Shown: positions 1-64,000 of the stretch, piece by piece
Layout: every line of letters starts with the position of its first letter
Position numbering within the stretch: the first letter of the stretch is position 1
NCBI RefSeq assembly: GCF_008087625.1
Contig: NZ_CP042997.1
Span: forward strand, 62,001 to 126,000
From: Aquisphaera giovannonii
GTDB lineage: Bacteria > Planctomycetota > Planctomycetia > Isosphaerales > Isosphaeraceae
Direction of reading: 5' to 3'
Length of the DNA stretch: 64,000 nt
Notes under the pieces: generated by a model
Told to the model about the DNA's origin: nothing
The model's database searches: none
What the model saw: the letters and a program-made list of their open reading frames with translations, nothing else
Position numbers and translations under genes: made by a program

Positions 1-1550
1 GCGTTGGTCCCGTTCGCGCTGAAGGTGGGGCTCCCCCCCGACGGCGAGGCGGTCGCCTGCCAGGTGTACTTCAGGTTCGACTCGCCGCCGTCGTCGGCGC
101 CGAGCACGGACAGGCTCGCCGTGGTCCCGGTCACCGGGCTGGGCGATGCGGCGGCCGCCGTGGCGATCGTCGGCGCCTGATTCCCGGTCGTGCCGCCGTA
201 GGTGAAGCGGTCGGCGGCGGTCACGGCGGAGGTGCCGTAGCCGAAGACCGGATTCTTGATGTTCCGGGCGTCGCTGGCCGTGACCCCCGATTGGACGCGA
301 ACGTCCACCGTGCCCGTCCCCGCCGGCACGACCGCCGTGACGTGCGAGTCGTCGACCACCGTCACGCTCGTCGCGGCGACGCCGCCGAAGAGGACCGAGA
401 GCCGCCCGGCGGCCCCGGAGAAGTTCAGGCCGGTGACGGTGACCGTCGCCCCCGCCGAGCCGGACGAGGCGCTCAGCCCGGTGACCACCGGCGTCGTGTC
501 GACGACCTCGAAGTCGCTGAAGGTGAGGCTCTTCAGACCCCGCGTCGAGTCCTGGATGTCGGCGTCGCTCCAGGTCAGGGTGAAGTTGTTGCCGGCGTCG
601 ACCGAGTAGCTGGCGCCGCTGGCGTAGAAGTTGCTGCCGTTGTCGGCGACGATCACGCCGTAGTCCTTCATGGCCTGGGCGACGACCTTGGACTGGGGGT
701 TGAGCCCCGAGATGTCCACGTTCGCCTTGAGCCGCAGCCGCGCCCCCATCGGGGCCAGCACCGAGGCGTCGGTGCCGGTGTTGGCGACGTGCGAGGCCGG
801 GTAGACGTACTTGTTGAGGATGGTGCTGTTCTGGAGCGTGATCCGGATCGCGTGATTGATGACGCCCTGCCCCCCCTGGCTCGCCGGCAGGGCCTCGTCG
901 GGCCGGACCAGGCCCGGGAGGATCGCCAGGCCGGCGGCGTCGGCCGAGGTCCAGCCGAGGGGGCGGAAGGTGTCGGTCTTCATGTCCCAGACCGACTCCT
1001 GGGCCGCGTGCCAACGCCCGTCGGCGTTCTCGCCGGGGCGCGAGGCGTTGTAGAACTCGTAGGCGACGTCGTTGTCCACGTCCCAGACGATCAGGTGGGA
1101 GTCGCCGCGGTTGGCCAGGCCGGCGACCGGGCCGTTCTGGTTGTCGCCCTCGAGGACGGCGTTGGCGGGTATGGGGGCGTCCATCAAGTCGCTCTCGTCG
1201 GGGTATCCGTCGACCACGACGCGGACCTTCGGCTGGGAGTTGCCGTGGACGACGTTGAAGGGGATGCCGTAGAGGGGATTGCCGCCGCGGGAGTCCTGGC
1301 CGAAGTCGGGGTGGAAGCGGCCGTCGCCGTAGCGGCCGATGATGTTGTTGATGATCGCGGCGGAGTTGGAGGCGACCGGTGCGGCGGAGACGTTCTGGTT
1401 CCAGGCGTTGTCGGAGGGGAAGAGCTGCTGGCCCAGGAGGGTCAGGAGCTGGCGCGACTCCAGGGCGTCGACGCGGGGTAGAGCCCTGCGGCCGGTGGCG
1501 GGGCGGCCCGGCCGGGAGTGGGGGGAGGGGCGTCGGGTGGTGCTGGTCAT
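1..1550 (-). CDS. Secreted IPT/TIG-domain surface protein, copy 1 (3' end outside window)
   Basis: The start codon is at 1550, preceded by AGAGG 8 bases upstream; the frame stays open to base 1, so 516 codons are visible. Order of parts: a basic N-terminus with the planctomycete LESRQLL export motif (residues 30-36), an uncharacterised domain of about 310 residues that opens LFPSDNAWNQNVSAAPV, an IPT/TIG immunoglobulin-like domain (about 355-440), then a unique tail. From about residue 455 it enters another Ig-like module (APTIATAAAASPSPVTGTTA), a type common in planctomycete surface proteins. Residues 1-455 are nearly identical to the gene at 28220-30613, which carries two different C-terminal domains instead. 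Role unknown; probably exported and cell-surface or matrix associated. Exact function of the N-terminal domain is not recognised. Confidence 0.85.
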   Translation of the reverse strand, partial: MTSTTRRPSPHSRPGRPATGRRALPRVDALESRQLLTLLGQQLFPSDNAWNQNVSAAPVASNSAAIINNIIGRYGDGRFHPDFGQDSRGGNPLYGIPFNVVHGNSQPKVRVVVDGYPDESDLMDAPIPANAVLEGDNQNGPVAGLANRGDSHLIVWDVDNDVAYEFYNASRPGENADGRWHAAQESVWDMKTDTFRPLGWTSADAAGLAILPGLVRPDEALPASQGGQGVINHAIRITLQNSTILNKYVYPASHVANTGTDASVLAPMGARLRLKANVDISGLNPQSKVVAQAMKDYGVIVADNGSNFYASGASYSVDAGNNFTLTWSDADIQDSTRGLKSLTFSDFEVVDTTPVVTGLSASSGSAGATVTVTGLNFSGAAGRLSVLFGGVAATSVTVVDDSHVTAVVPAGTGTVDVRVQSGVTASDARNIKNPVFGYGTSAVTAADRFTYGGTTGNQAPTIATAAAASPSPVTGTTASLSVLGADDGGESNLKYTWQATASPSGGSPTFSANGTN

Positions 1551-1737
1551 CGCGGATACCTCTGCGTCGCCGCGGCGGGCGCCCGGTGCGGGCGCGCGCC
1601 CGGTGCGGGCCCGGCCCGCGGCGGGGCATCTCCCGGCGGGGCGTGGGTCGGCGCGGCGGCGGATGGATTGAGATCGATTGAGGAGGTCGATGCGTCGGGC
1701 CGGACGGCCGACGCGGCCGAATGCCGACGGGGGACGG
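183..1737. repeat. 1,555-bp direct repeat, copy 1
   Basis: This stretch matches 29246-30800 in the same orientation with no indel. I counted about 13 substitutions, so identity is roughly 99%. It covers the first 455 codons of the surface-protein gene plus 187 bp upstream of its start. Identity stops abruptly at both ends; no transposase or terminal inverted repeat is visible at either edge. It looks like a recent segmental duplication or gene-conversion tract. Confidence 0.95.
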
Positions 1738-2122
1738 CCCCCCGGGCGGTGGGGGCGAGCAGACCCTCGCCCCCGCCCGTTGGCCGTCGACCCGAGGGCC
1801 GCACGGCCATCGTCGCCGTACGCGTGGGCATCCGCAAGAGGAAACGGTACGAAAATTACATAGCTATTTAGATAGATGAGTGATTAAAATTTGCCTGTCT
1901 GACAGGGATGACGAATCGCATCGACCCCAGCACCGTTGCATGGGGCGGGGCCGCCCCGGGCGCGGTGGTGCGGCCGGGAGGGCCGTCGATTGGGAGGGCG
2001 CTTCGGGGGCGGGATCGGCGTTGGCCGGGCCGCCGGGGGCGGGGCCTCGCGGGGCGAGGGGCGACCGGGAGGTGCGCGGCCGGGCGGCGCGGCCCTCCTC
2101 GCCCCTCCGGCCGCCGGGGCGG
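1551..2122. other. Intergenic region upstream of surface-protein copy 1
   Basis: The first 187 bp belong to the direct repeat. Around 1845-1915 lies an AT-rich island in an otherwise very GC-rich region, a likely promoter area for the minus-strand gene. I see no convincing gene; long GC-rich open frames here look like coding noise. Confidence 0.5.
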
Positions 2123-2275
2123 TCAGGGATGGGTCATCGCCTGGAAATACCAGGTGGCGTCGCCGATGACGCAGACCGCGATGCCGCCGCTCAGGACCCA
2201 CCCCTCGCCCAGGGACCTGCCGACGACGCCGATCAGCTCGTCGAGGTTGGTCGTGTTGACGACGGAGTATTGCAT
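2123..2275 (-). CDS. DUF1737 small protein (50 aa)
   Basis: The 50-residue product (MQYSVVNTTNLDELIGVVGR...) has the layout of the DUF1737 family: an opening YSVV strand, a helix, then a GEGWVLSGGI turn. The ATG at 2275 follows GAGGAG 6-10 bases upstream, which decides this start over longer in-frame versions. Homologues are small cytosolic proteins of unknown function, often annotated in bacteria with DUF1842/DUF1843 proteins. Here it lies 183 bp downstream of a DUF1842 gene on the same strand, so the two may be co-transcribed. Function not known. Confidence 0.75.
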   Translation of the reverse strand: MQYSVVNTTNLDELIGVVGRSLGEGWVLSGGIAVCVIGDATWYFQAMTHP

Positions 2276-2458
2276 GGGAGGCTCCTCGGGTCGTGGGGCG
2301 TCCCCGCCGCCGGGGCGCGGCCGGGACGGACGCGGGGCGCGTCGCCGCGCGGGCCCCGCCCGCGCCCCCGGGCCCGCCCGGTACGGACGAGGACATGAAT
2401 GATCGAACACGTTTTACTGTTGACCCGCGGTCGCCGCGGGGCGCGGCCGCGACGCCCG

Positions 2459-2896
2459 TCAGGCCCCGGGCGCCGCGGCGTTCGGGATGACCTTGACCGG
2501 GGCGTTCTTCACCTTGTGCCAGCCCTGGCCGTCCAGGTACTGGAAGTTCGCGACGCCGCTCTTGAAGTCCTTGTCGAGGACCATGCGCAGGTGGAAGTTC
2601 GGCTCGAAGGCGGGGCCGATGTGGCCGGGGGGCAGGATCACCGGCTGCTGGACCGGGAAGCCGGTGGCCACGACGAGGATGTGCGTCTTGTCCGGCATCA
2701 CCGTCATGTCCGTATACGTGCCGTGGACGTACGTATGGAAGTCCAGCGGGGGATTGATCGCCTGCTGGATCACCCCCATGCCGTTCAGCACCTCGTGAGG
2801 CGTATTCACCGTGCACGCGAGGGTCAGGGTGGGCGCCCCGGGTTGTGCGGTGCCGATGCTCCAGGTGATCAGGAACAGGCCGACGGTCGGGCTCAT
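2459..2896 (-). CDS. DUF1842 domain protein (145 aa)
   Basis: From the ATG at 2896, which has GAGGAGA 6 bases upstream, the product starts MSPTVGLFLITWSIGTAQPG. The text around GAPTLTLACTVNTP and the INPPLDFHTYVHGTYTDMTV block matches what I know of DUF1842, a beta-rich family of unknown function. Upstream in-frame codons would add 39 basic residues without homology, so I reject the longer start. No signal peptide is evident. It is the probable first gene of a two-gene unit with the DUF1737 gene. Confidence 0.75.
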   Translation of the reverse strand: MSPTVGLFLITWSIGTAQPGAPTLTLACTVNTPHEVLNGMGVIQQAINPPLDFHTYVHGTYTDMTVMPDKTHILVVATGFPVQQPVILPPGHIGPAFEPNFHLRMVLDKDFKSGVANFQYLDGQGWHKVKNAPVKVIPNAAAPGA

Positions 2897-3223
2897 CGCG
2901 TTTCTCCTCGGTGGTGTGACGACAAGCTTTGTTAGGGAACGCTTTCTTCCTACCGCGGGGATTCGAGATCGCTTACATGGCGGAGGAAAAAAGCGGAGGA
3001 TTCCAGGGGTCATCGCGGGCGGAATGCTCCCCAGATCCCCTGAATACCCGGGAACCCCTGGGTACCCCCCGGTCCGCCTCCCGATATGATCACCGGGCTC
3101 GCGCCGGGTGGCGGCCGGGAGGGCCTCCGCAGCGTTCCGCCTCGCCGGGCCGGAGCCCCTTGCATCTCCGATAGAATTGGGAGTTGCCGGCCGACCCCCC
3201 CCCCATCCGAGCGAGACGTCGAC

Positions 3224-3890
3224 ATGCCGTCCCTACTGTCCGATCCCACCGTGGCCGCCGTCCTCGACCGACTCTTCGCCGACGCCGACGTGGCCGACGC
3301 CCCGCTCCGGGCGATCGAGGAGTCGGGGCCCGGGCGCGACGACGTGGCGGCCCCGCGGCGACCTCGAGGCGATCCTCGCGAAGTCGTACATGCCGGTGGA
3401 CCGGGACGCCGGGCGGTTCCTCTACGCGCTGGTCCGCTCTCGGGGGGGGCGGCTGGTGGTCGAGTTCGGCACGTCCTTCGGCATCTCCGCCATCCACATC
3501 GCCGCCGCGCTCCGCGACCTCGGCGAGGGGCGGCTCATCACCACGGAGCTCAACGCGAGCAAGGCCGCCACCGCCCGGAAGAACCTGGCCGACGCGGGCC
3601 TGGCCGGCCTGGTCGAGGTGCGCGAGGGCGACGCGCTGGAGACGCTCGCGGACCTGCCCGACGCGGTGGACATCCTCTTCCTGGACGGCTGGAAGGACCT
3701 GGCGTTGCCGGTGCTGAAGCTCGTCGAGCCGAGGCTCCGCCCGGGGGCCCTGGTGATCGCCGACGACACGGACAAGTTCGAGTCGGTGATGCGCCCTTAC
3801 CTCGACTACGTCCGGGCGCCTGGCAGCGGCTACGTGTCGGTCCGGGTGCCCATCGGCGACGGCATCGAGCTATCGGTGCGGACGCCCTGA
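3224..3890 (+). pseudogene. SAM-dependent O-methyltransferase, frameshifted
   Basis: Homology runs through two frames. ATG 3224 opens MPSLLSDPTVAAVLDRLFAD and continues to about 3350; the rest, from GDLEAILAKSYMPVDRD to the stop at 3890, is one base ahead. The second part has a class I methyltransferase fold: VVEFGTSFGISAIHIAAALR (SAM motif I), ITTEL, EGDALETL and ILFLDGW. The family is the O-methyltransferase-like group of about 220 residues found in many bacteria. A single extra base near 3345-3362, in a run of C/G, restores one frame. A shorter product could start at Met 3390, but that loses the N-terminal helix. It is either a decaying gene or a sequencing error. Confidence 0.7.
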
Positions 3891-4048
3891 GCAGGGACGC
3901 CGGGGGAGGCGGCGTCTGGGCCATCGACGCGGGCGGCGTGGGGCCCGCTCCGGACGCCCCTCGGCCCTCCCCGCCCGCCCGTTGGCGAAGGGCGACGCCC
4001 CCTGGCCGGCCTCCCCATCCGCGGGGCCGCCGGGCCCCCCTCGGCGGC

Positions 4049-6451
4049 TCAGACCGTCTGCGTCCTGCCGGCCAGGCTCGCCACGACGGCCACCAGCTCG
4101 GCGGGGTCGACCGGCTTGGCCACATGCGTCTGGAATCCGGCGAGCAGGGCCTGCCTGCGGTCCTCGGCCCTCGCGAACGCGGTCAGGGCCGCGGCGGGCA
4201 ATTCGGCCGGCGACCGCCTGGCGCGGACTTGCCGGAGGAAGTCGTATCCGTTCTGCTCCGGCATGCCGACGTCGCTGACGATCACGTCCGGGCCGAAGGA
4301 CTCGACGAGCGCCAGGCCGTCGCGGGCCGAGGCGGCCCGGGCCACCTCGGCCCCGCGGTCCGCCAGGACGCGGTGGATCAGCTGGCGGGCGTCGGGCTCG
4401 TCGTCCACGACGAGCACCTTGACGCCCTCGAGCAGGCGGTCCCGCCCCGCCTCGTCGCCCGGGGACGCGGGCATCAGGCCCGCCGGCCCGGCCTCCTCCG
4501 GGTGCACGACCGCGATGGGGAGCGAGACGATGAACGTCGACCCCGCCCCCTCGCCGGGGCTCTTCGCCCGGACCGTCCCGCCGTGCAGCTCCACGAGCTG
4601 CTTGACGATGGCCAGCCCCAGCCCGAGGCCGCCGTGGCGGCGGGTCGTGCCCGACTCCGCCTGGCGGAAGCGGTCGAAGACGTGCGGCAGGAAGTCCGGG
4701 CTCATGCCGATCCCGGTGTCGACCACGCCGATCTCCAGATGCGAGTTGACGCGCTCCAGGAGGACCTGGACCGTCCCGCCCTTCGGGGTGAACTTCACGG
4801 CGTTGGCCAGCAGGTTCCAGACGACCTGCTGCAGCCGCGCCGCGTCCCCGGACACCGGCCCCGCCAGGGAGTCGATCATCTTGTGCAGGCGGACGCCCTT
4901 GGCCATCGCCGCCGGCATGGCCGAGGCGACCGCCGCCTCCACGACGTCCTGGATCCGCACCCGCTGGACCTCGAGCCGGAAGTTGCCCGAGACGATCCGC
5001 GAGATGTCCAGCAGGTCCTCGATGATCTGGACCTGGGCGACCGCGTTGCGCTCGATCGCCGCCAGGCCCTCCCGGGAGTGCTCCTCGCCCACCCGGCCGG
5101 ACGTCAGGATCTTCGCCCAGCCGAGGATGGCGTTCAGGGGCGTGCGCAGCTCGTGGCTCAGGGTGGCCAGGAACTCGTCCTTCATGCGGTTGGCCCGCTC
5201 GGCCTCGTCGCGCGCCTCGCGGACGGCGGCCTCCCACCGCCTGCGGTCGTCGATGTCGGTGTTCGTGCCGTACCACTTGATGATGCGGCCGGAGGCGTCG
5301 CGCACGGGCCGGGCGCGGCAGAGGTGCCAGCGGAAGGCCCCGGTCCCCGCGTGCCGGAGGCGCTGCTCCACCTCGTAGGGGTCGCCGGTGGCCACGCTGC
5401 GGCGCCAGGCCTCCGCGGACGCGTCGCGATCGTCGGGATGGATGACCTCCGCCCACCGCGGGGCGCCGTCGCGCGACGCGGCGTCGCCGGCGTACTCGCG
5501 GGCCCGGGCGTTGACGTAGTCGAGACCCCCGTCGGGCCGCGCCGTCCAGATCTGTTGCGGGAGGACGTCGGTGATCTGGCGCAGCTGCTCCTCGCTCTCG
5601 CGCAGGGCGGCGCGGGCCCGGTTGCGCTCGGTGACGTCCCGGGCGACCTTGGACGCCCCGACGATGTCGCCGGCGGCGTTGCGGATGGGGGAGACGGTGA
5701 TCGACAGGTCGAGGATGCGCCCGTCCTTGGTGCGCCGCTTCGTCTCGAAGTGGTCGACCCGCTCGCCCCGCCGGATCTTCGAGAGGATGTGGACGACGTC
5801 CTCGTCGTGGCCGGGCGGGATCAGGGTGGAGATGTGCCGCCCGACGATCTCGGCGGCCGTGTAGCCGAAGATGCGCTCCGCCGCCTGGTTCCAGCTGGTG
5901 ATGACGCCCCGCAGGTCCTTGCTGACGATCGCGTCGTCCGACGAGGCGACGATCGCGGCGAGCATCTCGCTCTGGAGCTGGGACGCGTGCCGGTCGCTGA
6001 CGTCGGCGACGATCCCGGCCATGCGCAGCGGCGTGCCGTCCTCGGCGTGCATCATCCGACCCATCATCTCCACCCAGCGGAGCTCGCCGTCGCCGCGCCG
6101 GAAGCGGCCCGAGAAGGAGAACTCCCCGGTGCGGGCGGCCGCGTCGAGCGCCTCGCGGTAGCGGCCCGCGTCGTCGGGGTGCGAGACCTCCCCGGCGTAT
6201 TCCGCGGCGCCGATCGGCCCCCGCTCGCGCGACCGCCCGAAGATCTCGTACATGCGGTCATTCCCCCAGTGGACCGCGTCGGCCCGGGCGTCCCACTCGA
6301 AGACGCCCAGGCCGGCGGCCTCCGTGGCGAGCCGCAGGCAGATCTCGATGGTGCGGACGTCGGCGTCGCGGCGGCCCTCGGGGCCGCCCTGCGCGGGGAC
6401 GCCCTCGGCCGGGCGGCCGGTGGCAAGTCCGTCGGCGTGTTCCTCGGGCAT
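4049..6451 (-). CDS. Hybrid sensor histidine kinase (PAS x3, HisKA, HATPase, REC)
   Basis: The 800-residue product has three PAS/PAC sensor modules (about 35-420), the last closing with WYGTNTDIDDR. Then come a HisKA dimerisation helix with phospho-acceptor His433 in LSHELRTPLN, an HATPase domain with the N-box (WNLLANAVKF), G1 (DTGIGM) and G2 (HGGLGLGLAI) motifs, and a C-terminal receiver with Asp727 in VSDVGMPEQNG. No membrane segment is visible, so it should be cytosolic. The stimulus is unknown. The start at 6451 (MPEEHADGLA) is chosen because upstream residues are unlike the family; its ribosome site is weak. PAS 2 closely resembles PAS 1 of the kinase at 32057, which suggests shared ancestry. 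Probable orphan kinase with no adjacent output regulator. Confidence 0.9.
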   Translation of the reverse strand: MPEEHADGLATGRPAEGVPAQGGPEGRRDADVRTIEICLRLATEAAGLGVFEWDARADAVHWGNDRMYEIFGRSRERGPIGAAEYAGEVSHPDDAGRYREALDAAARTGEFSFSGRFRRGDGELRWVEMMGRMMHAEDGTPLRMAGIVADVSDRHASQLQSEMLAAIVASSDDAIVSKDLRGVITSWNQAAERIFGYTAAEIVGRHISTLIPPGHDEDVVHILSKIRRGERVDHFETKRRTKDGRILDLSITVSPIRNAAGDIVGASKVARDVTERNRARAALRESEEQLRQITDVLPQQIWTARPDGGLDYVNARAREYAGDAASRDGAPRWAEVIHPDDRDASAEAWRRSVATGDPYEVEQRLRHAGTGAFRWHLCRARPVRDASGRIIKWYGTNTDIDDRRRWEAAVREARDEAERANRMKDEFLATLSHELRTPLNAILGWAKILTSGRVGEEHSREGLAAIERNAVAQVQIIEDLLDISRIVSGNFRLEVQRVRIQDVVEAAVASAMPAAMAKGVRLHKMIDSLAGPVSGDAARLQQVVWNLLANAVKFTPKGGTVQVLLERVNSHLEIGVVDTGIGMSPDFLPHVFDRFRQAESGTTRRHGGLGLGLAIVKQLVELHGGTVRAKSPGEGAGSTFIVSLPIAVVHPEEAGPAGLMPASPGDEAGRDRLLEGVKVLVVDDEPDARQLIHRVLADRGAEVARAASARDGLALVESFGPDVIVSDVGMPEQNGYDFLRQVRARRSPAELPAAALTAFARAEDRRQALLAGFQTHVAKPVDPAELVAVVASLAGRTQTV

Positions 6452-7044
6452 GGGTGGACTGGTCCTGGATAGGGCGCGTGCGCAGTCATTGCGTACGGCC
6501 GACGCGAGTGCACGCCGGCCGTGATCATCCGGCATGCAAGCGACGCGCCCCCGGTGGGGCATCCGGGGAAATTTGGCCAGCATGTCTAGGATTGTTGATA
6601 ATTACCTTGGACGGCCGGGGTCTCCCTGCGGGGCATCCCGGCCGGGAGATCCCGCTCGAGGCCCGATCTTCGGCAGCGGGGACCTCGGTTCGGCAAGGTG
6701 CCGAGCGTTCGATCGCCCCGGCCTCCGCGGGAGCTCCCCGACGGCGGGATCGCCGCGGTCGCGGGGGCGGACGGTCCGCGGTTGGAGGCCCGCCCCGCCC
6801 TCGCCCCAGCCCCCTCCCGCCGACCGGGCGGGGGAGATATCCTCGCTCGCCTGCCTCGCCCTGCGCGACGCTCCGCGCGAGGGCCGACGGCCGGGCCGCA
6901 CGCCCATGGGCGTCGCCCCGGGCATCGGGCATTCGCGGCGGGCGGTCGATCCGGCCGATGGGGGGGCCGGGCCGGATCGGACGTCCATCCGTCCCCGATG
7001 CCGCCGCGGCATGCCCCCGACTCGTCATGCAAGGAGATGGTCGC
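6452..7044. other. Divergent intergenic region
   Basis: 593 bp between the minus-strand kinase and the plus-strand SGNH hydrolase. An AT-rich island (about 6575-6605, containing GTTGATAATTACC) is the only promoter-like composition. No gene, repeat or convincing operator was seen. Confidence 0.4.
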
Positions 7045-8907
7045 ATGCGCATCCGCCCGATGATCCCGTGGCTCGCCGGGGCCCTCGCGCTGGCCCCCGG
7101 CGCCGGATGGTCCCAATCCAAGGGGCTGCAAGAGCCGAGGCCCGGCGGCCGGGCCATCCGGCTGGTGGCCATGGGCGATTCCATCACCAGGGGCGTCAGG
7201 GAGGGCGTCCGCCCCGAGGAGACGTTCGCCGCCCTGGCCGAACGGGCCCTGAGGTCCGAGGGGATGCCCGTCGAGCTCGTGAACCTGGGGGCGGGGGGCG
7301 AGCGGACCGACCGGGCCCTGGGGCGGCTCGACGAGGTCTCCGGGCTCCGGCCCGAGGTCGCCATCGTGATGTACGGGACGAACGACGGCCACGTCGACGC
7401 GGGGGCGAAGGCGAGTCGCCTCTCCCTCGATCAATACAGGGAGAACCTGAGGGCGATCGTCGCCGGGTTGCTCCTCCGGGGCGTCGAGCCGGTCCTCATG
7501 ACCGAGCCCCGGTGGGCCGACGACGCCCCGGCCGACGGGCTCGGCGAGGATCCCAACGTGCGCCTCGCCCGGTACATGGAGGCGTGCCGGGCGGTCGCCG
7601 CCGAGTGCCGCGTGCCGGTCGTGGACCACTTCGCGCGCTGGACCGAGGCCCGCTCGAAGGGTCAGGCCCTGGGCGATTGGACGACCGACGGCTGCCACCC
7701 GAACCCGCGGGGCCATCGGGCGATGGCGGACGCGTTGTTGCCGGTCCTCCGGCGTCGCCTCCGCCCCGCCCCGCGGCCCGTCCCCTTCGTGACTCGGCTC
7801 GAGGCCGTGCTCGCGCACGACGACGGTCGCTTCCTGTGGTATCACCCCAGGCCGGCGGCCATCCCGTCGGGCCCGGGCGCCGCTCCCCGGGTGGTCCTGA
7901 CGTTGCAGCAGCATCTTCACGTCTCGGACTACTACTCCGGATTGAGCGACCTGACGAGCGACGACCTGGGCAGGAGTTGGTCGGGCCCCCGGCCGGTCGC
8001 GGAGCTGGACTGGGCCCGGGAGCCCGGCGGCGTCGTGGTCGCCGTGGCGGACGTCACGCCGATGTTCCATCCGCCCTCGAAGAAGGTCCTCGCGGTGGGG
8101 GCCCAGGTGCGGTACGGCCCGAAGGGCGAGCAACTCGAGGACCGCCGGCGGTCCAACCAGACGGCGTACGCCGTCCTCGACCCGGCGACGGGACGCTGGA
8201 CCCGCTGGCGGAGGCTCGAGATGCCGGCGGACCGGGCGTTCGACTTCGCCCGCAGCGCCTGCGCCCAGTTCGTCGTCGAGGCGGACGGCTCGGTGCTCCT
8301 GCCGTTCTACGTCGCGGAGTCGGCCGACGGCTCCTACCGCGTGACGGTCGTCCGATGCACGTTCGACGGCGACGTGCTGGCCTTCCGCGAGCGCGGCGAC
8401 GTGCTGTCGCTGGACGTCGCCAGGAGGCTGTACGAGCCGTCCCTCATCCGCCTGGGGAAGGACCACTTCCTGACGATCCGCAACGACCGGAAGGGCTACG
8501 TCACCGCGGGCGGCGACGGGCTGCACTACCGCCCCGTGAAGCCCTGGACGTTCGACGACGGCGAGGACCTCGGGAGCTACAACACGCAGCAGCACTGGCT
8601 GGCCCACGGGGATGCGCTCTTCCTGGCCTACACCCGCCGCGGCGCGAACAACGGCCACATCATGAGGCATCGGGCGCCCTTGTTCCTGGCGCAGGTCGAT
8701 CCCGAGCAGCTCCGGGTGGTCCGGGCGACCGAGCGTGTCCTCGTCCCCGAGCGGGGCGCCGAGCTGGGCAACTTCGGCGCGGCGGCCATCACGGACCGCG
8801 AATCGTGGGTCACCGTGGCCGAGGGCGTCTGGGATGACGCCGCCCGCCGCCGCGGGGCGAAGGGGGCGGTCTTCGTAGCCCGCGTGCTCTGGGATGAGGG
8901 GGGCTGA
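7045..8907 (+). CDS. Secreted SGNH/GDSL hydrolase fused to sialidase-like propeller
   Basis: ATG 7045 is preceded by AAGGAG 8 bases upstream. The product is 620 aa with a probable signal peptide (residues 1-23). Residues about 38-240 form an SGNH esterase: block I GDSITRG (Ser46), GTND, and block V DGCHP with Asp215 and His218. Residues about 255-620 resemble the BNR/sialidase-type six-bladed propeller found in exo-alpha-sialidase-like planctomycete proteins (SDLTSDDLGRSWSGP is an Asp-box-like motif). The combination suggests a deacetylase or esterase paired with a glycan-binding or glycan-cleaving module for external polysaccharides. It stands alone. Substrate unknown; catalytic residues of true sialidases cannot be confirmed by eye. 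Confidence 0.8.
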   Translation: MRIRPMIPWLAGALALAPGAGWSQSKGLQEPRPGGRAIRLVAMGDSITRGVREGVRPEETFAALAERALRSEGMPVELVNLGAGGERTDRALGRLDEVSGLRPEVAIVMYGTNDGHVDAGAKASRLSLDQYRENLRAIVAGLLLRGVEPVLMTEPRWADDAPADGLGEDPNVRLARYMEACRAVAAECRVPVVDHFARWTEARSKGQALGDWTTDGCHPNPRGHRAMADALLPVLRRRLRPAPRPVPFVTRLEAVLAHDDGRFLWYHPRPAAIPSGPGAAPRVVLTLQQHLHVSDYYSGLSDLTSDDLGRSWSGPRPVAELDWAREPGGVVVAVADVTPMFHPPSKKVLAVGAQVRYGPKGEQLEDRRRSNQTAYAVLDPATGRWTRWRRLEMPADRAFDFARSACAQFVVEADGSVLLPFYVAESADGSYRVTVVRCTFDGDVLAFRERGDVLSLDVARRLYEPSLIRLGKDHFLTIRNDRKGYVTAGGDGLHYRPVKPWTFDDGEDLGSYNTQQHWLAHGDALFLAYTRRGANNGHIMRHRAPLFLAQVDPEQLRVVRATERVLVPERGAELGNFGAAAITDRESWVTVAEGVWDDAARRRGAKGAVFVARVLWDEGG

Positions 8908-9061
8908 GCTAGGCCGCGGCCGCCCTGGCCGGCCGGCGAAGGACCTCCGCCGGCCCGGCCCCCCCTTCCCTCGCGGGACCGATGCGGATCGGGCCCCCGC
9001 CGTGGCAATGCCCTGATTTTGGCCGACCCGGAGACGCAACCCGAGCCGTCCGCCGCTGCGA

Positions 9062-10396
9062 TCACGGGCCGCTCGGCCGCACGAAGATGGAGTTGTTCTT
9101 GCGCGGGACGCGGGGAGTCACCGACAGCGTCACGGAGGGGTCATTCGGGTCGAGGGTGACGACCTCGTGGGCCTCGAGCATGACGGCGCTCCGGCTGGGG
9201 TCGTTGATCCAGAGGCTCCTCTGGAGGATCCCGCTCTCTCCCTGGGTCGGGCGTACGGGCGTCACCTGGTAGCCGACCGCGACGCGGGCGTGCCGGGTGA
9301 TCCCGCTCTTGAAGGCCCTGCCCGCGTCGATCTCGCCCACGAATTCCTGCCAGGTCGGGGTGTCGTCGAAGATCACCTCGAAGCCGAGCGGGAAGAAATG
9401 CTCGAAGACCTCGACCTGCCGGCTGGGGAGGATGCCCTCGTTGGGGATGAAGAGAGGGGGGGCGAGCGCCTGGAGGGTGGCGGCCATTTCCTGCTGGCCC
9501 GGGAGCGTCCCGACCTGGAGCGAGTCGGCGATCATGCGGATGCAGGCGAGGACGCAGAACACCTGGCCCTCCTGCCGGACGTGCCCGACGGCGAGGACCC
9601 GCTCCGTCTCCTGGCCCTCGGGCTGGTCCGATGCCTCGCCCTCGGCGCGACGCCCGGCCGGGCGGGTGAGCATCTCGGCCTGGTTCGCCGCGTTCCAGAT
9701 CAGCGCGTTCTTGATGTCCTCGATGCTCCTGCGTGGCCGGTCCGTGGGGGACGACGACGTGCTGCTGTCGCTGCCCTCGTCGATCAGGCGTTCGATCAGC
9801 CCGTCGAACCGGTCGAACTCCGGGCGCGGGTCGGTCCCCTCCGACAGGGACTCCAGCAGCGAGTAGGGGCCGGGGCCCTCGGCCTCGGAGCCGGTCGGGG
9901 GCGGGGCCCCTTCCGGGATCTCGGTGAGTGGCCGCGACGGGTTCTCCGGGTCGAAGAGCCGCACGACGGTCCGGCCGCCCGGGGTCGCGGCCCTCAGGAG
10001 GAGGCCGACGTTGGGGTAGAGGTGGCAGACGGGCTTGGCCTCGATGATCTGGCTCCCCGCGGCCTCCTGATCGAGGAGCGCCTGGGCCCGCTGGAGCGAG
10101 GCGGCCGTGTCGAAGGGGAGGGCCTGCTGGATCGCGATCCAGGGGTGTCCCAGCTCCTTGGTCGCCGCGACGCGGACCGAGCCGAGCGGGCGGCCGTTCA
10201 GGGCGACGGGGAAGTCGTAGAAGAGCGGCGACTCGTTCAGGTCGAAGATCAGCGTCGGCTCGTCCGCGAGGTCGCCGACGAAGAGGTCCTCGACGCCGGG
10301 CGGGACCGCCTGCAGGCTCCGCTGGACGATCGTCAGGAAGGACACGGCGTGCACCAGGGCGGAATCCCGGCTGATCTCGAGGTCTTCGGGCGGCAT
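9062..10396 (-). CDS. Papain/C39-like cysteine protease in RiPP locus
   Basis: 444 aa, ATG at 10396. Residues 1-270 have no family I recognise. Residues about 272-444 look like a papain-like C39-type peptidase: a Gln-containing stretch EGQVFCVLACIRMI with candidate nucleophile Cys281, then candidate His369 in GITRHARVAVGY, and LWINDP (about 397) as the third catalytic element. Unlike C39 domains of bacteriocin exporters it is not joined to an ABC transporter and shows no membrane segments. It is the last gene of a minus-strand set, 27 bp after the RibF-like gene, so it is a candidate leader peptidase for the lanthipeptide precursor upstream. A role in unrelated proteolysis cannot be excluded. 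Confidence 0.7.
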   Translation of the reverse strand: MPPEDLEISRDSALVHAVSFLTIVQRSLQAVPPGVEDLFVGDLADEPTLIFDLNESPLFYDFPVALNGRPLGSVRVAATKELGHPWIAIQQALPFDTAASLQRAQALLDQEAAGSQIIEAKPVCHLYPNVGLLLRAATPGGRTVVRLFDPENPSRPLTEIPEGAPPPTGSEAEGPGPYSLLESLSEGTDPRPEFDRFDGLIERLIDEGSDSSTSSSPTDRPRRSIEDIKNALIWNAANQAEMLTRPAGRRAEGEASDQPEGQETERVLAVGHVRQEGQVFCVLACIRMIADSLQVGTLPGQQEMAATLQALAPPLFIPNEGILPSRQVEVFEHFFPLGFEVIFDDTPTWQEFVGEIDAGRAFKSGITRHARVAVGYQVTPVRPTQGESGILQRSLWINDPSRSAVMLEAHEVVTLDPNDPSVTLSVTPRVPRKNNSIFVRPSGP

Positions 10397-10423
10397 GGGG
10401 GGGCTCCGGAAGAACGTGGCGGC

Positions 10424-11236
10424 TCAACCCGGTTGATGGACGCTCCGGCCATCCCGGGCCCCGGCCCGGGATGGCTCGCACGACTCGGCCGGGCCGTCCG
10501 CGGGGCCGGCGAGGAACGCCAGCCAGTCCGCACGCCCCGGCCACGGCACGCTCGGGGGCGTCCCGTCCCGCGACGACAGGGTCAGGCACGTCGGCTCGCC
10601 GGCCGGCCGCCCGCCCGGGCCGTCCACCGGGACGGCCAGGTAATCCCCGGGGGCCCAGGGCAGCGGCAACGACCCGGAATCGGGCCGCGCCCGGGCGGGC
10701 GGCCGCCGGACCAGCTCGATCGCGTCGCGGAGCCGGCCCGCCCGCAGGTACTGGCGGACGGTCCGGCAGGTGAAGCGCGCGAGCGAGGGGGCCAGCCGGC
10801 GGACCGTCACGCCGCGCGAGTCGGCGTACGCGAGGATCGCGTCGAGCGACCCGGCCGGCCCGCTCCCGAAGGACTGCCGGCGGCCGAGCCACAGCTCGCC
10901 GAGCGGCAGCACGGCCATCACGGCGCCCAGGAACGCGGCGGCGTCCGACTGGAGGTCGGCCTCCCCCATCTCCACGAGCAGGGATCCGCCGAGCCCGCAG
11001 CCCTCCTGGAGGGCCAGGCGCGACGCGAGGTCGTCGTAGTCCTGCCAGACGACCGGCGCGTGCACGAAGACCCCGGGGTTCGGGTCGATGGTCGCGACGA
11101 TCGGGTGCAGGCCCCGGGCCGTGGCGTCGTCCCGCAGCAGCCGGAAGAGGTCCAGGTGCTCCGGCAGCACCGGGTCCCAGACCCCGACCAGCAGCGCGAC
11201 CGGCGCGGCGGGCCGGCAGGAGAGGCGGAGGTTCAT
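10424..11236 (-). CDS. RibF-like (FAD synthetase-like) protein in RiPP locus
   Basis: 270 aa. ATG 11236 overlaps the stop of the synthetase gene (ATGA), implying translational coupling; a second ATG six codons earlier is possible. The N-terminal half follows the FAD-synthetase/RibF nucleotidyltransferase pattern: LLVGVWDPVLPEHLDL in place of GxFDGxHxGH, and VATIDPNPGVF matching the TxDPxP loop. RFTCRTVRQYL followed by AGRLRDAIELVRRPP resembles the RibF STRIR/GRP region. The residual C-terminus is short for a riboflavin-kinase module. Catalytic glycine and first histidine positions differ from RibF, so it may have lost or changed activity. Context implies a role in maturing the peptide, possibly nucleotide transfer or substrate binding; that is inference. 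Confidence 0.6.
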   Translation of the reverse strand: MNLRLSCRPAAPVALLVGVWDPVLPEHLDLFRLLRDDATARGLHPIVATIDPNPGVFVHAPVVWQDYDDLASRLALQEGCGLGGSLLVEMGEADLQSDAAAFLGAVMAVLPLGELWLGRRQSFGSGPAGSLDAILAYADSRGVTVRRLAPSLARFTCRTVRQYLRAGRLRDAIELVRRPPARARPDSGSLPLPWAPGDYLAVPVDGPGGRPAGEPTCLTLSSRDGTPPSVPWPGRADWLAFLAGPADGPAESCEPSRAGARDGRSVHQPG

Positions 11237-13875
11237 GACGCGAGCTCCCGACATTCCCGCAGCCAGGGCCCCGAGAGGAGCGGGGCGTGCCCGGGCCGCG
11301 TGCCCATCGCGAGGGCGGCCGCCGGGCCCAGGAAGCCGACCCAGAGGTCGGGCGTGATGACCTCGGGATCCTCGGAGGACCAGACGACCCCGCCGCCCCT
11401 CCGCTGCTGGAGCAGGCGGAGGACGGCCTCGATGCGGGCCCCGCGACGGGCCGCCCATCCCTCGTGCCGGGGCAAGGCGCCGAGCATCCGGCAGAGCTCC
11501 AACTGGCCGGCGAGCCCGTGGCAGAAGGTCGGGTTCCGGACCATCGAGGCGCGGCGGAAGGCCGACGCCGCCCGGTCGACCGCGGGCGAGGATCGCGGGT
11601 CGTCGCCGAGGGCCTGGAGGAGGCACCAGAGGTAGCCCGCCGGCCCGTGGCACCAGTCGCCGAGGGGGGCGGCGGGCGAGCCGGGTCCCAGGAATCGCCG
11701 GAGGGACAGGCCGTCGGGGGTCCTGGCGCCGCGGTCGAGCCCCGCGAACACCTCCCGGGCCAGGCCCGACGCCCCCGGGTCGCCGGCGGCGCGGCCCCAG
11801 TGCGCCAGGGCCAGGGCCACGCCCGCCGCGCCGTGGGCCGCGCCGACGTGGGGGGCCCGGACGCCGTCCAGCCGGCCCGAGGGCGCCCACGCGACGACGC
11901 CGTCCGCCTCGCTCGCGGCGGCGACGATCGTGCCGGCCAGGTGCTCGACGATCCGGAGCGGCGAGGCGTCGCCCGAGATTTCGGCGATCAGGCACCCCGC
12001 CCAGAGGACCCCGGCGGCGCCGGAGAACAGGTCCAGCTCCTCCACGCTCGCAGCCGCGGCGGAGAGGCGTCGCAGGGCGGCGTCGCGGGCCCGGCCGGGG
12101 TCCGCCGAGTAGGGCCCGCCGGCGACGAGCGCCAGCGCGACGCCGGCGTCCCCGGTGAACAGCCCGGGCGACTCCGGGGTCGGTCCGCGACGCGAGAGCC
12201 AGTCGATCGCCGGGCCGACGTCCGCCGCGACCCGGCGGTCCCTCAGCGCCGTCGCGACGGAGATGAGCCCGAGGACGACCCCGGCGGCGCCGAGGTTGAT
12301 CCCCTCGCAGGCGTATCCGGAGTAGAGGTGCCGGTTCCGCCACCAGTGGCCGTCTGGGCCCGCGACGAGGAAGCCCGAGGCGGCCCGGGCGGCCTCCGTC
12401 GATGCCCTGATCGCCCATCGGCGGCCGGCGTCCCGGGCCCGCGGCGGCGGCCCCTCGGCCGGCGGCCCGCCGGACGCGGCCGCCTCCATCCGGCGGGCCG
12501 CCTCCTCGGCCCGCGGGCGGGCGGCCGGATCGGCGTCGGTCAGCCGCCGCACGAGGTCGGCCGCGTCGTGCGCGCGGGCCAGGTGCAGGAGGCCGATCAG
12601 CCTCCCCCGCCCCGCGGGCATCAGCCCGGGGTCGGATTCGAGCACCGCGTGCGCCAGGGTGGCCCCCAGGGCGTAGCAGTCCGCGGCGGCGTCGGCCGGG
12701 CCGGGATCGCCGGGCGGCAGGTATCCCCGCGTGCCGCCCGGGATGGGGGCCGGATGGCCCGCGGGGCAGGCCAGCTCGAAGTCGATGAGGCACACCCCGG
12801 ATTCGCCGAGGATGGCGTTCGAAAGCTTGACGTCGCGGTGCACGAAGCCGCGGTCGTGGAGCGAGGCGACCGCCCGCGCCAGGCCCGCCAGGGCCGGCCC
12901 CCTGGCCGCGCGGGGGAGCTGGTGGAGCGGCGTGCCCGGCACGTCGGCCAGGACGAGCAAGGCCGTCTCCCCGGCCTCGAGGCCGAGCGGGGCCGGCGCG
13001 ATCGCAACGCCCCCGGCCTCCCGGAGCCGTGATAGGATGCGGAACTCGTTCGAGAGGCGTTCCACCGCGTCGTGGCCCAGGGGATCTCCCCCCACGCCCC
13101 TCCTGGCGGACTTGATGACCACGGCCGCGCCCGTGGCCGCGTCGACGCCCAGGACGACGTCCCCCTTGGCGGAGGAGTGCAGCGTCTTGAGCCGGTAGTA
13201 GGCCCGGCCGCCGACCGTCGCCAGCACGGGCAGTCGGCCGCCGCGGGCCGCCCCCGATTCGACCGGCGGGCCGGGGGCCCAGGGCGGCCGGCCGCCCGGC
13301 AGGTCGCGGCGGTCCTCGACGAGCCGGCCCTCCGGGGAGCGCAGGGCCGGGCTGAACCGGCCGAAGGCGTCGACCAGGACGTCCCGCCCGCCGATCGCCC
13401 CGTATCGGAGGTAGACCGCGCTGGCGGGCCCGACCCGGAGCCCGAACGGGACGCCCGGGCCCCTCGCGGAACGCCAGCGGGCGTCCAGGCCGATCGCCAG
13501 GCGGCGGCACGCCGCGTCGTCCGCGGGGTAGACCGTCAGCGCCTTCCCCACCTGGGTTCGGCCGGCTTCCCCGCCGTTCAGGAGGAGGTAGCCCTCCAGG
13601 CCCGACGGCAGCTTGAAGCTCGCCTCGTGCCGGGCGAGGTAGGGCAGCACCTCGTCGAAGAGCCCGAGCACCTCGGACGCAGCGATCGACAGGTGGATCT
13701 TCCACCCCTGCCCGGGGAGCGGCCCCGGGCCGCGGAAGCTACGCCAGCGCACCCTGCCGGTCTGATATTCGGCGACCCGCCACCGCGTGCCGAGCGAGTC
13801 GCCGAACCGATCCAGGGCCCGCGCATACTCCGCAGCCTGGGGCCACCGGAGGCCCGCGATCCGGCCCGACTCCAT
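11233..13875 (-). CDS. Class III/IV-type lanthionine synthetase (lyase-kinase-cyclase)
   Basis: 880 aa, ATG 13875 with GAGG about 8 bases upstream. Three domains: an N-terminal LanKC-type lyase region (WKIHLSIAASE and ASFKLPSG, about 55-95); a Ser/Thr kinase domain (about 215-460) with HRDVKLSN (Asp348), IDFELA and GTRGYLPP; and a LanC-like cyclase (about 520-880) with HGAAG (His681), WCHG (Cys742) and FCHG (Cys785-His786). The Cys-Cys-His zinc set is retained, as in class IV LanL, whereas class III LanKC enzymes usually lack it. It should phosphorylate and eliminate Ser/Thr in the precursor encoded just upstream (12-bp gap), then add Cys thiols to form lanthionine rings. It lies 4 bp into the RibF-like gene. 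Confidence 0.9.
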   Translation of the reverse strand: MESGRIAGLRWPQAAEYARALDRFGDSLGTRWRVAEYQTGRVRWRSFRGPGPLPGQGWKIHLSIAASEVLGLFDEVLPYLARHEASFKLPSGLEGYLLLNGGEAGRTQVGKALTVYPADDAACRRLAIGLDARWRSARGPGVPFGLRVGPASAVYLRYGAIGGRDVLVDAFGRFSPALRSPEGRLVEDRRDLPGGRPPWAPGPPVESGAARGGRLPVLATVGGRAYYRLKTLHSSAKGDVVLGVDAATGAAVVIKSARRGVGGDPLGHDAVERLSNEFRILSRLREAGGVAIAPAPLGLEAGETALLVLADVPGTPLHQLPRAARGPALAGLARAVASLHDRGFVHRDVKLSNAILGESGVCLIDFELACPAGHPAPIPGGTRGYLPPGDPGPADAAADCYALGATLAHAVLESDPGLMPAGRGRLIGLLHLARAHDAADLVRRLTDADPAARPRAEEAARRMEAAASGGPPAEGPPPRARDAGRRWAIRASTEAARAASGFLVAGPDGHWWRNRHLYSGYACEGINLGAAGVVLGLISVATALRDRRVAADVGPAIDWLSRRGPTPESPGLFTGDAGVALALVAGGPYSADPGRARDAALRRLSAAAASVEELDLFSGAAGVLWAGCLIAEISGDASPLRIVEHLAGTIVAAASEADGVVAWAPSGRLDGVRAPHVGAAHGAAGVALALAHWGRAAGDPGASGLAREVFAGLDRGARTPDGLSLRRFLGPGSPAAPLGDWCHGPAGYLWCLLQALGDDPRSSPAVDRAASAFRRASMVRNPTFCHGLAGQLELCRMLGALPRHEGWAARRGARIEAVLRLLQQRRGGGVVWSSEDPEVITPDLWVGFLGPAAALAMGTRPGHAPLLSGPWLRECRELAS

Positions 13876-13887
13876 GGCGGCGCCTCG

Positions 13888-14196
13888 TCAGCCGAAGCTC
13901 GTGACGCAGCACCCCGTGCAGGCGCAACCCGTGACCGCGCAGTCGAGGCCCTCGGGGACCTCCATGCCCTCCTCCTCCATGAATTCCGCCTGGATCTCGC
14001 GGTTCAGGCCGATGTCGCCGAGGACGCGGCCAGGGTCGTCCTGGAATCTCTGCGCCAACTCGGGCTTCTGCTCCATCGCCCGCCTCAGCTCGAGCAGCAC
14101 CGTGCGGATCGTGGCGGCGTCCGGCTGGATGACGCCGTTGATGACTCGCACGCTCGGCCCGGGGGCCGGAGGATTCGCGTAGCCGGTGTCTCCCAT
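13888..14196 (-). CDS. Putative lanthipeptide precursor (102 aa, Cys-rich core)
   Basis: From ATG 14196 the product is 102 residues. Residues 1-84 form an acidic, helical leader (LAQRFQDDPGRVLGDIGLN) with the DP-x-L pattern seen in Nif11/NHLP-type leaders. Residues 85-102, DCAVTGCACTGCCVTSFG, form a core with five cysteines (86, 91, 93, 96, 97) and four Ser/Thr (89, 94, 99, 100), ideal for Thr/Ser dehydration and thioether formation. It ends 12 bp before the lanthionine synthetase gene, on the same strand. The leader-core boundary is uncertain; MEVPEG (78-83) is a plausible processing zone. The ribosome site before ATG 14196 is weak, but no better start fits. Confidence 0.8.
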   Translation of the reverse strand: MGDTGYANPPAPGPSVRVINGVIQPDAATIRTVLLELRRAMEQKPELAQRFQDDPGRVLGDIGLNREIQAEFMEEEGMEVPEGLDCAVTGCACTGCCVTSFG

Positions 14197-14733
14197 CGAT
14201 GACCCCAGATCATGGAGGTGACGGCCGCCCCGGGAGTCGCCGACGCCGGCGACATGACCGTGACGGACTGGTGACAATCGACGAACCCGCATGGGCATGG
14301 AGAGCCAGGGCCTCTCCCGGCCCGTCAGGACGACCCGCTCCACGGCCCGCGGCCTGGAGGTGGTTGGCTCGGGGACTGCGACCTTCCGCGCCCGCGAAGC
14401 AGCGAGGAACCCTCGGCGCATCGGGCGTAGGAGCGGGGGGTCGCCTCGCCTGCTCCCTCCGGCCAGGGCGGGAGATCGCCATCGCCTACAAGGGGTTCAT
14501 GCGAAGCACGAGCGATGGTCACAGGGGCCGGGCGAATTTTCCGAGGGGCGAGCTTCGGGAGGCGTTGGGGGCGGGAGTGCGCCCTCGCGGCGCGGGCGAC
14601 CGGCGCGAGGGGGATCCGGTCGGGGTCGGGTCGGGGCACCACGATTCGGTGCCCGGGCGGCGGGATCGGGGCGATCGGAGCGGGGCCGTCGCCCTCCGAC
14701 GGGCTGACCATCGGCGGCCCCCTGCGCCCGGGC
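14197..14733. other. Intergenic region upstream of the lanthipeptide precursor
   Basis: 537 bp between the precursor start and the end of the PEP-CTERM gene. The promoter of the RiPP operon should lie here. I looked for a second precursor, a regulator or a transporter and saw none; open frames here have no recognisable content. Confidence 0.4.
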
Positions 14734-15690
14734 CTATTCCGCTCGGGGGCCCGGCTCGCGGCGGCCCGATCGGATCACACGGGATGCCCCCAGGGCGACG
14801 AGGGCCCAGCACGCGAGGGAGGCCGGCTCGGGGACGGGGCTCGGGTCGACGAGCAGGCCGGAGGCGAAGGAGACGCCATAGCCGGCCGCCGCCAGGGGGC
14901 TGCCGTCGGGCAGGGTCACGCCCGTCAGCGCCAGGCTCGCCCACTGGTCGGAGTAGTAGCCGCCGTTCCTCATGAGGCCGACGTTCGGCAGCGACGACAG
15001 GGAGAGGTGGAACGGGTCGCTGACGCCCGACGGATTAAGGGCAAGGTCGATGTGGAACGTTCCCACGTATTGATCCGCCGCGGATTTGGAGGCGGTGAGG
15101 CTGTCGAACTCGCCCGTCACCCGGTTCTCCGGGGGGCCGTAGATCCAGCCCGTGGGCCGGATCGCGATCGACCGGCCGTTCGCGTCGACCTGGAGCGAGC
15201 CGTATTGCCAGACCGCATCCTGGTAGCCCGGCGGGCCCTGGAAGGCGAGGCTGAAGTTGAGCCGGACGGAGCCCGGCATCGCGCCGCCGGCGGGGGGCGT
15301 CACGATCACCCGGTCGCCGTCCCAGCCCGCCGTGGCCGAGAGCGGCCCGATGGGGCCGGCGGAGCCCGTCATCGACCCGGGATTGCCGGCGTTGTAGTGG
15401 CCGCCCACTTCGAGGAGGCCGTCCGCCCGGCCCGTCGCGCTCGCCGACGCGGAGCCGTGCACCGTGATGTTGTAGTAGGTCGCCCTGTCGTAGCCGATAT
15501 AGGAGACGTCGGTGTCGCCCGCCCCGCTCGCGGTCGCGGTGGCCCCGGATTGGGACGAGGCCTGCTTGAAGACCGTCGTGCTGGCCGAAGCGCCGGCCCA
15601 CGGCTTCACGGCGTCGGCCCGGGCCGCGGCGGCATCGAGGAGCGCGGATAGCGTGACGAGCATCCCCACGATGCGATGCGTTGCGTTCAT
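14734..15690 (-). CDS. PEP-CTERM-sorted secreted protein
   Basis: 318 aa from ATG 15690. A signal peptide (MNATHRIVGMLVTLSALLDA, cleavage after ARA-DA) is followed by a Ser/Thr/Gly-rich beta protein and a C-terminal sorting signal: VPEPASL, a hydrophobic stretch (ACWALVALGASRVI) and a basic tail. This is the PEP-CTERM layout recognised by exosortase, so the mature protein should be exported and probably matrix associated. No enzyme motif is visible. An upstream in-frame extension of 22 residues would spoil the signal peptide. Confidence 0.8.
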   Translation of the reverse strand: MNATHRIVGMLVTLSALLDAAAARADAVKPWAGASASTTVFKQASSQSGATATASGAGDTDVSYIGYDRATYYNITVHGSASASATGRADGLLEVGGHYNAGNPGSMTGSAGPIGPLSATAGWDGDRVIVTPPAGGAMPGSVRLNFSLAFQGPPGYQDAVWQYGSLQVDANGRSIAIRPTGWIYGPPENRVTGEFDSLTASKSAADQYVGTFHIDLALNPSGVSDPFHLSLSSLPNVGLMRNGGYYSDQWASLALTGVTLPDGSPLAAAGYGVSFASGLLVDPSPVPEPASLACWALVALGASRVIRSGRREPGPRAE

Positions 15691-15812
15691 GTGAGTCGTT
15701 CCATCGACTTGGACGGTGAAGGCGGATTGCCTCACGTCGAGCGTGAATCCACACAAGGAGATTCACGGGTGGCCAGGTTAGCGTGTCGCCAAGATTGGTC
15801 AATTGGAGTTCG

Positions 15813-15828
15813 GCTTCTCCGCTTCTCC
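15813..15828. repeat. Left 16-bp direct repeat flanking the insertion sequence
   Basis: GCTTCTCCGCTTCTCC here is repeated exactly at 17575-17590, immediately outside the right terminal inverted repeat (one base separates it on the left). Itself two GCTTCTCC units, it is the likely target-site duplication or a duplicated target motif. Confidence 0.75.
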
Positions 15829-15829
15829 G

Positions 15830-17574
15830 GGGTGCACGTCAGCTTCTGCGCCTTCTACTGCGAGGACGAGGATGTCAATGGAGGAACGCGGGGGTTCCGT
15901 GGTAGAGTGCGGCCCTTCGGTGCTTTGGAGGCCCGATCTACCCCGGCGGAGGCCGATCCATGGATGGGACGATGGCCGAACTTCAGGCGAGATTGGACCA
16001 ACTCCTGAAGGAGGCGGCACGCGTCGCCGTGGCCCTCGATCGGGCCGACGGCACGGTGGTGGGCATCCCCCACTACTCGGTCATCGAAGCCCGTGCCCAC
16101 GAGCTGGGGCGGCGGCTCAGCCGTACGGTGCAAGCCCGTCACATGGGGGAGCTGGCCTCGCACGCGACCCGCTCGGTCAAGTGCCCCGAGTGCGGCACCC
16201 GCTGCGAGGTCGTCCCCAGGAGTCGCTCCGTCACTTCGATAGACGGCCCCCTGGACTTCGATGAGCCGATGGGTCATTGCCCCCGCTGTCGCCGCGGGTT
16301 TTTCCCCCCTCCGGGAGGCGCTGGGCCTTGATGCTCGGGCCTTGACCCCGACCCTCGTGCGACGGCTCACCTACGCCGGAGCCGAGGCCCGCTCGTTCAA
16401 GCGGGCCGCCATCGTGATGAAGCAGGTGGCCGGCCAGCCCGTCTCGGCCAAGACCATCGAGCGCGTGGTGCGCGACGTCGGCCTCGAGCTGGCCCGACGT
16501 CGGGACGCCGATCCCAGGACCGATGACTCGCTGGCACGGCGCCCCGAGGGCCCGCCGGCGCTGGCGGTGGTCGAATGCGACGGCGGCCGGATCCGCACCC
16601 GCGAGCCGGGACACGGCCCCGGCGTCCACCGCACATCCGAGGGGTGGCGAGAGACCAAGAACGCCTGCCTGATCCGGGCCCGGCCCACGACCTCCGAGGA
16701 AGACCCCGAGCCCGAGCCGCCGGCCTGCTTCGCCGACCCGGAGCACGTGGCCAAGATCGCCGAGACCGAAGCCCTGTCGGTCGCCTCCATGGCCTCGCCG
16801 CCCGAGTCGCCATCGCGGGCCGGCGAGCCCCCCGAGGGCATGGAGATGGTGCCGCCGGCCGACTGGCGGCCGAAGCGGTCGGTGCGCACCGTGCTGAGCA
16901 GCATGGCGGACTCGAAGGAGTTCGGCAAGCAGATGGCGCGGGAAGCCAAGCGGCGGCGATTCCCCGAGGCGTCAGCCAAGGCGTTCCTGGGCGATGGGCT
17001 GGCGTGGAACTGGTCGATCCGGAAGCGGCACTTCGGCGAGTTTACGCCGATCCTCGACTTCATCCACGTGCTGAGCTACCTGTTCCTGGTGGCCAAGGCC
17101 GTGCACGAGGGGCCCGAGGACGCGTGGGACCGGTACCTGGCCTGGATGCGAGGCGCATGGCGAGGGGAGGTCGGCCAGGTGATCGAGGAGTTGCAGGCCT
17201 GGCGGGCGAAGCTGGGCGAGCCGCCCGCGACCGCGCCGGATCAGGACCCGCGGAAGGTCCTGGCCGTGACGATCACCTACCTGAGCAACAACGAAGGGCG
17301 CATGAGATATCCCGAATATCGCCGGAGCGGGCTGCCGGTGACGACGGCCTGGATGGAGTCGCTCGTCAAGGAGGTGAACTACCGGGTCAAGGGGACCGAG
17401 ATGTTCTGGAACGACCCGGAGGGGGCCGAGGCCATCCTCCAGGTGCGCGCCGCGGCGCTCTCGGACGACGAACGGCTGGAGGCGCACCTCGAGACACGTC
17501 CGGGCTGTCCCTTCACTCGCCGGCCACGAGCGCCCAGATTAACGCGCAAGAAAATCAGAAGCTGACGTGCACCC
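15830..17574 (+). mobile_element. ISKra4-like insertion sequence, 1,745 bp
   Basis: Perfect 19-bp terminal inverted repeats bound the element: GGGTGCACGTCAGCTTCTG at 15830-15848 and its reverse complement at 17556-17574. A 16-bp direct repeat flanks both ends. Inside lies one transposase interrupted by a +1 frameshift. Intact ends plus matching flanks indicate a fairly recent insertion. It sits between the PEP-CTERM gene and the hybrid-cluster protein gene without breaking either. Confidence 0.9.
15960..17565 (+). pseudogene. ISKra4-family-like transposase, split by a +1 frameshift
   Basis: The first frame (ATG 15960) gives an N-terminal coil and a zinc-finger pair (CPECGTRCE and CPRCRRGFF); it stops at 16331. 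The second frame carries LREALGLDARALTPTLVRRL, the catalytic region (VVECDGGRI, then DFIHVLSYL) and LSNNEGRMRYPEYRRSGLPV, to a stop at 17565. These features fit ISKra4-group transposases. The frames join at a T5-C6 run (about 16299-16309), where reading one base further on gives CPRCRRGFFPLREALGL. Either the run has gained a C and the enzyme is dead, or frameshifting makes the full protein, as proposed for one ISKra4 subgroup. Confidence 0.8.
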
Positions 17575-17590
17575 GCTTCTCCGCTTCTCC
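17575..17590. repeat. Right 16-bp direct repeat flanking the insertion sequence
   Basis: Exact copy of 15813-15828, abutting the right terminal inverted repeat. Confidence 0.75.
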
Positions 17591-17760
17591 CGGGCGGGGC
17601 ATGGTTCGATGTCCGCGAGCAAAGGGGGCCGGGAGGATGGGGGCCACCGATGCGCACCGGGTCGGGCCGCGGAGCCGCCCCGCCGCGGAAGGGCTCGGCA
17701 TGGTCCCCGGCCCGATGCGAGTGCGTGGTCCCGGCGCGTTCCCTGGCCCGGGGCCTGCGA

Positions 17761-19050
17761 TCAGTTCAGGACGGCGAGGAGGTCCCGCTTCGCGTCGGCG
17801 CCGGTGAGCCGGAGGTCGAACTGCTCCTGGAGGATCCGGAAGACGTTCGGCGTGACGAAGGCGGGCGGGTTGGGGCCCAGGGTGATGCCCTTGACGCCCA
17901 GGGACAGGAGGGTCAGCAGGACGGCGACGGCCTTCTGCTCGAACCAGCTCACGACCAGGGTCAGCGGCAGGTCGTTCACGCCGCAGCCGAACGCCTCGGC
18001 CAGGGCGAGGGCCACCTGGATGGCGCCGTAGGCGTCGTTGCACTGGCCCATGTCCATCAGGCGGGGCAGGCCGAGGTGCTCGCCGTAGTCGTGGCCGTTG
18101 ATCCGGTACTTGCCGCAGCCCAGGGTGAGGATGAACGAGTCCGGCGGGGTGTTTCGCGCGTAGTCGCTGAAGTAGTTCCGGCCCGGCTCGGCGCCGTCGC
18201 AGCCGCCGATGACGAAGAAGCGGCTGATCCGGCCCGCCTTCACGGCCTCGACGATCGTCGGCGCGGCGTCGAGGAGCACCGTGCGGTGGTACCCGACCTG
18301 GAAGGCGCCCTGGGAAGTCCTCGTCAGCAGCGGGCAGGCGCGGGCCTTGTCGACGACGGCGGAGAAGTCGTTCGTCGCCAGCCGGGTGCCGCCGGGCACG
18401 GCCGTGAACCGCGTGGTGAAGACGCGGTCGGCGTAGTCGGCCTTCGGGATCAGGATGCAGTTCGTGGTGGCGACGATCGGGCCGGGGAACGCCGGGAACT
18501 CCTGCTTCTGCTTCTGCCAGGGGCCGCCGTAATGTCCGGCGAGGTTCGGGTGCTCGCGGAGCTTCGGGTACATGAAGGCGGGCAGCATCTCGCCGTGGGT
18601 GTACACGTTGATGTTCGTGCCCTCGACCTGACGGAGCAGGTCGTGCAGGTCCGCGAGGTCGTGCCCGGTGACGAGGATGCCGGGGCCGGGCTTCGTCCCC
18701 CTCGTGACGATCGCCGGCGAGGGCCGGCCGAAGGCCTCGACGTGCCCCGCGTCGAGCAGCTCCATCACGCGCAGGTTCTTGCGGCCCAGCTCGAGCGCGA
18801 TGTCGAGCAGCGAGGCGAGGTCGAAGTTCACGTTCGTCATCGTGCAGAAGAGGGCCTCCTCGATGAACGCGCTCACCGATTCGTCCGATTTGCCCAGGCG
18901 GCGGGCGTGGTTGGCGTAGGCGGCCATGCCCTTCAGGCCGTAGAGGATCATCTCCTGGACGGACTGGACGTCGGCGTCCTTGCCGCAGACGCCCGGGTCG
19001 ATGGCGCAGCCGGTCCCGTGGGCGGTCTGCTCGCACTGGTTGCAGAACAT
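17761..19050 (-). CDS. hcp: Hybrid-cluster protein (hydroxylamine/NO reductase family)
   Basis: 429 aa from ATG 19050, with GGGGAG about 9 bases upstream. The N-terminal cysteine set MFCNQCEQTAHGTGCAIDPGVC (Cys3, 6, 15, 22) binds a cubane cluster. Hybrid-cluster ligand regions follow: NVYTHGEMLP, ACPLLTRTSQG, FFVIGGCDG, TLGCGKYR and a C-terminal GPNPPAF. The length matches the shorter Hcp class that lacks the extra helical insert of about 550-residue enterobacterial proteins. The family reduces nitric oxide or hydroxylamine and counters nitrosative stress in the cytosol. It is divergent from a Crp/Fnr regulator and shares a 224-bp spacer with an FNR-type box, a classic arrangement for nitrosative-stress control. 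Confidence 0.95.
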   Translation of the reverse strand: MFCNQCEQTAHGTGCAIDPGVCGKDADVQSVQEMILYGLKGMAAYANHARRLGKSDESVSAFIEEALFCTMTNVNFDLASLLDIALELGRKNLRVMELLDAGHVEAFGRPSPAIVTRGTKPGPGILVTGHDLADLHDLLRQVEGTNINVYTHGEMLPAFMYPKLREHPNLAGHYGGPWQKQKQEFPAFPGPIVATTNCILIPKADYADRVFTTRFTAVPGGTRLATNDFSAVVDKARACPLLTRTSQGAFQVGYHRTVLLDAAPTIVEAVKAGRISRFFVIGGCDGAEPGRNYFSDYARNTPPDSFILTLGCGKYRINGHDYGEHLGLPRLMDMGQCNDAYGAIQVALALAEAFGCGVNDLPLTLVVSWFEQKAVAVLLTLLSLGVKGITLGPNPPAFVTPNVFRILQEQFDLRLTGADAKRDLLAVLN

Positions 19051-19180
19051 CGATCGATCTCCCCAGAATGGTCGAGGTCGTGGCCCGCCGGGCCGATCCT
19101 CGCCCGGCCGCTCCGTGCGGCCCGGGCCGGCGACGTGGACCAGATGGGTACGACTATCGACGATCCGTCGATCCGGCTCC

Positions 19181-19194
19181 TTGACCTGGATCAA
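19181..19194. promoter_or_regulatory. FNR/HcpR-type operator between hcp and its regulator
   Basis: TTGACCTGGATCAA is a near-palindrome of the Crp/Fnr form TTGAN-N4-NTCAA. It sits 131 bp before the hcp start and 81 bp before the regulator start in the divergent spacer. It could serve both genes. Binding by the adjacent regulator is inference. Confidence 0.75.
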
Positions 19195-19274
19195 GTCGCC
19201 GGCTTTTTCGCCGATTTCCCCGGCTCGGGCGGCGGGGCGACGCGGCGTGGGGCGTTGAGGAAGGCGAGGCGACG

Positions 19275-19967
19275 GTGGACACCGACGCGAGGACGATCCT
19301 GGAGGGCTGCCGGCTGCTCGCCAGCGTGTCGGGGGACCAGCGCGAACGGCTGGTGGCGATGGCGGAGGTCCGCCGGTACGAGCGAGGCACGATGATCTTC
19401 CGCCAGGGGGATGCCCCGCCGGGCGTCTTCATCGTGGGCGCCGGGCTCGTGCGGGTGTTCCTGGTCTCGCCGTCGGGGAAGCAGCACGTGCTGCACCTGG
19501 TCTCGCCGGGGCTGACCTTCGCGGAGGTCGCGGCGATCGGCGACTTCCCCTGCCCCGCGTTCGCCGAGGCCGCGTCGGACGCCACCTGCCTGCTCCTGCC
19601 CGAGCGGCCGTTCCAGGCGGCGCTGCGCGAGGACCACGCGCTCTGCCTGCAACTCCTGGGCAGCTTCGCGATGTGGGTGAGGCATTTCGTAGGCCTGGTG
19701 GAGGACATCACCCTGCGCGACGCCGCGGGGCGGGTCGCGCGGTTCCTGCTGGAGGCCGCCGGGCCGGACGGCGTGGTCCGCCTGCCGAGCCTGAAGAAGG
19801 ACATGGCCAGCCGCCTGAACCTCACGAGCGAGACGCTCTCGCGCACGCTCCGCCGCCTGACCGACGAGGGCCTCATCGGAAGCCCGGCGGGGACCGGCGC
19901 GGAGATCCGCCTCCTCGACCGGGACCAGCTCGGCCGCGTCTCCGACGGGCTCGGGCCGAACCTGTAG
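19275..19967 (+). CDS. Crp/Fnr-family regulator, probable hcp regulator
   Basis: 230 aa from a GTG start at 19275 (AGGCGA about 7 bases upstream). Residues about 12-125 form a cyclic-nucleotide-type beta-barrel (RRYERGTMIFRQGD, then GVFIVGAGLVRVF). Residues about 150-220 form a Crp-type winged helix (LPSLKKDMASRLNLTSETLS, recognition helix ETLSRTLRRL). The FNR iron-sulfur cysteine cluster is absent at the N-terminus, so it is closer to Dnr/NnrR/HcpR-type sensors of NO. Position and operator point to control of the divergent hcp gene and itself. The ligand is not shown by sequence. Confidence 0.9.
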   Translation: MDTDARTILEGCRLLASVSGDQRERLVAMAEVRRYERGTMIFRQGDAPPGVFIVGAGLVRVFLVSPSGKQHVLHLVSPGLTFAEVAAIGDFPCPAFAEAASDATCLLLPERPFQAALREDHALCLQLLGSFAMWVRHFVGLVEDITLRDAAGRVARFLLEAAGPDGVVRLPSLKKDMASRLNLTSETLSRTLRRLTDEGLIGSPAGTGAEIRLLDRDQLGRVSDGLGPNL

Positions 19968-20074
19968 ATGACCGTCATGCAGGGCGAGTTCTCATCTCGA
20001 TTCTCCGGGACCGCGGGGACCCGTAGTAGAGTCCGAGCTGAGTCGCCCCACCCGGAGCCGTCGATCCGCCCGGG

Positions 20075-20254
20075 CGACCACGATCGTGAGATCGTGGCCC
20101 GGACGGGGCGAAGCCCTCCAGCCTCGCACGTCAGTGCGATCCCGGCGCGGGCCGTCGCTCGCGGAGGCCGGGTCTTGCCCGGAATCCATCCGGCTGACGC
20201 CGGACGCTGGAGGCTTCGCCCGTATGAACCACCCGCTCACGCGGGTGGTCACGC
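20075..20254. repeat. Four-hairpin dispersed element, copy A
   Basis: Head-to-head inverted repeat of about 180 bp. Each arm has two short perfect hairpins with 4-nt loops separated by a conserved linker close to GGGCGAAGCCTCCAGC. Hairpins: CCACGATC-GTGA-GATCGTGG, TCGCAC-GTCA-GTGCGA, CCGGC-TGAC-GCCGG and ACCACCCGC-TCAC-GCGGGTGGT. A related copy lies at 38744-38937. It sits in the convergent gap between the Crp/Fnr gene and a glycosyltransferase gene. Confidence 0.85.
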
Positions 20255-20321
20255 GCCCGTTATCGCGGTGCTGACGTATTCCGTCACGGCTCCGAGGCGC
20301 GGGACGGGGCGGGCTTCGAGG

Positions 20322-21083
20322 TCAGCCGCGATCACGCCCCTCGCCGCGTCTTGCCGGCGGGCGATGGGTCAGGGCGTAGCCGTACCACTTGAGGTAGTGG
20401 GGGAGCCAGGCCCTGAGCCGGAACCGCGAGGTGCCGGCGGAGCGGTCGTGCCAGGTGGAGGGGATCTCGGCGATCCGACGGCCGGCGGCGTGGGCCTTGG
20501 CGGTCAGCTCCAGGGAGTAGGCGAAGCCCCCGTCGCTCTCGATCGTCAGGCCCTGCAGGACCTCGCGGCGGTAGGCGCGGAAGGCGTTGGTGGCGTCGTG
20601 CGTCGGCAGGCCGGCGAGCCAGTGGAGGGACAGGCCCGCGGCCCTGGAGAGGAACTTCTTGAGGCGAGGCCCGCCGACCTGCCGGCCCCCCTTCATGTAC
20701 CTGGAGCCGACGACGATGTCGTATTCCTCGTCGCGGATCAGCTCGACCATCCGGGGGATGATGGCGACGTCGTCGGAGAGGTCCGCCATCGTGATCACGA
20801 CGACCTCGGCCCGGGCCGCGGCGATCCCCGTCCGGATCGCGTTGAGCACGCCCCGGCCCCGCGTGTTGCGGACCAGCTCCAGCCCCGGCCGGCTCGGGAT
20901 GAGCTCGCGGACGACCGGGAGGGTGTCGTCCTCGTCGAAGTCGTAGACGACGATGATCCGCTTGGGCAGCGGGACCTTGGCCTCGATCTCGTCGAGCGCG
21001 CGGGCGATGTTCGCCCCCTCGTTGTACACGGGGATGATCAGGTCGACGACGGGTTCCACTGCCAGTTCCGAATCCGAATCCAA
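20322..21083 (-). CDS. Family 2 glycosyltransferase (DPM1-like)
   Basis: 253 aa from ATG 21083. The N-terminus has the GT-A nucleotide-binding pattern (DLIIPVYNEGANIARALDEI), a metal-binding acidic motif MADLSDD at the DxD position, and the GSRYMKGGR segment typical of dolichol/polyprenol-phosphate mannosyltransferases. It lacks the C-terminal membrane helices of some homologues, so it is likely peripheral. It would move a sugar from a nucleotide donor to a lipid carrier. It is the last of four same-strand genes (34-bp gap after the epimerase) devoted to sugar nucleotides and glycan transfer. Confidence 0.85.
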   Translation of the reverse strand: MDSDSELAVEPVVDLIIPVYNEGANIARALDEIEAKVPLPKRIIVVYDFDEDDTLPVVRELIPSRPGLELVRNTRGRGVLNAIRTGIAAARAEVVVITMADLSDDVAIIPRMVELIRDEEYDIVVGSRYMKGGRQVGGPRLKKFLSRAAGLSLHWLAGLPTHDATNAFRAYRREVLQGLTIESDGGFAYSLELTAKAHAAGRRIAEIPSTWHDRSAGTSRFRLRAWLPHYLKWYGYALTHRPPARRGEGRDRG

Positions 21084-21117
21084 GGGGCGGGCCTCCGTCC
21101 GGCTCGGTCCGATGCGA

Positions 21118-22137
21118 TCAGATCCCGCCGGCGGCGATCTGGTCGCGGACCCAGGGGATGATCTCGGCCAGCGCCTCCTCGAGGGGCGTGGTCGCCTCGA
21201 AGCCGAGGACGCGGCGGGCCTTCTCGACCGAGGGGACGCGGCGCTGGACGTCGTGGGGATAGGGCGGGTCGTGCTCGATCCGCAGCGGGTCGTCGCCGCG
21301 GATCATCCGCCAGATCGTACCGGCCAGCTCGAGCACCGTCGTCGAGCGTTCGGTCGAGAGGTTGAAGTCCTCGTCCGTCGCGGCCGGCGACTCCACCGCC
21401 AGGCGGATGCCCCGGGCGAGGTCGCCGCCGTAGGTGTAGTGCCGGACCTGCCGGCCGTCGCCGAGGATCCGGAGCGGGTCCTGCCCCTTCAGCACCTTCT
21501 GCACGAGGTCCGGCACGACGTGGCTGAGGGCCAGCCGGACGTTCCCCGAGCGGACCTCGCGGTCGTACTTCGCCCGCCGCTCGCCGACGCCGACGCAGTT
21601 GAACGGGCGGACGATCGTGTACGGCAGGCCGTACTGCTGGCGGGCCCCCTTCGCGAAGTACTCGGTCGCCAGCTTCTGGAACCCGTATGTCGAGGACGGG
21701 GGCGGGCAGCGCTCCTGCTCCCCCTCCGGGGTCGGGAAGGTGGCGGCGTTCTCGAAGACCATCGACGAGGAGACGACCGTGATCTTGCGGAGCGTGCCCG
21801 CGCGGTGGGCCTTGATGGCGGCGTCGAAGGCCGCGGCGGTGATCCGCTCGTTCTCGGCGAGCAGGTCGTAGGCGAGCTCGTGGAACAGGGAGATCCCGCC
21901 GATGATCGCGGCGCCGGCGACGAAGTGGTCGCAGCCCTCCAGCAGCTCGCCGATCAGGGCCGGGTCCTTGGCGTCGCCCTCCACGGCCCGGTAGCGCGGG
22001 TTGGAGTCGAAACCCCGGCTCACCGGGCCGTACTTCGAGAGGTTGTCCAGGCCGACGACCTCGTGGCCGTGGGCCAGCAGCTCCTCGATCAGGTAGCCGG
22101 CGATGAAGCCCGAGGATCCGGTCACGAGGGTCTTCAT
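21118..22137 (-). CDS. NAD-dependent nucleotide-sugar epimerase/dehydratase
   Basis: 339 aa. Extended SDR fold: TGSSGFIAGYL (NAD loop), DNLSKYG after the second strand, VVSSSMVFE, and the YGFQK pair supplying the catalytic Tyr and Lys. ATG 22137 overlaps the stop of the upstream dehydrogenase (ATGA), implying coupled translation. It probably acts on a UDP- or GDP-linked sugar made by that dehydrogenase. The exact epimerisation or decarboxylation cannot be assigned. Confidence 0.9.
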   Translation of the reverse strand: MKTLVTGSSGFIAGYLIEELLAHGHEVVGLDNLSKYGPVSRGFDSNPRYRAVEGDAKDPALIGELLEGCDHFVAGAAIIGGISLFHELAYDLLAENERITAAAFDAAIKAHRAGTLRKITVVSSSMVFENAATFPTPEGEQERCPPPSSTYGFQKLATEYFAKGARQQYGLPYTIVRPFNCVGVGERRAKYDREVRSGNVRLALSHVVPDLVQKVLKGQDPLRILGDGRQVRHYTYGGDLARGIRLAVESPAATDEDFNLSTERSTTVLELAGTIWRMIRGDDPLRIEHDPPYPHDVQRRVPSVEKARRVLGFEATTPLEEALAEIIPWVRDQIAAGGI

Positions 22138-23333
22138 GCCAGGCCCGTCCCCCTGCCCAGGAAGTTCCAGAGGTCGATCACGGGCGTCGACGCCGGCGGC
22201 TCGATCGACCGGTATTCGCGGTGCGGCGCCCCGACGATCAGGAGGTCGGAGCGGCCGACGACCTCGGCGAGCGGGCGGAAGGTGGGGTCGTCGATGTAGG
22301 CGTCGGTGCAGAGCACCTCGGCGGCCTCGGCCTCGAGCACCTTGCGGAGCTTGTACGAGAGCGACTCGCGGTGGTCGTCGCTCTCCGCCTTGAACGCCAT
22401 GCCGAGGATCCCGACGCGCATCCGGTCGAGCGGGTAGCGGTCCTTCAGCCGGCGGGCGACGAAGCTGGGCAGCCCCTCGTTGATCAGCATCGCGGCGTGG
22501 CCGAGCAGCAGGTTGTTGTCGCTGGAGGCGGCGAGCTGCATCGTGTCCTTGAACAGGCAGGGGCCGGCGGCGAACCCGCCCTTCGGCAGGCCGGCCATCC
22601 TCGGGTAGTCGCGGGTCATCGCGTCGAAGACCCGGTAGAAGTCCACCCCCCGGTCGGCGGCGATCATCAGGAACTGGTTCGCGGTGGCGAACTGGATGTA
22701 CCGCCAGACGTTCGTGAAGATCTTGGTCAGCTCCGCCTCCAGCGGCGAGGTCCGGATGAGCGACGGGGCGACCTTCGCAAACAGCTCCGACGCCATCGCC
22801 ACGGCGCGCTCGGTGCAGCCCGAGACGATCTGCGGGAGCGTGGCGAACTCCTCCAGGGCGTACCCCTCGGCCACGCGCTCCGGGCAGAACGCGACGTGGA
22901 GGTCCAGGCCGGTCTTCGCCAGCAGCGCGTGGACCTTCTCCGTGGTCCCGGGCGCCACGGTGCTCCGGAGGATGACGCACTGGCCGTCCGCGAGGTGCGG
23001 CCGGAGGTCCAGGAAGAACCGCCGCATCGCGTGGAACTTCGGGTTGAGGTGCTCGTCCACCGGCGTGCCGATGATGACGACGAGGTGCCGCGACCGCGTC
23101 ACCAGCCCCGGGTCGTTGGCGACCTCGAGGTCCCGGCCGATCGCCTCGCGGAGGATCGGCTCGGCGCCCCGCTCCAGGAACGGCATCCGGCCCGACCGGA
23201 CGAGGGCGACGGCCCGGTCGTCGATGTCGTGGACCGAGACGGCCAGCCCCGCCCTGGCGAACGCCAGGGCCAGCGGCAGCCCCACGTGCCCGCACCCGCC
23301 GACCACGCAGACGTCGTACCTGAACGGACCCAA
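22134..23333 (-). CDS. UDP/GDP-sugar dehydrogenase
   Basis: 399 aa from ATG 23333. N-terminal Rossmann motif (CVVGGCGHVGLPLALAFA), central LRSTVAPGTTEKV and FCPERVAEG blocks, then AAGPCLFKDTMQL with the catalytic cysteine, and a C-terminal NAD/UDP-binding domain (GILGMAFKAESDD). The family oxidises a sugar-nucleotide C6 alcohol to a uronic acid in two NAD-dependent steps. Its stop overlaps the epimerase start by 4 bp and it begins 30 bp after the membrane glycosyltransferase. It is the uronic-acid step of the operon. Confidence 0.9.
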   Translation of the reverse strand: MGPFRYDVCVVGGCGHVGLPLALAFARAGLAVSVHDIDDRAVALVRSGRMPFLERGAEPILREAIGRDLEVANDPGLVTRSRHLVVIIGTPVDEHLNPKFHAMRRFFLDLRPHLADGQCVILRSTVAPGTTEKVHALLAKTGLDLHVAFCPERVAEGYALEEFATLPQIVSGCTERAVAMASELFAKVAPSLIRTSPLEAELTKIFTNVWRYIQFATANQFLMIAADRGVDFYRVFDAMTRDYPRMAGLPKGGFAAGPCLFKDTMQLAASSDNNLLLGHAAMLINEGLPSFVARRLKDRYPLDRMRVGILGMAFKAESDDHRESLSYKLRKVLEAEAAEVLCTDAYIDDPTFRPLAEVVGRSDLLIVGAPHREYRSIEPPASTPVIDLWNFLGRGTGLA

Positions 23334-23363
23334 GGCCGCGTGCCCCCCGCCGCGCCGCGACCC

Positions 23364-24860
23364 CTACCCCGACGGCCGGCGGCGATAGAAGAAGAGTGTA
23401 TCACGGACGCCCACGCGGGCATACCGCGCCCGCAGCCGCTCGACCACCGGCATCGGCAGCCCGAAGTCGTAGTCCGCGTAGAAGGGCTCCTCGATCGGCG
23501 ACGTCGTCACGACGAGGTCGTAGTAGCCCGAGTCGGCCCGCTCGCGCAGGACGGTCAGGTCGAGCTGGCCGGTCTCGGCGAGCATGTGGAGCAGCCAGGG
23601 GTCGCCGAAGACCGCCCGGTCGCGGTGGTAGAGGTCGATGAGGCCCGAGTCGGTGAGCAGCCGGGCGCCCGGGGCGGAGGCCATCCGGAAGAGCGCCCGG
23701 TAGGTGCCCAGCATCTGCATGCCGGGCGGCGCACCCAGGAACTCCCACGTGGCAACGGCGTGGTCGGCCTGGAGGACCATGAACAGGAGGCCCGGGACCA
23801 TCGAGCACGACGCCAGCAGGAGCGCCGCCGCCAGGCCGGCGGCCCGGAGCCGCGTGCCCGCCACCCTGGCCGATTGCCAGAGCGCCGCCGCCGCCAGCCC
23901 CTCCAGGATCCGCAGGCTCAGGTAGTAGTTCAGCGCGGCCCCGCGCTTGGCCGACAGGCCGACGCTCGAGGCGAGCAGCACCGCCGCCAGGACCGCCAGG
24001 GCCGGCTCCCGCCTGCCCGTCGCGCCCGAGGCCCACGCCACCAGCCCCGCGACCCCGAAGACCAGGAGGTCCGGCGCGTGCATCCAGACCTGGGACAGCG
24101 TCGAGGCCAGCGACGAGGCCTCCCAGGGCGTCCGGGACTCTCCCATGAGGCACGAGGCGAACCGGGGCTCGACGGACGCCGTGACGACTCCGACGACCGC
24201 CGCGAGGAGGGCGGCGGTGCCCCCGAGCAGCGCGAGGGCCCGCCGCCAATCGCCCTCCGCCGCCAGGCCCAGGCCGGCGGCCAGCAGGAAGACCGCGGTC
24301 GTCTGCTTGGTCAGCACGGCGCAGGCCAGCAGGACCCCCGCCGCGACCAGCCCGGGGGCCGACCGCCGCCGCGAGAGGAAGAAGCCCGCGACCCCGAACA
24401 TCTCCGCGGCCACGTCCGGGCGGACCATCACCGAGTACCCGGCCATCGGCGCCGAGCCGATCGTCGCGATCCCCGCGAGCAGGCCCGCCGCCCGCCCGTA
24501 CCGCCGCCCGGCCGCGACCGCCACGACGGCCGAGGCGATCAGGCCCGTCGCCACCGTCACCGCCCGGCCGATCAGGAAGAGCGCGGGGATGTCCGCCCCG
24601 GCCGCCCTGCCGATCAGGCCCACCGAGCCGAAGTAGATCGGCCCGAAGAAGTCCGCCACATGGGGGTACTCGCGCCAGGCCGGGTAGAGCGTCTCCCCCA
24701 GGACCACCCGCTCGGCCAGCAGCACCATCTTCGCCTCGAGGTGGAACGCCTCGATCGGCAGCGGCAGGGCGTGGGCCGCGTACGCGAAATAGGCCACCGC
24801 CCTGGCGACGCCCAGCGCGAACAGCAGGCCGATGAGGATCCGTCGGGGGAGGGTGTTCAC
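23364..24860 (-). CDS. Polytopic membrane glycosyltransferase-like protein
   Basis: About 498 aa from a GTG at 24860; a TTG 15 codons earlier is also in frame and the start is uncertain. About ten hydrophobic segments begin with ILIGLLFALGVARAVAYFAY. A periplasmic loop near residue 55-80 carries an acidic/aromatic patch (YPHVADFFGP), as in GT-C/family 39-type lipid-linked sugar transferases. The C-terminal 130 residues are soluble. It heads the four-gene sugar operon and probably uses a lipid-linked sugar. Donor and acceptor are unknown. Confidence 0.7.
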   Translation of the reverse strand: MNTLPRRILIGLLFALGVARAVAYFAYAAHALPLPIEAFHLEAKMVLLAERVVLGETLYPAWREYPHVADFFGPIYFGSVGLIGRAAGADIPALFLIGRAVTVATGLIASAVVAVAAGRRYGRAAGLLAGIATIGSAPMAGYSVMVRPDVAAEMFGVAGFFLSRRRSAPGLVAAGVLLACAVLTKQTTAVFLLAAGLGLAAEGDWRRALALLGGTAALLAAVVGVVTASVEPRFASCLMGESRTPWEASSLASTLSQVWMHAPDLLVFGVAGLVAWASGATGRREPALAVLAAVLLASSVGLSAKRGAALNYYLSLRILEGLAAAALWQSARVAGTRLRAAGLAAALLLASCSMVPGLLFMVLQADHAVATWEFLGAPPGMQMLGTYRALFRMASAPGARLLTDSGLIDLYHRDRAVFGDPWLLHMLAETGQLDLTVLRERADSGYYDLVVTTSPIEEPFYADYDFGLPMPVVERLRARYARVGVRDTLFFYRRRPSG

Positions 24861-24932
24861 GGGTGGGGAGGGGGCGGGGAGGATTCCGCCGCCGCGATGG
24901 ACCAAGGCGGAGGTGTTGTCACGGCCTGATCC

Positions 24933-24994
24933 GGGAGGGCGAGGCGCCCGCCGAGCCGTACGGGAGCTCGGCTCGGCGGGCGCCTCGCCCTCCC
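24933..24994. terminator. 25-bp perfect inverted repeat, terminator-like
   Basis: Arms 24933-24957 and 24970-24994 are perfect reverse complements around a 12-nt loop. It lies 44 bp downstream of the aldo/keto reductase stop (minus strand) and upstream of the next minus-strand gene, so it may end that transcript. There is no clear T-run. In one frame it reads EGEAPAEP and in another GSAGASPS, a signature I have met in planctomycete genomes, so it may be a dispersed palindrome too. Confidence 0.7.
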
Positions 24995-25037
24995 GCCCTC
25001 CGGGCCCGGGCGAAACGCGGGCCCGGAGGGGGAGGCC

Positions 25038-26249
25038 TCATCCCAGCAGCTTATGCACGTCCTTCAGCTTGGCCGCGATGTCGATCTCCTGGGGGCAGCT
25101 CGGCAGGCAGTCGCCGCAGCCGGCGCAGGAGGTGCCGTTGCGGGTCAGGGAGGCGTACTCGGCCCGCGCCCGGTCGAGCTCGTGGTAGTCCCGGGCGTAG
25201 CGCTCGTACCGGAAGATGTCCGAGATGCCGATGTGCTCGGGGCAGGCGGAGACGCACTCGGCGCACAGGAGGCAGGTCAGCCCCTTGTTGTAGGCGGCCA
25301 GCAGGCCGAGCGCCTCGCGGTCCTGCGGGGCCATCGCCAGGCCGGCGGCCGCGCCGGAGTTCTCGCGGAACTGGTCGAAGTTCTTGGTCGCGATCACGGC
25401 CGCGGTGAGGTTCTCATTGGACCGGAGCCACTTGACCATCGCCGCGGCGGGCGTGCTGCCCTGGAACTTCGGGTCGGCCAGGAGCTTCTTGAACTTCCCG
25501 TCCTGCGCGGCCCGCCCGACGCCGCCCATCGTCTTCATGGCGATGGTCCCGATGTCCTTCTTCTTGGCGACGTCGATCCACTCCTGGACTTCCTTGCGGT
25601 CGTTGTAGGTGTAGAAGAACTGCGTCGCCTCGTAGGGCTCCTTGTCGGCCAGGTAGTTCATGATCTCCCAGGCCATGTCCCCGCCGATGTTCGGGTAGTG
25701 GTGCTGCGAGATCGCGAGGTGCTTGACCAGGCCCTCCTTCTTGAGCCGCTCGAACGCGCGGACCATGCCCGGGCTCGACTTCGCCTCCTCCACCGAGTGG
25801 TAGCCGAAGTGGAACTTGAAGACGTCGTAGTAGCCCACGCCCGAGGCCTTGAGGCGATTCTTGACGAACTGGTAGTGCTGCTCCTCGTCGATCTTGCCGC
25901 GCGTGTGGTCGCCGCTGACGCGGTCCACGACGCACTCGAGGAAATACGACTCCCTCGGCTGGCGCTTGAGGGCCGGCGGCATGGTCTCTGCGGTCCACAC
26001 CTGGGCCTTGTGCCAGTAGTTGACGCCGGCGTTCACCGCCCTGGGGATCAGCTCCTTCGGCCAGTCGGACGCGCCCACGAGCCAGCCGATCTCCAGCCCG
26101 GTGCGCCCGTATCGCCGCGTCGGCAGCTTCGAGGGGGCGGCGTCCTGCGCCGCGATGACCGGCAGTCCGGTGACTCCCGCCGCGGCCACGCCCGCCGCCC
26201 CGAGTCGCATCAGATCCCGCCGAGAGAGGTCCTTCGCGTCGTCAGCCAT
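25038..26249 (-). CDS. Tat-exported aldo/keto reductase with C-terminal ferredoxin domain
   Basis: 403 aa from ATG 26249, with AGAGGAA 8-14 bases upstream. The N-terminus has a twin-arginine signal (SRRDLMRLGAAGVAAAG). Residues about 45-310 are an aldo/keto reductase barrel (RRYGRTGLEIGWL; VNYWHKAQ; IAMKTMGG). The C-terminus carries two 4Fe-4S motifs: CLLCAECVSACP and CAGCGDCLPSCP. Such proteins are frequent in planctomycetes as periplasmic redox enzymes. Substrate unknown. The palindrome downstream probably terminates the transcript. Confidence 0.9.
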   Translation of the reverse strand: MADDAKDLSRRDLMRLGAAGVAAAGVTGLPVIAAQDAAPSKLPTRRYGRTGLEIGWLVGASDWPKELIPRAVNAGVNYWHKAQVWTAETMPPALKRQPRESYFLECVVDRVSGDHTRGKIDEEQHYQFVKNRLKASGVGYYDVFKFHFGYHSVEEAKSSPGMVRAFERLKKEGLVKHLAISQHHYPNIGGDMAWEIMNYLADKEPYEATQFFYTYNDRKEVQEWIDVAKKKDIGTIAMKTMGGVGRAAQDGKFKKLLADPKFQGSTPAAAMVKWLRSNENLTAAVIATKNFDQFRENSGAAAGLAMAPQDREALGLLAAYNKGLTCLLCAECVSACPEHIGISDIFRYERYARDYHELDRARAEYASLTRNGTSCAGCGDCLPSCPQEIDIAAKLKDVHKLLG

Positions 26250-26459
26250 GGCCGTATTCCTCTCCATCCGATTCCGAGATAGGGGGCCGGGAGCTCGCGC
26301 CGATCGGTCCAGTCTACGGTGCAACCGGCGGCGGTCAACAAAATAGCCGGCGGCCGGGAAGCGGGGCCACCCGGCGAATAGCAGGAAAATGCTGGCTTGT
26401 CCCGGCATTGATGCGTGGCCGCGATCGCCTCGCCGGCTGGCATCCCGGGGTGCCGGCGG

Positions 26460-27716
26460 TCACCTCGCCACCTCGCGTTCCTTCTCCACCGAGTAGGGGC
26501 CGCGGACGATGCGGCCGGCGATCGGCTGGGAGTTCTTGAGCATGTTGTAGATGGGGCAGACCGCCTCGACGGCCCGCTGGAGCTCCTCGATCTTCGCCCG
26601 CGGCTCGGGCGACCCGATCCGCACCGTGTAGCGGATGTCCCTGTAGGACGGCGGACTGGCCGCGTTGCCGAGCCGGGTCGTCAGCGTGCCCTCGACGTCC
26701 AGCTCCAGGGTGTCCATGGCCACCCGCCGCCTCGCGGCCTCGATCTCGTAGATGTGGGTCAGGCAGGTGATCATGGTCCCGAGGATGTGCTCCTCCGGGA
26801 CCGGGCCGAGGTTGTGCCCCGCGAGGTGGCGGGGGTAGTCGTGGATCACCTGGTAATTCTTGAGGTCCGTGCGGATGTGCCGGATGCCCGTCGCCCCCTC
26901 GACCTTGACGTGGGCGCGCAGCGGCGGCCTGCCGTCGTCCCGCGCCCGGGGCGGCTCGGCCCTCCGGCCTTCCGGCGGCCTCGCCCCGCGGCTGGCCGCG
27001 TCCTTGTCCTCGAGGAACTCGCGGAGCCCGGCGAGCGTCCTGCCCTCGCGACGGGTCGGGGTCTGCGTGTAGACCAGGCGGCCGTGTTCGATGTCGTGGG
27101 GCCGGGCCACGAGGTTGAGGACGGGAGAGAGGCGCTCCACCTCCGCCCGCAACCCCTCCAGCTCCTCGTCGGAGGCCGGGGAGTCGATGAAGGCAGTGTA
27201 CGCGAGGGCCTGGGGGTAGACGACCCGGTCCCCGGTGCCCCGCGACCGCGCGGCCTCGGGCCGGCTGGTGAACACGACCTCCAGGCCGTCGATCGGGCTC
27301 CCCTTGATTGCCGCCCGGGTCAGGAAGTCCCCGGCCACCGCGCTGCCCAGGACGCCGACCACGCTCGGCCAGGAGCCGGCCCCGAGCTCGAACTCGGCGG
27401 TCTCCCGGGCGCCGTCGCTGAGGATGTCGAAATCGCGGATGCGCAGGTGCCGGATCCCGGTGCGGCCCTCCGCCGCGACGCTGGCGGCGAGCGGGAGCGG
27501 CCGGTCCAGCTCCGGCCGGCCCTCCAGCAGGGAGAGCGCGGAGCGCAGGCGGGCCTGGAAGTCCCTCACGGAATCGCCCTCGCCGGACCCGGCGGGCGAC
27601 TGCGCCCAGTCGTGCGAGGTGTGCGTCGCCTGCGCGCGGAGGTCCGGGGATGACAGCAGCCACCAGGCCGCGACGGCCAGGCCACAGGCGGCGACTCTTC
27701 GGGTGTTGTTCGGCAT
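26460..27716 (-). CDS. Secreted tandem OsmC-like protein
   Basis: 418 aa from ATG 27716 (an ATG at 27725 is equally possible). Signal peptide: NTRRVAACGLAVAAWWLLSS, cleavage after LRA. The C-terminal half has the OsmC/Ohr pattern: HNLGPVPEEHILGTMITCLTH with the peroxidatic-type Cys, then a helix and beta strands (AMDTLELDVEGTL). The N-terminal half repeats the layout in degenerate form (AEFELGAGSWPSVVGVLGSA) with the cysteine lost. OsmC proteins reduce organic peroxides in the cytosol; export and duplication are unusual. The second typical OsmC cysteine is not obvious, so peroxidase activity is unsure. Confidence 0.65.
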   Translation of the reverse strand: MPNNTRRVAACGLAVAAWWLLSSPDLRAQATHTSHDWAQSPAGSGEGDSVRDFQARLRSALSLLEGRPELDRPLPLAASVAAEGRTGIRHLRIRDFDILSDGARETAEFELGAGSWPSVVGVLGSAVAGDFLTRAAIKGSPIDGLEVVFTSRPEAARSRGTGDRVVYPQALAYTAFIDSPASDEELEGLRAEVERLSPVLNLVARPHDIEHGRLVYTQTPTRREGRTLAGLREFLEDKDAASRGARPPEGRRAEPPRARDDGRPPLRAHVKVEGATGIRHIRTDLKNYQVIHDYPRHLAGHNLGPVPEEHILGTMITCLTHIYEIEAARRRVAMDTLELDVEGTLTTRLGNAASPPSYRDIRYTVRIGSPEPRAKIEELQRAVEAVCPIYNMLKNSQPIAGRIVRGPYSVEKEREVAR

Positions 27717-27984
27717 CGTGATCATCGCCAGGGGGGGCGGCATATCGCCGCGGGGGTGGGAAGCTGAGGACGCATCCGCGGGGCCACGCCACGCCGCTCC
27801 CGCCCGGCGCATCGCCCGGCCGCGACGGCGTCCGCCCCGGGCCGCGTCATGAACCGAGGATGCTCGGGGCGCGGCGTCTCGTCAACCGCCAAGCCGGGGC
27901 CGTCGCCCTCCGGCCGCACGGCTCCTGCCCCGGACCCGCCCGACGCGCGTCCTCCAGGGCACGCCGCCTCCGCCCCGCCTCGAC

Positions 27985-28131
27985 GCGCTCGAGCACCTGC
28001 CGCCGGAGGGCCCGATCCTGGCCGTCCGGGACACCACCTCGCTGGCCAAGCTGGGAGTTTCCCGAACCGCAAGGGCGACGGCAAGCACGGGCTCAAGACG
28101 ATCTTGCGGGGCCTCCGCCGCCTCGAGCGCG
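27985..28131 (+). pseudogene. Remnant of an IS4/Tn5-type transposase
   Basis: Two fragments in different frames resemble IS4-group transposases: EGPILAVRDTTSLAKLG (about 28006-28056), like the catalytic DTT strand, and FPNRKGDGKHGLKTILRGLR (from about 28063), like the C-terminal signature. The middle of the gene is missing and no terminal repeats are visible, so it is a deleted, inactive relic in the gap between two minus-strand genes. Confidence 0.55.
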
Positions 28132-28152
28132 ATCCAATCCACCTCCCCGGAT

Positions 28153-28173
28153 CCCCCCTTTGGGTAAGGGGGA
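28153..28173. repeat. Short C-rich hairpin
   Basis: CCCCCTT and AAGGGGG (28154-28160 and 28166-28172) flank a TGGGT loop, followed by AATCGGAT. It resembles hairpins at 61108-61128 and 61181-61199 and lies downstream of the surface-protein gene at 28220, so it may help end that transcript. Confidence 0.5.
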
Positions 28174-28219
28174 ATCGGATCTCCCGGGCACGCCATCTCC
28201 GGGTTCGTGGCCCGGACTC

Positions 28220-30613
28220 TCAGTTGAAGAAGAGTCCGCTGACGACCGCGTTGGGCCCGCTCACCCTGGTGACCTTGATGGTCACGTTCCCCTTGATCGA
28301 CCAGGACAGGTACTTGCCGCCCCGGAAGCCGCTGACGGTCTGGGTGTTGAGGACGTTGCCGGTCGCGTTGTCGATGATCTGGATGGTCTCGTTTCGCCCC
28401 TGGTTGTCCCAGTCGACGGCGTAGAGGCTGACCTTGTGGGCCTGGCCGTCGGTCAGGTTGACGTTGATGCTGAACGAGCCGCCGCCGTACCAGGTCGCGG
28501 CGAGGCGGCCCGTGTTCGCGGAGTTCCGGAGGGCGCGGGTGTCGGTCGTGCTGGCCGCCCACGTGTAGTTGAGCGCGTTGCTCAGGCCGACGGTCGCGTA
28601 CGACGGCCGCTTCGGGTTGCCGGCGCTGGCGTCCTGGGCGATGTTGTAGCCGTCGGCCCCGTAGACGCCGCGCCAGGAGCCCGCGGTCGTGCTGTCCGTG
28701 CCGAGGAAGGTGGCCGAGGCCCCGGAGGCCGCGGGCGCAGCCCCGAAGAAGAGCCCGCCGACGACGGCGTTGCTCGGCCCGGTGTTGGTGACGCGGATCA
28801 GGACGTGGCCCGAGAGGTTCCACGTCAGGTACTTGCCGTTCTGGAAGCCGCTCAGCGCCCGGGTGTCCAGGACCGTGCCGGTGCCGGCGTCGACGACCTG
28901 GATCGTCTCGGTGCGGCCCCGCAGATCCCAGTCGAGGGCATAGAGGCTCACCTGGTGCGCCTTGCCGTCGGTCAGGTTCAGGTCCAGGCTGAACGCCTTG
29001 GACGAATAGAAGGTGCCGGCGACCCGGCCGGTGTTCGCGGCGTTCTGGAGCGCGCGCGGGTCGGTGGTGCTCGCGGCCCAGACGTAGGTGCTCGCGCCGT
29101 TGACGGCGAGGGTCGCGTAGGACGGCAGCTTCGGGTTGGCGGCGCCGGAGTCGCCGGCGATGTTGTAGCCGTCGGCGCCGAAGGCCTTGCGCCAGTTCCC
29201 CTGGTCGGTGGTGTCGGTGCCGACGAACGCGGCGGCGGCCGTCGGCCCGGTCGTGCCGCCGTAGGTGAAGCGGTCGGCGGCGGTCACGGCGGAGGTGCCG
29301 TAGCCGAAGACCGGGTTCTTGATGTTCCGGGCGTCGCTGGCCGTGACCCCCGATTGGACGCGAACGTCCACCGTCCCGGTCCCCGCCGGCACGACCGCCG
29401 TGACGTGCGAGTCGTCGACCACCGTCACGCTCGTCGCGGCGACGCCGCCGAAGAGGACCGAGAGCCGCCCGGCGGCCCCGGAGAAGTTCAGGCCGGCGAC
29501 GGTGACCGTCGCCCCCGCCGAGCCGGACGAGGCGCTCAGCCCGGTGACCACCGGCGTCGTGTCGACGACCTCGAAGTCGCTGAAGGTGAGGCTCTTCAGA
29601 CCCCGCGTCGAGTCCTGGATGTCGGCGTCGCTCCAGGTCAGTGTGAAGTTGTTGCCGGCGTCGACCGAGTAGCTGGCGCCGCTGGCGTAGAAGTTGCTGC
29701 CGTTGTCGGCGACGATCACGCCGTAGTCCTTCATGGCCTGGGCGACGACCTTGGACTGGGGGTTGAGCCCCGAGATGTCCACGTTCGCCTTGAGCCGCAG
29801 CCGCGCCCCCATCGGGGCCAGCACCGAGGCGTCGGTGCCGGTGTTGGCGACGTGCGAGGCCGGGTAGACGTACTTGTTGAGGATGGTGCTGTTCTGGAGC
29901 GTGATCCGGATCGCGTGATTGATGACGCCCTGCCCCCCCTGGCTCGCCGGCAGGGCCTCGTCGGGCCGGACCAGGCCCGGGAGGATCGCCAGGCCGGCGG
30001 CGTCGGCCGAGGTCCAGCCGAGGGGGCGGAAGGTGTCGGTCTTCATGTCCCAGACCGACTCCTGGGCCGCGTGCCAGCGGCCGTCGGCGTTCTCGCCGGG
30101 GCGCGAGGCGTTGTAGAACTCGTAGGCGACGTCGTTGTCCACGTCCCAGACGATCAGGTGGGAGTCGCCGCGGTTGGCCAGGCCGGCGACCGGGCCGTTC
30201 TGCTTGTCGCCCTCGAGGACGGCGTTGGCGGGTATGGGGGCGTCCATCAGGTCGCTCTCGTCGGGGTATCCGTCGACCACGACGCGGACCTTCGGCTGGG
30301 AGTTGCCGTGGACGACGTTGAAGGGGATGCCGTAGAGGGGATTGCCGCCGCGGTAGTCCTGGCCGAAGTCGGGGTGGAAGCGGCCGTCGCCGTAGCGGCC
30401 GATGATGTTGTTGATGATCGCGGCGGAGTTGGAGGCGACCGGCGCCGCCGAGACGTTCTGGTTCCAGGCGTTGTCGGAGGGGAAGAGCTGCTGGCCCAGG
30501 AGGGTCAGGAGCTGGCGCGACTCCAGGGCGTCGACGCGGGGTAGAGCCCTGCGGCCGGTGGCGGGGCGGCCCGGCCGGGAGTGGGGGGAGGGGCGTCGGG
30601 TGGTGCTGGTCAT
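28220..30613 (-). CDS. Secreted IPT/TIG-domain surface protein, copy 2
   Basis: 797 aa, ATG 30613, complete. Residues 1-455 match copy 1 almost exactly: LESRQLL export motif, the uncharacterised domain, and an IPT/TIG domain. The tail differs: two tandem repeats of about 165 residues (about 460-625 and 632-797), each with GxDGYNIAxDxxAxNPKxPSYAT, WAASTTDxRAL and SLYAxDWDxxGRxETIQ, ending in VxGLFF. They look like beta-sandwich carbohydrate-binding-type domains; this is inference. Likely exported and surface bound. The mosaic suggests swapping of C-terminal modules behind a common head. Confidence 0.9.
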   Translation of the reverse strand: MTSTTRRPSPHSRPGRPATGRRALPRVDALESRQLLTLLGQQLFPSDNAWNQNVSAAPVASNSAAIINNIIGRYGDGRFHPDFGQDYRGGNPLYGIPFNVVHGNSQPKVRVVVDGYPDESDLMDAPIPANAVLEGDKQNGPVAGLANRGDSHLIVWDVDNDVAYEFYNASRPGENADGRWHAAQESVWDMKTDTFRPLGWTSADAAGLAILPGLVRPDEALPASQGGQGVINHAIRITLQNSTILNKYVYPASHVANTGTDASVLAPMGARLRLKANVDISGLNPQSKVVAQAMKDYGVIVADNGSNFYASGASYSVDAGNNFTLTWSDADIQDSTRGLKSLTFSDFEVVDTTPVVTGLSASSGSAGATVTVAGLNFSGAAGRLSVLFGGVAATSVTVVDDSHVTAVVPAGTGTVDVRVQSGVTASDARNIKNPVFGYGTSAVTAADRFTYGGTTGPTAAAAFVGTDTTDQGNWRKAFGADGYNIAGDSGAANPKLPSYATLAVNGASTYVWAASTTDPRALQNAANTGRVAGTFYSSKAFSLDLNLTDGKAHQVSLYALDWDLRGRTETIQVVDAGTGTVLDTRALSGFQNGKYLTWNLSGHVLIRVTNTGPSNAVVGGLFFGAAPAASGASATFLGTDSTTAGSWRGVYGADGYNIAQDASAGNPKRPSYATVGLSNALNYTWAASTTDTRALRNSANTGRLAATWYGGGSFSINVNLTDGQAHKVSLYAVDWDNQGRNETIQIIDNATGNVLNTQTVSGFRGGKYLSWSIKGNVTIKVTRVSGPNAVVSGLFFN

Positions 30614-30800
30614 CGCGGATACCTCTGCGTCGCCGCGGCGGGCGCCCGGTGCGGGCGCGCGCCCGGTGCGGGCCCGGCCCGCGGCGGGGCATCTCCCGGC
30701 GGGGCGTGGGTCGGCGCGGCGGCGGATGGATTGAGATCGATTGAGGAGGTCGATGCGTCGGGCCGGACGGCCGACGCGGCCGAATGCCGACGGGGGACGG
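29246..30800. repeat. 1,555-bp direct repeat, copy 2
   Basis: Same orientation as 183-1737, about 99% identical with no indels. Recombination between the copies would loop out about 29 kb. Confidence 0.95.
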
Positions 30801-31386
30801 ACAGTCGAGTCACCCGAACGTGGGGAGTCTCGCCCATCCTCCTACATCGGCAGAATGACTCGAAAGCCGAGGGGCCATCGTCGCCACGCGACGGGGGCTT
30901 CGCAAGGGCAATCTCGAGGAAAATCGAGACATTATGATCATTAATGAGTGAATCGTATTCCCCGCCATGCCAAGGATTACCGGATGTTACCGGGATGGAC
31001 GGCATTGCATGGTTCGCCGGCCTCGGGCGCAGAGATGCGGAGCAAGCCCCGGAAGGCCCCCGGCCGCGCCCATCCCCACCGTGGGGCGGCAGCCGGGGCG
31101 CCCCGCCGAAGCCGGTCGGCCGCCGCCTCGCCCCCGCCATCGGCCCGGGCCGCTTCCGCCGCTCGCGGTAAGCGGCCCCCTTCTCGTTCAAACGAATTCG
31201 TTCGTCTGGGCTGCCTATTTCGGCGTCTGAAATTGGCGCGGCCGCCTTGACTTGCGCGCCTATCTGGCAATAAGAATGATGTTTGGCTCACTATCGGAGA
31301 AAACCGAAGCTGGTTTGATCTCTCGCAGAGCTGGCCGGAGTTGCCCCGTCGGGACGGCGATGAGGCGGGCCCTGGAGGAGGAGCCG
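30614..31386. other. Divergent intergenic region
   Basis: Bases up to 30800 belong to the direct repeat. The rest has AT-rich patches around 30925-30960 and 31190-31290, suitable for promoters of both neighbours. Upstream sequence here differs completely from that of copy 1, so the two surface-protein genes probably have different promoters. No gene seen. Confidence 0.4.
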
Positions 31387-31794
31387 ATGATGCCCGTGCA
31401 GATCCGGCCGGGTCAGGCGGAGGTGCATCCCCCGCTCCGCATCCTCCTGGCCGACGACAACAAACTGCTCCGCGCGTCGATCCGGGCGCTGCTTCGCGGC
31501 CTGGGGCATTCGGTCGAGGCGGTGAGCAACGGGCGCGAGGCCGTCGAGTCGGCGGCCCGGGAAGAGTTCGACGTCGTGCTCCTCGACGTCCAGATGCCGG
31601 AGATGGGCGGGCTCGAGGCCGCCCGCGCGTTGCGGCGGCAGGCCGGCGGGCATCGGCCCCGGATCGTCGGGCTGTCGGCCGAGGGCGTGGAGCACGGGGC
31701 GTATTCGGTCGCCGGCATGGACGCCTTCCTGGTCAAGCCGATCCGCCTCGCCGACCTCATCGGCATCACCGCGCGGCGAATCTCCCCGCCGTGA
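31387..31794 (+). CDS. Single-domain response regulator
   Basis: 135 aa from ATG 31387, preceded by GGAGGAGGAG. One receiver domain: acidic pair LLADDNK, phospho-acceptor Asp in VVLLDVQMPEMGG, the LSAEG switch position and the conserved Lys in FLVKPIR. No output domain. It lies 262 bp before the large hybrid kinase on the same strand and likely exchanges phosphate with that kinase or its Hpt domain, like a CheY-type shuttle. Confidence 0.85.
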   Translation: MMPVQIRPGQAEVHPPLRILLADDNKLLRASIRALLRGLGHSVEAVSNGREAVESAAREEFDVVLLDVQMPEMGGLEAARALRRQAGGHRPRIVGLSAEGVEHGAYSVAGMDAFLVKPIRLADLIGITARRISPP

Positions 31795-32056
31795 AGCGAT
31801 CATCATCGGATTCGCCCCCCATGCGCTCGCCCTTCGACCCTCCCCCGCAGCGCCTCGGAGTCGATGCCCGCATCCCGCGGCGGATCCGTGGCCCCCGGCC
31901 CGGCCGGCTCGCCCGGGGGCATGCCTCGGCCGCCGCCGGGCAGCCCCCGAGGCGGGCCGCCCGGTCGTCCCGCCGTGCCCGGCCGCCGCTCGGGGCGGCG
32001 AGGTGCCGGGCCGGGTCGGGGCGGGCGATCCTCGAGGGGGCCGGGGGGGCGGACGC
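31795..32056. other. Gap between response regulator and kinase
   Basis: 262 bp, very GC-rich. No gene or clear promoter; co-transcription of the two signalling genes is plausible. Confidence 0.3.
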
Positions 32057-35638
<3,582 letters not shown>

Positions 35639-35691
35639 GCGGGGCCGCGGCGAGGGAGCCGCCGCCCCCCCGGCCGCCTCCGCCCGGCGGC

Positions 35692-36708
35692 TCACCGGTG
35701 GCGGATCTCGGCGAGGAGGGCGTCCTCCGACGCATGGTCGAGCAGCCCGGGGGCCCGGGCGGTCCCCGGCGGATTCGCCCGCTCCCAGGCGATCGTCCGG
35801 GCCAGGGCTTCCATCCCGTCCACCCTCTCGACGTCGCCGAGCTCGCGGACGAGGCGGGACGGGTCCGTGTCGAGATCCTGCTTGCAATGGAAGGGGAGCG
35901 GGATGCGGCCGGCCGGGGCCGTCAGGACCTCACCCCGCCAGCCGGCGGCCTCGCCGATCCTGGCGACCCATTCGGCCTCGGTGAATGCGGCCGGATCGGC
36001 GACGTTGTAGACCCGGCCCGCGGCGCGGTCGTCCAGAACCGCCCGGGCGATCGCCGCGGCCACGTCCTCGACATAGCCCCTCGGGCACTTCCACCGGGCC
36101 ATCACCTCGTCGAGCACGATGGCGGGGCGCCCTTCGTCCATGCGGCCGAGATAGCCGGAGAGCCGGCGGTAGGGGTCGCCGGGGCCGTGGACCATCGGCA
36201 GCCTCAGCACCGTGGCCGGCAGCTCGGGATCGCCGAGGTAGGCCCGCTCCGCCGGGATCTTGTCGTAGTCGCGGAGGAAGTCCTCCGGCCCCCAGGCCTG
36301 GGCGCGGTGGGGGAAGAGGGCCGACCGGAGGGGCGCATCCTCCGACAGCGGCGTGGGCTCGACCGGCCCGCCCTCCATGCCGAGGAACCGCCCGTACGCC
36401 CGGTACACGTCCGCGCTGGAGATCGCGACCGCCCGGCGTGCCAGCCCGCGGAACGCATCGACGACGCCGAGGGCGTCGGCCTCCGTGAACGGGATCATGT
36501 CCACGACGACCTCGGGGCCGAGGCGGCGAAATTCGGACGCGTGTGCCCGCAGCTCATGCCGGTCGCCGCGGATCTCCGCGACCCCGGCGGGAAGCTCGGC
36601 GCGGGTCCGCCCCCGGTGGAAGACGGCGACCTCGTGCCCCAGGCCCGCGAGGCGGCGGACGAGGGGCGGGCCCAGGAAATTCGTGCCGCCGAGGATCAGG
36701 ACCTTCAT
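35692..36708 (-). CDS. NAD-dependent epimerase/dehydratase family protein
   Basis: 338 aa from ATG 36708, with GGAGG 8 bases upstream. Atypical extended SDR: LILGGTNFLGPPLV at the N-terminus, DMIPFTEADA, and ISSADVYRAYG. The YxxxK pair is not obvious (DYDKI is nearest), placing it with the CSP41/RNA-binding-like or isoflavone-reductase-like SDR groups rather than classical sugar epimerases. Convergent with the kinase gene. Substrate unknown. Confidence 0.75.
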   Translation of the reverse strand: MKVLILGGTNFLGPPLVRRLAGLGHEVAVFHRGRTRAELPAGVAEIRGDRHELRAHASEFRRLGPEVVVDMIPFTEADALGVVDAFRGLARRAVAISSADVYRAYGRFLGMEGGPVEPTPLSEDAPLRSALFPHRAQAWGPEDFLRDYDKIPAERAYLGDPELPATVLRLPMVHGPGDPYRRLSGYLGRMDEGRPAIVLDEVMARWKCPRGYVEDVAAAIARAVLDDRAAGRVYNVADPAAFTEAEWVARIGEAAGWRGEVLTAPAGRIPLPFHCKQDLDTDPSRLVRELGDVERVDGMEALARTIAWERANPPGTARAPGLLDHASEDALLAEIRHR

Positions 36709-36866
36709 CCGAACGCCTCCCGCCCGCGCCGGGCCCCGCGCGTCGCGGCGATGCGGCGGCATGATCGGGCACGCCTCAGGATACCGCGCACGGCCCGCCG
36801 CGCCCGCGCGGGCCCGGGTGCGTGGTCGGGCCGGGGTCGGGAGTCGGCCCCGGGGGCCGGCCCCCG

Positions 36867-38471
36867 TCAGCCGCGGACGCGGAGGACGGCCGAGGTGCCC
36901 AGCACCCGGCCGCCGGCGTCGAGCGCCCGGACCTGGAAGAAGGGGCCCGCGGACGCGGCCGGGATCGTCGTCTCGAAGCCCGTGCGCGAGGCGGCCGCGA
37001 CCGGCACGAGCGAGCGACGCGAGGGGCCGGCGAGGACCTGCCAGGAGGCCGTCTCCGTCGAGCCGTTCCAGGAGGCGGCCACGGTCGCCCCGCCACCCCC
37101 GACCGCGACCGCCAGCGAGGGCTTCGTCAGCGGGAGCCCGACCCAGGGCAGGGTGTAGGCCCGGTAGGAGATGTCCTGGCCGGCCAGGACGTAATCCGCG
37201 AGGACCGACCCGTCGGCGGCGTACGCGGTGTAGTACGAGCTCAGCCCCTCTCCGGGCTGCGACTCCGACCCCCAGCCGACGAACGCGCCGCCGTTCGCCA
37301 GCACCTGGAAGTTGCCCTGGCTGTTCGCATAGAGCGCCGGGTCGTGGTAGGTGGCCGGCCTCGCGAGGCCCGCCGCGCGGTTCGGGATGTCGAGGTTCAG
37401 GATCAGGCCTCGCGCGGGGCCGAACGGGCCGGCGTTGGGCGGCGCTCCGATGCCGGCGTTGTCGTAGAGGCTGATCCCCCCGGGCACGTAGCGCGCGTCG
37501 TGCTGGTACTGGAACGCCGATCCGTACGGGCCGGTGACCAGGTCGGTCGGCAGGCGGAACTCGTTCCGCTTGCCCCCGAGTTGCCAGAGCACCTGCCCCG
37601 ACTGGAGGCTGATGGCGTTGATGGCCCACGTGTTCCGCGAGGAGATCAGGATCTGCGAGCCGTCGGGGCTGACGTCGATCGAATTGACGTGGTAGGGATC
37701 CCACGGCTTGCCCGGGGTGACGGGCACGACCGAATCGCCCAGGGGGATGTGCGCGGCCATGTCCCACGCGAAGACCCTGCGCCCGGTCCGCAGGTTGATC
37801 CCCTGGATCACGGCGTCCACAAACTGCCCGTTCCTCGCGCCGCCGTAAGGCGTCAGGTCGGCCCGGACCCGCTTCGTCGTGATGAAGAAGGCGGTCCCCT
37901 GCGGGGTGATCGTCAGCTCGTGGAGGTCCATCGACGACCCGCCCGGCGGCCGGACGTCCATGATCTTGCGATAGTGCTGGTCGTAGATGACGAAGTGCCC
38001 CCCCACCGACGTGCCGGCGGGCGAGCTGCTCTTCACGATCCCCGCGATCTGCCCCTGCCACCAGATCAGCACCGGCTTGCCGTACAGGGTCTGGGTCCGG
38101 AAGTCGAGCACCTGCACCTTGTTGTTGTTCGAGAACGGGCGGAACCAGATCGGATTCCCGGCGGTGTCCATGATCAGCGGGCCGGTCTGGCCGACCAGGA
38201 TGCTCGGGTCCGGCGACTGGTCGTACGGCGCGACGAAGACCGGATTGAGCGACACGCCGGGCTGGAGCTTCAGCACGTTCACCTTCATCGGATGCAGCTT
38301 CGCCGCGCTTGCGAAGCTCCACACGCCGCTCGCGCCGGTCAGCAGCTCGCGCCCCTCCAGGGCCTCCGGGCGCGGCGCGAGACGCCGGCCGCGAGCCCGC
38401 GAGTCGCGATGCGAAGCCCCGAAGATGTTCCGAATCGTCCGGGTCAGCCGGCCTGCAACGCGTGATGTCAT
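36867..38471 (-). CDS. Secreted arylsulfotransferase (ASST)-like protein
   Basis: 534 aa from ATG 38471. The N-terminus carries an export motif (PEALEGRELLTG, about 34-45) like that of the IPT/TIG proteins. The body resembles the ASST beta-propeller family: GNPIWFRPF, DLHELTITPQGTAFF, WDPYHVNSIDVSPDGSQILI and ISSRNTWAI, where the His positions fit those used in PAPS-independent sulfate transfer. The C-terminal 100 residues form a beta-sandwich (VAASWNGSTETASWQVLAG). Possible role: moving sulfate between phenolic donors and acceptors outside the cell; not certain. Confidence 0.75.
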   Translation of the reverse strand: MTSRVAGRLTRTIRNIFGASHRDSRARGRRLAPRPEALEGRELLTGASGVWSFASAAKLHPMKVNVLKLQPGVSLNPVFVAPYDQSPDPSILVGQTGPLIMDTAGNPIWFRPFSNNNKVQVLDFRTQTLYGKPVLIWWQGQIAGIVKSSSPAGTSVGGHFVIYDQHYRKIMDVRPPGGSSMDLHELTITPQGTAFFITTKRVRADLTPYGGARNGQFVDAVIQGINLRTGRRVFAWDMAAHIPLGDSVVPVTPGKPWDPYHVNSIDVSPDGSQILISSRNTWAINAISLQSGQVLWQLGGKRNEFRLPTDLVTGPYGSAFQYQHDARYVPGGISLYDNAGIGAPPNAGPFGPARGLILNLDIPNRAAGLARPATYHDPALYANSQGNFQVLANGGAFVGWGSESQPGEGLSSYYTAYAADGSVLADYVLAGQDISYRAYTLPWVGLPLTKPSLAVAVGGGGATVAASWNGSTETASWQVLAGPSRRSLVPVAAASRTGFETTIPAASAGPFFQVRALDAGGRVLGTSAVLRVRG

Positions 38472-38743
38472 GCGTGATCCCCTGTTCGCGAACGGGGCGA
38501 AGACCGCGGGCGGAGTTTCACTGTGAGCCAGTATAGCCTGGGCAACATGGGCGGTTTACGCCGTGAGGATATTAAGCTTAACGGAAGATGGGCGAAATAG
38601 CGAGGAGATGCTGGGTGGGCGACGCTTGCGACAGGAGATGGATCGCCCTCATCGCCATCGCGATGGATCAGACGGGATCGTCCCAAATGACCGGGGAGCC
38701 ATCGCGGGGAGGTTGACCGTTGGCACCGCCCCGCATGCACGGG

Positions 38744-38937
38744 TGACCACGATCGTCAGATCGTGGTTCGGACGGGCGAAGCCTCCAGCCTCGCACGTCA
38801 GTGCGACCCGGGACGCCGGGGCATCGGGGCGAGGACGAGGTTCCTCCCGCGGGCCCAGGCCGGCCCCGCAGATCCGGCTGACGCCGGAGGCTGGAGGCTT
38901 CGCCCGTCCGAACCACCCGCTCACGCGGGTGGTCACG
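38744..38937. repeat. Four-hairpin dispersed element, copy B
   Basis: Same architecture as copy A at 20075-20254. Outer hairpins CCACGATC-GTCA-GATCGTGG and ACCACCCGC-TCAC-GCGGGTGGT, inner hairpins TCGCAC-GTCA-GTGCGA and CCGGC-TGAC-GCCGG, and the linker GGGCGAAGCCTCCAGC on one strand with its complement on the other. The central spacer differs from copy A. Confidence 0.85.
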
Positions 38938-38962
38938 TGTTCATGGATTCCCGGGCCAAGTG

Positions 38963-39165
38963 TCAAGTTGGGGCTCCAGCAGTTGGAACGATCCCGCTCC
39001 GACCGACGGGCAACAGCTCCGCGAGCGCCGGATTGAACGCCCGGCCGAGGGGGACCTGCCCCCGCGGGGTCGTCCCGGACCCGGGCATCTTCCGGTAGAG
39101 CCAGGCGGCCGAGTCGTAGTCGCCGACGTAGATCGCGGCGTAGGCGCGGGGCACGACCTTCCCGG
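38963..39165 (-). pseudogene. Fragment of a GxGYxYP-type glycoside hydrolase-like gene
   Basis: The frame reads AAIYVGDYDSAAWLYRKMPG, then RGQVPLGRAFNPALAELLP. Both pieces resemble the conserved YVGDYDSA and P-L-xWAFNP blocks of GxGYxYP putative glycoside hydrolases. Neither the start nor the rest of the domain is present in any frame nearby. It borders the four-hairpin element, which may mark a deletion point. Identification rests on short motifs. Confidence 0.4.
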
Positions 39166-39279
39166 CCGCGTCGAGAGGGCCTCGCGAGCGATCGGGCGTT
39201 TCACCACCCCGGCGGGGCTCGCGGGGCGGCCGCACCCGGCCGGGGGCCGTGCCGGCTCCTCCCGCATCCCTCGCCGCGA

Positions 39280-40506
39280 TCAAGGACCCTCCATCCGGGC
39301 CAGATACCAGGGCGTGGCGGCCAGGCCGCCCCAGCTCGCGGGGTCGTGGTTGGCCTCGAAGATGGAGCGCAGGGTCTCGTCATAGGGGACCAGGGCCGCC
39401 CAGAGGACGCCGGGGCTATCCCTCCAGCGCGGGTCGGGCCGGCCGCCGTCGATCCGGCCGAACTTCGCGCCCTTCACGGCGTGGTCCCACATGAAGTCCC
39501 TGTTCGTGGCGATCAGGCGGTCGATGTCCGCGCGGGCGAAGACCAGGCCGTGCTCGAAGGCCGCGACGATCCCCTCGACGTCCACCGCGTAGTAGCCTCC
39601 GTTGGGATGCACGCCGACCCAGTGCCTGGGCGAGCCGTCCGCCTTGTAGTCCCACGGGCCCGCGGGGTCCCAGTAGTTCCACGCGACATGCCGGCCGCCG
39701 TCGCGCACGCGGATCCGCGACTTCATCACCCGCCACCAGGCCTCGGCGCGATCGCGATACACGGGCTTCCCCGTGGCGTCGAAAAGGGCGATCAGCCAGA
39801 GGGCGGTCAGGTTCTGCTTGTTGGCGGGGTTCGTGAAGCCGCCGGTCCGGCGCAGCTCGTAGCCCTCGGTGAACTTGCCCGCGGCCAGGTCCACGCCGAA
39901 CGGGGGGACCACCCAGACGCCGCCGCCCTCCACCTCGCGCCAGCAGCCCCGGGCGTCCCACTTCGCGAAGGTCCGCTCCGCCAGCTTCAGGTAGGCCTCG
40001 GCCTTGGCGCCGAATCGGGGCTGGAGGCCCGGCGTCTGCTTGACGATCCGGGCCATCTTCACCAGCGGGGTCAGCCCCATCGCCTCGCCGAGCATGTTGT
40101 CGGTGGTGAAGCCGGGCACGGCGTCGGTGCTGGCGCCCTCGGACTTGGGCCAGCCGAGGAACCCGTCGGGCTCGGCCACGCCGCGGGCGGTCCAGGCGTC
40201 CCCCCAGTCCACGAGGCGGTCCAGCCACTTGGTATCGCGCGTGGCCTCGTAGCCGCCGAGGAACCCGTCCTCGAACGGGCTGATCAGCCAGCCGATCTCC
40301 TCGCCGAGCTCCCGGTCGCAATATCGGTTGCGCGCGTCCGCCAGGATGGACCGCTCCCACCGGCTCAGCCAGTCGCGCCTCAGGGCCGACGAGCCCCCCG
40401 GGGCCGGCGGCCCCTGGCCGGGCGCCCCACGAGGCGCGGCCAGCAGCCGCCCTCCCCCGAGCATGGAGAGAATCCCGAGCATGACGACGATCCGGCTGAT
40501 GGACAT
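39280..40506 (-). CDS. Secreted protein of unknown function, alpha/alpha-barrel-like
   Basis: 408 aa from ATG 40506. Signal peptide: MSISRIVVMLGILSMLGGG. The mature part is rich in Trp, Tyr and paired helices (LDRLVDWGDAWTARG; AWWRVMKSRIRV; VEGIVAAFEHGLVFA), as in (alpha/alpha) barrel polysaccharide lyases or glycosidases, but I recognise no catalytic signature. Probably periplasmic and polysaccharide-related; function not assigned. Confidence 0.6.
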   Translation of the reverse strand: MSISRIVVMLGILSMLGGGRLLAAPRGAPGQGPPAPGGSSALRRDWLSRWERSILADARNRYCDRELGEEIGWLISPFEDGFLGGYEATRDTKWLDRLVDWGDAWTARGVAEPDGFLGWPKSEGASTDAVPGFTTDNMLGEAMGLTPLVKMARIVKQTPGLQPRFGAKAEAYLKLAERTFAKWDARGCWREVEGGGVWVVPPFGVDLAAGKFTEGYELRRTGGFTNPANKQNLTALWLIALFDATGKPVYRDRAEAWWRVMKSRIRVRDGGRHVAWNYWDPAGPWDYKADGSPRHWVGVHPNGGYYAVDVEGIVAAFEHGLVFARADIDRLIATNRDFMWDHAVKGAKFGRIDGGRPDPRWRDSPGVLWAALVPYDETLRSIFEANHDPASWGGLAATPWYLARMEGP

Positions 40507-40768
40507 CACGAGATCCCCCGTCGCGTGGAGGCCGCTCCGCCCGCACGTCGCGGCGAGCCCCCATCGTACACCAGCCGCGCGGGCGTCGCGGAGGGGGTGC
40601 GACTCACGCCGTGATGAGCGGGGCGGCGAGGGCCCGGAGCGGGCTTGCACGCCGACGAGCGTGGAGGCCCGCGGCGGCCGTCTCGTGAGCGGTCGCCTGG
40701 CACGATCCGGCCCCCGTCCTGCATGAAGAGGAGGAGTCGCCGAGTCCACCTCCATGAAAGGCATTCTC

Positions 40769-41191
40769 ATGAACACGCAATCGATTGAATGGGCCGAGCC
40801 GACCGATCCGGGCCATCCCAAGGCCCCCGCCCGGAGGACCCTGAGGTTCGTCGTCGGGCTGGCGGCCGTCGTCGGCGTGGTGCTCGCGTTCTATTTCCTG
40901 TTCTTCCAGGGCGGCCTCCTCCTGGCGGTCGGCATCTTCCTCGAGCTGATCTCGCTGCTCGGTCCCGCGCAGGGGATGGAGGGCGTCCGCTGGATGCTCA
41001 TGATCCCCGCCGCCATGGTCGCGAGCGGCCTATGCATCTCGTTCGGGCTGATGGATGTCGCCTTCCGCGGCATCACGCGGAGGCCCCTGCCCGGCCGGAG
41101 CGCCGTCCTGCGGTTCTGCCTGATCTCCCTGATCTTCATCGCCGCGACCATGGCCGCCGTCGGCCTCTTCGTGGGGGCGATGCGAGCGTGA
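40769..41191 (+). CDS. Small membrane protein (three TM segments)
   Basis: 140 aa from ATG 40769 (AAAGG 8 bases upstream); ATG 40754 would add five residues. Hydrophobic segments lie at about 25-65 (likely two helices), 75-95 and 112-135. No family recognised. It stands alone between convergent and divergent neighbours. Confidence 0.6.
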   Translation: MNTQSIEWAEPTDPGHPKAPARRTLRFVVGLAAVVGVVLAFYFLFFQGGLLLAVGIFLELISLLGPAQGMEGVRWMLMIPAAMVASGLCISFGLMDVAFRGITRRPLPGRSAVLRFCLISLIFIAATMAAVGLFVGAMRA

Positions 41192-41314
41192 TGGAGACCG
41201 GTACGTCCCGCGGCGTGGCGTCGACCCGCCGGGCGACGGTGCGGATGGCCCGGGGGCCCGGGCCGGGCGGGGGCGCGGAGGACGGCCCCGCTCGCCAAGG
41301 CGCCCATGCCCGCG

Positions 41315-43399
41315 TCATCGCCCCTCCTCGGCGCGGGGGGGGGCCCCCGTTTCCGTCGGAGCCCCCTCGGAGATGCTCGCGAGGCCCCGCAGCACCTCCG
41401 CGACGCTCCAGGCCTGGGCGATGCAGCCCCTCGGCTCGTAGGGGGGCTCGGCGTCGAAGATCTCGCTGATCGTGCCGACGCCGGCCTCGTCGAGGTGCGA
41501 GGCGAAGCCGGCGAGGGCGTCCCGCACGCCCTGCTCGTCGCCCGGGTGGACCTTCCGCCAGGCGTCGACGTAGGGCCCGATCAGCCAGGCCCAGACCGTC
41601 CCCTGGTGATAGGCGCCGTCCCTCGTTCGGAGGTCGCCGTCGTAGCGCGGCTTGTAGTCCGGCTCGCCGGGGGCGAGCGAGCGCAGGCCGAGCGGCGTGA
41701 AGAGCTTCGCCCGCGCGGTCTCCAGCACCGGGGCCCAGCGGGACGGGTCGAGGACCGGGTGGTCCAGCGAGATGGCGAAGAGCTGGTTCGGCCGGCAGGC
41801 CGGGTCGTCGCCGCGCTCGCCGTCGACCACGTCGAACAGGCAGCCGGCCGCCTCGTTCCAGAACCGCCGGTTGAACGAGGCCCGGGCCTGGTCCGCGGAG
41901 CGGCCCGCCGCCCCGGCCTCCCGGTCGCGGCCCTCCGCGCGAGCCCAGCCTTCCAGCAGCCGCAGCGCGTTGTACCAGAGGGCATTGATCTCGACGGCCT
42001 TGCCCCGCCGGGGCGTCACGACCCATCCGTCCATCTTGGCGTCCATCCAGGTGAGCTGATAGCCCTCCGCCCCCTGCCGGAGCAGCCCGTCGGCCGGGTC
42101 CACGCCGATCCCGAACCGGGTCCCGCGTCGATGGTGGTCGACGATGTCGATCAGCGTGGGGAGCATCGAGCGCAGGGTCGCCCGGTCCCCCGTCGCCTCG
42201 ACGTAGCGGCCCAGGGCGTGGAAGAACCAGAGCGTGGCGTCCGCCGTGTGATAGACGCCCTCGTCCTTGCCGTCCGGGAAGAAGTTGGGGATGAGGCCGT
42301 CGCGGACGTACCGGCCGAAGGTCCGGAGGATGGAGCCGGCCTCGCGGGTGCGCCCGGTCGCCAGGGTCAGGCCCTCCAGGCTGATCATCGTGTCCCGGCC
42401 CCAGTCGGTGAACCAGTGGTAGCCGGCGATCACCGTCCGGGCCTCGTCCCCCTCCGCCTGCTCGCGGACCGCGTCCGCCGAGCGGCCCGCCGGCGCGATC
42501 AGGAACTGGTCGGCGGCGAGCACCAGCTCGGCCCCCAGGCCGGCCCTCAGGCCTTCGGGGGCGGCCTCGATCAGGCGCCCGCGCCGGCCGGTCTCCGCGG
42601 CCCGCGCCGCCTCCGGCCCGAGCGTGAGGAAGGTCGCCCAGGGCTCGGCCGATGCGCCGAGGGTCACGTCCCGGCCGGCGCGGAGGTTGAACCGGAACGC
42701 GCCGGGGCTCCAGAAGTCGCCGGTGTCGGAGTAGCCGCGCCCGGCCTCGATGCGGAAGTAGACGTCGCGCGTCACCTCCGAGGCGAGCACCATGTAGGGG
42801 CGGGTGCCCCAGAGGTGCAGCCGGAGGGTCGGGCAGCCGGGCCCGGCCTGGACCTCGAAGCGGTCGCCCGCCATCGAGAAGGTGTACGGGAGCTTCGGCG
42901 GCGTGCTGACCGGGGCGTCGTGCCCCCGGATGTTCAGCCCGATCCTGGCGGTCACCCGCGCGACCTCGACCCCCTCCAGGAGGCGATACGTCACGTGGAC
43001 TGTGTTCTGGCCGTGGGGCAGCAGGATCCGCTTCTCGATGAGCGCCGGGCCGACCCGGTAGCGCCAGGCGGGGAGGCCGGCCTCCAGCGCGAACTCGACC
43101 AGGCTGCCGGCCGCGTGCACCTTGAGCGAGCCGCCGCGCTCGAGCCCTCCGAGCCGGCCGGCGACGCCGCCGGGCAGGAGGACGCGCTCGGAGAGGCGGT
43201 TGAACATCATCACGCGGCCCAATGGGGCGGGCAGCGCGGCCACGAGGAGGCCGTGGTAGCGCCGCGTGGGCACGCCCGAGACCGTGCCGGAGGCGTAGCC
43301 CCCCAGGCCGTTCGTCACGAGCCACTCGCGGCTCAGCAGGGGGTCGACGGGGTCGCCCTGGGCCCCCGAGCGTCGCATCAGGCGGATGGGTTCGTTCAT
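41315..43399 (-). CDS. Glycogen debranching enzyme (amylo-alpha-1,6-glucosidase family)
   Basis: 694 aa from ATG 43399. The N-terminal bacterial GDE domain opens EWLVTNGLGGYASGTVSG with RRYHGLLVA. The C-terminal family 133-type (alpha/alpha)6 domain has GYHWFTDWGRDTMISLEGL and the LADQF/NALWYNAL segments. It hydrolyses alpha-1,6 branch points of glycogen-like glucans in the cytosol. Four base pairs separate its start from the stop of the trehalohydrolase-like gene, so they form one transcription unit for alpha-glucan use. Confidence 0.9.
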   Translation of the reverse strand: MNEPIRLMRRSGAQGDPVDPLLSREWLVTNGLGGYASGTVSGVPTRRYHGLLVAALPAPLGRVMMFNRLSERVLLPGGVAGRLGGLERGGSLKVHAAGSLVEFALEAGLPAWRYRVGPALIEKRILLPHGQNTVHVTYRLLEGVEVARVTARIGLNIRGHDAPVSTPPKLPYTFSMAGDRFEVQAGPGCPTLRLHLWGTRPYMVLASEVTRDVYFRIEAGRGYSDTGDFWSPGAFRFNLRAGRDVTLGASAEPWATFLTLGPEAARAAETGRRGRLIEAAPEGLRAGLGAELVLAADQFLIAPAGRSADAVREQAEGDEARTVIAGYHWFTDWGRDTMISLEGLTLATGRTREAGSILRTFGRYVRDGLIPNFFPDGKDEGVYHTADATLWFFHALGRYVEATGDRATLRSMLPTLIDIVDHHRRGTRFGIGVDPADGLLRQGAEGYQLTWMDAKMDGWVVTPRRGKAVEINALWYNALRLLEGWARAEGRDREAGAAGRSADQARASFNRRFWNEAAGCLFDVVDGERGDDPACRPNQLFAISLDHPVLDPSRWAPVLETARAKLFTPLGLRSLAPGEPDYKPRYDGDLRTRDGAYHQGTVWAWLIGPYVDAWRKVHPGDEQGVRDALAGFASHLDEAGVGTISEIFDAEPPYEPRGCIAQAWSVAEVLRGLASISEGAPTETGAPPRAEEGR

Positions 43400-43403
43400 G
43401 TGC

Positions 43404-45332
43404 TCAAACGCCCGTCGAATGCCGGGCGGCGAGGACGAGCGTCGAGACGCGCGGCAGTCGCCAGCCGTCGGCGGTTTCCGGCCCGGGCGTCCCGTCCCCC
43501 CCGTACCTCACCGAGGCGCTCGACCAGAGCATCTCCCAGCGCCGGCCCTCGGGCGGGGCCAGGAGCGGCTCGGCGACGGGGGCGTAGAGGAAGTCCCTGC
43601 CGAGGTTCACCAGGATGATCCGATCGTCGCCGCCCTCGCCGAAGCACCGCAGCACGAAGGCCTCGGGCCCGAGGACCGCCCCGTCGAGCCCGCCGCTCCC
43701 CTGGAGGCGGAGGGCGGGATCCTCGCGGCGGAGGCGCAGAAGATCGCGGTGCAAATCGCGCACCGCGGGGCGGGCCGCGCGATCCGCGTCCTTCAGCCGG
43801 CACGCCCGGAAGACCTCCGGGTCGGCCGGGTTGGGGAACGCGGCCCTGGCCTCGTCCGTCGCCAGGCTCGGGAACTGGCCCAGGAATTTGGCCCGCGACC
43901 GCTTCAGCTCCTCGCCGTCGCCCGCGTCGTTGAAATAGAGGAACGGCGACGAGGCCGCGAACTCCTGCCCCTGGAAGAGCATCGGCGTGCCCGGGGAGAG
44001 CAAGAAGAGCGCGGTGAGCGCCCGGTGCAGGGAGGGGTCGGATCGCTCGTGGAGCCGCCGTCCCCGCAGCGTGTTGGCAACCTGGTCGTGGTTCTCGAGG
44101 TAGTTCACGAAGGAGCGGGGGGCGACGCCTCGCGTCGGCATGCCCCTCGGCTTGCCCTGGCGGAGGTTCATCTGCCCCTGGTAGAGGACGCCGTGCTTCC
44201 AGAGCGAGACGAACTCCTGGGGCGTCCCGCGGTAGTCGGCGTAGTAGCCCTCGCCGCATCGGGTGAGGGCCGACGCGTGAACATGATGAAAGTCGTCGTT
44301 CCAGAGGGCGTCCAGCCCGAAACCCCCGCGGTCGCGGGGCCGCAGGAGGCGCGACTCCTGGGGCTCGTCCTCGCCGATGATCAGGACGGATCGCGGCCCG
44401 GCCGCCTCGCGGGCGCGCCTCGTCACGGCGGCCACGATGTGCTCGTCCGAATCGTCCCAGGTCTGCCAGACGGCGTCGATCCGCAGGCCGTCGACGTGAT
44501 ACTCGCGGACCCAGTGCGCCGCGTTGGCCAGGATGAACGCCCGGACCGGCTCGCAATTGGGACCGTCGCAATTGAGCCCCGGGCCCCACTCGGTCACGTG
44601 CCGCCGGCTCTTGTAGTCGTCGGAGAACTTGTCGAGGAAGTCCCCCTTCGGCCCGAGATGGTTGTAGACGACGTCGTGCAGCACGCCGAGGCCCAGGGCG
44701 TGGGCCCGGTCGACGAAGCGGCGGAAGTCGTCCGGCGGGCCGTAGTGGCGGCTCGGCGCGAACAGGTTGACGCCGTCGTAGCCCCAGCTGAAGGTGCCGG
44801 CGAAGTCGGCGACCGGCATGACCTCCACGGCCGTCACGCCCAGCTCGGCGAGGCCCGGAAGGTGGGCCTCGGCGGCCCGCCACGTCCCCTCCTCGGTGAA
44901 CGTCCCGACGTGCATCTCGTAGAGGACCTGCCCCGGCAGCTCGATGCCCTCCCACGACGCGTCCGACCAGGCGAAGGCGGATGGGTCGACGACCTGCGAG
45001 GGGCCGAACGGGCCGTCCGGCTGGGATCGCGAGGCGGGGTCCGGATACGGCCCCTCGCCGTCGAGCCGGTAGCGATAGAGGTCCCCCGCGCGGGCCCACG
45101 GGACGACGCCCGAGAAGTACCCTCCCCCCTCGGCCGTCAGGCCGGACGCCCGGCCCCCCCGCCCCGCGCCCTCGAAGACGACCTCGACCCGCGACCGCCT
45201 CGGCGCCCAGACGCGGAACCCGGTCCCGCGGGCCCCCAGGGGGACGGCGCCGATCTCCTCGCCGCCGCGGGCCGGCCAGCGGCTCGGCGTGCCCGCCTCG
45301 ACGCGTCGGGCGGTGATGGATTCCTCTGACAT
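43404..45332 (-). CDS. treZ: Malto-oligosyltrehalose trehalohydrolase
   Basis: 642 aa from ATG 45332, with GAGGAG 5-10 bases upstream. An N-terminal CBM48/E-set domain (GARGTGFRVWAPRRSRVEVV) precedes a GH13 barrel with VLYEMHVGTFTEEGTW, nucleophile Asp286 (GLRIDAV), acid/base Glu321 (IIGEDEP) and Asp416 (ENHDQVAN). These fit TreZ, which releases trehalose from maltooligosyl trehalose. The partner synthase TreY is not in the window. Overlap of function with the next gene suggests glycogen-to-trehalose or glucan breakdown. A GlgB/GlgX-type activity is less likely given the VLYEMHVGTFT block. Confidence 0.85.
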   Translation of the reverse strand: MSEESITARRVEAGTPSRWPARGGEEIGAVPLGARGTGFRVWAPRRSRVEVVFEGAGRGGRASGLTAEGGGYFSGVVPWARAGDLYRYRLDGEGPYPDPASRSQPDGPFGPSQVVDPSAFAWSDASWEGIELPGQVLYEMHVGTFTEEGTWRAAEAHLPGLAELGVTAVEVMPVADFAGTFSWGYDGVNLFAPSRHYGPPDDFRRFVDRAHALGLGVLHDVVYNHLGPKGDFLDKFSDDYKSRRHVTEWGPGLNCDGPNCEPVRAFILANAAHWVREYHVDGLRIDAVWQTWDDSDEHIVAAVTRRAREAAGPRSVLIIGEDEPQESRLLRPRDRGGFGLDALWNDDFHHVHASALTRCGEGYYADYRGTPQEFVSLWKHGVLYQGQMNLRQGKPRGMPTRGVAPRSFVNYLENHDQVANTLRGRRLHERSDPSLHRALTALFLLSPGTPMLFQGQEFAASSPFLYFNDAGDGEELKRSRAKFLGQFPSLATDEARAAFPNPADPEVFRACRLKDADRAARPAVRDLHRDLLRLRREDPALRLQGSGGLDGAVLGPEAFVLRCFGEGGDDRIILVNLGRDFLYAPVAEPLLAPPEGRRWEMLWSSASVRYGGDGTPGPETADGWRLPRVSTLVLAARHSTGV

Positions 45333-45399
45333 GCGACTCCTCGGCCGAAGAAGCGGGGGCGGCGGTCGGTCGTCCTCCCGGCGCGGCCCCGGGGCGCCC

Positions 45400-47452
45400 T
45401 CACGGCGACGGCGGCCGATACGAGAGCAGATACTTGATGAGGGCGTCCTGGTCCCTGCGGCCGAAGCCCGCCGCGGCGTCGGCCCAGTATTCATGCCCGG
45501 CCCCGGTGACGTGGACCGAGGGCAGGCCGGCGGCCTCGTTGGCCGCGACGACGCGCCCGCGCAGGTCGCGGTCCACGAGGGCCCGCAGGCTCTCGGCCGG
45601 GTCGGGCGGGACCCCGTCGAGGAGCGTGCCGGGGAGTCCCACCCGGGCGGCGTCCCGGCCCGCGGCGACGCCGCCGTCGTGGAGATAGGGGGCGGTCCAG
45701 TAGAGCCCGGCCAGGCTCGGCGTCTTGTAGCCGCCGGGCGAGTCGCCGTGGGCGAAGGCCAGCTCCACCTGCTCGGGGTCGGCCGTCATGGGGACCTCCA
45801 GCGTCGCCGCCCCCGCCGCGACGGGGACCATGGCGTCGAACGCGAAGAGGACCGACGGGACGAAGGCCAGCCCGGTCTTCTTGAGCGCCCCGGCGCGGGC
45901 CTGCTCGGTGCCGACCTCGGGGGCGGGGATCACCCGGTGGTCCGTCAGGTCCGGCCCCGCATGGCAGCGGACGCAGCCGGCCTCGTCGAACACCTCGCGG
46001 CCCCGGGGGACGGCCGGGTCGTCCGGGCGCCAGCCGTCCGGCGGCCAGATCGTGTCCTGCCACGCCGCCATCGCGTTGACCTTGCGCCAGACGGGGAGCC
46101 CCGGGTCGCTGGCCAGCAGGCCGTCGGGCGCGATCGCGCTGGACTTCGGGTGCGTCGGCAGCGCCACCGCCTGGTTCAACCCCCGGGGCGCCCGGGGTGG
46201 GGTCGACCGTCGCGAAGAACTCCGACGGCCTGCGCCCGGAGGCGGGGTCGAAGCGATACCGGGGGTCGGCCGCGTTCCGCAGCAGGATGGCCAGGTAGAC
46301 CTCGGGGTCCATGTCGAAGAGGGCCCGGCTTGCCCCGGCGTGGGTCAGGGCGTCGGAATTCAGGGCGTGGACGTTGTTCGTCTGGGCGCTCAGGCCCCGG
46401 AACGGGCCGACGGCGAACGGCCCGCTGAAGGCGAACGGGTGGTTCCAGCGCGAGAAGGCGGTGGGGAGTTGCGTGGGGGCGGCCACCAGGTCGATCATCG
46501 AGTCGAAGCCGCCCGGGGGCCACTTCAGGAAGATGGCGTCGACCGCGTCCTCGAGCGCCGCGGCGTCGGGCAGCGCGGCGGACGAGCCGTCGGACGCCGT
46601 CACGCGGTCACCCGCCGCCGGGCCCGCGGGCGCGGCCGAGGCGGGCAGCTCCGCGTGCGGGAAGAAGGCGGCCGAGTTGGTCGCCAGCGCGAGCAGCAGC
46701 CCGGCGTTGAGGTCGGAGTTGGGGGCGCCGTGGACGACTCGCCCGGAGCCCGGGTCCACGGTCGAATGGCAGGCGGCGCAGGTCATCCCCATCCGCAGGC
46801 GGCCGAACGAATAGGTGACCTTCATCCCGAGCGGGACGAACGCCCCGGCCGGGACGTCGAGGCCCGTGTCCACGTATTCGCCCGCACGGAAGTCCCGGCC
46901 CCCCACCCTCGCCGACCTCGCCAGCGGCACGCGCAGGTTCGTCGTGCCCTTCCCGCGGAGCTCCAGCAGCGCCCGCCCCACGGCCGGGAAAGTCAGCGGC
47001 CCGCTCATGGCGCCCAGGATGTCGGTGAGGAAGACCTCGTTGCCGAAGGTCTCCGCGTAGTACGCCCACCTCCCCAGCCGGAGGGTCTCCGGGTCGGTCG
47101 GCGCCGCGCCCCGGGCCGGGGAGAGGGACCGCCGGCCCTCGGCCGTCTCCTGCAACCCGGCCGCCTCGGCCAGTGAGATCCGCCGGCCCCAGAGGTCGAA
47201 CGCCTGGTCGGTCGCCGACGGCGTGGGATTGAGGACGTTTGCCTCATCCGGCACGTAGGCATACTCCCATGGGATCAGGAACGCCGCGACGGCCGCAAGC
47301 AGCACGAGCGTCCCGGCCGCCAGCACCCATCGACGCCATCGTCGTTTGCGGGGCGCCGGGCGTCGCGGTGCGGCCGCGGCATCGCCCTCATTCGGGCCCG
47401 CCCGCTCGTCGTCCGGGACGGATGCGGCCGCGGCCCGGCGGTCCTCGTCCAT
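45400..47452 (-). pseudogene. Di-haem c-type cytochrome, frameshifted
   Basis: ATG 47452 opens a protein with a basic N-terminus, one membrane helix (WVLAAGTLVLLAAVAAFLIP, about 40-60) and a first haem site CAACH. The frame then breaks near 46185 at a GCCCCGGGGG run; the next frame, one base away, continues NQAVALPTHPKSSAIAPDGL with a second haem site CVRCH and the GYKTPSLAGLYWTAPYLHDG block common in planctomycete cytochrome peroxidase-like proteins. Joined, it would be about 683 aa, periplasmic and membrane anchored. A 1-base error or a real mutation is equally possible. Electron partner unknown. Confidence 0.75.
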
Positions 47453-47782
47453 CGGGTCCTCCCTCCCCATGCCGAGGGGCCCCGCCAGGCCATCCCAGGG
47501 CCCGCCGCCCCTCACGGGACATGCGGAGCCGGGCATCGACACGGCGACCCAATCGGCCCGAGACGATGCGGCAATCGCCATGCCGGCGATCCCCCGCATG
47601 CCGCCCCGGCCCCTCGCCGTGGGGCAATCCCCGGCCGCGTCGGGCTTTGCCCCCGGGCTGCGGGGGAGTGGCGACGCGGCCCTCGCCCGGCGGGGGCCGT
47701 TGACGGGGCGGGATCGCCGCGGCTCGCGAGGCGATCCTCCTCTCTCGCACCGCCGCTTCGCGCGGCCGCAAGGGGGTGATCC
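47453..47782. other. Intergenic region
   Basis: 330 bp upstream of the cytochrome gene; very GC-rich; no gene, repeat or clear promoter motif identified. Confidence 0.35.
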
Positions 47783-48365
47783 TCAATCGCGTCCGCGGCC
47801 GTCGTGCCCGTCGCGATCGAGGCCCCGCGCGGCGATCCCGCCGGGGCCGCGGAAGAGGTTCGGGTCGCTCGACGGCTTGAAGTCGATGACGTCGTTGGCC
47901 ACGGCCGCCCCGTTGGCCTCGAGGCCCGCGGCCTCGAACCGCCAGAGCTCCCGCGTCGCGTCGCCCGACATGGCGATCGGGACGCACTTGCCCTCGCCAA
48001 GGATGTTGCCCGGGGCGAAGTCGACGCCGCCGGCCGCGGCGCCGTCGGTGCACATCCCGCCCAGGGCGCTGGCCGGGACGAACTGCCGGGCGTTGAGGAT
48101 CGCCCCGGTGGCGGCGCCGACGACCTTGCGGCCGTCGGGGAGTCGGTAGAGCTGCGGCGAGTCGCCGAAATCGAAGTCCGGCCCGGCCGTGAAGTTGTTG
48201 CCCGTGCCGACGTGGAGCGTGTCCGCGTCGGCGTCGTACGGAGGGGCGGTCCAGATGCTGGCGCCGGCGGCGCCTCGGGCGTAGTCCGCGTCCGAGACGG
48301 TGCACGTCTGCCAGGCGACGCGGCCGTCCTCCGGCTCGAGCAGGATCGGCGAGCCGCTCCGCCCT
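47783..48365 (-). pseudogene. 5'-truncated PQQ-type beta-propeller (alcohol dehydrogenase-like) fragment
   Basis: An open frame without a plausible start reads ILLEPEDGRVAWQTCTVSDA, then IWTAPPYDADADTLHVGTGN and NFT. These blocks resemble polyvinyl-alcohol/PQQ-dependent dehydrogenase propellers (GRVLWQTYTVPD; VYVGTGNNY). The upstream two thirds of such a gene are missing; just before it lies the stop of a PEP-CTERM gene. I infer a deletion remnant. A short product from Met 48055 is possible but has no complete domain. Confidence 0.5.
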
Positions 48366-48376
48366 GTCGCGGCACT

Positions 48377-48952
48377 TCAGCCGGCCCGGCGGCGCCTCCG
48401 GAGGGCCAGGGCCGCCAGCGCGGGGGCCGCGATCAGGCCGAGCGCCAGCGACGTCGGCTCGGGGACGGAGGCGACCACGAACCGGAGGCTGTCGCCCTGG
48501 AACGGCTGGCCCGAGTAGACGAACGACGTGCCGATCGGGGGATGGTCGAAGAACGTCGAGTGGCCCGTGACCACGGCCGGCGCGTCCGGGCTGGTGAACT
48601 GGAAGACCCGCGACTCCCCGGGCGCGATCGCGTCCGTGCTCGTCTTGAACTGGATCGCGTAGCCGTTGGTGGGCAAGTTCGGGAAGTGGGTGACCAGGGA
48701 GGTCCAGCCGGACGGCGGCGTGGCCGAGAGGGGGCTCGTGGTGAGGAAATCCTCACCCGGTACCCAGGCGAACCAGAACGTCTGGATGGAATCCGTGCTG
48801 GTCGCCAGGTTCGTCAGGGTGATCGAGTAGTCGAAGTTCGCGCCGTCGGGCGTCCAGCTCAGGAGGCCCGTGACGTTGAGGGGGCCGGCGTCGGCCCGGC
48901 CCGCGAGCGGCAGCAGGGCGGCGACGGCCGCGGCGAGGATGAACGTTCTCAT
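48377..48952 (-). CDS. PEP-CTERM-sorted secreted protein (191 aa)
   Basis: ATG 48952 has GGGAG upstream. Signal peptide: MRTFILAAAVAALLPLAGRA. The body is a beta-sandwich-like sequence (LSWTPDGANFDYSITLTNLA) with no catalytic motif. The C-terminus is an exosortase signal: VPEPTSLALG, a hydrophobic helix (LIAAPALAALAL) and RRRRRAG. Probably exported and released into matrix or envelope. Confidence 0.85.
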   Translation of the reverse strand: MRTFILAAAVAALLPLAGRADAGPLNVTGLLSWTPDGANFDYSITLTNLATSTDSIQTFWFAWVPGEDFLTTSPLSATPPSGWTSLVTHFPNLPTNGYAIQFKTSTDAIAPGESRVFQFTSPDAPAVVTGHSTFFDHPPIGTSFVYSGQPFQGDSLRFVVASVPEPTSLALGLIAAPALAALALRRRRRAG

Positions 48953-49451
48953 GGAGACTCCCGGGCGGGACGCCCGGGGCCGGGCGTCCCGGATCGAATG
49001 GATGAGAGGGTCAACATCGGACGATGGAACGGCGGGCCGCGGGGATGGGGTGCGGCCGTGCCCGGGGCGGATCGGCATCCGGGGCATTCGCCCCCGCGAT
49101 GCCGGGCCGGGCCGCGGTCCACCGCGACGGCAGGCCCCGCCGGGGCGGTCGAGCCCCGTCCCTTCCTCCGGGGAAGAGCGGCGATGGGCCGCCGCATCCG
49201 CCACGGGGGCGACCGGATTTCCCGGCCCGGCGGCGTGGCAACGGGGGATGGGCCGCGGAGGCCGGGCCCGAGGCGAGGAAAATCCGCACGAACCTGTGAC
49301 GGACGCGGGGGCCCGGCGGGACAGCCTTGTAGGGGGCGAATCGTCCTGGCGCGGCCGGATCGGTCCGGGCCCCCTCCGGCCGCGGCCGGGGACGCCCGCG
49401 TCGTCGGGGACGTCCGCCCCCTCGTCGTTACTTCCACGGGAGGCAGATGCC
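48953..49451. other. Divergent intergenic region
   Basis: 499 bp separating the PEP-CTERM gene and the PDZ-like protein gene. Promoters of both must be here; no operator, RNA or small gene was recognised. Confidence 0.4.
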
Positions 49452-50663
49452 ATGGGGCCGATTCGCCACGGGGCCACGTTCGCCATCCTGATCTCCCTGC
49501 TGGGGGGCGCCGTCGCGCGCGGCCAGAGCGTGCTCGATCAGGTGTCCGATTTCGGGAGGGAGGCGGCTGGCGCCGTCGGCGACGCCGGCGCCCGGCTCGA
49601 CAAGGAGCGGCTCAAGATCATGAGCCCGACGCCCCGCCCGGGGCGCGACTACACGAAGGTCTACCTCCACAACCAGACGAATCGGAAGGTCTTCGCGGCG
49701 ATCCTTTACGTCCACTTCGAGACGTCCGGCCAGTCCCTCTCGACGGTGGGCGGGGGCGACGATTGGACCCCGCTGCAGTGGTTCGCGCTGAACCCCAACG
49801 AGCGGGTCCACGTGGCGAACACTCGGAACGCGAACGTGTACTACTACGCCAAGGACGGCGCCCGGGAATGGGCCGGCGACCTGGCCCGGCAGGTCCGGGA
49901 CGGCAGCGAGCTGAAGGTCGTGAAGTACCGGATCGCGCGGGTGATGCCCTTCCGGGAGGAGTCCGACATCGCGATCACGGAACGGGGGGCGACGCCGATC
50001 GCGAACGCGGGGGCCGGCCTGGCCGCGTCCAAGCCACCCGAGACGAATTTCAAGATCGACGGCCAGGGGCGGGTCACCGCGGACGGCCGCCCGCTCGGCC
50101 AGGCCCGCCGCGTCCAGAACCGGGAGAACGGGCGCGCCGCCTGGCGCTACGACATCCCCAACGGCTGGTCGCTCATCCGGTACGACGGCAGCAATCAGAC
50201 GGAGCGGCACATGTACCGCTCCAATCCCGTCCCCACGGCCATGAAGCTGAACGATCGCGGCGAGGCCGTCGCGGTGACCCCGGCGCCGGCCGCGGTGGTC
50301 CCGACGCCGGCCGTAGCGGTCCCGCCGTCGGAGCCGTCCCCGGCCGCCTTCGAGGCGGGCGCCCCCCCGCCCCGGCCCGACGAGTCCCCCGGCGCCGGCG
50401 AGACGTTCGCCGCCGGCCTCGGCATCTACTATGAGCGGGTCGACTACGGCGACGGCACCTTCGGCGCGAGGCTCACGCGCGACGCCGCCCCCGGCACGCC
50501 GGCGGGGACGCTGGGCCTGGAGAAGGGGGACACGATCTTCGCCCTCGACGGCCTGCGGTTTCGGACGCCCGAGGACGTCCTGAACCACCGCGCCCAGACG
50601 ACGATCGACTTCGTGAACATCCGGACGGGGGCCCCCCAGAACGGGTCGCTCGTGCTGCCGTAG
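49452..50663 (+). CDS. Secreted DUF1036-like/PDZ-like protein
   Basis: 403 aa from ATG 49452, GGGAGG upstream. Signal peptide to about residue 24 (ATFAILISLLGGAVARG). Residues about 65-150 resemble a DUF1036-type fold (KVYLHNQTNRKVFAAILYVH; WFALNPNERVHVA). Then come a Pro/Ala-rich linker (about 275-320) and a C-terminal PDZ-like segment (GTPAGTLGLEKGDTIFALDG). No protease triad, so it is more likely a scaffold or binding protein in the periplasm. Confidence 0.65.
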   Translation: MGPIRHGATFAILISLLGGAVARGQSVLDQVSDFGREAAGAVGDAGARLDKERLKIMSPTPRPGRDYTKVYLHNQTNRKVFAAILYVHFETSGQSLSTVGGGDDWTPLQWFALNPNERVHVANTRNANVYYYAKDGAREWAGDLARQVRDGSELKVVKYRIARVMPFREESDIAITERGATPIANAGAGLAASKPPETNFKIDGQGRVTADGRPLGQARRVQNRENGRAAWRYDIPNGWSLIRYDGSNQTERHMYRSNPVPTAMKLNDRGEAVAVTPAPAAVVPTPAVAVPPSEPSPAAFEAGAPPPRPDESPGAGETFAAGLGIYYERVDYGDGTFGARLTRDAAPGTPAGTLGLEKGDTIFALDGLRFRTPEDVLNHRAQTTIDFVNIRTGAPQNGSLVLP

Positions 50664-50828
50664 CGGCCGTCGCCGGCTGGCCCGGCGTCGGAGACGCGAG
50701 CCGCACCGCCGCGACGGAGAGCCGGCCCCGGCCGGCGTCGCGCACGCGGCGTCCTCGTGCCGTGGGATCCGGCCTCCCCACTCCCAGCAGGCCGATCGTC
50801 GTGTTGCCCCTCACAGGAAAGGCATGAG

Positions 50829-51029
50829 ATGAATCCGGACATCCAGGAAGCCCCGCCGGAGCAGCCTCCGCGGCGGCCCTTCTCGCTCCTGCTCGCGCGG
50901 CCGGTGTCCCTTCGCCTGCCCGGGGCGTTGCACCCGGAGGGCGAGGCGGGGGCCGTCCCGGCGCGGGCCCTGATGGATCGCGAGTCCGAGGGGGAGTCCT
51001 TCGGGCTGACCCTGACCGAGGACGGCTGA
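50829..51029 (+). CDS. Putative graspetide (omega-ester/amide RiPP) precursor, 66 aa
   Basis: ATG 50829 has AGGAAAGG 6-13 bases upstream. The 66-residue peptide has a leader motif RRPFSLLLARPVSLRL (residues 15-30) of the kind bound by MvdD-like ATP-grasp enzymes (PF/RPF-type leader), and a C-terminal stretch MDRESEGESFGLTLTEDG (49-66) rich in acids (Asp50, Glu52, 54, 56, 64, Asp65) and alcohols (Ser53, 57, Thr61, 63). Such pairs form side-chain ester rings. It lies 72 bp before the ligase gene. No repeats of the core. Product identity is inference from context and motif. Confidence 0.7.
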   Translation: MNPDIQEAPPEQPPRRPFSLLLARPVSLRLPGALHPEGEAGAVPARALMDRESEGESFGLTLTEDG

Positions 51030-51101
51030 TGCCCGCCGACCCGGCCCCCGCGCGGGGGCCGGGGAGGTCCGGGCCCCGCCGGCCGAGAATGGGAGCGAGC
51101 C

Positions 51102-52232
51102 ATGCCGGTGTCGCGGGAGCCCGTAACCGTCCTCCTCCTGGGCAGCCCGGCGCACCAGGTCATCCGGGAGCTGCGACGCCACCTGCCCGAGGCGTCCACC
51201 CTGGTCGTCGGCGACGACTGGCTCCAACGGGAGCGGACCCTCGAGTGGAGGTCGCCGGCCCCGGGCGGCGATCCGTCGCCCATCCTCCGCCTGGGCGACC
51301 GGGCGCTCGACCGGGGGCACCTGAGGAGCATCTACGTCCACCCGGCCTGCCGCCGGCGGAGCGACGGGATCCTGGCCCCCCGGTTCCTCGCCCCGCACGA
51401 CGCGGTCCCGGCCCGGGACGGGCCCTTCGCGGAATCCGAGGCCGAGGCGTCCCTGCTGGGCGGCCTGGCCGGGTTCCGCGGCCTGTGGGTCAACCATCCC
51501 GCCTCGGAGTGGCTGGCGGATCACAAGCTGCACCAGCTGGAGGTGGCCCACGCCAACGGGCTGCGGGTGCCCGCGACGCTGGTGTCGAACGACCCCGATT
51601 CGCTGAGGGCCTTCCACGAGGCCCATCGGGGCGAGGTGGTGACCAAGGCGGTCTCCGCCCACCCGAACCGCCTGCTCGGCGACGAGGTGGTGATCACGCG
51701 ACGGGTGGAGATCGATCACCTGGGGCTCCTGGACCGGGCCTCGGGACCGACGCTGTTCCAGGAGTTCATCCCCGCGGCGCTGGACGTCCGGGCCACGGTC
51801 ATCGGCGACGACGTCTTCGCGACGGCCATCGACAGCCAGGCGGGGGCCGGCCCCCTCGACTGGCGTCTGGACTACACGGTGTCGATGCGGCCCATGGCCC
51901 TCGACGATCGCACGCGATCCGCCCTGCTCGCGGTCGCGCGCGAACTGGGCCTCTCCTACGGCGCCGCGGACCTGAGGATCACCCCCGACGGGGAGCCCGT
52001 GTTCCTCGAGATCAATCCGCGGGGGGCCTACCTCTTCGCCGAGAGGCTCGCGGGGCAGCCGATGACCAGGGCCCTCGCGGACCTCCTCCTTCGAGGCCGC
52101 CCGCAGGTCCCGCGTCCCCCCGGCGCTGCTCATCGGGCCGGCGCGGGAGGAGGCATGGCAATCGGCGGGCCGATGGGGCATAGAATGGATCTGGAGTCTC
52201 GGCGGGATCCGGGCGGCGACGAGCCCGGCTGA
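51102..52232 (+). CDS. MvdD/graspetide-type ATP-grasp ligase
   Basis: 376 aa from ATG 51102 (GGGAG 7 bases upstream). The sequence follows peptide-ligase ATP-grasp enzymes of graspetide clusters: a pre-ATP-grasp fold (TVLLLGSPAHQVIREL), the DHKLHQLEVAHANGLRVPAT hinge, VVTKAVS (ATP-binding Lys), FQEFIPAALDVRATVIGD, and FLEINPRGAYLF supplying Mg-binding Glu and Asn. It would activate Asp/Glu side chains by acyl-phosphate and link them to Ser/Thr or Lys of the peptide. Its stop overlaps the methyltransferase start (TGATG). The C-terminal 45 residues are a Gly/Pro-rich tail beyond the fold. Confidence 0.85.
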   Translation: MPVSREPVTVLLLGSPAHQVIRELRRHLPEASTLVVGDDWLQRERTLEWRSPAPGGDPSPILRLGDRALDRGHLRSIYVHPACRRRSDGILAPRFLAPHDAVPARDGPFAESEAEASLLGGLAGFRGLWVNHPASEWLADHKLHQLEVAHANGLRVPATLVSNDPDSLRAFHEAHRGEVVTKAVSAHPNRLLGDEVVITRRVEIDHLGLLDRASGPTLFQEFIPAALDVRATVIGDDVFATAIDSQAGAGPLDWRLDYTVSMRPMALDDRTRSALLAVARELGLSYGAADLRITPDGEPVFLEINPRGAYLFAERLAGQPMTRALADLLLRGRPQVPRPPGAAHRAGAGGGMAIGGPMGHRMDLESRRDPGGDEPG

Positions 52233-53140
52233 TGCGGATGGCCCGCGATCCCGGCGGGCTGGGTCGGTCGGGCGGCGGGGGCGGCGGGAGGCAGGCGTTG
52301 GGGCATCCACTCCGCGAGCGTCAGGCGGCCTTCAACGCGACCAGCCGGGGCCACTGGGAGGGGTTCGCCGAGCACCGGGGGCGGCTCACCGGCGTGCTGT
52401 GCCGGGGGGCCGAGGCGGGGCGGTCGCGGCTCTGCGTGCTCGGGGCCGGCAACGCCAACGACGTGGACCTCCCGGGCCTGCTCGGCGCGCATGGCGAGGT
52501 GCACCTCGTCGACCTCGACGCCCGGGCGCTCGCCCTCGGCGCGGAGCGGCAGGGCGTGGCGGGGCATCCGCGGCTGTTCCTCCACGGCGGCCTCGACGTC
52601 ACGGCGACGCTCGACGTCCTCTCCGGGTGGCATCCCCTGTCCAGGGTCCGCCCCGCGGATCTGGAGGCCCTCGCCTCGTGGCCCGCGGATCGCGTCCCGA
52701 CGGCCCTGCCCGGGGGCTTCGACCGCGTCGCCTCGACGTGCGTGCTGTCCCAACTCCAGGAGACGGCCGGCCATGCCCTCGGGCCGGGCCACGGCCAGCT
52801 CGAGGCGGTCGAGTCGGCCCTGCGGGCCGGGCATCTGCGGCTGATGGCCCGCCTGGCCACGCCCGGCGGCGTGGCCACGCTCGTCACCGAGATCGTCTCC
52901 TCCGACACCCTGCCGGACCTGCCGGGCCGGCCCGCGGAGGACCTCGCCGGGCTCCTGGGCCGGCTGAGGCGGACGGGCAACCATTTCCGCGGGATGCACC
53001 CGGAGCAACTGCTGGCCGCGATCCGCGCCGACCGTTCGCTCGGCGCGACCGCCTTGGAGGCGTCCCCCCTGCCTCCCTGGCGATGGCGTCTGCACGGCAG
53101 GACCTACCTCGTCGGCGGGGTGACCTTCCGCCCTCGCTAG
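52232..53140 (+). CDS. SAM-dependent methyltransferase of the graspetide cassette
   Basis: 302 aa; ATG 52232 overlaps the upstream stop, implying coupling. Class I methyltransferase signs: LCVLGAGNANDVDLPGLL (motif I) and VHLVDLDARAL (acidic loop), then CVLSQLQE and a C-terminal WRWRLHGRTYLVGGV. It is not a PIMT-type enzyme (the aspartimide-forming kind found with some graspetides). It probably methylates the modified peptide, but target atom is unknown. No leader-binding domain is recognisable. Confidence 0.75.
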   Translation: MRMARDPGGLGRSGGGGGGRQALGHPLRERQAAFNATSRGHWEGFAEHRGRLTGVLCRGAEAGRSRLCVLGAGNANDVDLPGLLGAHGEVHLVDLDARALALGAERQGVAGHPRLFLHGGLDVTATLDVLSGWHPLSRVRPADLEALASWPADRVPTALPGGFDRVASTCVLSQLQETAGHALGPGHGQLEAVESALRAGHLRLMARLATPGGVATLVTEIVSSDTLPDLPGRPAEDLAGLLGRLRRTGNHFRGMHPEQLLAAIRADRSLGATALEASPLPPWRWRLHGRTYLVGGVTFRPR

Positions 53141-53275
53141 GGCGCGTCGCGGGCGCCTCGCGCCATCCCGCCCACTCGCGGATTGCGCGGATCGGCCGAA
53201 TTTCCTTGGCCGGGACCGGCCCGGGGCGGCATAGTGATGTGTGTCATCACGTCGTCGAGCCGAGGAGGGCCGATC

Positions 53276-54586
53276 ATGCCGTTCCGCGAGGGCGTTGGTA
53301 TCCGTTCGTCCCGGGTGCGGTCCGCTGCGTGGGCGTTCGCGATCGTCGGTCTCGTGGGCGGCTTCGGGCCCGGCCCGGTGCCGGGGGCGGCCGCGCGGGG
53401 GCAGCAGGCGACGACGGGGGCGAAGCCGCAGGACGACCGGGCCCGCGCCCTCGAGCTCGTGGACGAGCACCGCGACCTGGAGGCGCTGCCGCTGCTGGAG
53501 GCGCTCGCGAAGGCGAACCCGGCCGACCGGGAGGTCCAGGAGCGGCTGGCCCAGGCCCTGGTGACGCAGTCGGCCACGGTCAAGCCGGAGGAGGGGGCCG
53601 CGCTGCGGCGGAGGGCGCGGGCGATCCTGGTGGAGCTGAAGAAGACGGGCGACCTCAGCGACCTGAGCGAGCTGCTCGCCTCGGGGATCCCGGCCGACGG
53701 CGCGATGCCCAGCTTCTCGACCAATGCCGAGGTCGCCGCGGCGATCAAGGAGGGCGAGGCCGCCTTCGGCCGCCGGGACTTCGAGGCCGCCCGCGCGGCG
53801 TACACGCGGGCGATCCGGCTCGACCCGGGGTCGTACATCGCCGCCCTCTTCGTCGGCGACACCTACTTCGCCGAGGGCAAGCTGCGCGAGGCCGGGACCT
53901 GGTTCGAGCGCGCCATCGTCGCGGACCGCGACCAGGAGTCGGCCCACCGCTACCTGGGCGACACCCACGTCCGCGCCGGCCGGCCCGCCTCGGCGAGGCT
54001 CTGCTACGTGGACGCCATCATCGCCGAGCCGTACAAGCGTCAGACCTGGGCCGTCCTGGCGCGTTGGGCGGAGGCCAACAAGGTCCGGTTCGGGCACCCG
54101 AGGGTCATCCCCGAGGAGCTCGACCCCACCGAGGCCGGCGGCGACGCGTCGAAGGCGAAGGCCGCGGCGGCGGTCAAGCCCGGCGGGCCCGACGACGGCC
54201 GCTCCGAGTGGCACCGCTACGCCGAGGCCCGCGCGGCGTGGGCGAAGTCGAAGTTCAAGGAGGCCCACCCGGCCGAGCCCGCCTACCGCCACAGCCTCGC
54301 CGAGGAGGTCGACGCCCTCCGGCAGGTCGCCCGCGCGATCGAGGCGGACGTCAAGTCCGGCCGGGTGAAGGAGCCCCACCCGTGCTTCGCCCAGCTCATC
54401 CGGCTCGACAAGGACGGCCTCCTCGAGGCCCACATCCTCTACGCGAGGGCCGACGCGGGGATCGCCAAGGACTACGAGGGCTACCGCGCCTCGCACCGCG
54501 GCGAGCTCCGCCGCTACCTCTCCACCTGGGTCGTCCCGTTCGAGCCGAGGACCGCCGAGGGGCCGGGTGCCACGTCCCGACGGTGA
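53276..54586 (+). CDS. TPR-repeat protein with signal peptide
   Basis: 436 aa from ATG 53276 (GAGGAGG upstream). A signal or anchor helix (AWAFAIVGLVGGFGPG) precedes tetratricopeptide-like repeats: AAAFGRRDFEAARAAYTRAI, YFAEGKLREAGTWFERAI and THVRAGRPASARLCYVDAI (about 155-265). Residues 300-436 are not repetitive. Likely a periplasmic or membrane-tethered scaffold. No operon partner is obvious; it is 135 bp after the graspetide methyltransferase and may be separate. Confidence 0.75.
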   Translation: MPFREGVGIRSSRVRSAAWAFAIVGLVGGFGPGPVPGAAARGQQATTGAKPQDDRARALELVDEHRDLEALPLLEALAKANPADREVQERLAQALVTQSATVKPEEGAALRRRARAILVELKKTGDLSDLSELLASGIPADGAMPSFSTNAEVAAAIKEGEAAFGRRDFEAARAAYTRAIRLDPGSYIAALFVGDTYFAEGKLREAGTWFERAIVADRDQESAHRYLGDTHVRAGRPASARLCYVDAIIAEPYKRQTWAVLARWAEANKVRFGHPRVIPEELDPTEAGGDASKAKAAAAVKPGGPDDGRSEWHRYAEARAAWAKSKFKEAHPAEPAYRHSLAEEVDALRQVARAIEADVKSGRVKEPHPCFAQLIRLDKDGLLEAHILYARADAGIAKDYEGYRASHRGELRRYLSTWVVPFEPRTAEGPGATSRR

Positions 54587-54681
54587 GCGACCCGCAGGGC
54601 CGGCGGCCGGCGCGGGACCCCGGTCCTGCCGCCATCCGCCCGCGTCCCCGTCTCCGACCCGACGACTCGCAGGACCAACGC

Positions 54682-55263
54682 ATGGAACCGCTCGAGATCC
54701 TCGTCATCTACGGATCGGTCCGCCACCACCGCCAGGGCATCCGGGCGGCCCGCTTCCTCGTCGCCGAGTGCGTCGCCCGGGGCCATCGGGCGACGCTGAT
54801 CGACCCGGCCGAGGAGCAACTCCCGCTCCTCGACCGCATGTACAAGGAGTACGAGCCGGGCCAGGCCCCCGAGGGGCTGGAGCGCCTGGCGGGGCGGATC
54901 AAGGCCGCGGACGCGTTCATCGTCGTCTCGGGCGAGTACAACCACAGCATCCCGCCGGCCCTGTCGAACCTGCTGGACCACTTCCTGGAGGAGTACTTCT
55001 GGCGGCCCTCGGCGATCGCCTGCTACTCGGCCGGCCCCTTCGGCGGGGTCCGCGCCGCGATGCAGCTCCGGGCGATGCTCTGCGAGCTGGGCACGCCGAG
55101 CATCCCCTCGCTCCTGCCCGTGCCGGCCGTGCAGGACGCCTTCGACGACGAGGGGCGCCCGAAGGACGAGGCCTACCGCCGCCGGGCGGGCCGGTTCCTG
55201 GGCGAGCTGGAGTGGTACGCCAACGCCCTGAAGGCGGCACGCCGGGGCGGGGTGCCGTATTGA
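54682..55263 (+). CDS. NADPH-dependent FMN reductase-like flavoprotein
   Basis: 193 aa from ATG 54682 (AGGACC upstream). Flavodoxin-like fold: EILVIYGSVRHHRQGIRAAR (phosphate loop), DAFIVVSGEYNHSIPPALSN (flavin-contact loop PEYN-like) and YSAGPFGGVRAA. The family reduces FMN or quinone-like substrates with NAD(P)H. Physiological electron acceptor unknown; not linked to neighbours. Confidence 0.9.
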   Translation: MEPLEILVIYGSVRHHRQGIRAARFLVAECVARGHRATLIDPAEEQLPLLDRMYKEYEPGQAPEGLERLAGRIKAADAFIVVSGEYNHSIPPALSNLLDHFLEEYFWRPSAIACYSAGPFGGVRAAMQLRAMLCELGTPSIPSLLPVPAVQDAFDDEGRPKDEAYRRRAGRFLGELEWYANALKAARRGGVPY

Positions 55264-55300
55264 ATTGATCGGTCCGCGTGCCAACTCGGGAGGGATGACC

Positions 55301-55765
55301 ATGACGGTTCGCCGGCCGGATTTCCTCGCATCCCCTGCCTCGTCCGCGCCCGCCTCGGAGGCACCGGGTTTCCTTCTCGCCCGGTTCACTGCGCGGAAGA
55401 TGATGCGCGCCGCGGCGGCCATCGGCCTCGCTCTCGGCGTCGTGCAGTGCGGGCGGTACTACCTCGCGTCCCGGCAGTACCGGGGCGAAGCGACCTTCCA
55501 TTCCGAGCTGGCCGCCTTCTACTCCGCGCAGGAGCGTGACCAACGGCACCATGCGGAGCTCATCGACTACGAGAATGATGCATGGAAGAGGCGGGGCGAC
55601 CCCGTACCCGGCCAGATCTACGAGAATCCCTACCGCACTCAGGCCGGCCTGAGCGCCCGGCGGGTCGAGTACTACCTCCGCATGGGGCGGAAGTACGAGG
55701 ACGCGGCGGCCCGGCCCTGGCGCCCGGTGGAGCCCGACCCGCTCCCCCCTGGCTTCGAGGGGTAG
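55301..55765 (+). CDS. Single-pass membrane protein of unknown function
   Basis: 154 aa from ATG 55301, chosen because GGGAGG lies 7 bases upstream. One hydrophobic stretch (MRAAAAIGLALGVVQC, about 35-52), then a soluble part with HHAELIDYENDAWKRRGD and many Tyr/Arg residues. No family recognised. Confidence 0.6.
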   Translation: MTVRRPDFLASPASSAPASEAPGFLLARFTARKMMRAAAAIGLALGVVQCGRYYLASRQYRGEATFHSELAAFYSAQERDQRHHAELIDYENDAWKRRGDPVPGQIYENPYRTQAGLSARRVEYYLRMGRKYEDAAARPWRPVEPDPLPPGFEG

Positions 55766-55887
55766 GCCCGGCATCGCCCCCGCGATGCTCTTGACCCGTC
55801 GCCTCCGGATGCCGATCCTTATCCTCCCGGGTCGGGCCTCGCGAGGCCGCGGGACCCCAATTTTCGCTGAAGGTGCCGCGACGAGCG

Positions 55888-57066
55888 ATGACCGAGACGA
55901 TCACCCTCGACGAGGCGCGGCGGATCGCGCTCTCGGCCCAGCGTTTCGATGCCCCGCGGCCCGCCGCGGCCGCCGATTGGGGCCACCTGCGGCGCACGCT
56001 GGAGCGGCTCGGGCTGCATCAGATCGACAGCGTGAACGTCCTGGCGCGGGCCCACTACCTCCCGGCGTTCTCGAGGGTGGGGCCGTACGAGCGGTCGCTC
56101 CTCGACCGCGCGGCGTGGGGCCGCAAGGGCGATCGCCGGCTCTTCGAGTACTGGGCGCACGAGGCGTCGCTCCTGCCGCTGGCCCTGCACCCGCTCCTCC
56201 GATGGCGGATGGCCCGGGCGGATCGGGGCGAGGCGGGATACCGGCACCTCCGGGCCTTCGCGAAGGACCGCCGCGCCGAGGCGATGCAGGTCCTCGGGCG
56301 GCTCCGGGACGAGGGGCCGCTCGCCGCCTCGGACTTCGAGCGCAGCCGGTCCGGCTGGTGGGAGTGGAGCGATTCCAAGCAGGCTCTGGAATGGCTCTTC
56401 TGGGCGGGGCACATCACCACGGCCACGCGACGCCCGAGCTTCGAGCGGGTCTACGACCTGACCGAGCGTGTCATCCCGCGGGAGATCCTGGCCTTGCCGA
56501 CCCCGGACGACCCCGAGTCGCATCGAGGCCTGATCGAGCGCGCGGCCCGGGCACTCGGGATCGCGACGGCCCGCGAGCTGCAGGACTACTTCCGGCTCCA
56601 CGGGCGTGACGCCGGTCCGGCGATCGCCGAGCTGGTCGAGGAGGGCACCCTCGTGCGGGCCGTCGTGCCGGGCTGGCCGGCCGCGTTCCTCCACCGCGAC
56701 GCCCGCCGCCCTCGGCGGGTCGAGGCCCGGGCGCTCCTGGCCCCCTTCGATCCGCTCGTCTGGGAGCGGGCGCGGGCCGAACGGCTGTTCGGATTCCGGT
56801 ACCGCATCGAGATCTACACGCCGGCCGAGAAGCGGCAGCACGGCTACTACGTGCTGCCGTTCCTGCTGGGCGACCGGCTCGTCGGCCGCGTCGACCTCAA
56901 GGCCGACCGCAAGGCGTCGCGCCTCCTCGCGCACGCGGCCCATCTCGAGCCGGAGGCCCCCCCCGAGACGATGGACGAGCTCCGGGCCGAGCTGGCCGAG
57001 CTGGCCCGGTGGCTGGGCCTCGATCGGGTCGTCGGGCCTCGGAATTCGCCCCGATCGGCCAGGTAG
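55888..57066 (+). CDS. Winged-helix DNA glycosylase of the YcaQ/AlkZ family
   Basis: 392 aa from ATG 55888 (weak site; GAAGGTG further upstream). The sequence has the HTH_42 layout: ITLDEARRIALSAQRFD, LERLGLHQIDSVNVLARAHY with a catalytic QID of the Q-hydrophobic-D type, FEYWAHEASLLPL, and LLAPFDPLVWERARAERLFGF and YTPAEKRQHGYYVLPFLLGD. Members unhook interstrand crosslinks or remove alkylated bases. The QxD variant belongs to the YcaQ-like branch. Cytosolic; no operon partner. Confidence 0.9.
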   Translation: MTETITLDEARRIALSAQRFDAPRPAAAADWGHLRRTLERLGLHQIDSVNVLARAHYLPAFSRVGPYERSLLDRAAWGRKGDRRLFEYWAHEASLLPLALHPLLRWRMARADRGEAGYRHLRAFAKDRRAEAMQVLGRLRDEGPLAASDFERSRSGWWEWSDSKQALEWLFWAGHITTATRRPSFERVYDLTERVIPREILALPTPDDPESHRGLIERAARALGIATARELQDYFRLHGRDAGPAIAELVEEGTLVRAVVPGWPAAFLHRDARRPRRVEARALLAPFDPLVWERARAERLFGFRYRIEIYTPAEKRQHGYYVLPFLLGDRLVGRVDLKADRKASRLLAHAAHLEPEAPPETMDELRAELAELARWLGLDRVVGPRNSPRSAR

Positions 57067-57280
57067 CGGCGGGTGGCCCAATCGGCCGCCCGATCCGCGG
57101 CCCCGCTCCCGGTCGAGCAGGAGGTGTCGGCGAGCCTGGAGGAATCGGCGTTACCTCTCTCTTCGCGGGGGGGGCCTGCTCGTTCCAGGGGCCGGGCGAA
57201 CTGGAGCGTGACGCGGACGAAGTTGAACTCGGAGCCCGGCTTGCCTTAAGCTCTGTTGGGGGGCTTACGCGGGGACACCC

Positions 57281-58096
57281 ATGAACTCGATCCTCGACGC
57301 TTTCGCCCGCATGTCATTCGGGGAGGCTCTCGGCTGGATGCTGGCCGAGAACGTCATCCTGTTCGCCGTGGCGATCCTCGCCGGCCACCTGCTGATCCTC
57401 GCGTCCCGCTCGCGGAGGATCGGGCCTCCGCCCCCGCCGGTGGAGGGGGCGGAAATCGCATGGGCGGCCTCCTGCGTGGCGCTCAACACCCTGGTGACGG
57501 TCGCGGGCTGGGGGCTGTGGCGGTCGGGATACATCGTCATCCGTCGGGACACCGGCGCCCGGGCCTGGCTCGATGCGATCGTCCTCCTCATGCTGATGGA
57601 CCTGGCGATGTATGTGACCCACAGGATCGCCCACCATCCCTGGGCCTTCCCCCTGGCCCACGCGACCCACCATCATTATGACCGGCCCCGGCCGCTCGAC
57701 CTCTTCGTCCTCAACCCGATCGAGGTGCTCGGGTTCGGGGCCCTCTGGCTGTCGGTCCTCTGGCTCTACACGTCCTCCTGGCTGGGCATCGTCATCTACC
57801 TGACGCTGAACCTGGCGTTCGGGGTCGTCGGGCATCTCGGCGTCGAGCCGCTCCCGGAGTCCTGGGCCGGGCACCCCGTGCTCCGGCTCCTGGGCACGAG
57901 CACGTTCCACGCGGGCCATCATCGGGACGACGGGGGCAATTTCGGCTTCTACACGTCGATCTGGGACATCCTCTTCGGCACGCTCCACCCGCGCATTCCA
58001 CGGCTGACGGCCCGGGTGAGGTCGGACCGGCCGCCGACGATCGAGCCGTCGGGTGGCCCATCAGGGCATGTCCGACGGGGCGGCGCCGATCGGTAG
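57281..58096 (+). CDS. Sterol desaturase/fatty acid hydroxylase family protein
   Basis: 271 aa from ATG 57281. Four or so membrane helices and the histidine clusters of the non-haem di-iron family: HRIAHHPW, HATHHHYD and FHAGHHRDD. The enzyme hydroxylates or desaturates a lipid in the membrane using O2. The 40 C-terminal residues are cytosolic and Arg/Pro-rich. No neighbour indicates which lipid (carotenoid, sterol or sphingoid). Confidence 0.85.
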   Translation: MNSILDAFARMSFGEALGWMLAENVILFAVAILAGHLLILASRSRRIGPPPPPVEGAEIAWAASCVALNTLVTVAGWGLWRSGYIVIRRDTGARAWLDAIVLLMLMDLAMYVTHRIAHHPWAFPLAHATHHHYDRPRPLDLFVLNPIEVLGFGALWLSVLWLYTSSWLGIVIYLTLNLAFGVVGHLGVEPLPESWAGHPVLRLLGTSTFHAGHHRDDGGNFGFYTSIWDILFGTLHPRIPRLTARVRSDRPPTIEPSGGPSGHVRRGGADR

Positions 58097-58352
58097 ATTT
58101 GCGGTACACCGCCGCAGCCGTCTTGTTGCGTTTCGCCACGGTGGATTCGCCTTGGGGTGCGAGGACTTGCGTCACGGCTGGACGCGTCACGACGGCTGCG
58201 GCGGTGTCGTGTGGTGCGTCGCGACCACCGGACTGGCTGGTCCTCGGATGCGGCCCGGATGCCCCGCGCACGCGAGGCCGGCGAGCCCTTGTCCCCGCCC
58301 GGTAGATGCGAAGCTGAGGCTGACCGATCGGACAGGGAAGAGCCAACTCGCG

Positions 58353-60113
58353 TCATCCGGCGCGGCCCGGTCCGCTCTCGGCCTCGTCGGGGAGGCCGGC
58401 CGGCTCCGGGTGCTGGTGGCCGTTCGCGTCGTGGGTGGGCTCGCGGCGGTCGTCGCCGACCAGGGCGATGCGGCGGCGGGGGAGGTAGAGGCCGCCCTCC
58501 AGGTCCTGGAGGAAGGCGAGCAGGCCCTCGCGGACGCGGCAGCGGAGGTTCCAGCTCGAGGTCGGGTCCGCGGCGCTGCAGAGGCCGCGGAGCTCCACCA
58601 CGCCCTCCTTGCACTCGGTCACCTGGAAGATCGGCGGCACGGAGCGGTCCCACTCCTCCGACGCCTCCATCAGGCGCTCGAACTCCTCGCGGACGGCCTG
58701 GGCGTCCACGCGGTAGTCGGCGTAGATCGTCAGGGGCAGCATCAACTGCTGCGAGCGCCGGGACCAGTTCTGGATCGGCTTGTCGAGGAAGTGGGCGATC
58801 GGCACGACTAGGCGGCGGCGGTCCCAGGTCCGGATGACCAGGTAGGTGAGGGTGATCTCCTCGACCCAGCCGAAGTCCTCCTCGAAGATGATGGCGTCGC
58901 CGGACTTCACCGGCTGCGTCAGCGCCAGCAGGATGCCGGCGAAGACGTTGCCCAGGACCCGCTGGGCCGCCACGCCGAGGATCAGCCCCGCGACGCCCGC
59001 GGAGGCCAGCATCATCACGCCGACCTGGCGGAACCACTCGAAGCGGGTGAGGATGAACAGCGTCCCGGCGACGAGGACCGCGAACGTGAGGATGTGCCGG
59101 ACCACCTCGATCCGGGTGATCAGCACGTTCGCCTCGTCGTTGTTGAACCCCGAATAGCGGTTGAGGATCCGCGCCGAGATGTAGGTGATCAGCCGCTGCA
59201 GGAACCAGATCAGCGACGCGACGAGGACGGCTATGTACAGGGGCTCGATCAGGCTGACGATCGGCCCGGCGAGGCCCAGGATCTTGCGGCTCAGGAAGTA
59301 GAAGGTCCAGAGGCCCAGCGCCAGCGAGCCGGGGCCCTCCAGCGCCTCGGCCACGGTGCGGACCCACGGCCACTCCGGGCGATTCAGGAGGTCCAGGCCC
59401 TTCTGGGTCAGCCAGCCGAGCAGGGTGCCGGTGGCCAGCAGGACCGCGAAGCCGAGCCACTGCCAGAGGCGGATCTTGAGGAACCTCGTGCGCTTGAGGA
59501 CCTCGGGGATGTAGCCCTCGACCCAGCTCTCGCCGAACTCCTCGTGCAGGATGGGGATGTGCTTGACCGTCTGGGGCGAGAAGACCCAGGCCGAGGGCCC
59601 GTCCTTCGGCTTGACCCGCTCCAGTCGGACCTCGTAATCGACGTCGCCGATGTAGAGGGTGCCCAGCCGCAGGCTCGATTGCGGGCCCTCGCGCCCCTCG
59701 GCCTGCTTCTTGATGCTGGCCTCGTCGAGCTGGCCGTCGGGCCGGTCGGGCACCTCGTCCCAGCGGAACCAGACCTGGCGATCCATCACCTCCTTGAGCT
59801 GCCGGGCCAGCGACGCCCCCTCCTCGGCCTGGCGTCCCGGGGCGATCCCGTTGAGGTCCAGCGCGTGGGCCGCCGACGCGTAATCGCCCTCCTCGCACGA
59901 GAAGATGAAGTGCTCGAGCGTCGCCTGCGGCGTCCCCAGGTCCAGCCCATCGCGCCTCGGCAGGCCGGCGTTCAGGCGGTCGATCGGGATGGCATCCTTC
60001 TCGGGCTCGGCCCCCGCCGCGGGCGTGACCGCCGCGAGGAACGTCCCGATCAGGGCGGCCAGGCGGACGCTCGGGGCCGGCACGCGACGCGCAAGATGCG
60101 ATGGATCGGGCAT
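58353..60113 (-). CDS. MscS-family mechanosensitive channel with extended N-terminus
   Basis: 586 aa from ATG 60113. Signal peptide (LAALIGTFLAAVTPAAG), a soluble periplasmic region of about 170 residues, then helices from about 205 onward. The pore-lining block MLASAGVAGLILGVAAQRVL leads to the beta domain (PVKSGDAIIFEEDFGWVEEI; YLVIRTWDRRRLVVPIAHF) and an alpha/beta cytoplasmic end. The channel opens under membrane tension to release solutes on osmotic downshock. Divergent from the ArsR gene. Homologues with such long N-termini are common in planctomycetes. Confidence 0.9.
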   Translation of the reverse strand: MPDPSHLARRVPAPSVRLAALIGTFLAAVTPAAGAEPEKDAIPIDRLNAGLPRRDGLDLGTPQATLEHFIFSCEEGDYASAAHALDLNGIAPGRQAEEGASLARQLKEVMDRQVWFRWDEVPDRPDGQLDEASIKKQAEGREGPQSSLRLGTLYIGDVDYEVRLERVKPKDGPSAWVFSPQTVKHIPILHEEFGESWVEGYIPEVLKRTRFLKIRLWQWLGFAVLLATGTLLGWLTQKGLDLLNRPEWPWVRTVAEALEGPGSLALGLWTFYFLSRKILGLAGPIVSLIEPLYIAVLVASLIWFLQRLITYISARILNRYSGFNNDEANVLITRIEVVRHILTFAVLVAGTLFILTRFEWFRQVGVMMLASAGVAGLILGVAAQRVLGNVFAGILLALTQPVKSGDAIIFEEDFGWVEEITLTYLVIRTWDRRRLVVPIAHFLDKPIQNWSRRSQQLMLPLTIYADYRVDAQAVREEFERLMEASEEWDRSVPPIFQVTECKEGVVELRGLCSAADPTSSWNLRCRVREGLLAFLQDLEGGLYLPRRRIALVGDDRREPTHDANGHQHPEPAGLPDEAESGPGRAG

Positions 60114-60224
60114 GACCTGCGCTACATCCCTGCTGGAGGCATCGTCCGGGGAAGTATGACCGAATGTGCACGCCCCGTGCCAAGGGCGGTCGTAACCGCG
60201 AGAGGCTCATCACGCGCAAGCCGC

Positions 60225-60253
60225 TTGACAATTTATAGCCCGTCGGCTATGGT
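60225..60253 (+). promoter_or_regulatory. Sigma70-type promoter of the ArsR-SRPBCC unit
   Basis: TTGACA (60225-60230), a 17-bp spacer, and TATGGT (60248-60253). Transcription would begin near 60260, the A of the first ATG, so the message may be leaderless. Confidence 0.7.
60235..60250. promoter_or_regulatory. Palindromic operator overlapping the ArsR promoter
   Basis: ATAGCC-CGTC-GGCTAT is a perfect 6-4-6 inverted repeat covering the spacer and the start of the -10 box. It is a likely binding site for the ArsR-type repressor encoded 10 bp downstream (autoregulation). Binding is inference. Confidence 0.7.
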
Positions 60254-60259
60254 TCCGCC

Positions 60260-60580
60260 ATGCAGGCGGTTGTTGACGAGGTCTTCAGGGCCCTGTCCGA
60301 TCCGACTCGCCGGGCGATCTTCGAGCACCTGGCCCGCGAGGGGGAGCAGTCGGTGCGCGCGCTGACGGACCGCGCCGGGGTGTCGCAGCCGACGGTCTCG
60401 AAGCACCTCGGGGTGCTCAAGCAGGCCCGGCTGGTCCGCGACCGGCCGGAGGGGCGGCAGACGTATTACCGGGCCGACCGGGACGGGCTGGCCCCCTTGA
60501 TCGACTGGATGAAGCACTACGCCGCCTTCTGGGCGGAGCACATCGATCGCCTCGAGCGATTGCTGGAGAAGATGGAATGA
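60260..60580 (+). CDS. ArsR-family transcriptional regulator
   Basis: 106 aa from ATG 60260. Winged-helix pattern: VFRALSDPTRRAIFEHLARE, VRALTDRAGVSQPTVSKHLG (recognition helix) and RLVRDRPEGRQTYYRAD (wing). The metal-binding ELCVCDL motif is absent, so it is a non-metal ArsR type of the kind commonly paired with SRPBCC/AHSA1 proteins. Its last codon overlaps the next start (ATGA). It probably represses its own promoter through the palindrome. Confidence 0.9.
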   Translation: MQAVVDEVFRALSDPTRRAIFEHLAREGEQSVRALTDRAGVSQPTVSKHLGVLKQARLVRDRPEGRQTYYRADRDGLAPLIDWMKHYAAFWAEHIDRLERLLEKME

Positions 60581-61026
60581 CGCCTCCCGCCGACGGAACG
60601 GAACGATCGCAGGCCGAATCGCTGTCCTTCGACTGGGACCTGCCGCATCCGCCGGAGAAGGTCTGGCGGGCGCTCACCGACCCGGCGCTGCTGGCGGAGT
60701 GGCTGCTGCCGGTCGCCGGCCTGGAGCTCGAGCCGGGGGCCGCCTTCTCGTTCGAGGCGCCGGCGCAGCCCGGCTGGGACGGCGTGGTGAAGTGCCGGGT
60801 CCTCGAGGTCGAGGAGCCGAGGCGGCTCCGCTATGCGTGGGTCGTCGGCGACATGGAGCTGGACACGGTCGTGGCCTTCACGCTCACGCCCGTCGCGTCG
60901 GGCACGCGGCTCTCGCTCGTCCACTCGGGCTTCCGGCCGGACCAGAAGCGGAACCTCGGCGGCGCCCGCTACGGCTGGACCATGATGGGCGGCAGGCTGG
61001 CGGAGGTGCTCGCGGGGATTTCGTGA
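60577..61026 (+). CDS. SRPBCC/AHSA1-like domain protein
   Basis: 149 aa; ATG 60577 overlaps the ArsR stop. The START/Bet v1-like fold is shown by FDWDLPHPPEKVWRALTDPA, LLAEWLLPV, RLRYAWVVGD and TRLSLVHSGF. Such proteins bind hydrophobic ligands; ArsR-AHSA1 pairs are common, but the ligand is unknown. No enzyme motif. Confidence 0.85.
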   Translation: MTPPADGTERSQAESLSFDWDLPHPPEKVWRALTDPALLAEWLLPVAGLELEPGAAFSFEAPAQPGWDGVVKCRVLEVEEPRRLRYAWVVGDMELDTVVAFTLTPVASGTRLSLVHSGFRPDQKRNLGGARYGWTMMGGRLAEVLAGIS

Positions 61027-61107
61027 GCGAGAGCGAGATGCTTCCACCTTGGTCTGCTTGAGACTCCATCCCGCTCGGCCCTGGCAAGGGAGATGCGAAA
61101 TCCGGCT

Positions 61108-61199
61108 CTCCCCCTTACCAAGGGGGAGTCGGAGGGGGTGGATGGTGCGGGCCGATGCGGTCGAAGACACCCCCCTATATCCCCCCTTCATAAGGGGGG
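61108..61199. repeat. Pair of C/G hairpins after the ArsR-SRPBCC unit
   Basis: Hairpin 1: CTCCCCCTT-ACC-AAGGGGGAG (61108-61128, 9-bp stem). Hairpin 2: CCCCCCTT-CAT-AAGGGGGG (61181-61199, 8-bp stem). Both could terminate transcription of the upstream pair, and both resemble a hairpin at 28153-28173. Text around them (CGGATCCGG, GAGGGGG) suggests a dispersed palindromic family rather than simple terminators. Confidence 0.6.
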
Positions 61200-61337
61200 A
61201 AGCGGATCCGGCTTGCTCCCTTGTCGAGTGAGAGTCCGAGGGGGATCGCCGCGGGGCCACGGGCCCACGGCTGATGATGAGCGGCGCAGGTTTCCCCGAC
61301 CGCTTCGTGCCGGTCTCTACCTTTCCATGGAGATCCC

Positions 61338-61571
61338 ATGAACTGGAGTGAATGGATTCGACAGTCCCACCGCTGGGTTTCCCTCGCCTTCACGGTGGGC
61401 GTCCTCGCCAACGTCGTGGCCATGATGAAGGGGCAGCCGCCCGCCTGGGTGGGCTTGCTGGCGCTGGTGCCGCTCATCCTGCTGCTTTTCAGCGGGCTTT
61501 ACCTGTTCGTGCTGCCGTACGCCGCCGGGCGGCGCGGCGGGAGGCGTACGGATTCCACCCGCGCAAGCTGA
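61338..61571 (+). CDS. Small membrane protein (two TM segments)
   Basis: 77 aa from ATG 61338 (GGAG upstream). Hydrophobic segments are at about 14-32 and 37-62 ([20 protein letters not shown]); a basic tail follows. No family recognised. It lies 12 bp before the uvrA-like gene and may be co-transcribed. Confidence 0.7.
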
Positions 61572-61583
61572 GAGATCGCGAAC

Positions 61584-64000
<2,417 letters not shown>

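Follow-up and report, generated by a model that had tools for sequence, protein, structure and literature searches.

What does a compact run of four genes in the planctomycete Aquisphaera giovannonii produce, and do its unusual partners define a new kind of lanthipeptide biosynthesis? The genes occupy positions 9062-14196 of a 64,000-nucleotide stretch of contig NZ_CP042997.1, hereafter the window, and were initially annotated from the sequence as a lanthipeptide-like locus. Most descriptions of class III and class IV lanthipeptide enzymes concern Actinobacteria and Firmicutes (PMC7268733). A search of open papers for lanthipeptides associated with RibF or FAD synthetase, or for class IV systems in planctomycetes, yielded no description of such a locus, and a RibF-derived partner for lanthipeptides was unreported in the literature searched.

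Gene arrangement and distribution

The locus consists of four minus-strand ORFs in the same orientation, encoding in the direction of reading a candidate precursor peptide, a predicted lanthionine synthetase, a RibF-derived protein and a protease-like protein. Precursor and synthetase are separated by 12 bp, the synthetase and RibF-like genes overlap by 4 bp (ATGA), and 27 bp lie between the RibF-like and protease-like genes; all coordinates and spacings given in the initial annotation (gaps of 12, -4 and 27 bp between four minus-strand genes) were reproduced. Codon-position GC contents of 67/48/91% (precursor), 79/60/95% (synthetase), 79/58/96% (RibF-like) and 70/47/96% (protease-like) give a strong signal that all four ORFs are coding, with the pattern of genuine genes in this genome of 73% GC. 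The shared direction, the spacing and the matching codon signal suggest a single transcript, and hence that the four genes may constitute a small operon. Scans for promoters, terminators and Rfam families gave no useful result.

The set is flanked by a PEP-CTERM-like gene and a GDSL hydrolase gene, and a histidine kinase is encoded further out. No transporter was found among these immediate neighbours, which agrees with the early remark that no transporter or immunity gene is evident. The GDSL hydrolase (window 7060-8907, plus strand) carries an extra C-terminal region and displays 75% identity to its counterpart in one same-genus genome. An empty-site comparison with the same-genus genome was uninformative, the GDSL gene being the sole shared gene with no further synteny. 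Elsewhere in the window, a 434-aa ORF (16261-17565, plus strand) gave no convincing Pfam match (a transposase-type HTH, E 0.1) and is possibly a mobile-element gene.

The synthetase was detected in one of the 45 genomes of the family (A. giovannonii alone), in two of the 392 sampled genomes of the phylum and, at full length, in four of the 397 sampled genomes of the class, where six further matches covered the kinase region only. Its closest relatives, with 38% identity over ~870 aa, are encoded in three species of the planctomycete genus g23 (G394, G507 and G594); within the family of G394, three of 170 genomes possess the synthetase, all belonging to one genus. The g23 enzymes keep all catalytic residues. 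Their loci (L055 8237-15049; L083 8288-15096; L084 1166-10190), which represent a second planctomycete class IV-like lanthipeptide locus conserved in three species, all contain a 71-72-aa ORF ending CPWHTCQATRHG, after which come genes for the LanL-like enzyme, PhyH, an unknown protein of 563 aa and a P450. The 563-aa protein has no family match, and in G594 a stretch of ~2.3 kb with an 862-aa ORF is located between the PhyH gene and the gene for this unknown protein.

Homologues of the RibF-like protein in the 397 class genomes were essentially housekeeping RibF, with no related partner protein, and the protease-like protein had no coding homologue in the 392 phylum genomes; neither partner was present in the actinobacterial LanKC/LanL loci that were fetched. 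A search for co-occurrence of LanKC/LanL with a RibF-like gene and this precursor in planctomycetes found no instance, and no other genome searched (samples of 45 family, 392 phylum and 397 class genomes, and 170 genomes of the family of G394) holds the four genes together. The initial proposal of a new planctomycete subclass with these partners is thus not supported, the g23 synthetases having other partners, and the four-gene set is better described as an oddity seen in one genome, known only from A. giovannonii, than as a proven new class. What the data do support is that planctomycetes have a divergent lineage of class IV enzymes.

The different partners in g23, and the failure of the RibF-like and protease-like genes to recur anywhere searched, are also what would be expected if these two genes were unrelated and stood beside the LanL gene by chance or through recent insertion, leaving only synthetase and precursor of significance. 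We regard this as unlikely, albeit worth keeping in mind, given that the one direction, the short intervals (12, -4 and 27 bp) and the matching codon signal suggest one transcript.

The precursor candidate and the synthetase

The lanthipeptide precursor candidate (13888-14196, minus strand) is a 102-aa peptide recognised by its distribution of Ser, Thr and Cys as well as its coding signal. Its predicted core, ..GLDCAVTGCACTGCCVTSFG, contains five Cys, three Thr and one Ser. The last 17 residues carry nine of the 13 Ser/Thr/Cys residues (hypergeometric P ~5e-6), and residues 33-85 contain none (P ~3e-5). The five Cys residues in this tail are the maximum among the 321 window ORFs of at least 50 aa, the runner-up having three, so that the Cys-rich precursor named at the outset is upheld, with a leader/core split in Ser/Thr/Cys content. 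A start at 14196 was preferred over a longer 177-aa ORF because the coding pattern fades upstream of this position (75/61/77%). No convincing homologue of the precursor was found in the 45 family genomes, where weak matches in relatives were at chance level (best E 0.02), or in the plasmid records searched. A nitrile-hydratase-like leader match (TIGR04351, E 0.013) was too weak to claim.

Since the precursor has no homologue, the partners are unique to A. giovannonii among the genomes searched and neither a transporter nor an immunity gene accompanies them, one might consider an operon that makes no metabolite, in which the small ORF is not a substrate, the target of the kinase/lyase/cyclase is a cellular protein, and the C39-like protein is a substrate or regulator. 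This is quite unlikely, however, considering that the small ORF is coding, is placed 12 bp upstream of the synthetase gene and displays a sharp Cys/Thr core, and that a small ORF containing Cys likewise immediately precedes the synthetase gene in the g23 relatives.

On the reading of the small ORF as a lanthipeptide precursor, the synthetase (11233-13875, minus strand) would be the modifying enzyme. Pfam analysis identified lyase (RamC_N, 6e-36), Ser/Thr kinase (Pkinase, 9e-10) and zinc LanC cyclase (LANC_like, 1e-24) regions in one 880-aa chain, which matches PDB 8car across residues 44-810; several of its PDB matches are class III enzymes. In NCBIfam, the class IV LanL model (383 bits) scored above the class III LanKC model (268 bits), both under cut-off. 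The curated cut-off of the LanL equivalog model, NF038150, is 650 bits, and the enzyme is for this reason labelled LanL-like rather than an equivalog LanL; the same model gave 366-370 bits for the g23 relatives and 1062 bits for a Streptomyces LanL.

In an alignment with ~50 relatives, the lyase residues (K59/H61/K88/N100/K111/Y116) and the kinase residues (K255/E277/D348/N353/D365, with DFE) were all present in the synthetase. The zinc ligands C742, C785 and H786 are also kept, and the aligned class III sequences do not have them; class III enzymes have been described as lacking zinc ligands (PMC10604976; PMC7268733). A maximum-likelihood tree placed the synthetase inside a 12-row branch of zinc-bearing enzymes, one row of which lacks the ligands (support 100/100), and grouped it with the other planctomycete enzymes (100/100), the tree including two of the three g23 enzymes. 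Nearest to the planctomycete clade are two long-branched plasmid enzymes, from Haematobacter massiliensis and Rhodococcus oxybenzonivorans (L098 6866-9604; L105 7067-9496); both are zinc-type LanL-like enzymes for which the annotation says no more than LanC family protein.

Retention of the zinc ligands and the tree placement with zinc-bearing LanL enzymes support the assignment of the synthetase as a LanL-like (class IV-like) enzyme, divergent and far under the NCBI LanL cut-off. The presence of a LanKC/LanL synthetase in a lanthipeptide locus, as initially annotated, is accordingly supported, with the ambiguity between the two types settling on LanL-like. The identical three-domain architecture, the 268-bit score with the class III model and the class III enzymes among the PDB matches could be taken to indicate a class III LanKC giving labionin- or lanthionine-type products without zinc, but the C/C/H ligands that class III alignment rows do not have, the grouping with LanL in the tree and the higher score of the class IV model render this very unlikely.

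The RibF-derived and protease-like partners

The RibF-derived gene (10424-11236, minus strand) encodes a 270-aa protein with an FMN-adenylyltransferase domain by sequence, a degraded active site and a truncated riboflavin-kinase part. Its RibF ancestry is apparent in Pfam, NCBIfam and PDB matches, including Pfam FAD_syn at 24.7 bits, below the cut-off of 27, and the FMN-adenylyltransferase domain of RibF in PDB 4uze (E 3e-6). Alignment with 14 canonical proteins revealed that the RibF motif GNFDGVHxGH reads GVWDPVLPEH, with LPEH replacing the HxGH that is kept in all 14 canonical sequences, that the N125 position is occupied by Arg120, and that the SSTxxR region is altered. The protein does retain the second His of HxGH, FG and the Arg that ends the SSTxxR region. 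The riboflavin-kinase module is mostly gone, with no PTAN motif and at most a possible remnant, and a canonical RibF is encoded elsewhere in the A. giovannonii genome.

In the FADS of C. ammoniagenes, no FAD was formed after any of the replacements tried at H28, H31 or N125, and several of these variants still bound FMN (PMC3509593). Because the equivalents of H28 and N125, essential in that enzyme, are lost, the RibF-like protein is unlikely to make FAD; the designation RibF-like in the initial annotation stands as a statement of ancestry but not of function. The protein may instead be a catalytically dead FMN-adenylyltransferase kept as a flavin- or peptide-binding accessory, as these residues weakly suggest. 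A single-sequence structure model of it had a pLDDT of 35. We would give only a low, though not negligible, chance to the decayed protein being a dedicated lanthipeptide component, e.g. a scaffold that binds flavin, or a nucleotidyl-type enzyme re-purposed to act on the modified peptide.

A new catalytic role with altered active-site residues, e.g. nucleotidyl transfer to the peptide or to the protease, might be read from the nucleotidyltransferase-type sequence, the strong coding signal, the position between biosynthetic genes and the retained His, FG and Arg residues. Such a role appears rather improbable, as two residues that hold phosphate in FADS, the first His and N125, have been lost, and no related protein was found that could reveal conserved residues. 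Despite its RibF ancestry, a working FAD synthetase feeding cofactor to a flavin-dependent tailoring step is scarcely credible, in view of the LPEH and Arg replacements at sites essential in C. ammoniagenes FADS (PMC3509593), the mostly missing riboflavin-kinase module, an operon without a flavin enzyme and the canonical RibF elsewhere.

A Caballeronia plasmid match to the RibF-like protein was rejected, being a RibF with intact HxGH beside flavin oxidoreductase genes and unrelated to the pathway. This protein (L056 7869-8630) is a truncated RibF-type adenylyltransferase annotated as hypothetical, with genes for a flavin reductase and a flavin-dependent oxidoreductase as neighbours.

The remaining gene (9062-10396, minus strand) encodes a 444-aa putative C39/papain-like cysteine protease, in which an N-terminal region of ~270 aa with unassigned fold is followed by Q275..C281, H369 and D399. 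None of 200000 shuffles reproduced this Gln/Cys/His/Asp motif; the pattern was loosened once after its first version had failed, and since this was done after seeing the sequence, the motif serves as supporting and not as independent evidence. The protein gave no Pfam or NCBIfam match to E 10 and no PDB chain match, so that the papain/C39-like protease of the initial annotation is backed by the motif residues in their order but not by a family profile. No homologue was present in the plasmid records searched, and a weak match in G282 proved to be non-coding, with stops throughout. The single-sequence structure model had a pLDDT of 37, too low to be of use. No GG/GA site lies ahead of the precursor core, and a C39-type cut is thus not predicted by motif.

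Proposed pathway and comparison with known systems

Overall, it seems reasonably probable from the sequence evidence that the operon makes a lanthipeptide by means of a divergent LanL-type (class IV) synthetase. The N-terminal 80-odd residues of the precursor would serve as leader, and the kinase domain would phosphorylate Thr89, Thr94, Thr99 and Ser100 of the core, from which the N-terminal lyase would eliminate phosphate to provide dehydro residues. The zinc cyclase would then add core Cys residues across these positions, giving up to four thioether rings; with five Cys for four acceptors, at least one Cys would be left free or in a disulfide. The phosphorylation, elimination and Cys addition are proposed on the basis of established LanL chemistry and the conserved residues. 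Removal of the leader is probably performed inside the cell by the C39-like protein, and the RibF-derived protein, more tentatively, would probably participate as a non-catalytic accessory that binds flavin or peptide. The product may be exported by a transporter encoded elsewhere or stay intracellular.

Zinc-dependent enzymes that form a deep branch in planctomycetes, and are accompanied by two very dissimilar sets of partners, extend the reach of class IV chemistry and provide new substrates as well as possible tailoring steps. Should the RibF-derived protein take part in maturation, a fold that makes a cofactor would have acquired a new use in the biosynthesis of peptides; should it be uninvolved, the locus would be a divergent representative of a known kind.

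Among known systems, C. ammoniagenes FADS (PDB 2x0k) shares with the RibF-like protein the FMN-adenylyltransferase domain by sequence (residues 14-170), from which the latter departs in H28 to Leu, N125 to Arg, the altered SSTxxR region and the truncated riboflavin-kinase module. The 444-aa protein resembles C39 and C39-like peptidases in carrying Q-x5-C, H and NDP at the C-terminus in the same order, but has a long N-terminal region, no family match and no fused transporter, and the precursor lacks a GG site. Class III LanKC enzymes (ThurKC, CurKC) have the same domain order and DFE motif as the synthetase, whereas the zinc ligands it retains are absent there. The g23 loci encode the closest enzymes, also with a small Cys-containing precursor directly upstream, yet this precursor is unrelated to that of A. 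giovannonii, and the partners are a PhyH dioxygenase, the 563-aa protein and a P450, with no RibF-like or C39-like gene. Such partners are likewise missing from the actinobacterial LanL loci examined. Although the A. giovannonii enzyme reaches 383 bits against a cut-off of 650 and occupies a deep separate branch, it resembles VenL/SgbL-type LanL (NF038150) in uniting lyase, kinase and zinc LanC domains in a single chain that keeps every catalytic and zinc residue, and in having a small precursor encoded directly upstream.
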